From positions 682,001-746,000 of the forward strand of contig JBBELK010000096.1 in NCBI GenBank assembly GCA_037783545.1: a stretch of DNA of 64,000 bases, given 5' to 3'. The DNA is from Henricia sp. BOLD:AAB3569 (Eukaryota; Echinodermata; Asteroidea; Spinulosida; Echinasteridae). The number at the start of each line of letters is the position of its first letter. Position 1 is the stretch's first letter. The translations under genes and the position numbers were made by a program. The notes beneath the pieces are model-generated. The model had not been told where the DNA came from. It saw only the letters and a program-made list of their open reading frames with translations, and did not search any database. Below are positions 1-64,000 of this stretch, one piece after another.

Positions 1-170
1 TTTTATTTTTTTATTTTTTATTATTGTCATTTGTTTGCATTATTTAAATTTCCCAGTGTTTTGGGTGACCCACTTTTGCCTGCAAGGAATTACATACTGA
101 CATGCTAACGAATATGTCGCGCTACAAAATCGCCACAAAAATTAAATAAACAAATGCTAGATGATGCTGA

Positions 171-490
171 CATGTCAATTCCAGTGGTTTACCAATGACA
201 TACATGTCAATTCCAGTGGTTCACCAATGACAAACATGTCAATTCCAGTGGTTCACCAATGACAAACATGTCAATTCCAGTGGTTCACCAATGACATACA
301 TGTCAATTCCAGTGGTTCACCAATGACAAACATGTCAATTCCAGTGGTTCACCAATGACATACATGTCAATTCCAGTGGTTCACCAATGACATACATGTC
401 AATTCCAGTGGTTCACCAATGACAAACATGTCAATTCCAGTGGTTCACCAATGACATACATGTCAATTCCAGTGGTTCACCAATGACAGA
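171..490. repeat. 32-bp satellite array, first block (10 units)
   Basis: Ten consecutive 32-bp units begin with CATGTCAATTCCAGTGG. The unit end alternates mainly between GACATA and GACAAA; in order the ends read T A A T A T T A T, and the last unit ends GACAGA. The units are otherwise almost identical, which implies recent amplification or homogenisation. The array continues at 940 after an inserted element. Confidence 0.95.
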
Positions 491-939
491 CATCGTGTTT
501 ACACTGGTCCCGAGCTCGGGATCAAGATTGGTCCCCTGATAAGAAGGCGTTAGTGTTAACCGCAATGATCCTGAGTGCCGCGTTTACATTTTGTAGTTGG
601 TCTCGAGCGCGGTGCCAGAAGTTGCAGTCAAAGGTCATGCTCTGTGTGTGCATGGGTTGTGCATGTACAGTGTACAAGGCCACTTGAATTTCGCGGGCTT
701 TTCCCCCGCTACGGCTGTGGAGCGGATGTGGCAGGTTGCGGTAAAGACTAATTGCTTATCTAACCGCAAACTGATCCCGAGCTCGGGATCGAACCCTCCG
801 CCAACGCGAGACCAAAATCTCGGGGTCTGATCCAGGGCCAATTTGGTTCCGAGAGCGTTTACACTTAGTTGTGATCCGGGGCTGATCCCGAGCTCGGTGT
901 TCGATCCCGAGCTCGGGATCAAGTGTAAACAGGGTGAAA
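491..939. mobile_element. MITE built of GATCCCGAGCTCGGGATC palindromes, inside the satellite
   Basis: The inverted ends are GTTTACACTGGTCCCGAGC (from 497) and the complement of GAGCTCGGGATCAAGTGTAAAC read to 930. An 18-bp perfect palindrome occurs at 773-790 and 903-920, with a damaged copy at 883-897. The insertion splits one satellite unit. An ACAT remnant on both sides suggests a short target duplication. No coding sequence is visible. Confidence 0.75.
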
Positions 940-1130
940 CATGTCAATTCCAGTGGTTCACCAATGACAAACATGTCAATTCCAGTGGTTCACCAATGAC
1001 ATACATGTCAATTCCAGTGGTTCACCAATGACATACATGTCAATTCCAGTGGTTCACCAATGACATACATGTCAATTCCAGTGGTTCACCAATGACATAC
1101 ATGTCAATTCCAGTGGTTCACCAATGACAT
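940..1130. repeat. 32-bp satellite array, second block (6 units)
   Basis: Six units of the same 32-bp repeat continue in the same phase and orientation as the first block. Two degenerate units are seen again at about 1365-1440, beyond a second inserted element. Confidence 0.95.
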
Positions 1131-1364
1131 CAGGGCTTGAATTTCATGAAAAATCCTGCTAGACCACAGGGTTAGTAGCTTAAATCATTTAGGGTACTGG
1201 ACCGATGCTATTTTTACAAGACCAAAGCCATAAGGAACGTGGATTTACTGTTCGTTAGTTTTAAAATGCACTGGACCACTGGTCTAGTATGGTAGAGAAA
1301 GCACTAGACCGAGGCTTAAATTACTGGCCTCGGTCCACCGGTCCAGTGGGTATTTCGAGCCCTG
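1131..1364. mobile_element. CAGGGCT-ended short element inside the satellite
   Basis: The ends are CAGGGCTTGAA and TTCGAGCCCTG, flanked by GACAT on both sides; GACAT also belongs to the satellite unit. The interior repeats CTGGACC/GGTCCA-type words. The ends match those of the larger element at 8394-10617. It is hAT-like in its termini, but the duplication is 5 bp rather than 8. Confidence 0.65.
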
Positions 1365-1657
1365 GACATACATGTCAATTCCAGTGGTTCACCAATGCTG
1401 TATGATGCTGACATGTGCCAATTCCAGTGGTTCACCATGGTCTTTTACCATTTGAACACAAATATTTTGCCTCATTTTCTTTTCACTTACTAATCTTGCC
1501 GTTTTTCGCTAACATTTGTTTGTGCCAATTTCATACCTGAGAATATTGTATTCTTCAAGGTTCAGGTACTTTAAGGGTTTTATGCATGGAATTTTCTAAA
1601 ATAACATATTCCAATGAGCTGCTTTTCAACTTTGTTGTTTTGGGTTGCATCCCATGT

Positions 1658-2023
1658 GGGTCTTTCCACGGTAAAGGGGCATTTTGGCAACACGGACCAT
1701 ATTTTCGAAGATATACCTTTGTCTGGTCTCAAAATAAAAGAAATAAGCTTCAATTGTTCTGAAGAGATAACTTAGGCCCAAAAAGGGTTACAAATAGTGC
1801 GACAACATGCCTTTCTAAAAACCCTGTGTACAAATTTCCAATATACGCTCGTAACCAGGACGGACACTTGTGTTACATTCTAGGCCGTCCTGGTTACGAG
1901 CGTATATTGGAAATTTATAGTTATCTCTTCAGAATAATTGAAACTTATTATTATTTTTTTTTGAGACCAGACAAAGGTATTTTCTGGGAAAATATGGTCT
2001 GTGTTGCCAAAATGCCCCTTTAG
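1658..2023. mobile_element. Long-hairpin MITE, family A copy 1
   Basis: Two long inverted arms contain AATTTCCAATATACGCTCGT and its complement, around a short loop near 1868-1888. The outer end is GGGTCTTTCCACGGTAAAGG; the right end is truncated. Full copies lie at 36324-36767 and 47158-47526. It is a non-coding foldback element. Confidence 0.85.
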
Positions 2024-2720
2024 GCCAAAAAGAAAAAGAAATATTTTTAGCATAAGTTGAAGTCACCCAAAATGACGCGGTGATGCGGCTTTTTTTTCCC
2101 GCTATTTTTTTTTTTTAGTTAAGTGGATTCCAAGCAATAAAGTTTTTTAAAAAGTACACGATTGGTAAACTGTTACAAACAGCATTATTCCCACTCGTTG
2201 AAACATTTCGGACACATAGATGCAGTAATACTTCAGAAAACCTAAAAAAAAATCATGTATTTTTTTGAGTATCAATGAATGGTAAAACAATTGTCTGCAG
2301 GCAACTTTTTAAAAAAAGCACCTTCAGTTGACAATTATTCACACAAAGGTATTTTACACCGGGAAAAAAATAATGTGGTGTTTGTTACCATTGCTATCAA
2401 CACTTGTGAAGTCAAATTTTGGATACATGTGTAACTACAAATTATGTATTTGGCTTTAAATGAGATTTTTGTTGCTTACGGTCAGCTTGAGTTGACTGCA
2501 GACAAAAATTGTATGCAGACAACTTTTTTTACCATTCATTCATACACAAAAACCATGCATGCATACGGATTTTGTATTACTGCACCCATGTGGCCGAATT
2601 TTCTACAAGGCAGTTTATCAACATTATTCTTTAGTTATATAATGCTGTTGTTCCTGTTAAAGTTTACCAGTGATGTAGTCTGTCTTTACCATTCACATCA
2701 TTGTCAATCTGATTGTGTAG

Positions 2721-2803
2721 AACCTGTTCCCAAAGAGGTTACAGTGGTCTTGGTCAAGCCAGATGCAGTCAAGCAGGGCAAAGTGGAGGAAATCATTCAG
2801 AAG
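2721..2803 (+). CDS. NME8: NME8-like exon 1 in window: start of NDK domain 1
   Basis: The exon follows a GATTGTGTAG acceptor and ends before GTAAGT. It begins with two bases of a split codon and ends in phase 0. It encodes PVPKEVTVVLVKPDAV and then KQGKVEEIIQK, the first beta strand and the KPD motif of an NDK fold. A hAT-like element is inserted only 17 bases beyond the splice donor. Confidence 0.9.
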
Positions 2804-5800
2804 GTAAGTGACACTTTGTTCAACGCTGTACAGAGAAAAATAAAATAAGGAGCCACTGGCTCCTAAGGAAAAAAAGATGGGCGCCGGCATTTATATTTTA
2901 AACTGGTAAAATAAACTTATCGAAACATAAAAAGTACCTGTACAGTTTCCAGTTGCACAAAATCCACAATTGGCCATGTGCATAGACTTGTTAAAGGTCA
3001 CGACATTATTTTTTTCCTTAAATTGGCTATGTCACGGTTTGCGCATGCGCCAAGTCCTTTCATATTTTGACATACGTGCGTGCTCAGATGAATGTAGTGC
3101 ACTTTCGTTACACAACGCCATTGGTGTGTGTGCTATAGTTGTGTACATCGTGTACTTAGCACGTGCCGCATGGGCAGTGTGTTCGTTCATGAGTGTTTAC
3201 AATACGCAGAATTCAACTACATTGTGCATCGTTTGTGTGCATTTGTTCGATTTGGCATCGCGCGCGCGCGCGATTGCGAGATCAATGTCTGGAAAAACAA
3301 AATCGTACAGCGGTGGCGGCCACTTTCCAAGGACAGAAGGTATGCTGTAAAATTGCTGTCGGGACCAAATAAGCATGTCAGTTTTGATGGAAAACAAGGT
3401 TAAGTAAATTGCTGTATCCAACCATGTCATTCAATTCATTCGATGAAACAAGTCTGACACATGAGAAACACGTGCATAGTCTGGTGCAGGAGTAGCAGCT
3501 GCAAGTGAACGCGTGCGCAAAACGTTTCCCCGTTGACGTAAGTGTAGCAATTTGTGCGAGTGTACACGTAAAGCGCGAGACTGCAAACCAGTCTACATTG
3601 TTGGGTATAGTCTGATACCTATGCGTGTATACATACGTATTTGCACAAAAGCTGCGTTGGGCACAATACATACCCAAGCTGTGGCCGGTTGCATGCCGCG
3701 AGTGAGAGCAGAACACTGGACTTGAATACATGTACATTGTACTACCCGTAAACATCACTGACAAGGTGGGCGACTAATGTGCGAATTTTGTGGTCGCCAA
3801 TTTAACCACTGATCGCATGTGAACATTTTTAGGCGCCAATGCGACCATTTTAGTCTCACTGTACAGCGTTGACTTTGTTCATTATTTTCTATGAATAGGT
3901 GATTTTTTTTAGGGAATGTCGGGGTGAATTAATTTGATGCAAATGTGGACAAATGTCCATGAGTTTGTGAAATCTGGATTCAGTGCAAAACAACTTGGTT
4001 CCACTGCGATTCGAACCGCAGACCTTCTGCTTGATGTGCAGATGCCCTACTGATTGGGCTATGAAGCCAACTGTTGGTTTTGACACAATAGAATTGGGTG
4101 AACTGTCTCAGATATTTATGAATGCAGGACAACCCACAATCATTGCTTTAGAGCATATCTCTTTTATACATGTTATACATGTAAATACTGTATTTCTGGT
4201 ATACATGTATAATGGCTTTGGCAAGCTTCCATACATCTCTTTGCAGCCATTGTTAAAGATAGTATACATGATTGGTAAACTGTTACAAATAGTTTTATTC
4301 CCCTGTGTGATTGAAGATATGCATGATTGAAACCAACCTGAGCAAAAACCAGCTCGGTACGTCGTCTAACTTTTGAGAAAACATTAAAAAAAGGGTTTGC
4401 AATCATTTCGCCCCAAAACCACTTCGCCCCGAACCATTTCGCCCTAAACCACGGCCTGTGCACGAAGTGGTTTTTGGGGGGAAGTGGCATTTGGGTGATG
4501 TAGTGTTTGGACGAAGTAATTTGGGGCGAAATGGTACTCGAGGTGGGCGAGGTGGTTTGAGGCGAAATTGCACTTGGGCAAAATGGTTTTGGAGCGAATT
4601 GAATTTTCGTCTCATGAGACGAAAACAAATTGTTTTACTCATTTCTCAAAGACTATAGCACTTCAGACAAAACCATTTCAGCAGACGTTTTCTACGGTCA
4701 TCATGTTTATATTGTGTAAGTTAGGCGTAAATCTGTGAACATTTGTGATTTTCGAGATTACCAACGATGTATACTGCCTTTAAGGACAAAGGGTAATACA
4801 CTTTCTAAATGCAGCCCAATGACAAATAGCCAAAAAAGATATGTTTAGCCATGAATTGTAAGATTTAAAATGTCCATTCTTAATTAAACATTCATTAATA
4901 ACGGTTTTACCCTTTCCAAGAGTTACAGCAACTGACACCTAAAATACGGTAACCAAAAAATACCGACTTGTAACATCACCTGTTGCCTTTCTTGACAGTT
5001 GTTGGATAATGGACTGGAGGTTTTGGCCCAGGAAGAGAAGACATTGACAGAGGATGAAGCCAGGGATTTCTACAAGGAACATGAGGATGAGGTGTGTGTG
5101 AGTTTGTATTTAAAGGCCCTATAGATGATCTGTTTTTGAGCGATTCTGGGAACAAAACCATTATAAATAAAAAGAAGAACATCAAAAAAACCTATCTGAA
5201 GTCTTTTCAGCTCCGTCAAATACACTACGTTGTCCAAAAACATGAAAAATCCATGCACGTTTTGCCGCTCTTGACGAGGCGTTTCAACGCAACTTATTCT
5301 AAATTTGTCTCTTCATTCTCAGTTGGTCGCGTACATATATGGGTCTTTCAACGCTAATGGGCCTATTTGAAAGATAAGTCAATAATTTTTGGGCAAAAGT
5401 TATCTCCTAGGAACAGTACAAGGGAATTTTTTTAAGTTTGAGATAAACTGAAGACATCTGAAAGGAATTATTGACTTATTTTTCAAATAGGTCCATTAGC
5501 GTGGAGAGACCCATATGCACTCTGTGGCTCGCGTCATACTGGTTGTGTCCGCAACCAGTCCAGTCCACATGCACAGCTTAGCCTACCTACGGAAAGTGTG
5601 CTAAGCCTGAATCGTGCAGCCTGTACACAGCGCTCGTTTCAGACCGCCCAGATCGTTTGCAAACAATCTAAATAAGTTCATCTTTATGGAATATTTTCTT
5701 GTAAAATTCTGTCCTCTCGGGCGGAAACATTTGATTGGATAGTTTCTACCAATTCAATCTTTACTTTGAAGGTCTTCCTAGACGACTCATTGATTGACAT

Positions 5801-8800
5801 GTTGGGGCCATTGCAAATGATACAGTGGGCCTTTAAACTCTGGATGGAAGAATATTGGATAATAGGTCCTTCCCATGAATCCCCTGTGCAGTATTTCTAT
5901 TATATAAACTTCAGCTACTCCCATACAATGTATCATGTTGTAACTTGCACAATGGACTTGTGGTTAAAAGCAAACGTGACATTCAGGCGGCTGCTTCCTC
6001 CAAAAAAATTGCTGCTGTTTTTTTCTTTTTTTTTTCTTAAATCTAGAAAGTATATAGGCTGTTCATGCAAAACCACTGAAGAACTGAATTAAAGGTTTGG
6101 CTCAGTCCGGTTCTGGTTTAGTCTCGGCTGAATTCAGTAAAATCTTCTTTGGTTCAGCCATTTGGTTATAGCTATGCCTTTACCCCCCTAATAGTCAGTT
6201 TAAAAAAAATTTGGACAGTGTCCCCCTTGCGTCGTGACACTTTTGAAGTTGATTTTTTTTAAATTAATGGACTTCAGAGAACGATTACCCTCAGCATATA
6301 AATAATATACGACCATTAATCGAACACCACGTTTATCTGTTGATACTACCCAACATTTTGAAACTATCGCTCAAAACCTAATAAATTTCGCTCATAATGT
6401 AATTTGAATCGATAAAGTCCAGGTTCTACAGCTGGGTAAAATCAGCAACTACCTTTTCCAGAAAGAAACTGGTCAAAATGATTTGAAATGTGATCGCAAG
6501 AGTCAAAATATGCCTTGCAGTCCCCCCTTACGTCGTAAGACTATGATACCAAGACATGTCTAATTTTTGTTTTAAATATTCTACATTATTTAGAAATTGC
6601 ACAGAAATTTCCTAAAACAATTTTGTTAACTTGATGCGTTTTTACAAATGCATCAAAATGTCACACTTTGGGTCCTGTTTTTATAAAAATACCCATATCT
6701 CAGTTTGACTTAAATTTAGATTTAGTTTGATTAAATTGTAGGTACATTGTAGAAGAAAATGAATGTCTGTTTACTCTTTTCCACATTGCAGGATCACTTT
6801 GAATCCCTCGTGCAGTTCATGTCAAGTGGGCCAAGTCACATCTTGGTATTAACTAAAGGAGACACGGGTGAAGGAGTCGTGCATGAAGTACGCGCTCTAA
6901 TTGGACCGAAAGATGTAGACATTGCCAAAGAAGAAGCTCCAGGAAGGTAGGTTGACCCATAAGCCTGCTGCACACCTTTCCTTACTCATCGGGTCTTGGA
7001 AAAAATGCCATATTTTAAGTACTGTTTTTGGAGTACAGTAAACCTTGCATAAGTCGGATTCGTTTGTCGGATTTTCACTTATCTCGGACAAAATCACTTG
7101 GAATGTTTGATTTCGTATGTTATTCTTAATAAAAATCATCCCTTAAGTCGGATTTTTGCTTATCTCTGACGCATCAACCTAGAACATTTGTTCAATTCCT
7201 TTCATTCCATTTCATTTCATTTCATTTATTATTTCTCAGGGCACACATGAAAAGGTACATACACACAAATGAAAATTGACATAAAACAAATAGAGTGACA
7301 ACACCCCTGAAGGATTGCCAAATGTGAACTAAATCACAATCGAGTGGCTCTCCAAATGCTTCCATGCCAACACCTAAATACATATACAAAATAAAATAAA
7401 ATAATACTAGGTAATTAGGCGTTTGACCTTAAAGGAGCGTGACCAGAGTTTCTGGAAAATAGTTTCCGATGTAACTTACCAATATTATCAAGTAACTCCC
7501 ATACACACATCCCATGTCCCAAAAACCCGAAAACATTCGCGATTTCCAGTAAAAAATTGAACAAAACTATCGAGTCGGCTTTCAGCAGATAAACGTTGAT
7601 ACTGGAAAATTAGTTTACAAATAATCAGTGGATTTTCGACGATATCCTCGGAAATATGCGGCCTAGAAGCGCGGGAGTTTCAGTTTCGTAATCAGAAAAA
7701 TATAACGGATGTTATGATATAAAAATCTCATGACCCATAAGGTAAGTCCCGGGGAGTTATGGGTAAAAAAAAGTGATCTGGTCACACTCCTTTAAAGGTA
7801 CACACCTGCCTACTGTTTACATGATTTAGTGATGTAGCAGCATTGACAATACTTTTTTGATGGTCGTTGCGAAAAAATTTCATCAAAATATCCCGTAATT
7901 TACTAAAGAAGTGCAAAAATAACGAAAACGGTCAAAAGACGGGTTATACGCTTTACCAGCCGTTGCAACTACGCGAGAGCCTCACGACTTTGTCACAAAC
8001 GATTCGCTCTTCTCCTGCTCAGGATATCTCCAATTTTCTGCTCACGATTTCACTGGACAGCCCGGACGACCGAATAGGAATTTCCGTTTTCTTTTGAGGA
8101 GTTGGCATCATGTTTTTTTTTCACGAACGTACGTGCACCGAAGCAACACGCCCTTCCGTGTGTGTGTGCACTCAAGCTATTTGCCGTGTACTGCGCGGGG
8201 CAAATTTCTACACTCAACGGTAGACTGCCGTAGCACGCGCTCGCTCCCGTTCTCCGGACTCTCGAAACAAACAATTATGTTCGAGTTTTCATACTTATGT
8301 TTAACTTTGTTTCATACCTGTATAAATAGTCTCTCTTTTGTGAATTACTTATAAATATTGGGGGGAAATCAGAGTTGAATTTGGTGCAGTTCTCAGGGCT
8401 TCCCCATAACTTTTTTTAACACTGGCCACCCGGGCCACTGTGGTCACATCTTGACTGGTCCGCCGGCATCTTGAGTGGCCCTCCATTTTTTACATGTCAT
8501 TTTTACAGGTTACTCTCCGCACCCCCTAACCCCCCCAAAAAAACAATGCCATCCATGTACACTTGCTTGATTGGCTGCCTGTCGATGTGGATTTTTTTTA
8601 TTGTTGCAGCAAAGCCTTGGATTTACGCGCATCTCGACCTACATACACTCGCGATCGTGCACCATCCGTGCTTCCGATTGGTTGCTTTGCCATGATGTCA
8701 CACACAGAGCTAAATTTATGAATGAAACCATGGAGCTTCCACTTGTAGTGAAGGGGAGCCATAACTATGCAAACTTGCACTAATATCCATGTAATGACTA

Positions 8801-11800
8801 CATATTTATTCTTTGTCCGTAGTGTGGTTCAAACATCGATGTTCAAGTCAAGAATTCTGTCACTGAGTGCAGAAACCATGTGCACAAATAATTCCACGGT
8901 TGCTGGATTTAGAGAAAAATCATCCAAGGGGCCGTGACTTGCAAGGGGCCGCGTGACTTGCTTGCCGTGCCAGTAATGTTGCACGAGATTGAATACATGT
9001 ACATGTATGTCAGTGAGAAATTTCTTATGTATCGCATGATCACCATTTTGCAATCCAAATTTTAAAATGGATCACGCATTGCGATGCAATGCCTATGAAC
9101 ATTTATCTTTTCCTCCATTGTTTGCAACATTGTTGAGTTTAATACCTATTTGAATAATAAACTTTAAAAAACTCTAACTTGTGTCGTTTGTCGTCTGTTC
9201 TTCCATCCTGATTAGCTCGAAAAAGTTGTTTACGGACGCGGTGTACATGTATCGCGCACCGTAGGCGCAAGACTACGGGGACTTCCAGAGTACGCAATAG
9301 CATTTGGTGCCGCATTTGAGACCAGCAATAATGCATAGGCATAGTTTGTAGCGTTCCTACAACGCTACAACCGATACACATCGCTGGTGTCCTGCCATAT
9401 GTATATTAATTGAACTACTCAGTGTAAGGGACCAGGATTTAGTCCAGTCTGCGTGCACGCACGTGCTACACAGACTGAAATTCACCTCAGCATACATGTA
9501 GTGCCCGCTGCATAAGTAGGCTTACAACATGCTACTTGCCCAGTGCCCCGCGCCACGTGTAAATCAAATGTTTGTTGTCCTGTGCGCGGCGTGGCACAGA
9601 CCATACCAGCAGCATGCATGGCATCGGCCTTGTGTTAGATTTCATTTTACGTCGATTCAATTCAGCGTTTGCCGAGCACACGGGCCACGCACGCACTGTG
9701 ACGATCGCACTGAAAATTGTTTTCACTCGATCTTCGACTAGCAACAAGTCGAATTCATTTACATTTTACAAACTCCGTCGCAGTGCAGAAAAATCTGGGC
9801 TTGAAAAGGGGAAGCGAAGGGGACTAGCTAGGCCGGGCATGCACGGTGTGTGTGCAGCTGGCGAGCTCATCGCAAGATCGTGACGGTTCGTACACGTACA
9901 TGTTCCCATGCATCATGGCGAATTCTACACTAAACAATTTTAGGAAATGGGTGCATGCAGAAATGGACCAGAAATCTTGCTGTCATAAACTTGCTGCCCG
10001 CTGCAGTCGTATGTGTAGGACACAAATGCGCACCCCTGGCCCTGCATTTATAATGGTACCGTCTTCAAATTACGCCTCAGCTCGGCGCAATCATTCAGGG
10101 AAATTTATAAAACCCGGAGGTCGGAGGTGGTCGGAGGTACCCAAAGGTACCCGGAGGTAGATTGTTTTTGCTAACGTGTAGTTGGTGCGTTGACGGTGGC
10201 CCGGAGCTACGCAGTATTAAAATAACAAGCCGGAGGTAGGTTGTAGCATGTACTACACGGTCACAACAAATTATACCTCCGGGTTACCTCCGACCTCCAA
10301 CGACACCCATCATTCAGCGCCTACTGTTCCGGCCGTACGTGCAATGACCGTATCGCATGTGCACTATGAAACACGTGCTTTATTCCACTTCGATCGTCGT
10401 GCAACATGCATGTTTACAAACAAACTTTGTACATCCATGGAGGAAGGAAAACAACCTAGTCGATCGTCAGTCAATCATGCGTGAATATTTAATATTTAGG
10501 CTACATGTACTAAGAATCTTGACTGGCCAACCCGGACTTTTTGAACAGTGTTTGGACTGGCCCGCGAGAGTTTTGACTGGCATTTGGCCACCGGACCACC
10601 GTTATGTTCGAGCCCTGAGTTCTGCAGTAACAAACTTTTATACGGCTGGAAATACAACTAACTCACAAGACCACGTGACTTTTCAGAACCAGAATTTGGT
10701 TCCAAAAAGTCACGTGACCTTGGATTTTTCAAAAGTGCTCAAAAACGGCTAAATTTGACGGCGTCTTTTCAGGATATATCTAATTTACTCTCGAATGAGC
10801 TTCAGAATAATGTATGGGTCTATTTCGAGCCCAAAATAGCCCAACAAAGAAGGTGTGTTCCTTTAAGTCGGATTGACGAAAATTGACATTACCGCGGGGA
10901 GTTGAGGAATTTCCCGGTTAAAAATCAATCATTTTGACGGCTGCCCCATGCGGCTTTTCCCGAAATGCTGCCTGAATGAACATGATTGTTTACAGTCCTA
11001 CGTGTGCATGTGTACATCGCACAGTGTATATACTGTACGTTATCAGCAGCAGTTGCCGGTTTCGAGTCAAGTCGGACAAAAAAAACCAGTGCATTGAGTT
11101 GCCCAGCCACGAGCACACCCGCCCGTAATCTAGGCTGGAAAAACGTCCATGTGCGCACGTGATCACAGACTGCATTTTTCATTGGCTAAGGTGAAGGGCT
11201 GAGTGTATACTGCATAGCCACGATTTGACGATGGCGACACTCGATGCACAAACGCATGATCGCGCCCGGTAAATGATGCTTACAATTTTCTGCCTTCTGA
11301 CTTATCAGAGGTTTACTGTATTATATCATTTTCCATATTGGCCAGGTACACACACACATTGTACAAATTGCAGTAGTGAATACACAAAGTAATATGTGGT
11401 ACTGCAGGTATACTTACGCTGCTTAGAATAAATTCCTTGTTTCTCATCACACATCAGGTTGAAAATTGGTCCGTACGGCCAACTTATATTTTATATTTTA
11501 TACGATATTTCATATTAATGTATGTGTTTTCACTCCATTTTGTGGGAAGGCGAGTTTTTGCCTGGGCTAAGCTCATCATCATGGTAAATGCAGACACCCT
11601 AGGTGCTGGTTCAGGTTGTGAAGATCTCTCATCTTGTTTCTTGAGAGAGAATTCAATAAAACTACCGAGCATTTTCTCAACATCGCAAAGGTGATTTGAA
11701 ACATCAACCTAGTGTGTACGACCCTGCACGTGAAAGGCTGCCAGATGCGTCTACTCCCTGATGCACAGTCATTAAAAAGTTTATTCCCAATCATTTGATT

Positions 11801-14800
11801 CCCAACCATGGCTTCAACATTTTGGTAAAAACTGGCACGAATTTTGCACACCAATGAACGACATTGTGTACGCGTTGGCCTAATTTAATTCACTCCAAGC
11901 ACTCATCATACACATACCGATACACATACTGATTTCCACCATGCATAGCCTTAAGTCTTACCAGTCATGTCATGTCACGTCACGTATGTCCCGCGTGGAC
12001 AAATACAAAAACCAGCATTCTACTTCAACTTCTGACAACTGGTGTTTGAGAATTTTGTGTCACCCCGATATTCCGTTCGAGTGAAGAAGAACAAAATCGT
12101 AAAATTACATGTAGCTGATAGCACGTCATGTGGCCAGTCTTAAATGGACAATAAAGACCGGCCGTGCAATCTTAAACACCTTCTTGCCTGGCCAGCATTG
12201 GGGCCCGCACCCTAGTCAGCGCATATGGAACACGCACATGTAAACTGCACGCGCCTGAAAGCAATATGTGCAAAGTAGGGATAGGAATTTACGGTTAATT
12301 CAGAAACCAGTTTGCAATGCTTTCAAGTGTCGGTTTGCAATCCTTCCAGTGTCGGTTAACCGGTTAACTGTTCAGCCGACACTAAAGAATGTTGCTGGTG
12401 TTTATACCGGTAGATACATGTGCAATGTACACAGTACCCCTAGGCCCCCAAAATAATAATTGAACCCTTATCTGGTCAAAATAAACGTATTTCAGTTTCA
12501 TAAAGTCATTACAAATAATTACCCTCTGAAAACCATTGTAAATTCTTTAAAATTGGGTTTCGTTTAAACGTTCGGCAAAACCGGTTTAAAAAAAAATTTG
12601 GTTAAACGTCCCATCCCTAGTGCAAAGTACTCCCGTCATGTGCGTGTAATCTCCCATTGAGAATCACTGTCCACGCTTCACGCTCTCTTCAACAATGAAC
12701 AATTTCAAATCGGGACCAAACTAATTTGTCTGCAAGCCTCGCTTTGGTTACGTTCATTTTAATAGGAGAAAAGGGAAGATGGCCGCACCGTGATAAAGGT
12801 CTATTAGCAGACAAAATGGCTTGTGTATACCGGTGAATGGTATTTGTTTTCTCCTTCCAGTTTGCGTGCTTTGTTTGGTACAGACAAGACAATGAATGCA
12901 CTGCACGGGGCAGACTCGGGTGAACGTGCTGCAAGGTAAGATAAGTATCCTATGTTTTATATAGGTTTCACACTACTTTTGACTTACCCGGATAATTAAT
13001 TACCCGGGTACTTGTCCATACCCGAGTAGAAACTAACCCGGAGAATCGGTTTCACACTACAAAATGAACCCTGCTTTAGTGCGTACCCGGGTAATTTGTG
13101 ATCTGAATTCACACTATACGAACGGCAATCTAGAGAATATGCATCGCTAACCTCTCCACTCCCATGAACCATTGCGCCCACATCATCTGGAAATGGTGCC
13201 TGAAACATTTGATCCTACTACTTCTGAATTTTCGAAGTCAACAAAGAAAGCGTACCATTTTACACCAGTTACCGATCACCAAAGACGGACATCTTCCAAT
13301 AAGTACACTACACATAAAGAGAAACATGAGTTGTCTTTATAGATGATGTGTCGTTATAATAGCGAGGTTTAGATGCACATAAAAAACAAACGTGAACGCG
13401 AAATGCTTTGAGCACTTGGTCGTTACTTTGAGGAAATTTATAAGAACAGACGAAATCAAAACTCCACAATTGTGACTTTCGTGGCAAGAAAACTTATTTG
13501 CCGTGATCAAAATTCGAACCTAGGTTTTACATGTATGTGACCATTGCTGAAGCATTTGGCATGATTCAGATTTGCATTTTGCGTGCATCTAAACCTCTCT
13601 AATATCTATAACTGAATTACTTCACTTTATATTGAATTGCGCCATTTGGCGTTTGCAGCATACACGTGCAAAATGCCGGCTGTGATGATAAAATTCAACC
13701 AACGTATCCGGGTTGAACAAAACCCGGACACATTCACACTACTGCAGGTAACCCAGAGAATACATAGTTCCGACCTGTCAATCAACCGAACCCGCCGACC
13801 AATCACAACAGAGCTAGCAGATGTCACCCACATAGGTCAAAGTGCACTGTATGCCCACAACAACATGATCACGCGATATGTTCTGCCGGCCCCATACAAT
13901 TTGTACAGTGTTGTATGCGACGATCCGGGTGAATTTTTGGTTTCAAGGCCGGTCGTTTCGTTGTTCAAAGGTACGAAAGCTATATTTCGTAATGATATTA
14001 CATCCCTGTATTACTGGCCCTTTACTCAGTGTGTTCTAAGATACATGTAACTGTTGACCCTGAAACATGAATACCTTTGAGTTTTCTTCAATGAATCTGT
14101 GCTTTCTGTTGAAAGTCCCATTGCTTTGTGCGTTGTGTGTCGCCATTTTTGACGATAGCGTGTGAGCCATAGCAACAATGTCCAAGGGGGCCGGGTTAAC
14201 TGTGCAAAATCGGAATTATGCATTGTCTCAAGGCCGCCGTTAACCCTGAGATTGGTGGGTTAACCCACCTCACAAGCAGGGTTAGAAATTACCCGGGTTA
14301 AGTGGGGTTTTGAGGCAGATAACCTGGATAATTTCTAACCCTGAGAAGTGCAGTGTGAACGCTCCGAATTACCCGGGTAATCTTGGGGTTAAATTTTTCC
14401 TTAAACCTTAGATAACACGGGTAACAGCATAGTGTGAAACCCCTAATAGACTTCTCACAAAAAACTACTCAAACAAATTAATATTTTAAAAATGTCTCAA
14501 TTTTCCAGATCATACCAGGCGTTATATCCCCTTCGGTCACAGGTATTTGGACAGATAAAAAAATCCCTTTAAAGAACATGCACAAATTTACACATGTGAT
14601 CGAAGGGTATATAAAAGATGTACGAACATGCAATTCAAATTTGCAAAATCAGGATGTGTTTTGATTTGAATTCCACAGAGAGTTGTCATTTTTCTTCCCC
14701 AACTTTGCTGTTCCCATCGTGCCTGGTACGGGCCCACGGCCACAAGTCCAAAAGACCTTTGCTCTCATCCGACCAGATGCCTTGAAGGAACACAAAGGTA

Positions 14801-17800
14801 GGCCAGAAAAGATGCTTCAGTCATGTTCAATATTGTTCTTTAAAAAGCCAATCTATTTTGACTTTGTACAGATATAAAAAGTTAACTAAAGCTATGAACA
14901 GAGCGTAGGGCTTTTTCAACTTTTTTTTCAACTTCAAAAATTATTCTTACCTTGCAAAATTAGATCTTGTTAGCATATCAACTATTTAACTTGAAAAATT
15001 TAAAAACAATATTGTTACATTACCTTTAATGTGTTACCTTTCACCCTTTGAACCCTAAATTATTTATGCGCAATGACACCGGTTTGTCAACCGGTTATGA
15101 AGACGTCACTCAAAAGTCACAATAGGTTATTCCTTGTTCACGGGGAAGTCACAAATGTGACATTTAGTGTTCAAAGGGTTAAAGGATCAATGACGTCATA
15201 AATGTTTTAACCACACAAACATAACTACCACTATTGGGCTAATTTTGCGCAAACGCTGTTATGAAAAGGTAATTTTAAGACTTTTTAATTTCGTCGCTAG
15301 AGAGCACCCTTTCAAGTGATGACGTCACCACTTACATTTTCAGAAAGCCCAATCATCCTGCACATTAACACTATCAATTCCATCTCTGCATTACTTACCA
15401 CTTTTCAAATATAGGTCCATTTTTGTCTACTTCCGGTTTCTACCGGAAGTGAACAAAATCAAAGGTCATTGTCTGTACGAAATTTAGTTCTAGGTTAGCT
15501 GTGACATTTACAGCTGGAATTGGGATCATATGGTAAAGCGCTGAATTTTTATTGATTTTTGAAAATGTTGACCTTTAATTTTCAATTTATTGTAATATGA
15601 CACATGATGACGTCATTATAATATGTCACTATAATATGTCACTAGCCTAAAGACAGACAACATACCTGTAAAATTTTAATTGTTTCTGATGTTGGGTTTT
15701 GCAAACTTTTTAAAAATTCAAATGCATGTAAAATTCCACATGACAACGTCATCGAAGTTTGACACCACAGGCGTGTACTGGCCATGTGTACTGGCCATGT
15801 TGTATACCAACTTTGGACGTTTTTAGACAAACATCTCCACAGACATCTGTTTAAAATACGTTTTGAAGAATTTTTATCTTGTCAAAAGAGGGCGCTATTA
15901 CGTACGATGACATCATCACTTTTATTTGTGGAAAGCCCGAGGGGCTCTGACACTAACACCGTTGACCCATGTTAATACCTCCTACCATTTTCAATCTAGG
16001 GGCCACTTCCGGTTTCAACCGGATGTGAACAAGGTCAAAGGTCATCGCCATATTTTTGGATACCCCACCTTACCGGTAGTCGAACTCTAACACAGTTGAC
16101 CCCATCCAAATTTCTTTTAGCACTTTCAAATGGCAAGGCAAAACCTGTTTGAACAATTGGAAATGAGGTCATTCTTGGGGGTACATCTCTTCTATGTTTT
16201 TGATGTGGTTAAGTTTGGGAACAACCTGAATAATGTACCAACAACACCTATGCGTTATGTCTTTGGGAAAAAATGCAAAAACCAAAGCTTTTCGTCCTAC
16301 CGAAAAAAGCCAATTAAAAAAACGATTAAGAACATTCCCAAACCATGCAAAAGTAAAAGATAAAATGTACAAAGTAGAGGACAAAGAAACGTTGATGGGC
16401 CTTTTTCACACAATGTTCAACTTGCGTGCTTCTCATGGCATGTGGATGCCACGAAATTTTAAAGTCTGAACAATCTCCACCTCTGCGCCGTTAATTGACG
16501 AAGGAACGATCGGTGTCTTTTCTCTTTTTGCTCCTAGATGCAATCCTTGAGAAAATCCGAGCCTCTGGCTTTGAGGTGTGTCTTCAGAAAGAGATTCGGC
16601 TAACGGAGGAACAAGCCAAGGAGTTCTATAAAGACCAGGAGGGACAGCCCCACTTTGATGAACTCATTAGTCACATGACGTCGTAAGTTCTTTAGGAAGT
16701 CGTAATAGAACCTTTGCACCGGCGGCCATGACAGGGGGCAGGTTTTCTTATTAAAAATGATGTGACAATAGATCCACAAATTGCCTACTTGTGCATGACG
16801 CACAGTGACAATTAAAGAGCTTCATCGCCAAACGCTGTCCATTTTCGGCATTTTTAATATAAACTCCTCAAAAAAAGTTTGGAAAGTTTGACTGACGATT
16901 TCTCTCTTGTTACTAAATCATTTCCCTTGAATTTGGTATCATTGGAAAGCCCTGTTATTCATCTTTACAGTGCTGTGTCATTTGTTATGATTAATCAATT
17001 GGGGGATGTGCAGTATAGCGGAATACAGGGGTGGGTGGAAAGTGAAATGTCACAAAATTCACTGCTATTGTCATGCAGTGCATTCCCCTTTTGCTTGGAG
17101 GATGGGAATGTGTCAATGCACTTTTTGACAATAGCAATGCATTTTGTGACAATTCACTTTACACCCGTCCCCGTATTCAGCTGTGCTGCACATCCCCCAA
17201 TTGCTTAATCATAACAAACGACACATCATTTTGCAACAAGAGAGAAATCGTCAGTCAAACTTGACTTTCCGAACTTTTTTTGAGGAGTTTATTACAACTA
17301 AGCACTGTACTGAATGGCAAATTCCACTAAGTAAAAGTTTTTTTGTGGGATGTTAACACATTTTGCCAATAATCTATTTGATGAATTTTTAGGACCACCA
17401 ATCAAGAATGTACTGACACCATTATTTTTGACTGCCCCTGTCATGGCCGCACATGTAAAGGGTCTATACAGTAATTCTCGTGGGTTTTCATCCCATTTAA
17501 ATATGAGACGGGCTGATATGGATTAGCAACCTATTGTTGTTTTTGTAGGGGTCCGGTTCTTGCTCTTGGACTTGCTAGAGATGAAGCAATTCAGAATTGG
17601 AGAAACCTGCTTGGCCCCAAGGAAGTGGATATTGCTAAGCAAGAGGCACCTGAGAGGTTGGTAAAAAGTTATTATTTCTGCTGAAGGCACAGAGTATGCT
17701 CAGGGCCCAAAATGTGTAAACGGGGAGAATAGACTGCCGAAGTGAATACGTCACCTTTTGTTGGTTGCCAAGGCAATTGGATCAAAACTAAAAGTCACTC

Positions 17801-20800
17801 AACCGTGTCCCAGTGCTTTTGCAATGGTACTTCTTCCGACGGCCATGATAGTTTAGATCCAATTTCCATGGCAACGCACGTCACACTTCGGCTGTCTATT
17901 CCATGGAGCTATCAACCAGGTTATACCGGGATTATTTCAAAATTGCTGTCCGTAGGCACGGGTTTATTTTTCATTGAAGCATGGTGGAAGCAAAACAACT
18001 GAACTCATTAACCATGCGCGGTAAAATATTGTTACGTCGATACACTGTCATTGTACACTGCCACTTTGTTATAAACTGTTTTGCCCATTTTCCTCGTAAA
18101 TTACTGCGAGTGTAGACGTCAAAAGCAGTAACAAATGAATTTCCCCTAAACGTGTTAACTAGTCCTCCGCTACACCGATGCAGAAATATTGGCTTGTTTA
18201 AATGTCCTCCAGCGTCAAGTGGTTAGGCACATAAATTTGTTCAGCACAAATATTATATTACATGTATCTACCAATGATTATCAGACAGTAATAACAAAAA
18301 TTATTTAGCCCCAGTTTGTGAATTGTAATAACAAATTCTATCTCGGTTATCAACATTTCAAAAATAGGACCTCGACAAAAATGCATGTCTTGAAACAAAA
18401 GTTTCCTCAAATGGGACACGACTGAAACAAACCATCTGATTTCTTTCATTGCATGTACGTTTACTGGCATGTGTTTTTGTGTATGATAAGTCATAACTAC
18501 TTTCTCCAGTTTAAAGAACTATTTAAAAATTCATGGTTAGCAACGTTACAGTTAGTCATGTTACAGCTTACAGAAAACGAAAATGAATTTGTAGTGAATT
18601 TTCCTCAACAATTCAACACCAAATGTGTTTTTGCAGAAGCTTGTTGCATATGCTAACATTTAAAGTCACTTTCAACACGAATATAAATAATTCAAAATTT
18701 TATGGAAATGTCCACCTCTTCGACGTGGAATTGCCCCTGTATAGTTTTCCTATTTAAAAGCTGGATCCTTCCGCTCAAAGAAACCAAAGCGAGTCACCCG
18801 GATTCTCCCGAATCCCACCCGCAGCTGATGAAGGGCAGACGGTAGCCTAGAAAGCTAGCTCCTGCTTCACCAAAAGGAACTGAAAAACGTTCCTTTGCTC
18901 GCAAAAACCCACCCACATCCCATCCCATATTACCAATGTAAAATAAACCCAGTAAAACGGAACAATTGGACACACTTAAATTTTGAAATTAAAATAACAT
19001 TTTATTTCAAACAATAAAAACAAGTCGACCAGAACGGCCGTGTCACTGAATGGGTAAGCACCATCACCCCCTTTTACTAAAATTTTATGGAAATGTCCAC
19101 CTTTTCGTGGAATTGCCCCTGTATAGTTTTCCATTTTTGACCGATAGTTTGTTGGCACTTTTCATTGTAGTTTGCGTGCTCAGTTCACCCCAGCTGATCT
19201 CTCAATCAACTGCCTACATGGTAGCGATTCTGTGGAAGCGGCCAAGAAAGAACTCAATTACTTCTTCCCTACAGAACACACATTGGCAGTTATTAAGCCT
19301 GACGCGTCCTCGGAACACAAAGGTCGGGTATATTGTTGATATAACAATACAATTTATTTTGTGTGAATAGTGATTATATTTTTATGGGATTATAACCCAG
19401 GGACCGCCGAGGTGAACTTATTGATACAAATGTGGACAAATGTGGACAAATGTCCATGATCGAGTTTGGGGCATATATTAAATTATCTCTGGGAGGGGCG
19501 GTTATCTCATTGTAGAGCTTACTAAGCTTACGTGATAGCCAATCCCAATCAGTGAGAAACAACTGCAATACCGTGATTCGAGACCACCAGTTGGCTTCAT
19601 AGCTCAATTGGTAGGGCATCTGCACAATAAGCAGAAGGTCCGCGGTTCGAATCCCGGTGAAGCCAAGTTGCTTTTCACTGCATCCAAATTTCCCAAACTC
19701 GATCATGGACATTTGTCCACGTTTGTATACGATTTATTTTGTCACACATTTAAAAAGACTTTTTATGGAAATCGCCCAACACAAGGCCAAAATGGCCTGC
19801 TAAAGTGAGGGCAACGTTAGTTAAAGAACATAACTGAACATGAAATTTATCACTAAAGTTTGTTTATAAACCAAACTATTAAACAGTGTTCTGGTACTAC
19901 AAAAATGGAAAATAAATCTGAAATTGAATTAGCTTGCGTTGGGGAGACTGAATGTTAATTAGGGTTTGTTTTTGCCCTTACCCGACATAATTATTAACAC
20001 TGTACACTCGGTGCTTTCCTGAGACACTATGAAAACTTCATAGCATACTCGGGTGGGACTCGATCCCACGACCTACTGCAAACAAGGCAGACGTCTTAAC
20101 CACTCGACCACTGAGCTAGCCGGTGTTGAATGGCCGGTTCAAATAATTTGGCAACGGGGATCGCAATTAATCAGAAACTGATTTAGCTTGTGTCTGGGAG
20201 ACGGAATGTTAATTAGGTTTTGTTTTGTCCTAATAAAATGGATCTATTTTACGAATCAAATAGTAATTTATACGTCTGTTTACAAAAAGCACTTGAAAAG
20301 AAATGGTTTTTCATTCTTTGTTCTCGTTTTCAAATTCCATTTTTATAAAAAAAAATCAGAGATGAATTTAGAAACACATGAATATATATATATCTTCAAT
20401 TTTTAAAAATCAGAAATATAGTACGAGTAACAGTACAAACAATAGTAGAAACAACATTTGAAAGAAAGAATCACCAAAAATTCACTTGCAGATTTTTGAG
20501 TTCTTCACGGAAAGTATCTTAAAAAGGGTATGCAAACTTTACAATAAAGAGGTTTCACAAGCAAACGGATAAATGCACACATGCGTCCATAACTGTTTAG
20601 TGACATTTTTGTGGTTTTTCAACTTCAAAACTAGAGCGTGTTAGCTAAAAGGCATCTATTTCCGACGGCAGTAAAACTACCCAGCACAACACAGCTTTGA
20701 TACTAATTTTACCCAAATAAGCATTGAAATGTAGAAAACGTTCATATACATTCATAATTAATACCCTTTTCAAATGAGGAAAAAAACACTAGAAATCAAA

Positions 20801-23800
20801 AATTGTACTACGTGTATATTGCTTACGCATAGCGAGCTCGATATCCATGCCATGCAAATGCGTAGCTAATAGTGAGACGTGTATGACGTCACAACCTGTG
20901 ACGTATCCATCGCGCTATCCGTATCCGTGCGTTTCTGAAACCTCTCTAATATTTAAAAGCAAACATTGCAATTAAATCCCGGCTCATACTTCACACGAAA
21001 GTAATTACAATTACAAATTTGACATCAAAGCGAAGTTTTTGTGCCACAAATTTGCAAAAAGTTGAAATAGTTTCTAACTGCATGAACATTTGCTTGGATA
21101 TTGTTGCTATGTCCTCAACGCTATCGTCAAAATGTCCACACACACTGCACAAACCAATGGGACTTTCAATAACGTAAAGCACAGATTCATTGGAGGAAAC
21201 TCAAAGGTATTCATGTTTCAGGGTCGACAGTTATCTTAGAACACACTGAGTAAAGGGCCAGTAATACAGGGATGTCATATCATGAAATACGTGCTTTCTT
21301 ACCTTTGAACAGCGAATCGCCCGGCCTTGAAACCAAAAATTCACCCGTATCACCGCATACAACACTGTACAAACTGAATGGCAGAAAATTGCATGATGAT
21401 GTTGTGAGAAAATGCACTTTGACCTATGTGGGCGCTGTCTGCTAGCTCTGTTGTGATTGGTCGGTGGGTTCAGCTTGATTGACAGGTTGGAACTATGCAT
21501 TAGTCTTTAGTAAAACAAAACAAAAAAACTAGAAAACGTGAGCGTTGCTTATTAAGTTATCATTGACTGTTGTACATGTAGATGCCATCATTGAGAAAAT
21601 TCACGAGGCTGGCTTTAACATTGCATGTCAGAAGAGCGTTCATCTCAACAGGGACCTGGCAGAGCAGCTCTACAAGGAACATGAGGGCAAGGAATTCTTT
21701 GACAGTCTTCTTGATCACATGACAAGGTGAGAGGGACACTGACCTCTTTTATGAATTGGCATTGGCAAATATCTTTGACTTGTCAGCTTGCATTAGTGGA
21801 ATAAAGGTATGGATTGTCGGTCTTAAGAGCACGTTTAAGAGCACATCTACCATATCAGAAACTATCCACCCAGTACAAAACAGCCTTAAATGGTTATTTG
21901 CCAGTGCACGCAATGGCAACTTAAAACCAATGGCAATGGCATTTTAGCAGTAGAAACAGCAGATAATTATTTTTAGTGGTGTACGTCTTTTTAACTGCCA
22001 TACGTAGTGTGCCAAATACCGGTATTTTTTTCCGCAGTAAAAACAGCCAAAATAATGGTCAAAGGTGTTGCCCAATGCATTGGCAAAAACAATTTAATGC
22101 AGGTTCTTGCAGTAGAAGCACACTACAAGACTCGGGGTTGTAATAAGTCGAACTCCAGACTCGGACTCGAGTTGACTCAAGTCCAGATTTTAACTGACTT
22201 GACTTGAGACTCGAACCTCAAATGACTTGACTTGACCCGACTCGGATTGGTACATTTTTTGACTTGGGTTTACCAAAAATTAAATTGAACTTTTATGCAT
22301 TTGTTGTCAAGGACCGAATTGTTTTTCCTAACTAAAACATAATCTTTGAACATGGAGCATTGTTGGCCAGAATAACAAAAATGCCCTACACGAATGCACG
22401 ATTCAGGGTTTAGACTCATTTTGAAATTGAACAAATACTACTTGACTTGAACCAAATTAGCCAACATGCCTGACTTGACTTGGGACTTGGAGGCAGCTTG
22501 ACCTGACTTGACTTGGGACTCGAAGGCAGTTTGACTTGACTTGACTTGGGACTCGAACGCAGTTTGACTTGACTTGACTTGGGACTCGAAGGCAGTTTGA
22601 CTTGACTTGACTTGGGACTCGAAGGCAGTTTGACTTGACTTGACTTGGGACTCGAAGGCAGTTTGACTTGACTAGACTTGGGACTCGAATGCAGTTTGAC
22701 TTGACTTGACTTGGGACTCCAAGGCAGTTTGACTTGACTTGACTTGGGACTCCAAGGTTTTTTTTTCGATCGTGCGTTACAAAAACATGCACACAGATCA
22801 ACTTATGCAAATTTATTACTGTACATACTGTGTTCAATCTGCTTTCCCATATGTTCAGTTTTTATGTGTGAGCATGTTCTTTCTGGGTCGAGACTAGAAA
22901 TCGTGTAAGACTGGGTCAGCCAGTCCTTATCATCCGTTTACGACTAGCCATGTGACCAATAGAAATGGGTAAACTGTTTTAGGTATTTACGAATGTTTAA
23001 TTAATACTGGGGATGTTATGGTAGTGGTTGAGCACACCAAGTAGCTATAGAATGTGTCAAGTAGCTGGCCATGACTGTCCAAGACTTGTTCCTGAGCAAG
23101 ACAGTTTGTCATATTTCAAGAAGCTTGTTCAGATTTTTCCAGAAAATGGATTTCGTTCAAACCCAACAGTCATATAAAATACCTCCCCAAAATACTATCC
23201 ATGGGAAGAAAACGGAAAATTTTAAATCCCTAATTTGGATGTGCATGGAAGCAAAAATGTTGGTGTAATCACTGCACTGTTTTATATAACCGGATAAATT
23301 AGTTTACAAAACGTAACATTGGTTTTTGACGAATACGATATCTTTGGAAATAAGTGGATTGGGAGCGCTAAATTTCAGAATGGTAATGAGAAAAATATGA
23401 CATGATATGGTATCAATTTCTTTACATCCATCGAAAAAATGGGGGAGGCTCAAAATGTGGTCTGGACATGCTCCTTTAATCTCTCGGAGCAACTTGGGCA
23501 ACTATACATAAGCCAGCCTGAGAAAACTAGCGTGCAATAGACCGATCCAGTAAGCTCCGCCCATTTTGGAATTGACCAATCACAGCCTCAGGTTGAGGTA
23601 ACCAAAAGGTGGATCTCCATTTTGGTTACCCGAGTCCTCAATTTTGTGCACAGAGCTACGGCGAAATGCAGCACGAGTGACGCAAAAACACCATAAACAT
23701 AATTTTTATCAGCGCAGAGGACCCTAGCCGGTTTAAACGGATTGTATAAGACTATCCTAACCTACTTTTAATCCCTTCATAAATGTGTTTTTGTGTAAAC

Positions 23801-26800
23801 GGGGAAAACTCACCAAAATTAGCTTGTCGTTTTGCTATGTTGTGCATTCACTGCGTTCTAGATGTGTGTCGAGATGTTTTTGTTCGAGTAATGCAGGCGT
23901 GTTGTACGTGCACGCACACGACCGGATACTTAAGTGCACATTTTGCTATTGAGCGTGCAGTATCTGTGTGCGTGTGCGTGTTTCAATACGCGCTGACCAG
24001 GGCGCGTGTTGTTTTTTTTACACCACAGCGTGGGGTACACCCCAATTTTTCAACCCGAATAGAGTCTAAGTTTCCAATGACTGATACTTCTAAAGTGACA
24101 ATCTTGGAAATAGCCAGAACTCTTACTCTCACTATTAGAAAAAAAGAAGAAACCGAGAAATTTCGAAAAATCCCAAACAACCCTTAGATTCGAACCAGGG
24201 ACCTGATGATTGCAAGTCGAGATCTCTTCTAACCAGACCACGAAGCTGGTTGCAAACCGACCGCATTCAAAACCCTAAATTCCTTACAAATAACCAACCC
24301 TAACCCTGAACCCTAACCTATTATTTAGTCTCCTCTCAAGACGCTAAAAAGGTACAAAACCCCTCGTTTTCCCCTCGCAGTGGTGTAAAAAAAAATTACG
24401 CGACCAGGGCGCGGATGCTGACGCACGGCGCGGCCACACGATTCTACTGCACACGTGCCTCACATATGTAGCATGTTGCTAGGCAATTCCTAAATGGGCG
24501 GAGCTTACTGGATCGGTCTATTGCCCTTAGTTGACACTAATAAACTTTTGTTTCGCCTCTTTCTCTCCTACATTGATGGCTGTATACTCATGGTAACACT
24601 GTAATGCACTGAGATGCCATTGGTGTCGGGTCTTGCGATCAAAGATCGTATGAGCGCTGATCCCAAGATGATGATCAGCAGTCTCTGAGCACATGATGAT
24701 CACATGATCCCTGATTACAAGATCACGATTACAGAAACATGTCGATCATCTGATTGTCATCTGAAGGATTGTGCAACATTATGACCATCTGCATTCTCAA
24801 ACTACTTGTACATATTCCATTGTTCTTGTTTGTTTTTTCTATGGTGTGAACAGTGTTGCTGTCCAGTAATTTTCTCATGCTGTTACCTTTGACAACTCGT
24901 GTCATTGTTGAATCTTAAAATGCACCATGTACCAATCTTAATTTTATCACCTGTGCGAAACGTTGATATTTCCATCTGACAAACTAGTAACCCTACACGT
25001 AATAGACACCGCTTCGCTGGTAGTCTGCAACTGATTTATTTTTTGTGCCATGTAGTTGGCGCAAATACGACGCATCACAACGTATTATAGCCATTTTCAA
25101 AAGTTCTTGATTCGGCTTCAGGCGATTTTTGCGATTTCTGTCCGGACCATGTGTACTTTATTTATTTGGGTTTTTTGGTGTTGGTTTGACCTACTCTCAA
25201 CAGTAGTGAACATCCAAGATGTCGTTCAAACCAGGTATTTGTTTAGCCTCGTTAGTGCTTCTCAGATGCACCAAGCCTGAGGGCCGTACTTCGCAAATGG
25301 TGCTGAATAAATAAAACCTTCAGGAATTTCCGTTTCAGTTCACGACATTATCACAGTACACTGATGTACATGTACAATGATTTTTGTACATATATTTTTA
25401 GGAGCAACATACATAAACACATTGCTTCTCTGTGTGTTTGTAGAGGCAATACATCATTTGCAGTCACCCAAACTTTTGCTTCCGAGTTGACAAGAAAAAA
25501 AACCGACTAAAGGCTCTCTCACGCACAGAAAAATCTCGGGCGTGAGTGAAAGGAGCTTCACGAGTTGGTGAATTTGGGAAACTCTGGAAAACTCGTGGGA
25601 CAACTCGGAATGATTTGTGTAACTCGGGCACAACTCGCAACAACTCGTAGAAGCTCATATCAACTTGTAGAAGCTCGTAACAGCACGCAATTTGTTGCGA
25701 ACATTTTAAATTTCAGCCACGAGTTGCCAACTCGTGAACAACTCGCACCAAAATCTAATGCAACTCGTATGCCACTATTACAACTCGTAGCAAACTCGTA
25801 CAGCACTGCATCACACGAGTTTGAATAGAGTTTGATACGAGTTGTACGAGTTTGTTTATGAGTTATAGGACTCGTGGTTTGGCGCCAAATCCCACGGAAA
25901 ATGCCGAAGTCGGGTAACTGGTACTAAACTTGTGCCACACTCGTAACTGACTCGAGGTAAGCTCGGAAAGCCCGTAGTGAACTCGTGACTTACTTGAAAA
26001 ACTCCTGCGTAATTCGTAATAACTCGTAGGTAACTCATTAAACTCGTAGTACACTCGGGAAAACTCGTAAACTCGGAAAGCTCGTATCAAATTCGTAACT
26101 GACTCGTACATGTAACTAACCCTGAGTAAGCTCGTAGTATACTTATAGACGCTGTGATGCCAAGGGTTTTACCAAGAGTTTACTAAAGTCGCGAACTCTT
26201 GAAGCTCGCGCCCGAGATTTGTCCGTGTGTAAGAGAGCCTTAAAAGTGTTGATACCAATAGTAACAAACACGTCACCACATCTTTTTTTCTGTGTAAAAT
26301 GGTACCTTTGTGGGCAAAATTGCTAACTGAAGGTGCTTTTTTAAAAAACTGCATCTAAGTTTGACTGCATCTATGTGGCTGAAATTTTTACAAGGTAGTC
26401 AAAATTATTCTTTAGTTATGTGATGTTCATTATTGTTGTTCCTGGCAATCATGTAATCCGTCGTTAATAAACTCCTCAAAAAAAGTTCACGTTTAACTGA
26501 CGATTTCTCTCTTGTTGCAAAATAATTTTCCTTGAATTTTATATCATTGGAAAGCCCTGTTAATCCTCTTTAAGATGATGTGTCATTTGTTATGATTAAT
26601 AAATTGGGGGGATGTGCAGCACAGCTGAATATGGGGCAGGTGTAAATTGAAATGTCACAAAATGCATTGCTATTGTCAAAAAGTACATTGACACATTCCC
26701 ATCCTCCAAGCAAAAGGGGAATGCACTGCAAGACAATAGCAATGCATTTTGTGACATTTCACTTTCCACCCACCCCTGTATTCCGCTATACTGCACATCC

Positions 26801-29800
26801 CCCAATTGATTAATCATAACAAATGACACATCACCGTAAAGAGAAATAACAGGGCTTTCAAATGATACCAAATTCAAGGGAAATGATTTAGTAACAAGAG
26901 AGAAATCGTCAGTCAAACTTGACTTTCCGAACTTTTTCTGAGGAGTTTAGTTTCATGCACTCGCCTCATTCCACCTTGCTTACATGTATGTCTGTCCCCC
27001 CATCGCCAGTGGTCCCTCAATGATCATGGTGTTATCACGAGAGGACGCCATCGAAGGTTGGCGTACCGTCATGGGACCCACGGACCCTGAGCAAGCCAAG
27101 GAACAAGCCCCCGAGTCCTTACGAGCTCTGCTGGGCAAGGATGTACTGAACAATGCTATCCACGGTAGCTCCAACAAGGACCAGGCACTGGAGAAGATAC
27201 AAACGTTCTTCCCGGAAGTGAAGTTAGAGAGTGATGGCTCCCTCACCGGTGAGCTTGATTTGCTTCTTTCTGATATATAAAGCCCCATTACATCATTTGC
27301 AGTTACCCAACATTTTACTTCATGAGTTGACAAGAAAAAGCCCTGTCCCGTTTTCGCGGTATGACGTTACCATGTCATGCATGTACAAATATATACATGT
27401 AGTCTCTAATGGGTTCAACCTTGCTTTTGACTATGTGTGTGTTGTCAGACAATGGACAAAATGCTGGCTCTGTTGTAGATGCTACCACACAAGACCAACA
27501 AGAATGTAAGATGTGTGTCTGGGGGATTCTCCATAACCCGCCTCTTGTGGTATCCCCTAAAAACTGTTTCCTTGTCATCTGCCTTGATTGCGATGTCGTT
27601 ACATTTATATGTAGATTAATATTTTTTGTATTTTTATAAATTAACTTGATTTTGTAACGTCTTTTTGGGTGGTGTTGTGGTCTGTGAAGCGCTTTGAGGT
27701 ATTTTACGTAAGATGTTGTTATAAATATCTATATTATTATTATTATTATGTTACTATAAAGTTATATGTGAGCTGCAAAATGAGGAATGTCCCCGAAATG
27801 GTAAATTCACATAAAAGCTCCCTAAAAATTTGCCAAATTTTGCCAAGGGCAGACATTTGTGTGACCTCTTTTTATGTTCTTGTTACGTAAGTTAAAGGCA
27901 CAGGCTCATCAGCAATGCGCGAGCGCCAAATTCGTGCCACGAATGGAGCTGCGTTTTTCGTGGCACGAATTTGGCGCGCGCATTGCTGTATGAGTTTGTG
28001 CCTTTAAATGGATAATTTGTACAGGGAGGCTTCAGACCATAAAAAGATCCATAAGTGAACATTGTAACTATTCATCAGCAAAATTCCCAGAAAAGAAAGT
28101 CCAATTAAATCCAAGTGGAACTTTTTCTCCTACAGTGCTAGAAACAGCTGAGGACCAGCAAGAGAGGGAAGAACCTGCTGAACAAGGTGAGGGATTTAAA
28201 CGGTTCCCATTTTGAGTCTTGAGTCAAAGACACTGTTCTCACTAGAGAAATCACTTCGTTTGATGAAGATTCGACGATGATTTAACAAAGATTTCCTAAT
28301 GTGAACGCAGGCCTCTTCATTCGACGAAGATTAGAATCTCTTTGTACGACGAAGCAAAACAGCTTAATTTGCTCAATTGTAATATGAACGCTCCCTTCGT
28401 TCAGCAAAGCAATAGACCGATCCAGTAAGCTCCGCCCATTTAGAAATTGCCTAGCAACATGCCACACGTGCGATGTACGTGTGCATGTAGAGTCGCGTGG
28501 CCGTGCCGTCCGTCAGCGTCCGCGCCCTGGTCAGCGCGTATTGAAACACGCACACGCACACAGAAACTGCACGCTCTAAAGCAAAATGTGCACTTAAGTA
28601 TCTGGTCGTATGCATGCACGTACAACACGCCTGCAATACGCGTAACGCGCGCCATCGAACAAAAACATCTCGACACACATCTAGAACACAGTGAATGCAC
28701 AACATAGCAAAACGACCAGCTAATTTTGATGAGTTTTTTTCATGTTTACACAAAAACACATTTATGAAGAGATTAAAAGTAGGTTAGGATAGTCTTATAC
28801 AATCCGTTTTAAACCCGCTAGGCCTCCTCTGCGCTGATAAAAATGATGTTTATGGTGTTTTTGCGTCACTCGTGCTGCATTTGCCGTAGCTCTGTGCACA
28901 AATTTTGGGGACTCGGGTAACCAAAGTGGAGATCTGCTTTTTGGTTACCTGAACCTGAGGCTGTGATTGGTCAATTCCAAAATGGGTAAGCGATGTACTC
29001 GGACTCGGCACTGTACTCGACTCTTCAAGTACTCGTACTCGAATAGCAGTAAAAAAAGGGTGGACTGCACGCAAACTGCCCACGATTCCTACTGCGGTAG
29101 CGATAACAGAATCGATTCTCTACGCTCGTTGCCTAATTACGTATGCCCATATGCATCCCAGCGCAATACATATTAGACTGGTTTCCCGGACCTCATTTTC
29201 CACATACAAACACGAATCTCATGTTCGTTGAATAATGTGGTGCCGGAACTAGTCTATACATATAAAACGTATTTCTAATCGGGTGGTGTCTATACATGCG
29301 GCCGCGGGTGGTGATTTAAAGCTAGCTACTGTCTGGTAACAAATGGTACAGATCTCCGTGCCATATCTGTGTACATGTAGCGTGCGTAGCTAGCTAGCTC
29401 AGGCAGCAGGCTAGGCGTGCGTTGCCTTCGTTGGGTTTGTTCATATACTTCGGTCTCATTCGTCCACTGTTTTGTGCCATATTTCCGAGGAATTTGTTGA
29501 GGTTGTCGTGAAAAAAATATCGAGAAACTAGCGCCCATTTTTTGAAATTTTAGTGTATAAATACCCTTGGAATGTTGGATTTGAAACGCAGACTGGTGGC
29601 GCATTTGAGCGATGATTGATAAATTTTATTTTTAGCGAGACGTGCTGCATGACCATCATGGGGCCAGCGCAGCGCGCAGTTGGCTACATTCTACGTGGAC
29701 ACGCGTTGCGTGTAGGGATGTAAGTACTCGGTAATCGTACTCGTACTCGGACTCGTACTCGGATGTTCAAGTACTCGGTACTCGGACTCTTGTACTCGGT

Positions 29801-32800
29801 TGGCAAAATACTCGGACTGAAATGGTACTCGGCTGTCTGAGTACTCGGCAGTACTTGGTACTAGTATAAAAGTACTAGACTACAACGCTGGCAAGCGCGT
29901 CATGCACCTAGCAAGCATTGTTTTTGACCACACAGCGCATCGACACTTGACGGTCGACGCGCATGTGATAGTGGCATCCCACAGCTTCTTTCGATCTTCG
30001 TTAGCGGCCGCCAAATGTGAACAGTACCACTCTTCAGTCTTCAGTTTTCATTTGATCTTCGTTGAAGAGATGTGAAAGCATGCTTCATTAACTAACGATG
30101 ATTAACTAATCTTCGTCGAACGAAGCAATTTCTCAAGTGAGAACTGGGTCAAAGATGTATTCTTGTTGTGCCAGAGGTGCCAGACTGCAGGGTACTGTGG
30201 CCGAGTGGTTTAAGATGAAGGCTTGGTTTTGTGGGTTCGGTACCCAGCTATGGTGCCTGTGCCCTTAAGCAAGGCACTCAACCACAATTGTTCCATCCCT
30301 TGGAAGGGATATAAAGCTGTTGGTCCAGTGTGTTGTGTAATGCACTTAAAAGATCCCAAAGTATTCTTTTGTGAAGAGTAAGGGGATTCCCCGATGTCTT
30401 TGGCCGTTGACTGCCAATAGCGCCACCCACCTACATGTACACGTATGTATCTCGATGTTTTAATGGAACACACTTGTGAACTTCATGCAATTCAGCATAC
30501 GAACTGCAAATTAAAATTCATTAAACCCGTTAAAATTAAGGTGTGAAATGGCGAAACCGAATCTGGGCACACTGTGATAGAGAGAGCTCTATGGTTACGC
30601 AAAATCAGCGCCGCCATTGTTGTAGGAAATTGATTGGACAATCGGCACTGAGCTGATCGATTTTCCGAGCTGAACCAGTGGTGAACGCGTAAATATAAAA
30701 CGATGTATGCCAAAAAATGTAAGAAAAAGACATGACGGTACGACTATGAGTCGCTGGACAATGTAGATATTTGGAAAAAAACGTCCGCAATCGGAGTCGA
30801 TCCCTACGAACTTAAACGTGTACGTGTGTATGTTGCGCATATGACTGGCCTAGCCTATGTTTATGCATGGCCGATAGCGCAGCTAGCTTTCCTACAGCAA
30901 TGGCGGAAGCTCGCATCGCAACCGGACAGTCACGTGGTACGAGACGTCATTTGAACGTGATCAATTGGCCACCTTGCATTAGCCTCTAGCCTTGACATTC
31001 ATGGTTCAAAAGCAGTTACTCGCGTGGTGAGAGTGTGGTTGTCTGGCATCTGCACTGGGAAAGCTTGGTTAATTGTGTAGTGACATTGCGGTGGGTTGGC
31101 CGGTCTGGGCTTTTGTTCCAAAACACACAAAGTAGATGATGACAAACAACACTTGCTTAGAAAAACAAGACTCAGTAAAATGTGTGCTATGTTTAATCCA
31201 AAATTTATGATTAGGAGTAACATGTTTTATGATATATTGTCCCCTAAGCAAAATGTCTTTATTCTGTTAAGTACGAGCGGCCAATGTGAGAGATACGGCA
31301 CGACCACTCGTATGACAGAGTAATAAAAGCAAGAAACATAGCGTAAAAAGGAAACAAGTGATAAATCAATTTTATGTTCAACGATATACAATTACTTTAT
31401 TTTACACCGAAATCAATAATACATTTAATAAATACAAAGATTAACAAGATACCTCTAAAAAGTGCCAGGCGGCTCGATTAGCCCGGGAATCTCGGGACCA
31501 ACGACAAAACAACAACGACCAACTCAAACACGTTCACGCAAACGGGTTCCTCAGTCAAAAGACACGAAAAAGAACTTCACACACACAAGACGTGATTACA
31601 TTAATAACACGTATACGGTCCCGAGATAACCCAGGGTAAAGCAGCGCCTGACAAAAACCCACCACCGTCATTTAAAGGCCAGTGGATCATTTGCAATGAC
31701 CTCAAAAAGTAATCGACGAGTTTACAGGGGAAAAGTTCTGAAAGTAAAGATTGAATTAATAGCAACTGCCCAATGAAAGGTTTTCGCTCAAAATGATATA
31801 ATTTTACCAGAAAATAATCCGTAAAGATGAAATTATTTAGATCGTTTGCAAACGATTTACTTATTTTTGGTTCGCATCTACGCGGTCCAAAATGCATGGG
31901 CGCTGTGTACTCTGCGTGCGTACGTGTTCCAACGCGATGCATTTTTAAGGAGCGCGCGCAGATGCGCGCAGTATTTGATGTGCGCCACAGAGTGCATGAC
32001 GCAAGCCACATAGTACCTGATCAACTGAGAACGAATATTTGAAACACCCCGCCAAGACTAGGAAAACGCATGAGGATTTTCATGGTTTTTTTAAACGTGG
32101 TACATTTGACAAAGCTGAAATTTCTTCGGATGAGTTTGTTGACGTCTCTCTTTTGATTTATAATGGTTTTATCCGCAGAATCGCTCAAAAACAGATCATC
32201 TACAGGGCCTTTAAAGAAAACCCAGTTCCATCTGGGTAATCACCCAAAGGAAATATTCAATTCATAAATTCCTATGGGCAGTCGTCCAAAAAGGGTTTGC
32301 TTCAACCCGTGACTATATACCAAACTGGGTGTAAATTAAACTAACATTCCAACATAACTCCCAACTTAACTTTATAATAAAAGAATGTAAAGATTGCCTG
32401 GCACTGTAAATCATATTATATGTTTCCTTAACAATTCAGTCAAACTCCAACTGTTTAAAAGGGTCCTGTTGGATTATAATGGGATGTATGCACAATGTAC
32501 TATCCATCCGATAACTCGGCATGGTTTTACATGTATTGATGATGTGCATGTATATCGTTTCTCCTTTTTGTCTGTCAGTGGCTGGTGGGGAAGGGGAGGA
32601 ACAAGCAGCGGCGGAACCACCAACAGGAGAAGGTATGAATTATGACTTGTAGCATTTAGTTATCGCACTTGTTTTTCATCGTATAGAATGTTGTTCAGAT
32701 CACATTTTTGAAGTCCCTCATTTTTCCCATGGATGTTGTCATATTTGTCAAATTTTTCTTATTACCATTCTGAACTTTCGCTTTCTCAATCCGTATATTT

Positions 32801-35800
32801 TCAAGGATATTGTAAAAAAACCACCAATGTTTTGTAAACTAATTGTTCTGGTTCCATAACGCAACCAGTGATTACACCAACCATTTTGCTTCCACATCCA
32901 AATTGGAGATTGCAAATTTCCTGTTTTCTTCCCATGGATAGTATTTTGAGGAGGTATTTTATCAGTCTTAGCTTAAAACAATATATTTACACACTCCTTT
33001 AATTTGTTCATCTTTAACTCACAATTTGAGTCACTGTCTCTGTCCCAGATTGACAAGATCAAGATTTTCTTGTAATTGTTAATAATGACTTCTTTTAACA
33101 GATTCCCAACAGGAAAGCCAGGAGGCACCCAAAGGGGAAGATGGGGTTGAACAAACAGAGGGGGCAGGGGAAGAGGGTGGCCCAGGGGGTGGGGAAGAGG
33201 GGAGGCCAGGGGTTGGGGAAGAGGGTGGGGCTGGGGAAGAGGGTACCCCAGGGGGTGGGGAAGAGGGTGGCCCAGGGGTTGGAGAAGAGGGTGCCCCAGG
33301 AGGTGGGGAAGAGGGTGGCCCAGGGGGTGGGGAAGAGGGTGGGGAAGAGGGTGCCCCAGGGGCTGGGGAAGAGGGTGGCCCAGGGGCTGGGGAAGAGGGT
33401 GGCCCAGGGGGTGGGGAAGGTAAACAGGGTGGTGAAGGAGACGAGCCCTCAGTGGAGGAAAATAAAGATGAACAAACAGCTGACAAGACGGCCATTGAGG
33501 CGGCAGAGGAGGAAGGTTGGCAAAACCTTGCTTGATTCGCTCTTAGCTAGCAGCAGCAATGACAATTCTACACTTGGGGCGTGTTTGTTTCGTGACAGAT
33601 CCAAATCCATATCCCGAGTTGTTCTACCGCGCAAAGTTAAACAAAACTGCTTAACTAGGATCTCAAGTTACGTGAATTGCAATTTATTTGCCATATTTGA
33701 CAAATTTCTTAACCAAATTTCATCCATGACATTCATCGTAAATAAACAAATTTGTTTATATCGTGTGTTGCCTCTGAAAATTGAAACGACGCGATTTACT
33801 CAAAAAACCTTTTGGATCTAGCGCTGAACCACCGCTCGACCTGAGTGAAGTGAACAAGTTCATCACATACTTTGCGCAGATCAGGATCCGGATTCGTCCG
33901 AAACAAACACGCTCTTATAGACGTTTTGAATCCTGTCTCCTGAATCACTTTCATAAAATGTAAATATGCTCATTGAAATGGCACCAGACTATTTTGAAAT
34001 GCATGCCTTTCGAAAAATAGAATTTCGAGAAAAAGAAAGACATGCTATAGACTTTTTGCATGGGCGGCCATGACAAGAGTAGTCACACTGTCAACATGCA
34101 TTAGCGCGGGTATTAATTTGACATCCTGCCCCGTCATGGCTGCCGGTGTAATAGTCTATTGAAATTGTTGATGTGCACATAAGATGATGGCAGGCAGGAA
34201 TCAAGGCACATTTTTTATAAAAACTGATTCAGAGACAAGATTGAAACTGCTTACATTAACTGCAGTGGGTTTTTCTCATCTGATGTTGGTCGCCCATTTG
34301 TATTTTGCGCATGTGTCTGCTTGAATTGGCTTCATTAGGTACCTGCCATAACTTATCTCAAAATTTCCCCACAAGTGTGGATATATATTAAACTTCTAAA
34401 ACTTCTGATATACAGGGTGTCCCAGAAAAAAACGAAACAGAGATTTATCGATGTTTAATCATACTTTAATCTCAATCTTGAATAATAAATGACACATATT
34501 TGGAAAGCTTAGTTCCTAATCTTTCATTTCATACCACTCATATGATACATACTTCACGCATGAATGAATAAAGACAATATGAAGCAGGGCTACCAAAAAG
34601 TCGTTTGCACAACGATACCTGAATTTCAGGGGTTTCAACACGCACGTTTTTAATGCACAAGTGACCATCTCCGAATCCATTCATGCGAAAAAACGGTCGG
34701 GTGTGAACAAAACGAATGATTTAAACAAAAAATTGAATTCAATCCATATTTAAATGCAGGATAACTATGTCATCCCTGGCTCATTTTTCCTGACTGAGGT
34801 ATCATACGAAAGGGCAGGAAATGAACTTTTTAGAAATGTGATTATTTCTTTGAAATTCAGGTATCGTTGTGCAAACGACTTTTTGGTAGCCCTGCTTCAT
34901 ATTGTCTTTATTCATTCATGCGTGGTATCAAATGAAATATGAGGAACTAAGCTTTCCAAATGTGTCATTTATTATTCAAGATTGAGATTAAAGTATGATT
35001 AAACATTGATAAATCTCGGTTTCGTTTTTTTCTGGGACACCCTATATAACTTCTGAATCACTGGGTGCTGCACACCTACACGTAAGCTTAATACAATTTC
35101 ACACACATTTTTGTAGGATATATCTGGACACGGCTATGCTAATGCCTCTTCAAGTAAAAACAACACATGAATGTTTGCATTAGTTACAATACCAAGAAAA
35201 AAAATTACCTGTGTTTCCTATTACATCAAAAAAATATTCAGGGTGGGTAGGTGGGAAATATCTTGATATTTTGCTCTAAATGTTTTCAACTGAAAATATT
35301 AGGATGGGATGACGGTCAGTATTTTTTAGTGCCGCGACCGTGTAAACGTTTAAACGACCGAAATGTAATCATCTGTTTAGAAAAATGCTAAATGGATATC
35401 CGAAACCAACTTGTGAAAAAACGATCCTCCCTTTTTCAAAGATCTAATGGCCGTTTTTGCGCCGCCGGAAATTTCTAAAGAGGCAGTTTTGTTCTGAAAG
35501 AATCAGGCAGCATACCGCTGTGATGACTCGACGGTCGGTAACCTTTGTGGTTTCAAGCCGAAGATGTACAGTTGCGTTCGCGGCAGAAGCGATTTTACTG
35601 ATGGTTTTTGGTTTCATCTTGCAAGTTGAATTCAAAGCAGAGCGGTAAACACTGTGGAGTCGACGATCGTAGTTGTGTTGGAACTGTTATTAATTCCATT
35701 CTCTCATTGGTTACTGACTTTGGGTTTGAGTGACTTCTCGAAAGTATCCAATTACAGCAAAGCCTGGTTGAACTTTCGTGGCCTGCATCATGTATGCTCC

Positions 35801-38800
35801 AATTCAATCAAGTGTCAGTGGTGCCGCGCGAACGCACATGGTCAAAGAACTTTATATTGCAAGCGCAGTATTAAGTTTTACTTTTTGTTATGTTTACTAT
35901 TCGTTTAAACGTTTAAACGAACGTTAAATTGACGTTTAAACGTTTAGAAAAATAAACGGTAACTCCCAGCGCTAGTATTTTTTTACAACTTGCACATTAC
36001 AACATTGCAAATACACAAGAGTGAGCCACTTTTTCATGCTTTGAGGAGGTAAACAATGTACACGAAATTTAGGTTTAATTCAGGTAGGCACATTTAGCAA
36101 AAAGATATAGATTCTGCATGATTTTCTAGGTTGGGGTGGGTATAAGAAAACACATCTATTTTTTTTCTTGGCCTTAGTTATCCCGCGAGTGGACTACGGA
36201 TTTATGTAGTGCATTTGTGTCCCGTATACCACGAGGCTGAAGGGGCGAGTGATATACGTACACGCACTACATGTACATTATGCCATATTCCACTCGCTCG
36301 AGTGGGATAACAAATTCTTCAAGCTGGGTCTTTCCACAGTAAAGGGGACATTTTAGCAACACAGACCATATTTTCGAGGAAATACCTTTGTCTGGTCTGA
36401 AAATAAAATAAATAAGTTTAAGTTGTTTTGAAGAGATAACTTAGGCCCAAAAAGGGTTACAAATAGTGTGACAATATGCCTTTCTAAAAACCCTGTGTAC
36501 AAATTTCCAATATACGCTTGTAACCAGGACGGACACTTGTTTCGTTTTAATAGGCCGTCCCGGTTAATACGAGCGTATGTTGGAAATGTGTACACAGGGT
36601 TTTTAGAAAGGCATGTTGTCACACTATTTGTAACCCTTTTTGGGCGTAAGTTATCTTTTCAGAACAACTGAAACTTATTTCTTTTATTTTCAGACCAGAC
36701 AAAGGTATTTTCTGGAAAATATGTTCTGTGTTGCCAAAATGCCCCCTTTACCGTGGAAAGACTCAGCTACCGATGCTGGTTGGCAGCTTTTCCTTTGTTA
36801 GTTTTCCATGCATATTTGTTCTAACATGTTTGAAAAAGAAATTGCTGTGCATTGTGCGTCCTAGGACCATGTATGTGCGTATTAATAAACTTTTCTCATT
36901 CGCTAATGCATTAAGCTTTCTCTCTTCTAGTTTTGCACAAAGCAAATTGCAGTTGGTGCTTATTGAATTATGAGCATAAAAATGCTAACCTTTCAATTAA
37001 AAGTTTAACCTTTAAATTTTTGAAATTTTGTTTATTGCCATGAATTCTCTTTAAAGGCAGTATACATGATTGGTATCTCGAAAATCAGAAATGCTCACAT
37101 ATTTATGCCTAACTTACACAATATAAACATGATGACCGTAGAAAACTTCCCCTGAAATGGTTTTGTCTAAAGTGCTATAGTCTTTGAGAAATGAGTAAAA
37201 CAATTAGTTTTCGTCTCATGAGACGAACATTCAATTCGCCCCAAAACCATTTCACCCAAGTGCCATTTCGCCCCCAAACCACTTCGCCCGGGTGCCATTT
37301 CGCCCTAAATCACTTTGTCCAAACACTACATCGCCCAAATGCTAACTTCGACCCAAAACCACTTCGTGTACAGGCTGTGGTTCAGGGCAAAATGGTTCAG
37401 GGCGAAGTGGTTTTGGGGCGAAATTACTGCAAACCCTTTTTTGACTGTTTTCTCAAAGGTTAGACGAAGTACGGAGCTGGTTTTTGCTCGGGTTGGTTTT
37501 AATCATGCATATCTTCAATCACACAGGGGGATAAAACTATTTGTAACAGTTTACCAATCATGTATACTATCTTTAAGCAACAAGAAATGAAACTGAAAAG
37601 TGCAGCCCATCAGTTGTGGATCCGGGCTAATACAACAATAATACAGAAATACAACCGAGTGCATTTCTTTATGTTCCTGTATTACAATGAACATGGATCT
37701 GCCTTTTTCCAATCTTTCAAAATATATGATTTGCTGTCCAAAGTTACTATTTTTTATATAATGCCCAAGTACATTCTTGTCATTTAATAAAAGGATTGTG
37801 GGTCACATGGCATTCAATATTTCGTACCATTGCATATTTGTTTCATATTTGTACTAATTGTACACTGCCTCTGCGCGCACACTTTTCCTTGTTTTTAGAC
37901 GTACATTTGTAGTAGTGCCTAAATGGCCATTGAACATCTTTGTATAGGCATTTTGAAAGCTGTATATTTTATGTGGATGCAGCTCGTGTAAAATGCACAT
38001 GTGATCGGATTTGGTGATTGTCGTAAAGTGAAGGGTGTCGGGAACTGGGGCCCTACACTTTTCATATCCTCAGATATCCTCCAATATCCTCCGATTAAAT
38101 GACACAGATATTCTTGGGCAATATGGAAAACAAATAATAAATGTTTTTCATGGTGTGGAAAGAAATGTTTTTTTTTGTGTTTTTTTTAATGAATATGTAC
38201 AAATATTTTCATTTGATGTAAGCTGGAATGTTCCATTCAATTCGACTTCGTCTCCTTGAATGAAATATTCCATCTTTCAGATCGTAAAGATATTTGTATA
38301 ATTACATGCACATATTGGATATCTTTTGAGAATTCAAGTTAGTTGCTCAAGTAAATGTGCCTTATTGCAAAAGTCAATAACTTGATGGTGTGAATTTAAA
38401 TTGCTACAGCCAAAGCATCAGAAGAAGGTGAAGCACAGCCCCCAGCAGACACTGCATCAACAGATGGAGCGGAACCCACGGCACAGAAGGGTGTAGAATC
38501 ACCCCCACAGGAGGGTAGGTTGAGCTCTCCTTAGATGTTACCCCTAGTCCCCTCCCTCTAACAGCGTGTTTCTACTATGCACTCTGCATTACTCCGCATT
38601 TGTTACCTGCTATTTTAACCAACCAGTGAACCGGTTCTTCGTTGTCCGACCCGTTTCTACTGAAACACAAAATGCCGGGGTGTTTGGCATTAAACCGCAC
38701 ATGCCGGAAACACAAAGCTATTGGAGTCACCAGGGGCCAAATTCATAAAGCTGTTAGGCAAAAAAATTTGCTTAATCAAAAAATTGTTTCCTTTATAAAA

Positions 38801-41800
38801 ATGGGTTAATGGTCGAAATTGCATGTCAACTTGTGTTTTTCACAAGAATATCTGCTGTTCTTGCTAAAAACACAAGTTGACATGCAATTTTTGACTATTA
38901 ACCCATTTTTATAAAGCAAACAAATTTTTGATTAAGCAAATGTTTTTGCTGAACAGCTTTATGAAATTGGCCCCAGATTGTAATTCTTCACTGTGTGTAC
39001 TTCCGGTGCACCCAGCAAATGTTACGCTGATTGTGTTTCTACTGCGAAAGACAATCGGTATTATACTGCATAGTCCACCTTGAGAGGTGGTTAAAGGTTC
39101 GTGGTAGCGTACCCGGCATTACACAGAAAATTTGTCACTCCGTTCTGTTTCTACTGGGCCCGTGAATTGGCTCTACTCCAAACTACTGGACAATAACTGG
39201 TAATGCTCCTCGGTAGAAACACGCAGTTAGTCCCATTCACGTTTGGGAAATCGCTATATTTAATAAAGATTCAACAAAGGTTTAGAATCTCTTCAAAATA
39301 GCTTTATTCGACGAAGAGATCACTTAATTTGACTGGCAACATGGCTTTCTAAAATCTCCCTGTATAAATTTCCCATAATTAAACTTTGGGTAACAGGACA
39401 GACACTTGTGAGACATCTTGGTCTGTCTTGTTATGTAAAGTTACATATACGTGAAATTTGTGCAGATATGTTTTCTACATGTACATGTAACCATTTTAGG
39501 ACTTGGATCTTTTTAGAACAAGGTAAATTTATTTCTTCCGTTTTGAGACAAGCATTTGTAAGGGGCTATCCATACGTGAGAAAGACTCGTATACACTAAT
39601 TATTCCTTCTCGGAAATAAAGTAAACATTTCTTTCAGAAATTTAACATGATATTCTCGGGCTTGTTTTTGTTTGGTTTCCTTGTTTATCTGTCACACTTT
39701 CAAATGTTACTTGATGTTTTTCCTGGCTGAGCAGAGCCATCACAGGAACCTGCACCAGAGGAGGCTGAGCAGCAGGAACAGCAGCCTGCAACTGGTGAGG
39801 CATTCCCACGTTGCATTAAATTTCATTATGTTCACATCTTACCAGGGCAGTTGACATTACTGTACATGTACATGTTTACATAAATTAGCGAATAAAAGTG
39901 TGTTTGTCCAGTTTTAAACACTCATCAATCATCACTCATCCAGGCCCCTTTTAAGCATATTGTTTAAGACTGGACAAACCCACTTTTATTCCCATTCATA
40001 AATACCTTTTTGTGTAAATCATTAAAACTCACTTTGGCTGTACATGCATCGCGTTCGTTCAAACTGCTAGCTGTGCGTCAAGTTGTTTTTGTTCCTATCG
40101 TGCGTGCTACGCAAAATGTAGGCGTATTGTATGCGCATGCATATGACGGGGTACTTATTTTTGTCACAGTGCACATTTTGCTTTCGGCCATCGGGCGCAG
40201 TTTCTGTGTGCATGTTCCATACGCACTGACTAGGGCGTGGGCGTGGGCGCGGACCAGGCCGACCGGTCTTTATTGTCCATTTAAAGCCCTGTCCGCATTG
40301 GACTTTTTTTGGGAAAACTTACCGAGACGATGGGTACTTTTTCCATTTTAAGTCCAATGCGGACAGCCCAGGGAGTTTTCCTCTCAGGAACTTTTCCCGA
40401 GTCCAGCAGTTACTTTTCCTGGCCAACTGCTGCCCAGAAAAAGTTCCCAGGTAACTTTTCCCCGAGATGAAAGTCCAATGCGGACACAGCGAGTCGGTAA
40501 AAGCGCTCTGGAAGCGTACGTCCCGGCCAAGAAGGTCAAACTGTGAAGGGACACTGCGAATGCTCTCCCACGGTCTCGGTAAAACTTTACTGTACGTGTC
40601 AAAAAGTCCAAATGCGGGCGGCAGTAAAATTTAGCCATTTTTCATTTTACCATCGTCTCAGTAAAACCTCCCAAAAAACAAGTCCAATGCGGACACTGCT
40701 AAAGACTGGCCACGTGACGTGCTCTCGGCCAATAGGGATGTGTATGTGTAAACTGTCTAAGGTATTTATGAATAAGAGAATAAAGGCGTGGGTGGCCGGT
40801 CTTGAAGGGGAATTATACTCGAGAAACAAAAGACCTTGTGCTCAACAAGTACAACTCGTAAATTGTTTTAATGCAAAGAACGAGGAATTATACCAACTAA
40901 AAAGTAGATACTTTTTCATGGACTGCCATAGGAATGCACAACGCACTTTTACGCAGAAACGTCAACCTTTTCCCAGTATTTGGACAAAATGGCAATGCCC
41001 ATACATGTAGTGCGACGCAGGAAAAACATTGAATATGCTGAGTGTGTTTAAGGGCATGTAAATTGACGAGACGATGTAAATTGAGCGGTACTAAATGTCC
41101 ACAAAATGAAGCCAGCCTGTGAGACACGCGTGTTTTCGCTTTTGGAATTGCTATAAAATTTCTGGAATCAGCAAACTATCACTAGAAATTTAATTTAGTT
41201 GGAGATCGATTCCGGCGTGGAATTGCCCAAGCCTAGTCAAATTGTTGATAAATTTAGCAGTAAATTTTTAGTAGTTACAACAGCGGTAAATGCTAGTATG
41301 AATGTTTCACCTTAATACTTTTAAAGGTGAGGAATTACTTTGTAATATTTGTCGGCAATCCTTGAGGCTAATATAACCCACTGTGTACTAGCTAGTTTAT
41401 TTACTGGATGTCTTTTTAATTGTGGCCTATATCGCAGCTCACTCAAAAAAAGCATGTTATATTTTTGTAATTTCCTCGTACAAGGTAAGGAAGAAAAAGC
41501 TACTAATGGTGATCAGGAACAAGCAGTTGAGGACACACCCACAGAGCAACAGACGGCTGAGGAAAAGCCATCGGAAAATGACCAAACGGCCAAACCAGAA
41601 CTGTCACAAGGTCAGTCATTTAAATATAACAAGGCCAAATTTAAAACATTTGAGAGTTTAAGGCAGAACACATGAGTGGTAAACCGTTACAAATGGTTTT
41701 ATCTCCCTGTGTGATTGAAGATATGCATGATTAAAACCAACCTGAGCAAAAACCAGCTCCGTACTTTGTCTAACTTTTGAGAAAACAGTCAAAAAAGGCT

Positions 41801-43740
41801 TTGCGGTCACTTCGCCCCAAGTGGCAGGGCTGTAGTCGAGTCCCCACTTCCCGAGTCCTTGAGTCCGAGTCCAGCAAACATCCGAGTCCGAGTCCCGAGT
41901 CCTTATTTCAAGTGCAAGTGTCAATGATTGTGCCTGTGATCTTTAGCAGCTTGTAAGTTTGCTTTAGGCCAAGAAAAATGTTTCTATGGGAGGTGAGATA
42001 CATTTTGAGTGCTCAAAATTATTTTAAGCGGTAAAAATGATTTATTTTACATTCTCAGAATTTTATTTCACATGTTCGAAATACCTTCGACCCCAAAATA
42101 AATTACAATAGACACTTCAAATAATTTTGGCGCCTGTATAATGTACTTTTTGTAAAATACTGTATATTTATTGTTTTCACTGGACTCGGATGGACTCGGC
42201 CCAAATCTCCGAGTCCTTACCGCCCGAGTCCGAGTCCTGACTAGCAGAGTCCTTGAAAATCGGGAGTCGAGTCTGGACTCGAGTCCTGCAGGGCGAAATG
42301 GTTTTGGGGCGAAGTAAATTTTCGTCTCATGAGACGAAAATTAATTGTTTTACTCATTTCTCAAAAACTATAGCACTTTAGACAAAAGTTTACTACCGTC
42401 ATCATGTTTATATTGTGTAAATCTGTGAACATTTCTGATTTTCGAGATTACCAATGATGTGTTCTAACTTTAAAATAGACTGCCAAAGTGAATACATCAT
42501 CATTTCTTTTTGCCTAGGCAATGGCTTTACACTAACAATTACTGAACCATGTCCCTGTGCTTTTGCAATGGTACTTTTTCTGACGGCGATGTTTAGAGCC
42601 AATTACAATGGCAACCCACGATACACTTCGGCTGTCTATTGTGAATAAAGTAGACATCTATCAGCAGAGCTACATTTATCCCAAAAAGGTTTTCTGGGGG
42701 GGAATGACTTGATAAGTTAATTGCACATGAATTCACGCACTCGCCAGCCTAGTACATTGAAGGCAAGGCTCATCAGCAATGCATGCGCGCCAAAAGAGTG
42801 CCACGAAATACGCAGCTCCATAGCAAAGGCATGGAGCTGCGTATTTCGAATTTGGCGCGCGTGCATTGCTGACGAGCCTGTGCCTTTAATGTTATGAGTA
42901 CAATTGCAATGTCGGAGGCAATGCGTATGCCAATGTCAAAAATGTTGCCAAACAATGTGTACAGGCGGCTCTAAAAGTCTGCATTTCGTGCGTACATACT
43001 TTATGGACGGCCCCAAAGTGAGCTGAAATGGGCAATTCCGGAAATTCAAATTTACACTTAAGAGACTTTGAGGGCTTCTAATGCTTCACGTATTCAAGTT
43101 GTTTGATTTTAAACATGAATGTTCTTCAAGCATGTTCTTCAAGCAAGTGTAATTTTTGAAAAAAATGATTGCAATGCCATTCTCAGTAAGTGTGTAGGGT
43201 TCCCAAAACCCTCAGTCTCGGACGTACTCAATGAGTACATCCAAAACCGAGAAATTTTTGGATGTACATGTACCACGCATATTGAGAATGGCATTACAAT
43301 CAGTTTTTCAGGAATTACACTTCCATCAATGATGCTTGAAGAACATGTGTTTAAAATCAAACAACTTAAATACGTGAAGCATTACAAGCCCTCAAAGTCT
43401 GTGAAGTGTAAATTTGAATTTCCGGAATTTCCCAAAAGCTGGATTTTCTTGCTCAAAAATACAAAGAAAGGGCCGAAATTCAAATAGTTGCTGGAAAACT
43501 GGCATCCATGTTTACACTACTATTTTTCTCACGACTTTAATAACAGAAATGCCCAGTGAAGAACCAGCTTCCGAACAGGAAACAGCCCCAACAGAGGGAG
43601 GAGAGCAGCAAGAGGAACAGCCTGCAGAGGAAGGGGATGAACAGAAGGAAAAGCCTGCAGGAGGACAAGAGGCGGAGCAAAGTGAAGAGCCAGTTGCAGA
43701 GGGAGGTGGTGACAAGGATGACACTCCCACAGAGGGGTAG
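2721..43740 (+). CDS. NME8: NME8/TXNDC3-like axonemal dynein intermediate chain (spliced, 5' partial)
   Basis: Eighteen exons join in one frame into three consecutive NDP-kinase (NDK) domains and a Glu/Gln/Pro/Gly-rich tail. Thioredoxin followed by three NDK domains defines NME8. The sea urchin homologue is outer-arm dynein intermediate chain 1, which also ends in a Glu-rich region. Each domain shows a KPD-like motif near its start and an NxxHG motif carrying the phospho-accepting His: NALHGADS, NCLHGSDS and NAIHGSSN. Domain 2 has RPD in place of KPD. The usual GxTxP loop reads GPKDVD, GPKEVD or GPTDPE. No thioredoxin CxxC exon is visible in the first 2.7 kb, so the 5' end lies upstream. The role, in the outer dynein arm of cilia and sperm flagella, is taken from the family. 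NME9 is less likely because it has fewer NDK domains. Enzymatic activity cannot be judged from sequence. Confidence 0.9.
2813..3879. mobile_element. hAT-like non-autonomous element with perfect 8-bp target duplication
   Basis: The element spans 2821-3871 and has inverted ends CAACGCTGTACAG / CTGTACAGCGTTG. It is flanked on both sides by ACTTTGTT (2813-2820 and 3872-3879), an 8-bp duplication typical of hAT transposons. A shorter relative lies at 60627-61302. No transposase coding is visible. The element sits just inside an intron, 17 bases beyond the donor of the preceding exon. Confidence 0.85.
3895..4110 (-). mobile_element. tRNA-like cargo element, copy 1 (minus orientation)
   Basis: Bases 4003-4073 read on the minus strand resemble a tRNA. 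They carry a GGCTTCATAGC head, an anticodon-like stem TCTGC/GCAGA around loop ACATCAA, and GGTTCGAAT. Position 33 of the loop is C rather than the near-universal U, so it is not a working tRNA. ACAAATGTCCATGA on the left matches the ends of the copies at 19.4 kb and 56.7 kb. Confidence 0.7.
4253..4783. mobile_element. TTAA-flanked MITE with TTCGCCCC/GGGGCGAA words, copy 1
   Basis: The element is bounded by TTAA. One end reads AGATAGTATACATGATTGGT and the other is the complement of a TACATCGTTGGTAATC-type end. The middle is a mosaic of AAACCACTTCGCCCC and GAAATGGTTTTGGGGC words that can fold back on themselves. Relatives lie at 37051, 41658, 44495 and about 47940. TTAA target sites suggest a Kolobok or piggyBac origin. 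Confidence 0.75.
4999..5091 (+). CDS. NME8: NME8-like exon 2: NDK domain 1, helical part
   Basis: The acceptor is CTTGACAG and the donor GTGTGT. The 93 bases start and end in phase 0 and encode LLDNGLEVLAQEEKTLTEDE followed by ARDFYKEHEDE. FYKEHE matches the substrate-side FY/HY segment of NDK folds. Confidence 0.9.
5110..5836. mobile_element. TTAA-AGGCCC element, copy 1, with nested hairpin
   Basis: TTAA plus AGGCCC at the left and GGGCC plus TTTAA at the right bound an element that starts 19 bases after the exon 2 donor. A related copy in inverted orientation lies at 31672-32214. They share interior blocks around GATCGTTTGCAAAC and TTATAAATAA. The alignment to that copy is broken at 5335-5518 by a separate hairpin insertion. 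Confidence 0.8.
5335..5518. mobile_element. Hairpin MITE nested in the TTAA-AGGCCC element
   Basis: The arms TGGGTCTTTCAACGCTAATG and its near complement CATTAGCGTGGAGAGACCCA enclose about 140 bases, including AAGTCAATAATT / AATTATTGACTT. The copy of the host element at 31.7 kb lacks this segment, so the hairpin is the later insertion. Confidence 0.8.
5837..6791. other. Intron 2 remainder, no recognised element
   Basis: AT-rich intron sequence with T and A runs. I see no convincing coding segment, inverted ends or family repeat here. Confidence 0.6.
6792..6946 (+). CDS. NME8: NME8-like exon 3: NDK domain 1, central part
   Basis: The acceptor is CACATTGCAG and the donor GTAGGT. The frame enters in phase 0 and leaves in phase 2. 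It encodes DHFESLVQFMSSGPSHILVL, then an acidic insert GDTGEG, then EVRALIGPKDVDIAKEEAPG. FMSSGP and the IGPKD loop match the usual NME8-type NDK core. Confidence 0.9.
7429..7795. mobile_element. TTAA-AGGAGYGTG family, copy 1
   Basis: TTAA followed by AGGAGCGTGACCAGA at the left is answered by TCTGGTCACACTCCT plus TTAA at the right. Relatives lie at about 23100-23479, 32680-33002 and 57909-58636. It is non-coding, and its right TTAA is shared with the next element. Confidence 0.8.
7792..10866. mobile_element. TTAA-AGGTACACACC element containing a nested CAGGGCT element
   Basis: The ends are TTAA-AGGTACACACCT and AGGTGTGTTCCT-TTAA. Most of its 3 kb is a second element (8394-10617) inserted inside it. 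The remaining flanks include similar AGGATAT(A/C)TC(T/C)AAT words near both ends. Confidence 0.65.
8388..10623. mobile_element. CAGGGCT-ended element with CGGAGGTA / TACCTCCG motif arrays
   Basis: CAGGGCT at 8394 and AGCCCTG ending at 10617 are flanked by AGTTCT on both sides. Near the ends are repeated ACTGGCC/GGCCAGT-type words. At 10110-10300 there is an inverted cluster of CGGAGGTA and TACCTCCG. No coding sequence was recognised; it is probably a composite of several insertions. Confidence 0.55.
11321..12160. other. Intron 3 segment without recognised element
   Basis: No coding exon or clear element was found between the pogo-like element and the relic at 12160. Confidence 0.5.
12160..12680. 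mobile_element. hAT-like MITE (12276-12619) inserted in an older element relic
   Basis: TAGGGATAGGA and TCCCATCCCTA ends are flanked by a perfect 8-bp GTGCAAAG duplication (12268-12275 and 12620-12627). The interior carries GGTTAA/TTAACC words. The flanks (AACACGCACATGTAAACTGC, AATATGTGC) resemble the interior of the CAATAGACCG family at 28.5 kb, so that relic was the older target. Confidence 0.8.
12861..12935 (+). CDS. NME8: NME8-like exon 4: NDK domain 1 active-site exon
   Basis: A CTCCTTCCAG acceptor and a GTAAGA donor bound 75 bases that enter and leave in phase 2. They encode SLRALFGTDKTMNALHGADS and then GERAA(R). The His of NALHG is at the position of the catalytic phosphohistidine of NDP kinases. 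The exon is too short for most ORF scans. Confidence 0.9.
12962..14445. mobile_element. Element with GGTTTCACACTA ends and CCCGGGTAA motif arrays
   Basis: GGTTTCACACTAC near 12964 is answered by TAGTGTGAAACCC near 14441. Both end regions carry many copies of TTACCCGGG/CCCGGGTTA. A central block (about 13770-14180) reappears inverted at about 21080-21490. A separate hairpin element, GAGGTTTAGATGCAC...GTGCATCTAAACCTC, is nested at 13364-13600. Confidence 0.7.
14679..14797 (+). CDS. NME8: NME8-like exon 5: end of NDK 1, start of NDK 2
   Basis: A TTCCACAG acceptor leads into (R)ELSFFFPNFAVPIVPGTG, a short linker PRPQVQK, and TFALIRPDALKEHK. It leaves in phase 1 at GTAGGC. The IRPD motif starts domain 2; Arg replaces the usual Lys of KPD. 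Confidence 0.9.
14880..16120. repeat. Degenerate duplicated intron block (period about 590 bp)
   Basis: Two blocks (about 15310-15480 and 15900-16050) share GATGACRTCA, AAGCCC, ACTTCCGGTTTC, ACCGG(A)-GTGAACAA and TCAAAGGTCAT in the same order. They look like a diverged tandem or element duplication. The ETS-like (CCGGAAGT) and AGGTCA half-site words are part of the repeat and need not be regulatory. Confidence 0.55.
16538..16682 (+). CDS. NME8: NME8-like exon 6: NDK domain 2
   Basis: The acceptor is CTCCTAG and the donor GTAAGT. The 145 bases encode (D)AILEKIRASGFEVCLQKEI and then TEEQAKEFYKDQEGQPHF...HMT(S). The frame enters in phase 1 and leaves in phase 2. The matching exon of domain 3 has the same length and phases. 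Confidence 0.92.
16860..17291. mobile_element. Tc1/mariner-like hairpin MITE, copy 1 (TA sites)
   Basis: TA-AACTCCTCAAAAAAAGTT at the left and the complementary AACTTTTTTTGAGGAGTT-TA at the right enclose two long complementary arms. A second copy ends just before exon 10 at 26947. It is a foldback element without coding capacity. Confidence 0.85.
17549..17656 (+). CDS. NME8: NME8-like exon 7: NDK domain 2, central part
   Basis: Following TTTTTGTAG, the exon encodes (S)GPVLALGLARDEAIQNWRN and LLGPKEVDIAKQEAPE. The donor is taken as AG/GTTGGT by homology with the matching domain 1 junction. A nearby alternative GTAAAA donor at 17661 would break the frame with exon 8. Confidence 0.88.
17727..17905. 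mobile_element. Short MITE with ATAGACTGCCGAAGTG ends, copy 1
   Basis: The left end ATAGACTGCCGAAGTG is answered by CACTTCGGCTGTCTAT. A relative at 42474-42641 shares the TGCTTTTGCAATGGTACTT centre. It is non-coding. Confidence 0.75.
18695..19135. mobile_element. Direct-repeat unit enclosing a hammerhead motif (Penelope/retrozyme-like)
   Basis: A 55-base segment beginning AAAATTTTATGGAAATGTCC occurs at about 18695-18750 and again at about 19077-19132. Between them lies a 330-base segment with the hammerhead candidate at 18820-18864. Direct repeats around a hammerhead are characteristic of Penelope-like pseudo-LTRs and of retrozymes. No reverse transcriptase is visible here. Confidence 0.55.
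18820..18864 (+). ncRNA. Candidate hammerhead self-cleaving ribozyme
   Basis: The conserved core is present: CTGATGA (18824-18830), GAA (18849-18851) with the A/T closing pair of stem III, and C18860 at the cleavage position. Stem I is GCAG with CTGC. Stem II is GGGC with GCCT around an eight-base loop. Stem III is AGC with GCT around a two-base loop, as short as in Penelope-type hammerheads. One A-A mismatch (18831/18848) at the base of stem II is a weakness. Confidence 0.65.
19171..19322 (+). CDS. NME8: NME8-like exon 8: NDK 2 active site and start of NDK 3
   Basis: After TTCATTGTAG the exon encodes (S)LRAQFTPADLSINCLHGSD, KELNYFFPTEHT and LAVIKPDASSEHK, leaving in phase 1 at GTCGGG. It holds the domain 2 His (NCLHGSDS) and the domain 3 KPD. 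Domain 1 has an intron between the His segment and the FFFP segment that is absent here. Confidence 0.9.
19390..19770 (+). mobile_element. tRNA-like cargo element, copy 2, with inverted flanks
   Basis: ACAAATGTCCATGATCGAGT near 19437 is mirrored by ACTCGATCATGGACATTTGT near 19694. Between them, 19593-19665 is tRNA-like: acceptor GGCTTCA/TGAAGCC pairs perfectly, and the anticodon stem TCTGC/GCAGA surrounds loop ACAATAA. The loop has C at position 33, and the T stem (CGCGG/CCCGG) is mismatched, so it is not a working tRNA. Confidence 0.75.
20041..20135 (-). repeat. tRNA-derived repeat fragment
   Basis: On the minus strand, GCTAGCTCAGTGGTCGAGTG, a CTGC/GCAG stem and a perfect T arm GTGGG-ATCGAGT-CCCAC resemble a tRNA promoter head. 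The acceptor arms do not pair, so a SINE-type relic is more likely than a tRNA gene. Confidence 0.5.
21000..21500 (-). repeat. Inverted copy of the 13.8-14.2 kb element core
   Basis: Read on the minus strand, the segment follows the block at 13770-14180, including TTGACAGGTTGGAACTATG-type sequence, TTGTGATTGGTCGGTGGGTT and GTTTCAAGGCCGG. The motif-rich ends of the 12962-14445 element are not seen here. Confidence 0.65.
21582..21726 (+). CDS. NME8: NME8-like exon 9: NDK domain 3
   Basis: The acceptor AG is supplied by a TACATGTAG word. The 145 bases encode (D)AIIEKIHEAGFNIACQKSV, LAEQLYKEHEGKEF and SLLDHMT(S), with donor GTGAGA. Length and phases match exon 6 of domain 2. Confidence 0.92.
22130..22760. 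repeat. GACTTG/GACTCG motif element with a 33-bp minisatellite
   Basis: From 22130 to 22260 the sequence is dense in GACTCG, GACTTG and AAGTC words. From about 22470 to 22757 a 33-bp unit (CAGTTTGACTTGACTTGACT plus TGGGACTCGAAGG) is repeated about nine times. Because 33 is divisible by three, the minus strand shows a long repetitive open frame that is not a gene. Confidence 0.8.
23090..23479. mobile_element. TTAA-AGGAGYGTG family, copy 2
   Basis: GTTCAGATTTTTCCAGAAAA, ATACTATCCATGGGAAGAAA, and a GGACATGCTCCT-TTAA right end match the copies at 57.9 kb and, inverted, 32.7 kb. The left end is decayed. Confidence 0.75.
23535..24523. mobile_element. CAATAGACCG element, full copy
   Basis: The ends CAATAGACCGATCCAGTAAG and their complement are inverted over 32 bases. 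The interior has a TGTGTGCGTGTGCGTGTTTC segment, a tRNA-like stretch on the minus strand (about 24186-24246) and a short telomere-like CCCTAACCCTGAACCCTAACC run near 24296. A truncated copy in opposite orientation is at 28410-28985; diverged pieces lie at 12160 and 40010. Confidence 0.75.
24950..25290. repeat. Dispersed repeat shared with 58950-59250
   Basis: Both segments contain CGCTGGTAGT, TTGATTCGGCTTCAG or TTGATTCAGCTTCAG, TGTGTACTTTATTT, TACTCTCAACAG and TATTTGTTTAGCC in the same order. The 59 kb copy carries extra TACATGTA words where this copy has none. Confidence 0.65.
25507..26243. mobile_element. Element with AGGCTCTCTC ends and AACTCGTA arrays
   Basis: AGGCTCTCTCACGCACAGA at the left and TGTGTAAGAGAGCCT-TTAA-type sequence at the right are inverted ends; the left flank is CTAA and the right TTAA. 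The 700-bp interior is dominated by irregularly spaced ACTCG, AACTCGTA and GAGTTTG words. Confidence 0.7.
26468..26949. mobile_element. Tc1/mariner-like hairpin MITE, copy 2, next to exon 10
   Basis: The AACTCCTC ends and TA flanks, as well as the long arms, are those of the copy at 16860. The element ends 60 bases before the exon 10 acceptor, so it borders or overlaps the branch-site region of that intron. Confidence 0.85.
27010..27248 (+). CDS. NME8: NME8-like exon 10: NDK 3 central and active-site part
   Basis: After CCATCGCCAG the exon encodes (S)GPSMIMVLSREDAIEGWRT, VMGPTDPEQAKEQAPESLRA, LLGKDVLNNAIHGSSNKDQA and LEKIQTFFPEVKLESDGSLT. It leaves in phase 1 at GTGAGC. NAIHG keeps the catalytic-type His. 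Introns that split this region in domains 1 and 2 are absent. Confidence 0.92.
27449..27505 (+). CDS. NME8: NME8-like tail exon 1
   Basis: A GTTGTCAG acceptor and GTAAGA donor bound 57 bases entering and leaving in phase 1. They encode (D)NGQNAGSVVDATTQDQQE, polar and acidic, joining the NDK region to the tail. Confidence 0.75.
27680..27755. repeat. SINE/element 3' tail with (TTA)n
   Basis: GTGAAGCGCTTTGAGGTATT followed by GTTATAAATATCTATATTAT and an ATT repeat is a typical 3' tail of a tRNA-derived retroposon. A tail of the same kind, inverted, is at 59637-59690. Confidence 0.5.
27892..28007. mobile_element. TTAA-AGGCACAGGCTC hairpin MITE, copy 1
   Basis: TTAA-AGGCACAGGCTCATCAGC and the inverse TGAGTTTGTGCCT-TTAA flank a compact foldback with AATTCGTGCCACGAA-type arms. 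Other copies are at 42760-42889, 46081-46191 and 63803-63925. Confidence 0.85.
28136..28186 (+). CDS. NME8: NME8-like tail exon 2
   Basis: The acceptor is TTTTTCTCCTACAG and the donor GTGAGG. The 51 bases, phase 1 to phase 1, encode (L)LETAEDQQEREEPAEQ, strongly acidic. Confidence 0.8.
28223..30155. mobile_element. hAT-like element with 8-bp GTCAAAGA duplication, nested contents
   Basis: The ends CACTGTTCTCACTAGAGAAA and the inverse of CCAGTTCTCACTTGAGAAAT are flanked by GTCAAAGA (28223-28230 and 30148-30155). Near the ends are CTTCGT/ACGAAG words. The interior contains a truncated CAATAGACCG copy (28410-28985) and TACTCG-rich segments (28990-29050 and 29713-29880). The latter begin TAGGGATG, another hAT-like terminus. 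Confidence 0.75.
30190..30430 (+). mobile_element. tRNA-derived SINE, family 1 copy 1
   Basis: A tRNA-like head (GGTACTGTGGCCGAGTGGTT) is followed by AAGCAAGGCACTCAACCAC, TATAAAGCTGTTGGTCCAGT and AAGGGGATTCCCCGATGTCT. The same order, inverted, is at 58237-58497. Confidence 0.75.
30431..31670. other. Intron segment without recognised element
   Basis: I found no exon, inverted ends or known repeat. There are AT-rich stretches around 31300-31450 with several polyadenylation-like AATAAA words on both strands. Confidence 0.5.
31672..32214. mobile_element. TTAA-AGGCCC element, copy 2 (inverted)
   Basis: TTAA-AGGCCAGTGGATCATTTG at the left and CAGATCATCTACAGGGCC-TTTAA at the right match the ends of the 5110-5836 copy. 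The interior follows that copy in reverse and lacks its hairpin insertion. Confidence 0.8.
32579..32632 (+). CDS. NME8: NME8-like tail exon 3
   Basis: The acceptor TTTTGTCTGTCAG and donor GTATGA enclose 54 bases, phase 1 to 1, encoding VAGGEGEEQAAAEPPTGE. Confidence 0.8.
32680..33002. mobile_element. TTAA-AGGAGYGTG family, copy 3 (inverted)
   Basis: ACACTCCT-TTAA at the right and inverted interior words (TTTCTTCCCATGGATAGTAT, TTGTAAACTAATT) match the copies at 23.1 and 57.9 kb. The copy lies between tail exons 3 and 4. Confidence 0.75.
33102..33515 (+). CDS. NME8: NME8-like tail exon 4: GEEGGPG minisatellite
   Basis: After TTTTAACAG the exon encodes DSQQESQEAPKGEDGVEQTE and then about eleven copies of an eight-residue unit GEEG(G/A/T)PG(G/V/A), some shortened, from 24-bp DNA units (about 33160-33419). 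It may end at a GTAAAC donor after 33419. It may instead run on through GKQGGEGDEPSVEENKDEQT and KTAIEAAEEE to a weaker GTTGGC donor after 33515. Both choices leave in phase 1. The long Pro/Ser-rich frame on the other strand is its shadow. Confidence 0.8.
33160..33419. repeat. 24-bp coding minisatellite
   Basis: The unit GGGGAAGAGGGTGGCCCAGG plus GGGT is repeated about eleven times, with two shortened units near 33225 and 33335. All changes keep the reading frame. The G-rich strand is the coding strand and has frequent GGGG runs. Confidence 0.9.
33516..34408. other. Intron segment without recognised element
   Basis: No exon found. The words GGCCATGACAAGAG and CCCGTCATGGC near 34070-34140 form an inverted pair, and similar words occur near 16730 and 17440. 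A small hairpin element is possible. Confidence 0.4.
34409..35045. mobile_element. Mariner-like element with 200-bp inverted arms
   Basis: TATA-CAGGGTGTCCCAGAAAAA and the inverse CTGGGACACCCT-ATATA flank two long complementary arms that share TTAATCATACTTTAATCTCA and GTCGTTTGCACAACGATACC. GGGTGTCCC termini at TA sites are common among mariner-type MITEs. No open reading frame is visible. Confidence 0.8.
35330..35970. repeat. Segment bounded by CGTTTAAACG clusters
   Basis: GTAAACGTTTAAACGACCG near 35340 and CGTTTAAACGTTTAAACGAA near 35902 bracket about 560 bases. The palindromic CGTTTAAACG repeats suggest another element with short motif arrays at its ends. The boundaries are uncertain. Confidence 0.4.
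36176..36312. mobile_element. Short hairpin MITE with TTATCCC ends
   Basis: GTTATCCCGCGAGTGG and CCACTCGCTCGAGTGGGATAAC form inverted ends around 100 bases that include ACTACATGTACA. Confidence 0.6.
36324..36767. mobile_element. Long-hairpin MITE, family A copy 2
   Basis: Full-length copy with AGCTGGGTCTTTCCACAGT at the left and its complement ACCGTGGAAAGACTCAGCT at the right. At the position where the 47 kb copy carries TACATGTA, this copy reads AAAGGTATTTTC. Confidence 0.85.
37051..37576. mobile_element. TTAA-flanked TTCGCCCC MITE, copy 2
   Basis: TTAA-AGGCAGTATACATGATTG at the left and ATACTATC-TTTAA at the right; inverted relative to the copy at 4253. It has the same mosaic of TTCGCCC words in the centre. 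Confidence 0.8.
37580..38405. other. Intron segment without recognised element
   Basis: No exon or family repeat found. GAAATGTTTTTTTTTGTG and an ATTCAATTCGACTTC stretch stand out only as simple sequence; AAATATTTTCATTTGATG near 38200 has no partner. Confidence 0.45.
38410..38514 (+). CDS. NME8: NME8-like tail exon 5
   Basis: The acceptor TTGCTACAG and donor GTAGGT enclose 105 bases, phase 1 to 1, encoding AKASEEGEAQPPADTASTDG and AEPTAQKGVESPPQE. Confidence 0.85.
38560..39231. mobile_element. GTGTTTCTAC element with nested hairpin
   Basis: ACAGCGTGTTTCTAC and GTAGAAACACGCAGT are inverted ends. Inside, 38731-38973 is a separate foldback with GGGGCCAAATTCATAAAGCT and its complement AGCTTTATGAAATTGGCCCC and long complementary arms. 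Confidence 0.75.
39735..39794 (+). CDS. NME8: NME8-like tail exon 6
   Basis: The acceptor CTGGCTGAGCAG and donor GTGAGG enclose 60 bases, phase 1 to 1, encoding EPSQEPAPEEAEQQEQQPAT. Confidence 0.82.
40010..40700. mobile_element. Diverged CAATAGACCG-family piece and a GTCCGCATTGGACT hairpin
   Basis: 40010-40260 follows the interior of the 23.5 kb element (TTTTTGTGTAAA, AGTGCACATTTTGCT, CGCACTGACTAGGGCG) at lower similarity. 40281-40692 has GTCCGCATTGGACTT at one end and AAGTCCAATGCGGAC at the other, with internal copies of CCAATGCGGAC. A relative of the latter, split by another insertion, lies at 55388-56360. Confidence 0.65.
41485..41610 (+). CDS. NME8: NME8-like tail exon 7
   Basis: After CCTCGTACAAG the exon encodes GKEEKATNGDQEQAVEDTPT and EQQTAEEKPSENDQTAKPEL-SQ, 126 bases, phase 1 to 1, with donor GTCAGT. 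The exon itself begins GTAAGG, a donor-like sequence at its 5' edge. Confidence 0.8.
41658..42473. mobile_element. TTAA-flanked TTCGCCCC MITE, copy 3, split by a GAGTCC element
   Basis: The left part runs to about 41820 and the right part resumes at about 42292. Between them is an element starting CAGGGCTGTAGTCGAGTCC and ending GGACTCGAGTCCTG, packed with CCGAGTCC/GGACTCGG words in both end regions. The inserted element is therefore younger than the MITE. Confidence 0.75.
42474..42641. mobile_element. ATAGACTGCC short MITE, copy 2
   Basis: ATAGACTGCCAAAGTG and CACTTCGGCTGTCTAT form the ends. It begins directly at the right TTAA of the preceding MITE. Confidence 0.75.
42760..42892. mobile_element. 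TTAA-AGGCACAGGCTC hairpin MITE, copy 2
   Basis: Same foldback as at 27892. The right side keeps GTGCCT-TTAA; the left reads TTGA-AGGCAAGGCTC, so the target copy has mutated. Confidence 0.8.
43035..43432. mobile_element. 400-bp foldback element just before the last NME8-like exon
   Basis: AATTCCGGAAATTCAAATTT and AAATTTGAATTTCCGGAATT bound two arms that include CAAGTTGTTTGATTTTAAAC and its complement. It ends 114 bases before the last exon's acceptor. Confidence 0.75.
43547..43740 (+). CDS. NME8: NME8-like last coding exon with stop
   Basis: The acceptor TTTAATAACAG leads into EMPSEEPASEQETAPTEGGE, QQEEQPAEEGDEQKEKPAGG and QEAEQSEEPVAEGGGDKDDT-PTEG, then TAG. The composition, almost entirely E, Q, P, G, A, T and S, resembles the acidic C-terminus of sea urchin dynein IC1. 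Confidence 0.87.
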
Positions 43741-43813
43741 GAAGGACCGAGGAGTGTGTATAAAGTTTTGCTATGATATTCCCACAAATTTGTTGAGATT
43801 ACCTATAACTGTC

Positions 43814-44153
43814 TTAGGCCCGCTTCAAACATCGCCATTTTATTATTTTGATGCACTTGTTTGTCGGTTATTTCTTTACTCACATACGCGCTGCGAGCAT
43901 GCGCATTCCTAGTTGTGAACAAAATTGCGGACCAACTTCGAACTAGAATTAAATTCGACACGGCAGAATCAAGCCGTGCTAGTGCCGCACTAAATTGAGT
44001 TAGCACGGCAGACCCTGTCGAGCTAAAATTGTGCCGTGCCGAATTCATTTTGCCGAGCCAAATGGCTTCAAATGTCGTGCTTGTGCCGAATTTAAAAAAT
44101 CAAGTTTAATTTAATTTAACACCGCATAAGCGCGACGTTTGAAGCGGGCCTTA
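43814..44153. mobile_element. PIF/Harbinger-like MITE in the probable 3' UTR
   Basis: TTA-GGCCCGCTTCAAACATCGC and the inverse GCGACGTTTGAAGCGGGCC-TTA are inverted ends with a 3-bp TTA duplication, as in PIF/Harbinger elements. It starts 73 bases after the NME8-like stop codon. Confidence 0.75.
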
Positions 44154-44308
44154 GATTGTCGCACTTTGTCGTAGGTGTTTTTGTAGGTAACTGAAGCTTT
44201 TTGTGGTAATTCCGAGGTCTGTCGTGGGTTTTTGTTGATATTTTTTTTCAAACATCTTTAGTAAGGAATCGTGCAGTAGAATAATCGCAGACATCTGCAT
44301 GTTTTCGG

Positions 44309-44314
44309 AATAAA
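44309..44314 (+). terminator. Candidate polyadenylation signal AATAAA
   Basis: This AATAAA lies 569 bases after the stop codon and beyond the Harbinger-like MITE. If used, the MITE would be part of the mature 3' UTR. Transcript evidence is absent. Confidence 0.35.
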
Positions 44315-44494
44315 TTGCACATCACAACCATATCGTAAGCATTAAGCTGTCCTAGGATTTGTTATGAAATGGTCCAGAATTCCTACGAATCCTTCACTTG
44401 TTACTATTGTGCATACGTGGTCGACAGTGTTTTTCTTACAATATAAATGGAGATCTATAACTGAGACACTGTTAAATCATACCTGTGTCATGAC

Positions 44495-44900
44495 TTAAGG
44501 GTAATATACATGATTTTGATTGGTAAACCGTTACAAATGGTTTCATACCCCTGTGTGATTGAAGGTATGCATGATTAAAACCAACCTCAGCAAAAATAAG
44601 CTCCGTACTTCGTCTAACAGTCCAAAATATGTCTACAGTCACTTCGCCCCAAAACCACTTCGCCCTGAATCACGGCCTGTGCACGAAGTTGTTTTGGGGT
44701 GAAGTGGCCTTTGGATGAGTGCTTCATGGCGAGGTGGTTTTAGGGAGAAAGGAATTTACATCTTGTGAGACGAAAAATAATTGTTTTTCTCATTTCTCAA
44801 AGACTATAGCACTTTAGACAGCCATTTCAGGGGAGGTTTTCTAACGTCATCGTGTTTATATTGTGTAAATCTGTGAACATTTCTGATTCCTCGAGTGTAC
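44495..44900. mobile_element. TTAA-flanked TTCGCCCC MITE, copy 4
   Basis: TTAA-GGGTAATATACATGATTTT, then GATTGGTAAACCGTTACAAA and ACTTCGCCCCAAAACCACTT. The right end is cut near 44893. Confidence 0.7.
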
Positions 44901-44914
44901 TACTAAAAAGGAAA

Positions 44915-45387
44915 TACAGTAAACTCTCGTTATAACACCCCCTGATATAAAGCTCCTTTTTCCAAGTCCCAGCCATTATTCTATGCATTGCGTATGCACT
45001 GGTTATAGCGCTCTCTGGATTATAAGGCTCAAATTATTTCGGTCCCTTGAAGAGCGCTATTCTTCTTCTTTCGTATGATCCCCTAAAGGGATCTGGTTGC
45101 TGAGATTAGCCGACTCAAGTCGTTGCCCTGTAGCCACCTAGGAGGTTCTTCATCATGGCCACGAAGTGCGAGAGAACAGGAAGAAATTCTCAGTTTTAGA
45201 GGTGGGAGGAAAGCCCCACACACCAACGTGTGCAGGGAAAACCCACGGAATCGGGCAGGGACTGAGAACCCAATCCACATACTGACCCGAACGGGATTCG
45301 AACCAGGGCCACATTGGTGGAAGGCGAGGAAAGAACCGCTACGCCAACCTGATTCCCAGAAGAGCGCTATAATGAGAGTTTACTGTA
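44915..45387. mobile_element. pogo/Tigger-like MITE interrupted by a SINE
   Basis: TA-CAGTAAACTCTCGTTATAA and the inverse TTATAATGAGAGTTTACTG-TA are the inverted ends with TA duplication. The 298-base SINE at 45061-45358 splits it. Without the SINE and one duplicate the element is about 160 bases. Confidence 0.85.
45049..45370 (-). mobile_element. tRNA-derived SINE, family 2 copy 1, with 12-bp target duplication
   Basis: GAAGAGCGCTAT occurs at 45049-45060 and 45359-45370. On the minus strand the SINE starts with a tRNA-like head (GGTTGGCGTAGCGGTT ... GGTTCGAATCCC), continues through GTGGGTTTTCCCTGC, and ends in a GAAGAAGA tail. A second, partial copy is at 46914-47050. Confidence 0.88.
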
Positions 45388-45863
45388 TGGCAGTTGGAGG
45401 CCGGCCTAATGGAAAAGTATGTACATTGACATTTGTGCACAAGATTCACAGTACTGTTGTTGAATCTGGATATGGTATTCTATTCAGCTGAAATGTTCTG
45501 GTAAAAGGCCCCATTTAGTGAATTTGTGTGTTTTTACTGTTTACTGTTATGCCTGTATTCTTTTGTGAAGATAAACTCAGCCACATTGTATTCTGAATAA
45601 TCTGAAGTGAAGGTTATGTTTACATTCCCACCAAATTCGAGGGCTTGTACTGCGAGTACATCAGTGAGGTAGTTTACGGTAACATGTATGGTGCCTTCCA
45701 ATGTCCTATGTACGTTGGTTAGTGTACATGTTATTTTTATTTAGTTTGTTTAGTGCCACAGCATCTTCCGTACGACCTAAACAATATTACTTGAGGGCGT
45801 ATTGATCTATCATAGTATGCAATTTCATTATGTACAAAGTCGGAGTTGTTCCAAGCAGCAAAC

Positions 45864-45991
45864 ATGGCGGCCCCAATATTAAACACGCTTGCTTCTCTGC
45901 GGATTCAGATAGTGAAAAAGATTAGTATTTATCAGGCCATAAAACAATACTACTGGACTTGGACTGCACAAAAGACCAAGATAAAAGTTTG
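45864..45991 (+). CDS. Candidate first coding exon of an unrecognised gene
   Basis: GCAAACATGGCG is a good start context. The frame runs MAAPILNTLASLRIQIVKKI and SIYQAIKQYYWTWTAQKTKI-KV without a stop to a strong GTGAGT donor in phase 2. The peptide is basic and amphipathic, which could suit a mitochondrial or membrane-proximal N-terminus, but I do not recognise it. No next exon could be identified. It lies 2.1 kb downstream of the NME8-like stop, on the same strand. Confidence 0.45.
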
Positions 45992-46080
45992 GTGAGTATT
46001 TATTTATGAACAATTTCAAAGAAGTCGCAAAAAGGTGGACTGAAAGAGTTCAAATAATGTTAGCTTTGAAGAGGGTGCCA

Positions 46081-46191
46081 TTAAAGGCACAGGCTCGTCA
46101 GCAATGCGCGCTTCCATGCCTTTGCTATGGAGCTGCATATTTCGTGGCACGAATTTGGCACGAATGCATTGCTGACGAGCCTTGCCTTTAA
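46081..46191. mobile_element. TTAA-AGGCACAGGCTC hairpin MITE, copy 3
   Basis: TTAA-AGGCACAGGCTCGTCAGC and GCTGACGAGCCTTGCCT-TTAA with perfect TTAA on both sides. It lies 90 bases inside the first intron of the candidate gene at 45864. Confidence 0.85.
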
Positions 46192-46913
46192 TAATGCACA
46201 TGCCACTTGGAATTAAGGATGAGTGGCCACTATAGACTGCTCTTTGTTTATATCTAATGCACCCTCTGTTGAAAATTGGTCGTCGTTATGTGCATGTATC
46301 CTGGTTTGGTAATGGTGCCAAAGGTCACAAAATTCAAAGATGATTTGGCATGCGACCTCATTCATGTAAAACATGATGCGCGCGCCTAACACCGGGCATT
46401 TTTTGGTTTGTTTTAACATCTGCGGTATATCATTAATACTGCCTTCAAAATAGTCGTCTTTCTGAAATTTGTTTATGAAGTAAATTCTGAGTAATATAGA
46501 ATACATTGGGTAAAAATGAATTTTCATATTTCGTTGTTTTGATTCCGTCCAAACATTGTTTAACTTTTATGCTTTTGTGATTTTATTAAATTTGTTGTAA
46601 TCTTCAGTTCAAGTATCCCGCTGCTGTGTTTCTGAAAAGATGGAAATTTCAAGAATTGAATGTCTAGGATAATTGGTTTTTTTTTACTGAATTTGTTTAA
46701 TGCAGTTGTCAGTAGCTTACCCATTTTAACAAACCACTTACAATCTGTCCGTATAGGTCTTACTAAAAACCAAATAAATAGGGGAGAAGCATATGTGGCT
46801 ATTATAAAAAATATGCAGAACACGGCAAACAAACTGTAAAAATATACATGCAAAATCCATACAGCGAGGTTTAAATAAAACCTTTAGATAATTTACATTA
46901 CACAAGGTGGCTG

Positions 46914-47060
46914 GTCAGGTTGGCGTAGTGATTCTATCCTCGCCTTTCACCTCCCGGGTTTGAATCTGGGGCATGTATGTGGATTGGGTTTGCAAGTCCC
47001 TACTTTACCGCATGGGTTTTCCTCTCACTTCTCAAACTGATAATAAAGTATAGTTAAGGG
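46914..47060 (+). mobile_element. tRNA-derived SINE, family 2 copy 2
   Basis: GGTTGGCGTAGTGATTCTAT, CCTCGCCTTTCACC, GGTTTGAATCTGGGGC, GTATGTGGATTGGGTT and CATGGGTTTTCCTCTCACTT follow the order of the copy at 45.3 kb on the opposite strand. Confidence 0.75.
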
Positions 47061-47157
47061 CCTTAGTTGCCGAAGATGCCATAAAATTAACAATACACAA
47101 GACCCACCCTTGTGCTTTACATACATTTCACACCACAATTTGTGAAATTTTCATATT

Positions 47158-47526
47158 TGAGTCTTTCCATGGTAAAGGGGGCATTTTGGCAACAGACCAT
47201 ATTTTCCAGAAAATACCTTTGTCTGGTCTCGAAACAAAAGAAATAAGTTTCAGTTGTTCTAAAGAGTTACAAATAGTTTGACAACATGCCTTTCTAAAAA
47301 CCCTGTGTACAAATTTCCAATATACGCTCGTATTAACCGGGACGGCCTAAAATGTAACCGTGTCCGTCCTGGTTACAAGCGTAAGTTGTACACTATTTGT
47401 CAGACTATTTGTAACCCTTTTTGGGCCCAAGTTATTTCTTCAGATTAACTGAGACCAGACAAAGGTACATGTATTTTCAGGGAAATATGGTCTGCCAAAA
47501 TGCCACCTTTACTATGGAAAGACCCA
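47158..47526. mobile_element. Long-hairpin MITE, family A copy 3
   Basis: TGAGTCTTTCCATGGTAAAG and its inverse CTTTACTATGGAAAGACCCA bound the copy. It differs from both other copies by a six-base insertion that turns AAAGGTATTTTC into AAAGGTACATGTATTTTC near 47465. Confidence 0.85.
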
Positions 47527-47939
47527 TTTGTAAGCTTGTGCGGTATTTTGGTAATACCGATTGGTTTTGCGGAAATACCGTGATACTAGTGAATTCGGTT
47601 AAGAGTTCATGGAAATCAAATAAGATATCTAACAAACCATACCAGTATTGAATGTTTCATTGCTTTGGCTGTCAAAATAAGTTTTTGGATGTGCATAATG
47701 TCTGTAAAAATGGCTCTACTAAAACTAATGACGCAGCATGCTTGCAATTTCCAACATGTCTGTCGGGCCTGCAAACGTGGTCCGTTTCACGTGCATGATG
47801 CACAGTACATGTATGCAAGCTCCGTTTATTGTCAAACCGTCCAGAACACAAGTGGGAAAATGCACATACTTTGTCTTGGATTTCTCATTGAGGGAAATCT
47901 CGACTGCACACGTGTGATGAGATAGATGCTTAGTCAATT

Positions 47940-48170
47940 GAAAATCACACAAATGTGTCATTTCGCCCAACCTGAGCCACTTCGCCCCGGAAAACTTTGT
48001 TTTCCCAAACACTACCGGTACTTCGCCCACACGGCAAAGCGGCATCACATGCACACGAACGCGTGTGAAACTACATGTACGCTATACCTCAACCTGCAGC
48101 ATGGCATACATGTACGCAAATTGGTCATGGCGAAATGGTTTTTGGGCGAAGTGATTGTAAACATGGTACA
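47940..48170. mobile_element. TTCGCCCC MITE, degenerate copy 5
   Basis: CATTTCGCCCAACCTGAGCC, ACTACCGGTACTTCGCCC and GCGAAATGGTTTTTGGGCGA show the same word mosaic; clear ends are lost. Confidence 0.5.
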
Positions 48171-49948
48171 TGTAAAAACACAATCTTGGGAGACTACGGA
48201 AACTACTGGTACAATTTTCAATGACATGAAACCTGCACCAAATAAATTTCTGTACGCAGTGCACCAAAAGAATTTCTGTATGCAGGTACTTCATAAAAGT
48301 ACTACACATGTAATCTGATAAGAGAAAGTACTTGGTTTATACCGCGGTATCATTATCACGGCATACATGTACCGCGGTGTCCCAAAACCCAATGTTAATC
48401 AAACTGATATTTGTGCAAAAAATAAAAGGTTTAAAATCGAGGATAAATACTTGTCTACCATGTACATGTACATTATGTATGGAAGACTTTCATTACACAG
48501 CGCTATGATTCTTGTAATTCACAGAATTATAAATAAATGCATTTGATATAAAAAAAATTGATAGAACGAACACCATCGATAAATAAAATATTTTATATAC
48601 TTCCTGTGTAGATTCATGTCATCTGATTGGTTAAAAAAAAAAAGGGGGCATTGAATTAGCTGGACCCCGTGCCTGTAGATTTCTGACTAAATGTACGTAC
48701 GTCCCAGGCATAGTCAGTTTATCGGGTTCTGGACACACGAGTTGCGTGTGTAGCATACATGTACATGTACGTTAACGGACCAGTAATGGTGGAATCTCAA
48801 GTCGTGTTGATCTCATAAGGGGCGTTCGAGATGCTTACACCGTTCAACAGGGGGTTTACACCGGGGGAAGCCCCCAGAAGATGCAAAACGAACGACACAG
48901 GGTTTCGCTTTGAATTCTGGGAACACACGTCAAAGGTTGTAGCCGGGTGGGGCTTTATAAACGCCGTTATCGTTTGACTCGCGCAAAAATAGTTGCCCTA
49001 AAGTACCATAATAAACTTTGTCAATGCCCACAGACATCTACTGATTTATCAAAATGGTTTTACAGCCCTATTCCCTCCTATTTTGTATCATAAATCTGTG
49101 TTTACCCTTTAAACACGTTTCACAAGAAACAACACCACAACTACAATGATTTTGGTATACACCGTTTGGCGCTGTGACCTGGCTGCTTTATTGCACGAAA
49201 CAACTCCATGTCCATCAATTCAATTAACTAAGAATAAAAGGTTCAACTCCTTTATCGACAAACAAAGACATGGATAATCAACTTAATATTGAAGCTGACG
49301 GGTATATTTTACCCGACCGCACACCCGTTGTTATGTTGGCTGCCAGATACGAAAAACCACAAAAAACCTTTCCAGGAAAAATGGAAACGTACGCCTGACC
49401 TATGCGAACCAACTGCTTTCAGGCTAGCAAAAAAAAACAACGGTGTCCCCTCCCCCAAGAGTAAAAAGTTTTGCAGTATGCAGCATTAGCGAACAAACGT
49501 GAAGTGAAGCACTGCGCGTCACTCGTGCTTATTTATACCACTCGTGACCACTGAACCGTTTCACTTTACATAACAAGGGTAAAGTAGATTCATTCTAATT
49601 CGCTCTGTAGCTCAAACGAATAAATCAACATTTACCCTTTAAACACGTTTCACAAGAAACAACACCACAACTACAATGATTTTGGTATACACCGTTTGGC
49701 GCTGTGACCTGGATGAATTATAAAGAACGGGCTAGTTTAGATACCCAAAGACTTAGAAACTGATAAGAGACTTAAAAACTGTCTCGCACGTATATGTGTC
49801 TTTGGTTGTTTCCGACTTCCAACGCCCGTGGCGTTTGAAAAACCTGTCGGGAACTCATGCATTGGCAGCCTCTGAGGCTCCTTCTGCTCTCAAACTATGC
49901 CGAGCAACATTGATACATCCTCCGTTACATACGAGCCCTGTCCGATCT

Positions 49949-49969
49949 CTCTCTCTCTCTCTCTCTCTC
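49949..49969. repeat. (CT)n microsatellite
   Basis: About ten CT dinucleotides in the retrotransposon remnant. Confidence 0.9.
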
Positions 49970-50389
49970 ACCGGTGCGTGCGGGACGCACGCTACGACGG
50001 ATCGCTACCTCGATCCCCTCCCGCCCCTCGCACCGTCACCCACTCAACGGGATGACATCCAAAATATCTCTCTAACACGAGAAACGTCATGGGTTTGTAA
50101 TTTTACACAAAACCTATCCGTTTCGGATAAATTCCTGAAAATTTAAATGCCCTTGTCAGAACTTTGAACCCTGGCTAGAGTCGAGCAAAGTTCCAACGTG
50201 GCGACCGGGCACGTGTACAGATATGACCTTGATATTGTAACTGAACTTCCCTGCCCGTTCACATCAGTTTTTACTCAATACATCATATATGAATAGATGG
50301 TCATCTTGAAAATGCAGATTGTTGGTTTAAAGCGAGGCTAACTCATTAAACGCAGAAAACATGCGTAGGTCTATCATTGCTAGGAATAT

Positions 50390-50600
50390 AAATGTTCATC
50401 GAATTAGCGACAGTTTTGTCTGCTCCAATCTTCTGCGCCAGTTCAGCAACGATCTCCGTTGCAATGGGTTCCTTCCTTGACTTTAACAGTGTCCGTTTAA
50501 GTCCCTCCGAGGTCCGAAGCACGATACCGTCCCATGTGGGGTCCGAATGACTGGCCATGCGATCCAAGGTGTCGTTCGGGCTCGCCGACTCAAAGAGACT
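50390..50600 (-). pseudogene. Tyrosine recombinase N-terminal remnant
   Basis: The minus strand encodes EGLKRTLLKSRKEPIATEIV and AELAQKIGADKTVANSMN, resembling the segment before the first catalytic Arg in Ngaro/DIRS recombinases (GLKR ... RKEP). The frame stops before the catalytic residues. Confidence 0.5.
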
Positions 50601-50649
50601 CCTTCCTCCCTGGTTGGCTACTGAAGACGAGCTTAACCAAACAAAGAAC

Positions 50650-51980
50650 AAAACGCATGTTTCAGGTATAAGGCACATGTATACAAAGATAACCGATCAA
50701 GCATGTCCCATAGCAGCTTCATCCACTGTGGATGACTGCACACAAGTGCTTCGGGTTGCCTGGCAACCACCTTACTGCGTTCTGAACGCATTTCTGGCTT
50801 GATTAGAGCCGTTAAATCTCACTGCCAGTACTGTACTGCGACACATGTTTTCCACAAACTTTGTGTTTGCTCCTCTGAACAAAAGAACGGACTGAAAATT
50901 CAAAAATTTTGGCAATTTCTGATCTTGACGGAAGACTATCGGGAAATAGACGGACCCAATATGGCGCCGATTGCCAGGCTGGTCAGATCAAAGTCCCGAG
51001 TTTATGATTGTCTTTGCGTTCTTACGCATGTTTCAGTTATAAGGCACATGTATACGAAGGTAACCAGTCAAGCATGCCCCATATATAGCAGTTTCATTCG
51101 CTGTGGATGGATGCACACGAGTGCTTTGGGTTGCCTGGCAACCGCCGTACTGCGTTCTGAACGCATTTCTGGCTTGGTTAGGGCCGTTAATCTCACTGCC
51201 AGTACTGTCCTGCGACAAATAATTTCTACAAACTTTGTGTTTGCTCCTCTGTCTGCTCTGAACAAAAGAACGGACTGAAAATTTAAAAAAAAAAAAAAAA
51301 TTCGGCAATTTCTGATCTTGACGAAAGACTATCGGGAAATAGACCGACCCAATCTGGCGCCGATTGCCAGGCTGGACAGGTCAAAGTCCCGAGTTTATGA
51401 TTGTCTTTACACTCCTACCATCAGCGAACCATCTCACCGTTCTGCTCTCAAGAACGTCCACGACACTCCCCATCCGGTCACCGCCTCTGTCCCCCTCATT
51501 TTCAACCGGAGCCCCGCCGAGCCTCTCTACGATCCCATGCACGAACCGACCTCCCCGCACCTTCAGCCGAGGTTCCCGCACTAAGGGAAACATATCCGCC
51601 AAAATTACATGTATACAAAGGTAACCGATCAAGCATGTCTCATAACAGCTTCATCCACTGTGGATAACTGCACACGAGTGCTTTGGGTTGGCTGGCAACC
51701 AACGTACTGCGTTCTGAACGCATTTCTGGCTTGGTTAGAGCCGTTAAATCTCACTGCCAGTACTGTGCTGCGACACATGTTTTCCACAAACTTTGTGTTT
51801 GCTCCTCTGCTTGCTCTGAACAAAAGAACGGACTTAAAATTCAAGAACATTTTTCAATTTCTGATCTTATCGAAAGACCATCTGGAAATAGAACGACCCA
51901 ATATGGCCCCGATTTACCAGGCTGGACAGATCGAAGTGTCGAGCTTATGATATTCTTTACATTCTTATTGTCAGTGAACC
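50650..51980. repeat. Three tandem copies of a 350-390 bp block in the Ngaro-like element
   Basis: Blocks starting near 50660, 51030 and 51605 each contain TATACAAAGRTAACCGATCA-like sequence, ACTGCGTTCTGAACGCATTT, CTTTGTGTTTGCTCCTCTG and GACCGACCCAATATGGCGCC-like sequence. The second ends in a poly-A run near 51284 and is followed by a GC-rich interruption (51420-51590). Confidence 0.8.
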
Positions 51981-52360
51981 ATCTTACTGTTTCGTTTTCA
52001 AGAACTTCTACGTTACTCCTTAGTAATTTATACTAAATACTTAGTCCCTGGTCGTTTAGGGCTCTGACTTCTTTTATTATATGTATCTCCACGGACAATT
52101 ACTGGTGCATTCCAGCTGGCTCTTGCATCTACATGTATACAGCAATACAAAGATCTAGTCTGAATTAGTCAGATACGTTATCTGGCCAACAAGAGAGGCC
52201 ATCTGGCTGCAGCCAGACAACACTTGTCTGCATCGATCTGTTTTGTGAGACTGTCGAGGGACATGTCTAATCTTTATATTATATTGTCAGTTGTATGCAA
52301 CATGCCCGTGGTCTTACACCACATGTCTAAAAAAAAAACGTAATTTTAGGTGACTCGATA

Positions 52361-52784
52361 TTATGCAACCAAAGATGCGGTTCTTCGCGCGCATGAATAG
52401 AAAGTTCGACTTGGGAATTCCAGGAATCTCCGTTCTATTGAACAATGAATGGCTTTTGTCATGATCTTGCTCGTTAGTCCGACAACAAGGTATGCCTTAA
52501 ATGCCGAGGCAATTTTCCCGGCCAAAGATGGCAAGATTTCGAACACTGACTTGGTACGTCCAAGGTTTATTATTTTTTAATGGTTTGAGGAAAAGAGACT
52601 GTATCCCCTCCATTAGGTATCCAATGCTGGAAAATCGTCTTTCTGGCATATTCAGTGAACCAAGCTGTAAGTCAAATGTAGACCCGGCCATACTGTTTCC
52701 GAGACAGGATTCCATACACTTTTGTTTTGACCGCTTCACTGTGTTGTATGGCTTTATGAAAACCCTTCGCGTAACCCAGTCCAT
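52361..52784 (-). pseudogene. RNase H-like fragment of the Ngaro-like element
   Basis: Downstream of the transcriptase on the minus strand, one frame reads GSTFDLQLGSLNMPERRF. A second frame reads LAGKIASAF and SKIMTKAIHCSIERRF, resembling the LAG(K/Q)I ... MTR part of DIRS-type RNase H regions. A frameshift separates them. Confidence 0.6.
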
Positions 52785-52814
52785 CGTCCGGATATACTAC
52801 GATTTACCTTCCTT

Positions 52815-53035
52815 CGCTTCTCCCTTCTGAACCAATGGTCTGATCACTTTGTAAAAACATAAGGGGCGATCGAAAGGCCAAAAGGCAAGACCTTAAACTG
52901 GTAAAACGTGGGGTTCCCGTTAATAAACCACACAAACCCAAGGTATTTTCGATGCTCAAGAAATATAATAATGTGGTGGTACCCCGCTTCGAGGTCAAAC
53001 TTAACAGAAAACCATTTTCCCCAAGGAAAAAAAGG
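52815..53035 (-). pseudogene. Reverse transcriptase fragment of the Ngaro-like element
   Basis: The minus strand encodes VKFDLEAGYHHI, HRKYLGFVWF and FKVLPFGLSIAPYVFTK, matching the conserved FDLKxGYHH, KYLGF and LPFGLSxAPxxFTK segments of DIRS/Ngaro reverse transcriptases. The frame then shifts by one base into VIRPLVQKGEAK. Confidence 0.85.
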
Positions 53036-53299
53036 CTGTACTTAAGTCTTCATATTTTCTTCGTACTCAAAATAATCATAAGTGATATAAAGTGGGGTTA
53101 CTGGAATCAAGAAACTTAACTTGCTCTTGTGACTCTCGGGACTGTGGCCCGTTCTCCTCTCGACCTCTCTCTCTCGCCCTACAAGGGGTGGTCCCAGCGG
53201 ACGCGTTCCCCGCCCGGGAACGCCGATGTTGCCTTGTCCCATGGACCGTTCCGGTGCTGGACGTCATTCTGGTGCCGAAGTGCTTAGCTGTTGCGGTAA

Positions 53300-53395
53300 T
53301 TTGGGCCGATTCTACTCCAATGGCCTTGAGTACCGCAGGCGTAACAAATGTCACGGCTTTGTTGACATTGTGTATGCAAGGAATGCTAATTTGTT
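53300..53395 (-). pseudogene. Gag-type zinc-knuckle remnant
   Basis: The minus strand encodes ICYACGTQGHWSRIG, a CX2CX4HX4C knuckle in which the last Cys is Gly. It lies directly inside repeat A1, so most of the gag region has been deleted. Confidence 0.6.
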
Positions 53396-53772
53396 AAGAG
53401 TAAAAAGTTTTGCAGTATGCAGCATTAGCGAACAAACGTGAAGTGAAGCACTGCGCGTCACTCGTGCTTATTTATACCACTCGTGACCACTGAACCGTTT
53501 CACTTTACATAACAAGGGTAAAGTAGATTCATTCTAATTCGCTCTGTAGCTCAAACGAATAAATCAACATTTTTCTTCGTACTCACGTCGCGATTCTGCC
53601 ATGTTTTACTACTCGCGGTTATACTAGGTGACGTCGTTACACTAAGCATTACACAACAGACCCGCTCAGGCAGTGGTGGCTGCCACTGGGGCAGACTTGT
53701 GTATCACGTGATGGCTAAAAGAACGCTTCGGTTAAGTTAGTGTTACACGGTGTAAGCATCTCGAACGCCCCT

Positions 53773-55387
53773 ACTGATAATTTAGTCCTGAAGTGGCTAA
53801 CAGTGAAAATAGAAAGTATCAAGTGAAATACATGTACCGGGTACGTATGCTACCAATATTGCTATAAATACGCTGTAGACCAGCTTTAATCAATTTTTTT
53901 TTTTACCCACCCACCCCAGAGTTTTTAAATCCTGAAAAATATTTCGTTGTACATGTATCGTCTTATCAGCACTGAAAATGTCACCACTACGATAACTACT
54001 GTTTAAACATTACCCTGGCATCGAAGTGCGAACGCTTTCGGTTAGACAATTGGTTGCGCAAAAACACTGCATCAACTTAATACCTGATGGGTACCAGTGA
54101 CCAGTGCGATTATGCCTGTAAACAACTAACCATTAGGCGTACCTGTGCATTCAGTTGTTCCCATATTCGACGATTTGTTTATGCAATCTCAAGGCGTGTG
54201 GAGGAGCTGAGCTACGCTACGCTATCCATATATACAGCATGATATGTGGCAGAGGGTACCACCTTCTATTGTTCCCCATTGCGTCTCAAACATCCAAGGA
54301 ATTCCTTTCAATCCAAGTGAAACCAGGTTCACTATTGGCGCGAGGTCAAAATACATTTAGGTGGGTTGAACACTGCCAATCAGTGCCAATTATCTACCGT
54401 TTGGCCAGACCAGCTGAACCGATTGCTTGCTCACTAAAAACCGTGCAATGGTGTATCGGTTATGTACCGTTTCCCGCATCCTGAGATTTCAGGGAATTTC
54501 TACTCTGCAAAGCGACGTGACAATACCCTGAGGAAATACACGCAAATCTGTGGAGCGAGCCGGCTGTTGTCTTGAGCCAACTCACGCCCGAGTAATTTTG
54601 ATGTAATTTAATCAATTCAGTCATGTTATGCCGAAAAGAAACAATTTCTATACTTTCCAGAAATTCTATTGGGTTCTGTTCCTTATGACTGTCCCATTCC
54701 TACCAAACTTTCAAACGACGAACCTTATTTACTCCGCAGTTTTCCAAATTAATAACAGGGATGCATGCTGATGAATGTAATGGAACGGATTCCCCAGTAT
54801 GTTTTAAATAGCAGCCAATCGCCGACGCGGACAACGGCCAGCATTACCGAGTACATGTATCGCATGCATGCACGGTGTTTACAACTGCGCGCATGACATT
54901 TGAATGCCTGCAATCGTGCTGCACAATGCACTGCAAGCGTCCTGATTGGTCCAGCCGAGGCGACAGGATTTCTGTCGCTAGTCCCACCGCCAAATGGGGC
55001 CTTTTTCAACAGGGCCATGTACGCTAGGAGTGAGGGAGTGCGTTAAAGGGGCACTGTTGCAAGAGGATGCGTTTCCCGGTATACAGAATGTTTCTATTTT
55101 GACCTCGCGCCTAAGGTCAAAGGAAACAAACCACGACTTTCGATTTTCAGTTATTTCTTTTGACCCACCCACCCACAATTTCTAAAAAAGATCAATTTAT
55201 TTTAACATTGACTATTTTGAATGAACCCTAACAGGTCTAACTTACTGTACATGTACTTTTAACCAATCAGATGACAAAAATCTACACATTTGGTATACAT
55301 TGTACATTGTATAAAACAAATACATGTACTGACTGCTTATTATTCGGGTCATGGTTAAGATTATACATGTACGTAGGCACTCAGTGA
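53773..55387. other. Intergenic or intronic sequence without recognised element
   Basis: I see no supported exon or paired ends. There are several TACATGTA words (53830, 53950, 54852, 55246, 55322, 55363). Confidence 0.45.
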
Positions 55388-56360
55388 TCTCAAACTGCGA
55401 AGGGACACTGCGCATGCTCTCGGCAAAATTTTACTGTGTCAAAAAGTCCAAATGCGGACAGCAGTAAAATTCAGCAATTTTTCAATTGAAATCAGTTACC
55501 ATACGAAATTCAATGTGTTAAATCCCTCACAACATTCAAAAACAAATAAAAAACTTGTTTGTTTAACATGGCTTTTAATTAATGTTATGGCTAGTGTGAT
55601 TTTGTATTTATATACCGGTACACTGGACCAAAAAAGTTCTGTCACCAGTAAGACATTTATAGATATTATTAAATTGGATTTAATGTAGGAAAATAATATA
55701 TCAAATTTTAGCTGAACATATCACTCAAAGGAATAGAGCTCAACGGAGTCCATGATGGCACAGAACAGGAATGCAACAAAGGAGTGTGGGGTCAGAATGA
55801 AAAACACCAAAAAACAATGCAACTTGTGATTTGGGCAATTTGTGTGTAGACAATTAGGAAATTTTTAAGTGAGTTTGGATTTATCAATGTCTTGTCAAAA
55901 ACATCCAAATCAAAATGGTTAAATTTTCCAATCTGAATCGTGCCATTGCATTAGGTATGGTGGAAGCAAAATACTGAACTGTAACTCCCCTTGCTTGAGT
56001 GCAATAAAGTTGACATCGTTGTTTTTTTGTGTTTTTCATTCTGACCCCACACTCCTTTGTTGCATCCCTGTTCCGTGAAGCTTGCCATCATGGACTCCAT
56101 TGAGCTCTATTCCTTTGAGTGATATGTTCAGCTAAAATTTAATATATTATTTTCCTACATTAAATCCAATTTTATAATAAATATCTACAAATGTCTTACT
56201 GGTGAGAACTTTTTTGGTCGAGTGTAGTAAGTTTTGGTAGTTTTTATTAAGTCATGCACACATGATCATTTAACGGAATGTGTGCATTATAAATGTAATA
56301 TTATTTTACCATCGTCTTGGTAAAACCTTAAAAAAAAAAAAACAAGTCCAATGCGGAAAC
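55388..56360. mobile_element. CCAATGCGGAC repeat split by a long foldback element
   Basis: The outer parts match 40540-40690. The inner part (about 55619-56226) has arms of about 190 bases: CAGTAAGACATTTATAGATA, AATAGAGCTCAACGGAGTCC and TGGGGTCAGAATGAAAAACA each recur as their complements. Confidence 0.8.
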
Positions 56361-56654
56361 GACTTATGACCTCGGCTTCCACCTCGGGGCATAGTCAAGA
56401 TCACCTTGGGCTAATAATCTTAACCATCCCCCTCATTGCAGTCAATATTTGTATAATAGTGGTCATTCACTTAGGTAAAAGATATACATTTCAGTCGTTA
56501 AGAGCCAGGACGTTTTAAACAGTGACTCCACTGTATATAGAACTTTAAAACATTCTATCAACAAAATGAATAAAAACTAGAAACTGCTCAATTACATACC
56601 TTATAAAATACGTCCCAAACCCCTGCCCAGCTTGCCCCAATAATTAAGTGTGAA

Positions 56655-57010
56655 TAAGTGATTTTTTTTTTTAAGGGATTATGACCCATAATCACACTTA
56701 ATAATTGGGGCAAGCCCGGCAGGGGTTTGGGGCGTATCTTAAGTGATCTCTGGGAGGGGTGGTTATTTCTCTGTAGGGCTTGCTAAGCTCACGTGATAGC
56801 CAATCCCAATCAGTGAGGAACAACTGCACTACCGTGATTCGAGACCACCAGTTGGCTTCATACATGTAGCTCAATTGGTAGGGTTTCTGCACGTTGAGCA
56901 GAAGGTCCGCGGTTCGAATCCCGGTGGAGTCAAGTTGCGTTTCACTGCAATCAGATTTCCCAAACTCATATGGACATTTGTCCTAAAAAAAATCATAATC
57001 CCTAAAAAAA
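56655..57010 (+). mobile_element. tRNA-like cargo element, copy 3
   Basis: AAGGGATTATGACC near 56677 and ATCATAATCCCT near 56992 are inverted ends. The tRNA-like core at 56851-56931 reads like copy 2 but carries a six-base insertion (TTCATA-CATGTA-GCTC) and loop ACGTTGA. Confidence 0.75.
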
Positions 57011-57086
57011 TAATCACTTATTTACACCTTATAAAATATGTTGTGATATTCTAAATTTCTGCACATATCGTACCTTTAAATCACCA

Positions 57087-57842
57087 TCACACTGTTACTG
57101 AAATTTCAGAACTTGTACGGAACCCCAAACTCAAATCTATAAACACCGAGGAGAGATGTGGGTGTTGATTCTCATTGGACAGGCGACTCCGTTGATTCGT
57201 TGGTTGAATCCCGACCCAGCCACCATCAGACATGTTTTGCTTGCTACTAGATTCCGGGCTGCAAGTGATACAGCCATTCAGTGGTTGTACACGCTCTTGC
57301 CAGTTCAGAATGCTGTGCTTTGATCCAAGTATTGAACTTTCTGCTATGGACGACAGTAAAGCACTGTAGAACATTACTAGCATTTCTCTGACACTTGCCA
57401 CCTTAGCCACTAGATTCTGGTAGTTCCTGATCCAGGATTTTTCACAGGAGCAACGACCACAATGTGCCTCATTTCCATTTGCTTCACAGTTGCGACAGTC
57501 TGGACGTTCAATCGCTACGTCATGCAAAGCGTCGTCCGATGACCACAAAATTCGACCATTTCCCAGATCACGTTGTTCCACTTTATACCATGGCACCAAG
57601 CAGGGGAAAGAGGGGGCACCTTTGTCACCGTCGCAGTCCAGACACAGGTTAAACACGAGGTCCAACAGGAGGTGGTTATAGATTGGTTGCGGTTCGGTGG
57701 ATTTGGCTTGGTGAAGTCCGAAGGCTCGAGGAAGGCATCCATTGGTTGGTAAAGCAGGGATGGTTGCTTGATGATACACAAGGGCCGTCCATGCTGTGGC
57801 TATAGCACACAGGCTGTATACCAACATGCATATACTCACCGC
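57087..57842 (-). CDS. Unrecognised membrane-protein gene: last exon
   Basis: On the minus strand a CTGTTTGCAG acceptor opens a 251-codon frame to a stop. It begins AVSICMLVYSLCAIATAWTA-LVYHQ, a clear hydrophobic segment. It then has Cys-rich parts: CLDCDGDKGAPSFPC and CRNCEANGNEAHCGRCSCEK. The C-terminal third is polar. The Cys spacing suggests metal binding or disulphides. I do not recognise the family. A resemblance of the first 25 residues to XK-related proteins (LVSYHxA) is weak. Confidence 0.75.
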   Translation of the reverse strand, partial: AVSICMLVYSLCAIATAWTALVYHQATIPALPTNGCLPRAFGLHQAKSTEPQPIYNHLLLDLVFNLCLDCDGDKGAPSFPCLVPWYKVEQRDLGNGRILWSSDDALHDVAIERPDCRNCEANGNEAHCGRCSCEKSWIRNYQNLVAKVASVREMLVMFYSALLSSIAESSILGSKHSILNWQERVQPLNGCITCSPESSSKQNMSDGGWVGIQPTNQRSRLSNENQHPHLSSVFIDLSLGFRTSSEISVTV

Positions 57843-57908
57843 CTGCAAACAGCATGCAATGAAATTGGATTGTAATTTGTAAAGAAATATTAAAATTGTT
57901 TCATGCTT

Positions 57909-58636
57909 TTAAAGGAGCGTGTTCAGATTTTTCCAGAAAACGGATTTTGTTTTAGATAACTATCATAAAATACCTCCCTAAAATACTATCCATGGGAAGA
58001 AAACAGGAAATTTGGACGTGGAAACAAAAAGGTTGGTGTAATTAATGCACTGCTTTATGGAACTGGACAAATTAGTTTAAAAACATTGGTTATTTCCCTT
58101 GACGATATCCTTGATAATTATTATTATTTCTTTCTGGTATTCATACCAAGGATTCCTCAAAAGTGCCCATTGCACTGTCACTCGCAAGCGTGAGGAAACT
58201 CATGAAGAATTAGAAATTAGAAATTAGAAATTAGAAATGGCCAGAGACACCGGGGAATCCCCTTGCTCTTCACAAAAGAATGCTCTGGGATCTTTAAAGT
58301 GCGTTACCCGTTACCTAACACACTGGACCAACGGCTTTACATCCCTTCCGAAGGATGGAGCAAGTGTGGTTGAGTGCCTTGCTCAAGGGCACAGGTACCG
58401 CAGCCGGGGGGGGGGGGGGGGGGGTTCGAACCCGCAACCTGAAGTTTTCACCTATGATTGCGAGTCAATGACCCAAACCACTCGGCCACGGTACACCCCC
58501 ATAATGTACGGATTGAGAATGCAAAATGTCAGAAATAATGAGAAATATATGATGTACAATGTATGGTATCAAAATCTCAACACCCATGGGGGGGAAAATG
58601 GGGGTCACAAAAGGTGATCTGGACACGCTCCTTTAA
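57909..58636. mobile_element. TTAA-AGGAGYGTG family, copy 4, with SINE inserted
   Basis: TTAA-AGGAGCGTGTTCAGATTTT and GATCTGGACACGCTCCT-TTAA are the ends. The SINE at 58237-58497 interrupts it. It lies in the last intron of the unrecognised gene. Confidence 0.85.
58237..58497 (-). mobile_element. tRNA-derived SINE, family 1 copy 2
   Basis: On the minus strand it follows the copy at 30190: GGTACCGTGGCCGAGTGGTT-like head, GGTTCGAACC, TTGAGCAAGGCACTCAACCA-like, then GGGGATTCCCCGGTGTCTCT. A TTAGAAATT repeat lies at its 3' end. A run of 19 G (58406-58424) next to the tRNA-like T arm is not matched in the other copy. Confidence 0.8.
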
Positions 58637-58949
58637 AATGCCACAGTGAGTTGAAAACCTTTGCTCAAGGTGCTAATAGCAATGGCAACAACACATAAAT
58701 TTGTATTTCTGTCAAATGGTACCCTTTCTGCAGATTCATCGACTTCCGGGAACCTCGTATACGAGCTACAGCGTGTGCAGCGACCGTTTTTTTTTTTTTC
58801 GGTACGAATTTTGCTCCGCGTCAAAATAAGCAGTTTCACCAAACGATTCGCGGTCCACTTTGAAAATTCTGGAAAATCCCATTTATTACTAGTGGGAACA
58901 GTTAATTGAACAAAAAGTTAATGAAATTATGAATCTGACCTTTTATTTC

Positions 58950-59260
58950 TGTCTGTGAGATAAACTGGTAACCCTGGATATAATATAAAAATTACGCAGT
59001 GCATCGCTGGTAGTATGCAAGTGGCATGAATATTTTGGCGCCAGTGTTTTGGCACGAATATGATGTACATGTATTGTGGCAGTTTATTCAAAATCACTTG
59101 ATTCAGCTTCAGATGGTCTTTGCGATTGTCTGTGTGTACTTTATTTGTTTGGGTTTTTGTTGGTGGTTTTACATGTACATGTATACTCTCAACAGAAGTG
59201 AATGTTCAAAGCAGATATTTGTTTAGCCACGTTAATATTTGCACCAAGCCTGAGCCTGTA
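58950..59260. repeat. Dispersed repeat shared with 24950-25290
   Basis: Same word order as the copy at 25 kb; here TTTTACATGTACATGTATAC stands where the other copy has TTTGACCTAC. Confidence 0.65.
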
Positions 59261-59636
59261 ATTCGTAAAGGTACTTGGAAACCGGTCAAATTTTGTATTT
59301 GTTTGTGACGAGCTCAAACAACATTTTCTTCATTTTATTTATTGAATCGGTAGAAATTAAGATGCATTTTCCATTTATTGACGCTTACAAATGTGGTACG
59401 GTAAAGTGACAATTCAAAGAATATCGTCACAACGTTAAAACCCCATTGCCATTTCCTGACTAGTCCCCAGAAGTGTGACCTGCCGCGAGACTTACACGGT
59501 CTATTTGTGATTATTTTGTTGTTCAGGATACTTGGAAGCCATGAGTGATGTTTACTATCCTGTAGTAAGTGCTACGTCATGTGCCATTAGTTTGTACATT
59601 AGTTCCAGTTCCAACTGGAACCAGAAGTAATGTAAT

Positions 59637-59905
59637 AATAATAATAATAATGATTAGATTTGTATAGCGCACATATCAGGGTGCTCAAGGCGCTGTTACC
59701 ATTATTACCGCTGCCATCAGGGAATCACCAGAACCATTTCGCTTCAACTAGGTGGCTGCTGGTCAGGCGCACAACCCTATCAGCAGTTAGATTGTGGCAT
59801 TCCCCCTAACAGCTTCCCATATCGCTTGGGTTGACGAGGCAACTGGGATTAAGTGCCTTGCCCAGGGAGACAGACACATTGGATGTACAAACTAATGGCA
59901 GCGAG
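59637..59905 (-). mobile_element. Retroposon-like repeat with (AAT)n tail
   Basis: An AAT repeat followed by GATTAGATTTGTATAGCGCA, GTGCTCAAGGCGCTG and, at the other end, AAGTGCCTTGCCCAGGGAGA has the layout of a widespread invertebrate retroposon read on the minus strand. Confidence 0.6.
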
Positions 59906-60166
59906 TGCGCGTGTGATGCAGTCACTTACATGTACGAACCGGATAGCAAAATGCATTATAGTGGTGTTCGTTGTACAAATATTCTACTGTATAATATGTT
60001 ACAATTAAAATTTAACACAAGAAAAAGGAATTATTTTTACCCCCTTTCGTAGAAATTCATTCCTTTCACAAAATAAACCTTACTTTGTGAGATGGGAGGC
60101 AGTGGAGAATGCCATGCACACGGAGAATCTTGCATGGCTTGAAAAAGTCTTGCTTTAAATTCTTAC

Positions 60167-60284
60167 CTTAACCATATGCTCCAGCAGTACCGAGCAGGCT
60201 TCGTACCACGACGGGTGCTGCATTAGGACACACAGGTCAGTGTATGTAAACCAGCCTCTCTTTTGGCCCTCATTCAGTGCAATC
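60167..60284 (-). CDS. Unrecognised membrane-protein gene: middle exon
   Basis: On the minus strand a TATTTCTTGCAG acceptor and GTAAGA donor bound 118 bases. They encode (R)IALNEGQKRGWFTYTDLCV, LMQHPSWYEACSV and LLEHMVK. The phases fit both neighbouring exons, giving an uninterrupted frame. Confidence 0.8.
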
Positions 60285-60618
60285 CTGCAAGAAATAAACG
60301 GTTCAAACAGAAATTAAAATAACTCTAAAAATGTGCTATTATTCTACAAAAATGTCGACAACTGAACTACTACTTTGTAGAAACCCATCAGTCAAGGAAA
60401 ATAGGGTTAATTTACATCTTATGTACATGTAGATACATGTAATCAGGCCCTGAAATTATGAAAATAAGGGGCAGGTCATAGCATTCCAGCCTTGATTTTG
60501 TCTGAATTTCCCACCAATGCCAACTGGAGGGGCACCACGTAAAACTTTGTTCCAAAAGGTGTACGCCGAAACAATTTGATTCGGTCTGACCGTACACCAT
60601 AGACCGGAGCAATTTTTG

Positions 60619-61310
60619 CCCCCAAACAACGCTGTACGGAGAAAAATAAAATAAGGAGCCTAAGGAAAAAAAGATGGGCGCCAGCATTTTTATTATCAAC
60701 TAATAAAATAAACTTATCGAAACATAAAAAGTACCTGTACAGGCCTCTAATTTTACAATTTTTAGGGCAAGGCCACTTTGGCCTTGAATGAAGCCAAATT
60801 TGAAAGGGCACCGAGGACACAAGGCAGGGCACTAAGGCTAACTTGAGTCTTGAAAAAGGGCAACAAGGTGTCAAAGTTGCAGACAAATGAATTGGGGCCG
60901 AGTCGGTTTGGGGCCGAGTTTGTACGCAAGGCAATAGGGGCCGAGTTTGTACGCAAGGCAATGGGGGCCGAGTCGGTCTTGGGCCGCAGTCGGATACCTA
61001 CATGTACGTGTGTATGCACGTATTTGCACACAAGCTGTGTTGGACACAATGCAGACCCAAGCTGTGGCCGTGGCGCGTAGCGAAATGGGGAAAAAATGAA
61101 GTGATCGCAATCGTCGTTTGCATGCCGTAAGTGAGATAGCAGAACACTAGATTGTACCGCAAGTAAACATCACTGATGCCCACCTTAGGAGACTAATGTG
61201 CGAATTTTGTGGCCGCCAATGGCGATAAGAATTTAACTACTAGTCGCATGTGAGAATTTTTAGGCGCAAATGCGACCATTTTAGTCGCACTGTACAGCGT
61301 TGCCCCCAAA
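60619..61310. mobile_element. hAT-like element, copy 2, 8-bp CCCCCAAA duplication
   Basis: CAACGCTGTACGGAG and CTGTACAGCGTTG bound 60627-61302, flanked by CCCCCAAA (60619-60626 and 61303-61310). It is a shorter relative of 2821-3871; both share AATAAAATAAGGAGCC, AAGATGGGCGCC and ATGCGACCATTTTAGTC. Confidence 0.88.
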
Positions 61311-62006
61311 CTTGTTTGATTTTTCCGGATCCGATGGTCCGGTGTACGATTGGCCAGCAAATCGCAAAGGTGTGCGGCGGGCTTCAGCTAGTCCACAATA
61401 GATGTATCTCTATTTACAGCACTAACAATTTACGCCAGATGAAAAACAGAGCAGCCGTCTGTCCAAAGCTAGCCATTCAAAACAAATGCATGTATTATAT
61501 TGAATGAAATGTTGGCGGGCATCTGGCGAACTTTCGCACCAGAAAATTTGTCTGGCGTGGGCCATTCTGTACTTCTGTACTCATCTAAATTTAGTTTCAT
61601 GTAGAACATTGTACCTCAAATGTTTGATCCAGCGCAATTTTTGCCCCCTTTGGGGGTCCCCAGGGGTCAAACGCAGCAGACGGAGGGACCCTGGCAGACG
61701 CCCATATCTGCATATACCAGGTCACTCCCTACATGTTCCTGCCCTCGGTTGTTGGTACCTGGTTCATTTAACCAAAACACTCTGGGCTGCTAATCTAATA
61801 GGACTTCACAGTATAGCTCATCAGGTGGAACCATCTGCCTGATGTGTCAAACGTTTTAGTTTCATATCTTGATAAAGACTACACAATTTCACTCTCGCCC
61901 AAAACTTGTATATTTGTTTAGTGCCATTCCAAACATTTTTTATAGTCATGTTATTTAGAAAACCCAAGCATATTGAAAGAAAGGGGAAAAAACCACGACA
62001 AATTAC
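61311..62006. other. Intron of the unrecognised gene, no clear element
   Basis: No exon or element boundaries recognised in this stretch. Confidence 0.4.
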
Positions 62007-62068
62007 CTCGTCTCCACTGCAAGAAGGAATTCATAGAAGTCCAGGGGATCAACCAGTAGTTTCCAGTC
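62007..62068 (-). CDS. Unrecognised membrane-protein gene: upstream exon
   Basis: On the minus strand GTTGTCCTAG precedes 62 bases encoding DWKLLVDPLDFYEFLLAVET, followed by a GTAATT donor in phase 2. It joins to RIALNEGQ of the middle exon. Its own acceptor shows that more exons lie upstream, at higher coordinates, perhaps beyond the window. Confidence 0.75.
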
Positions 62069-62757
62069 CTAGGACAACAACAATTTTCATTTAAATTAAA
62101 GACCTCAAATACAAGTGCATGTATTACACATGTTTAAAAAGTTGTAAAAACTTGGACAGTACGCATACGTAAAAGCAGTCACACCTTTATCAAAGACATT
62201 AGCACGATACCCCTACCAACGATAAGTAGCTGTCAATTAAGTAGCTGTCGTTCAATAAACACGTTCAAATATAAACTGAAAATGCTCCTCAAGAAAGCCA
62301 ACTGTAAAGTAATTATATAGAATTATAAGACCTACATGGAATAGTAAAACAGCTTGATGTATAAATTTGTTGTTTACATAGAGTGTTTATGTATAGTGTT
62401 GTATGGCACTTCCGTCACAAGCTTTGGCTTTAAAGGGTCTCTGAAATGCTTTTTTTATTGCTGAAATGTATAGAGTATTGTTTATTAAGCAATATTTAAT
62501 CATATTTGACTTTTATTAACGAGCGGAATTATGTTTAAACAACGTTTGAAGTGTTGGGGGAGGAAGGCTCCGCCCCCGGGTGGACTTGGTCATTAACATA
62601 AATATTTGCATAATCGTGACGTACGTTTAGGAAAACAAAGCTCACTGACCGGTCTGTCCGGCCCACGCTGCATGTGTTCATATACCACGCTACGTTTTTC
62701 TCGAAGTTGTCTCGAAGTCGTGATTGTTTTTCCATTAAAAATCTAACGTAAGTTAAA

Positions 62758-63095
62758 ATGGTTGTTCGGGACGTTGCTGCTGGTTGCAACAACACTTACC
62801 AGGATGATGTGAGTTTTCACCGTTTTCCCACGGACCCACACTTTCGGAAGATTTGGACTCCGAAAGTTAGACAGACGAGGGCAAAGTGGAGCGGACCTAC
62901 ATGTAGGCGGAGTACTCAATCTGCAGCGATCATCTTGGACCGTCGTGTTTCGACACCGGTTTTACAGCCAAACTTGGCATGAAAACCAAACAATTACTCA
63001 ACGCAGATGCGACACCTAGTGTATTTGTAACATCTAAGAAAATCCAGAAGAAACAAGAAAAAAGAGGAGCGTATGCGAAGCGGGAGAAAATTCGG
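62758..63095 (+). pseudogene. THAP-domain exon with frameshift
   Basis: The first frame gives MVVRDVAAGCNNTYQDDVSF, HRFPTDPHFRKIWTPKV and KWSGPT. After a shift of reading frame near 62900 the domain continues YSICSDHLGPSCFDTGFTAK, LGMKTKQLLNADATP and KIQKKQEKRGAYAKREKIR, to a GTAAGT donor. The second Cys, the CSDH pair, the FHRFP segment and the Trp are present. The first zinc Cys is Asp (VRDV). The shift lies at TACATGTA. Confidence 0.75.
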
Positions 63096-63802
63096 GTAAG
63101 TCTCGTACCGTTTAGGCATTCTGGCCAGGCACGCAGCACGTAGACCAGCAGCGTGCACGTGTGACAGAATCGCCCGGTCAGGTCATGCCGAGATTCGGTC
63201 ACGCACTCGCCCAACACACGCTGCTGTATATACTGTCGGTGTCATGGCTGTCAAGCGTGTGTGGTGAAGCCTTGGTTTTTTGGACAGTCATGGCATCAAA
63301 AATGTGTAACCTTCAAACAAAACACGCTGTTTTTTGGGAAAATGAACAGTCAGGGGCCCCAATGTGACTGCTAATTTGTTTGAGTAAGCATTTTTAGGAA
63401 CATTTTCACGGCGAAAAAAACACGCTTGTTGTCGGGAGTCGAGTTGTCCCGTCGGTATATGTTCGGGTATGTTGTGCATGCAGTTCATATGAATGATGTT
63501 ATTACATGTACATGTACATGTATATTACTGCAATCGTTTTAATACCCCATACATGTACTTGATGTAGTCGGAAGCACAATAATAAATAAATATAAAAAAC
63601 AAAATTAATATTTGACAGCTAGTAATTAATCTTGTGCAGTTACAATGATCTACATATAATTTATAGCAAGCAATGACAAACTGTTTTTTTTCATCAATAT
63701 TAGGTACTGAAGCCTATGATGAAAGTTCAAAGGAGGGGAAGCCACAGTCAAACCGGTCAAGGAAATAGCTAGATTTGGTAAGAAGACGACTCCCATGACA
63801 TC

Positions 63803-63925
63803 CGACAACAATGCGTGCGTGCCAAATTCGTGCCATGAAATACACAGCTCCATGCCTTTGCTATGGAGCTGCATAGTTTGTGGCACGAATTTGGCACACG
63901 CGCATTGCTGACGAGCCTCTGCAAC
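63803..63925. mobile_element. TTAA-AGGCACAGGCTC hairpin MITE, copy 4
   Basis: AACAATGCGTGCGTGCCAAA and GCACACGCGCATTGCTGACG with AATTCGTGCCATGAAATA-type arms match the other three copies. The outermost bases are decayed. Confidence 0.75.
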
Positions 63926-64000
63926 TGTGAATTTATGCAACTGTCAGAGGTGCGTCATTTACCACCACATTTGTGACGGAGGGTACGTCAGCGGCAGAAT

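Follow-up and report, generated by a model that had tools for sequence, protein, structure and literature searches.

Penelope-like elements (PLEs) have been described with pseudo-LTRs, tandem units, two-ORF forms that lack an endonuclease, and minimal hammerheads (PMC11167929, PMC3846280, PMC6431247, PMC7761336), and the endonuclease-less forms are treated as a subgroup of their own (PMC6431247). Their hammerheads are reported to be minimal, with helix III absent or nearly so, and to act possibly as dimers (PMC7761336, PMC6155905). The motif analysed here shares with the minimal type I PLE hammerheads (Cervera and de la Pena 2014; Lunse et al. 2017, as cited in PMC7761336) the same core, a very short stem III, a UTR repeated in tandems, and possible dimer action; it differs in having A·A at the base of stem II and a palindromic stem III of 2–3 bp, and it is a candidate ribozyme. 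PAc of Anolis, as presented in PMC11167929, is likewise a PLE whose tandem units carry a hammerhead in the pseudo-LTR, but it has a C-terminal GIY-YIG endonuclease and a hammerhead that overlaps the ORF start, whereas we found no endonuclease in the Henricia element, and its predicted cut lies ~220 nt before the 3' end. The endonuclease-less two-ORF PLEs and Terminons of PMC6431247 and PMC3846280 also have two ORFs and a reverse transcriptase (RT) protein without endonuclease, and Terminons also carry a hammerhead in the 3' region. These elements are described there as telomere-tied, whereas the Henricia copies that were read are dispersed. At 85 loci, some of them overlapping, no instance was seen of any of five short telomere-type patterns, three of which were sought on one strand only.

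A hammerhead-like motif in the window

The window, the whole stretch of 64,000 nt of Henricia sp. DNA that was analysed, holds a hammerhead-like core at 18821–18865 that is real and improbable by chance. The initial annotation had described a complete core with three stems, and all of its parts are present: stem I (GCAG 18821–18824 pairs with CTGC 18862–18865), the core strands CTGATGA (18825–18831) and GAA (18850–18852), stem II (GGGC 18833–18836 with GCCT 18845–18848), and stem III (AGC 18853–18855 with GCT 18858–18860). The A·A pair that it had pointed out at the base of stem II is there as well, between A18832 and A18849. Stem III is very short, as claimed, and its letters allow three pairs; these would leave a 2-nt loop, so a one-strand form with two pairs and a 4-nt loop is more realistic. 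Cleavage had been placed at C18860, but base 18860 is T; we take C18861 to be position 17 by hammerhead numbering, after which a cut would be expected. The features of the locus are as follows.

18694–18750, plus strand: left copy of the most likely target-site duplication, 57 nt (repeat comparison)
18751–19078, plus strand: very probable 5'-truncated copy of an endonuclease-less PLE, 3' UTR only (match limits and alignment to the 3.07-kb copy L049)
18821–18865, plus strand: hammerhead-like motif, minimal type I (sequence, shuffles, family alignment)
18853–18860, plus strand: palindrome AGCTAGCT, stem III with 2–3 bp on one strand or 8 bp between two strands
18861, plus strand: presumed C17, the base after which a cut is predicted if the motif is active
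18873–18896, plus strand: possible hairpin AAAGGAAC..GTTCCTTT directly 3' of the motif (seen by eye, letters checked)
19079–19132, plus strand: right copy of the most likely target-site duplication, 54 nt (repeat comparison)

Under relaxed rules, the window has a complete motif at a single place, compared with a mean of 0.015 per shuffle in 200 dinucleotide shuffles (three of which contained one), which makes a chance motif unlikely. The bare CTGANGA..GAAA skeleton is not in excess in the window (two seen, three expected). Rfam covariance models did not bear out the hammerhead of the initial annotation in the window copy: a search of the whole window returned none at the gathering score and none with E up to 10, and a search of 18600–19200 alone, also with E up to 10, was equally negative. 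When three further family copies were run through cmscan, L034 and L077 gave no hammerhead, and L082 aligned to HH9 (RF02275), sharing its letters in stem I and the core, with a score of 17.9 bits (E 0.8; gathering score 52). Neither the window copy nor any of these three reaches the gathering score of an Rfam hammerhead family.

The window copy as a remnant of a retroelement

With high probability, the window feature is what remains of the 3' UTR of an endonuclease-less PLE with two ORFs; this judgement covers its identity and fossil state, and cleavage is a separate matter. The copy is 98% identical to positions 2745–3061 of L049, and its 5' edge is uncertain by a few bases. Direct repeats adjoin it on both sides, with 93% identity and with one substitution and a 3-nt indel between them; the 55-base direct repeat of the initial annotation exists, in two copies of unequal length. 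We searched the 741-Mb genome with 18695–19135 as the query, in which the left repeat occupies positions 1–56 and the right repeat starts at 385. The best 40 of 870 candidates were scored, so that divergent copies are under-sampled, and 41 matches were listed, a dispersed family that agrees with the suggested mobile-element origin. The other 40 listed matches begin at query position 59 or beyond and finish by 394, never entering the left repeat and reaching no more than 10 nt into the right one. The repeats, which had been counted as part of the element, are thus not common to the other listed matches and are most likely, from this comparison, a target-site duplication outside it.

Flanking duplications were surveyed at 19 loci with a usable 5' boundary, several of these boundaries being approximate. 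They were found at two loci, the window and L049, and none was seen at the other 17. The L049 duplication is perfect, 49 nt long and placed at the element ends, but is weaker evidence because it sits in a locally repetitive stretch.

Pieces of NDK domains are encoded on the strand of the motif at ~16495, 19148, and 21542, in frames around the element, which supports a gene with several NDK domains, called NME8-like in the initial annotation, and upholds the placement of the element among exons. The window has other features of its own. At 19424–19728, a tRNA-like sequence (19593–19665) is enclosed by the arms of a palindromic element, which are inverted, 35 nt long and 97% complementary, and a related tRNA-like sequence lies on the minus strand at 3996–4068. 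A tandem repeat at 22416–22861 reads KSSQVKLPSSP repeatedly in minus-strand frames. A long hairpin at 38809–38897 scores 45.9 of 100 bits with the mir-964 model, below gathering, and is perhaps a repeat hairpin.

Full-length copies, tandems, and deletion derivatives

We fetched 38 regions that cover the other 40 listed matches, plus 20 longer stretches. Most copies run further upstream than the window copy, by up to ~2.8 kb, and what the initial annotation took for a small non-autonomous unit is the 3'-terminal part of a retroelement of ~3.2 kb. The long copies measure ~3.17 kb (L056, 3,166 nt) and comprise a short ORF1 of ~200 aa, an ORF2 encoding a 680-aa RT, and a 3' UTR of ~330 nt, in which the motif follows the RT stop codon at a distance of ~70 nt. 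A C-rich tract and TTTAC close the UTR in most copies. The RT (P0001) matches Pfam RVT_1 (E=1.5e-9); no endonuclease, including GIY-YIG, was matched in Pfam by the RT or the ORF1 frame (P0003), and a PDB sequence search with the RT gave no match. The RT contains LPKIHK and PPLIAFKKAENLK, which we take to be Penelope-type motifs, and its C-terminus ends shortly after a presumably Penelope-typical motif. From these motifs and the anatomy of the element, we infer that the RT is Penelope-like.

The L050 locus holds a complete unit, then a further unit in head-to-tail order that has an internal deletion, then a UTR fragment, and L048 is a partial tandem as well; in both, UTRs are placed as pseudo-LTRs in the manner of PLEs. 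The link to PLEs drawn by the initial annotation is supported by the two ORFs, the tandem units, and the position of the motif, a hammerhead core with a very short stem III, in the UTR, together with the probable Penelope type of the RT. A LINE 3' end was dropped as a candidate on the RT sequence and the tandem units. TTCCTGACAAAATG is found at the tandem junction of L050 and at the 5' ends of L050 and L059. The unit may therefore begin a few bases before the point assigned here, as would happen if a tandem or circular template had been copied.

A genome search with the RT gave 92 matches, four of which belong to the family and have full frames of 680–681 aa with no stops (three at 99–100% identity and one at 88%). 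A fifth full frame without stops (678 aa) belongs to a family that is 44% identical in RT. One contig carries this diverged RT family (C1225:59728-61743, 64774-66099, and 67161-69176; 44–47% aa identity to P0001), with three close copies in mixed orientation and a protein that ends in a similar LLEEQ tail. The 3' regions of all three copies contain a broken look-alike of the motif, which we rejected as a hammerhead because, by eye, its position 17 is G and the core has an additional A beside it.

Two types of deletion derivative recur, and both retain the motif. One, without the RT core, was recognised by its junction at eight loci (on contigs C112, C478, C1007, C898, C290, C1374, C319, and C71), with the C1007 and C898 copies near-identical through their flanks. 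The other, shorter type occurs at four loci (L017–L020), two of them (L018 and L019) near-identical. These non-autonomous forms are internally deleted PLE copies of ~0.5–2 kb.

Ten pieces (L047, L053, L054, L061, L064, L079–L081, L083, and L084) share a 3' flank (TTTATTTTATAAAAACTGAC...) from ~+330, and old copies therefore seem to be carried in a larger amplified repeat. Two members of this group, L080 and L083, have a common deletion of the motif. Elsewhere in the genome, RF00163 gives at least 11 matches over the Rfam cut-off. The seven that were fetched (L067–L073, on C210, C126, C64, C99, C355, C622, and C684) represent a separate dispersed repeat, similar over ~270–440 bp and bearing a type I hammerhead, which is possibly a true retrozyme-like family. 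We discarded these seven as relatives of the PLE, since they have no meaningful match to the L049 copy.

Conservation of the motif across copies

We aligned 39 copies, omitting L027_1001, a UTR piece without the motif, and L033, whose match is below the length cut-off and whose 5' end lies within the core. Both core strands are intact in 37 of the 39: C3–A9 differs in L031 and G12–A14 in L023, each being intact in the other 38 copies. Three stem II bases are lost in L011 and L015. In bins of 25 nt, minority letters amount to 1.3% and 2.0% in the two bins that hold most of the motif and to 2.8–19% in the remaining bins; the bin with the 3' end of the motif has 3.5%, and 28 of the 34 minority letters there belong to 18868 and 18870, beyond the end of the motif. 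The stretches that adjoin the motif are also highly conserved, and the possible hairpin 3' of it falls inside well conserved bins. Four pairs (L018/L019, L028/L029, L034/L035, and L038/L044) are 99.8–100% identical through their flanks and may each be one insertion, so the 39 rows are not independent.

Six of nine further family copies, obtained through the RT search, keep the core letters, with stem III or its loop changed in two of the six (L081 and L084); the other three (L079, L080, and L083) have lost the motif wholly or partly. For five of 12 pieces, we compared lineages with the window: the motif is 96–98% identical, and the rest of the UTR is 56–92% identical. The motif differences are confined to loop II in four of the five comparisons. 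L077, L078, and L085 share one variant, whose two differences in 49 positions both fall in loop II. In L082, loop II likewise takes all the changes, a 3-nt deletion and two mismatches over 46 aligned letters, while the last stretch of the L082 UTR has 56% identity to that of the window. The single difference in L084 is in stem III. Judged by its letters, the motif is clearly conserved, and few parts of the UTR are as well conserved.

For covariation, we used 14 chosen motif variants of 50 letters each, leaving out variants that differ only outside the 50 letters and the L015 variant, which differs only past stem I. No stem has a double change in this set. The letters are conserved, yet they do not covary, and the structure is therefore not proven by covariation. 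The initial annotation had set random changes of the core in other copies against a conserved core with covarying stems: the core is indeed not randomly changed, and the covarying stems are absent. The A·A pair at the base of stem II is the usual state, occurring in 12 of the 13 distinct variants with letters there; the remaining variant, that of the L034 type, has A-U and stands in seven of the 39 rows.

Folding and the dimer model

As a single strand, the window motif is predicted to favour another fold (-12.5 kcal/mol) over the hammerhead (-6.2 kcal/mol), and the 61-nt piece shows no excess stability over its shuffles (z +0.76). Two strands can pair through the palindrome AGCUAGCU into an 8-bp stem III. 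The dimer fold with two hammerheads reaches -29.6 kcal/mol, compared with -25.0 for two monomers (2 x -12.5) and -35.9 for the best dimer fold. A dimeric hammerhead formed through the palindromic stem III is thus plausible as a model, and agrees with the minimal and possibly dimeric hammerheads published for PLEs. The PAc hammerhead is reported to have cut only in the presence of protein (PMC11167929), and one hammerhead family of the axolotl is described with U·U at the base of helix II (PMC7229834), an observation that leaves room for a ribozyme with a mismatch at this place.

Alternative readings of the motif and the window copy

A hammerhead between direct repeats in ~330 bp would fit a metazoan retrozyme, a small non-autonomous element spread by circular RNA, and animal retrozymes of ~170–400 nt are on record (PMC7229834). 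We consider this reading very improbable. It fails because the flanking repeats are absent from the other listed matches and best read as a target-site duplication, and it is largely refuted by this together with the continuation of most listed matches into the RT. We found neither a small unit with repeats or a tandem arrangement of its own nor a canonical type I hammerhead score, and the non-autonomous forms in this family are the internally deleted PLE copies. The proposal that the intronic copy cuts the nascent NDK-gene transcript and alters its splicing draws on the shared strand of motif and exon pieces and on the distance of ~90 nt from the end of the element to a likely acceptor that was identified by eye near 19168; against a single copy with a mismatched stem II and an unstable fold, it is scarcely credible. 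Both circular RNA and a splicing effect of the window copy are unsupported, and this copy, a lone fossil whose stem II is mismatched, is probably inert and without action on its gene.

A reading that competes over function, and is compatible with the identity of the element as a PLE, is that the motif is conserved for another role, such as RT binding, a priming structure, or a pseudo-LTR regulatory site, its hammerhead look being incidental or degenerate. The conservation of the neighbouring stretches, the usual A·A mismatch, the lack of covariation, and the failure of the monomer to fold as a hammerhead all favour it. It accounts less well for the retention of both core strands in nearly all aligned copies and for variation limited to loop II in one variant (L077/L078/L085) and another (L082), the latter with loop II shortened; moreover, such motifs are reported from PLEs in general (PMC6155905). 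We regard this other role as a real possibility, somewhat short of an even chance.

A model for insertion and RNA processing

The hammerhead-like motif is the conserved UTR motif of the element family itself. The locus most probably arose when an element, inserting by reverse transcription, entered the intron strongly 5'-truncated and ~55 bp of the target were duplicated. Tandem copies would place the UTR between two units. Two tandem motifs could then pair through the palindromic stem III as a dimeric hammerhead, which might process multimeric transcripts to unit-length RNAs by cutting after C17, a step for and against which the chances seem about equal. As no endonuclease was found, insertion may occur at pre-existing breaks. 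Such break-primed insertion would mostly leave no duplication and occasionally a long one, and the observed mixture of none and long duplications would fit it. The most complete version of this model, in which a recently active endonuclease-less two-ORF PLE spreads off telomeres through DNA breaks with no or ~50-bp duplications, its hammerhead works only as a dimer despite the usual A·A, and unit-length (perhaps circular) templates also feed the deletion derivatives, is speculative and, with all its parts combined, unlikely.

Small ribozymes are already known in Penelope-type elements, the motif found here is of a known kind, and there is nothing unusual about the window copy. What minimal hammerheads do in PLEs is described as unknown (PMC7761336). 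With its near-identical full RT frames, two-motif tandems, and motif-keeping derivatives, the Henricia family offers a natural set in which to ask whether a ribozyme sets the unit length of the RNA, and it bears on how endonuclease-less PLEs might insert off telomeres.
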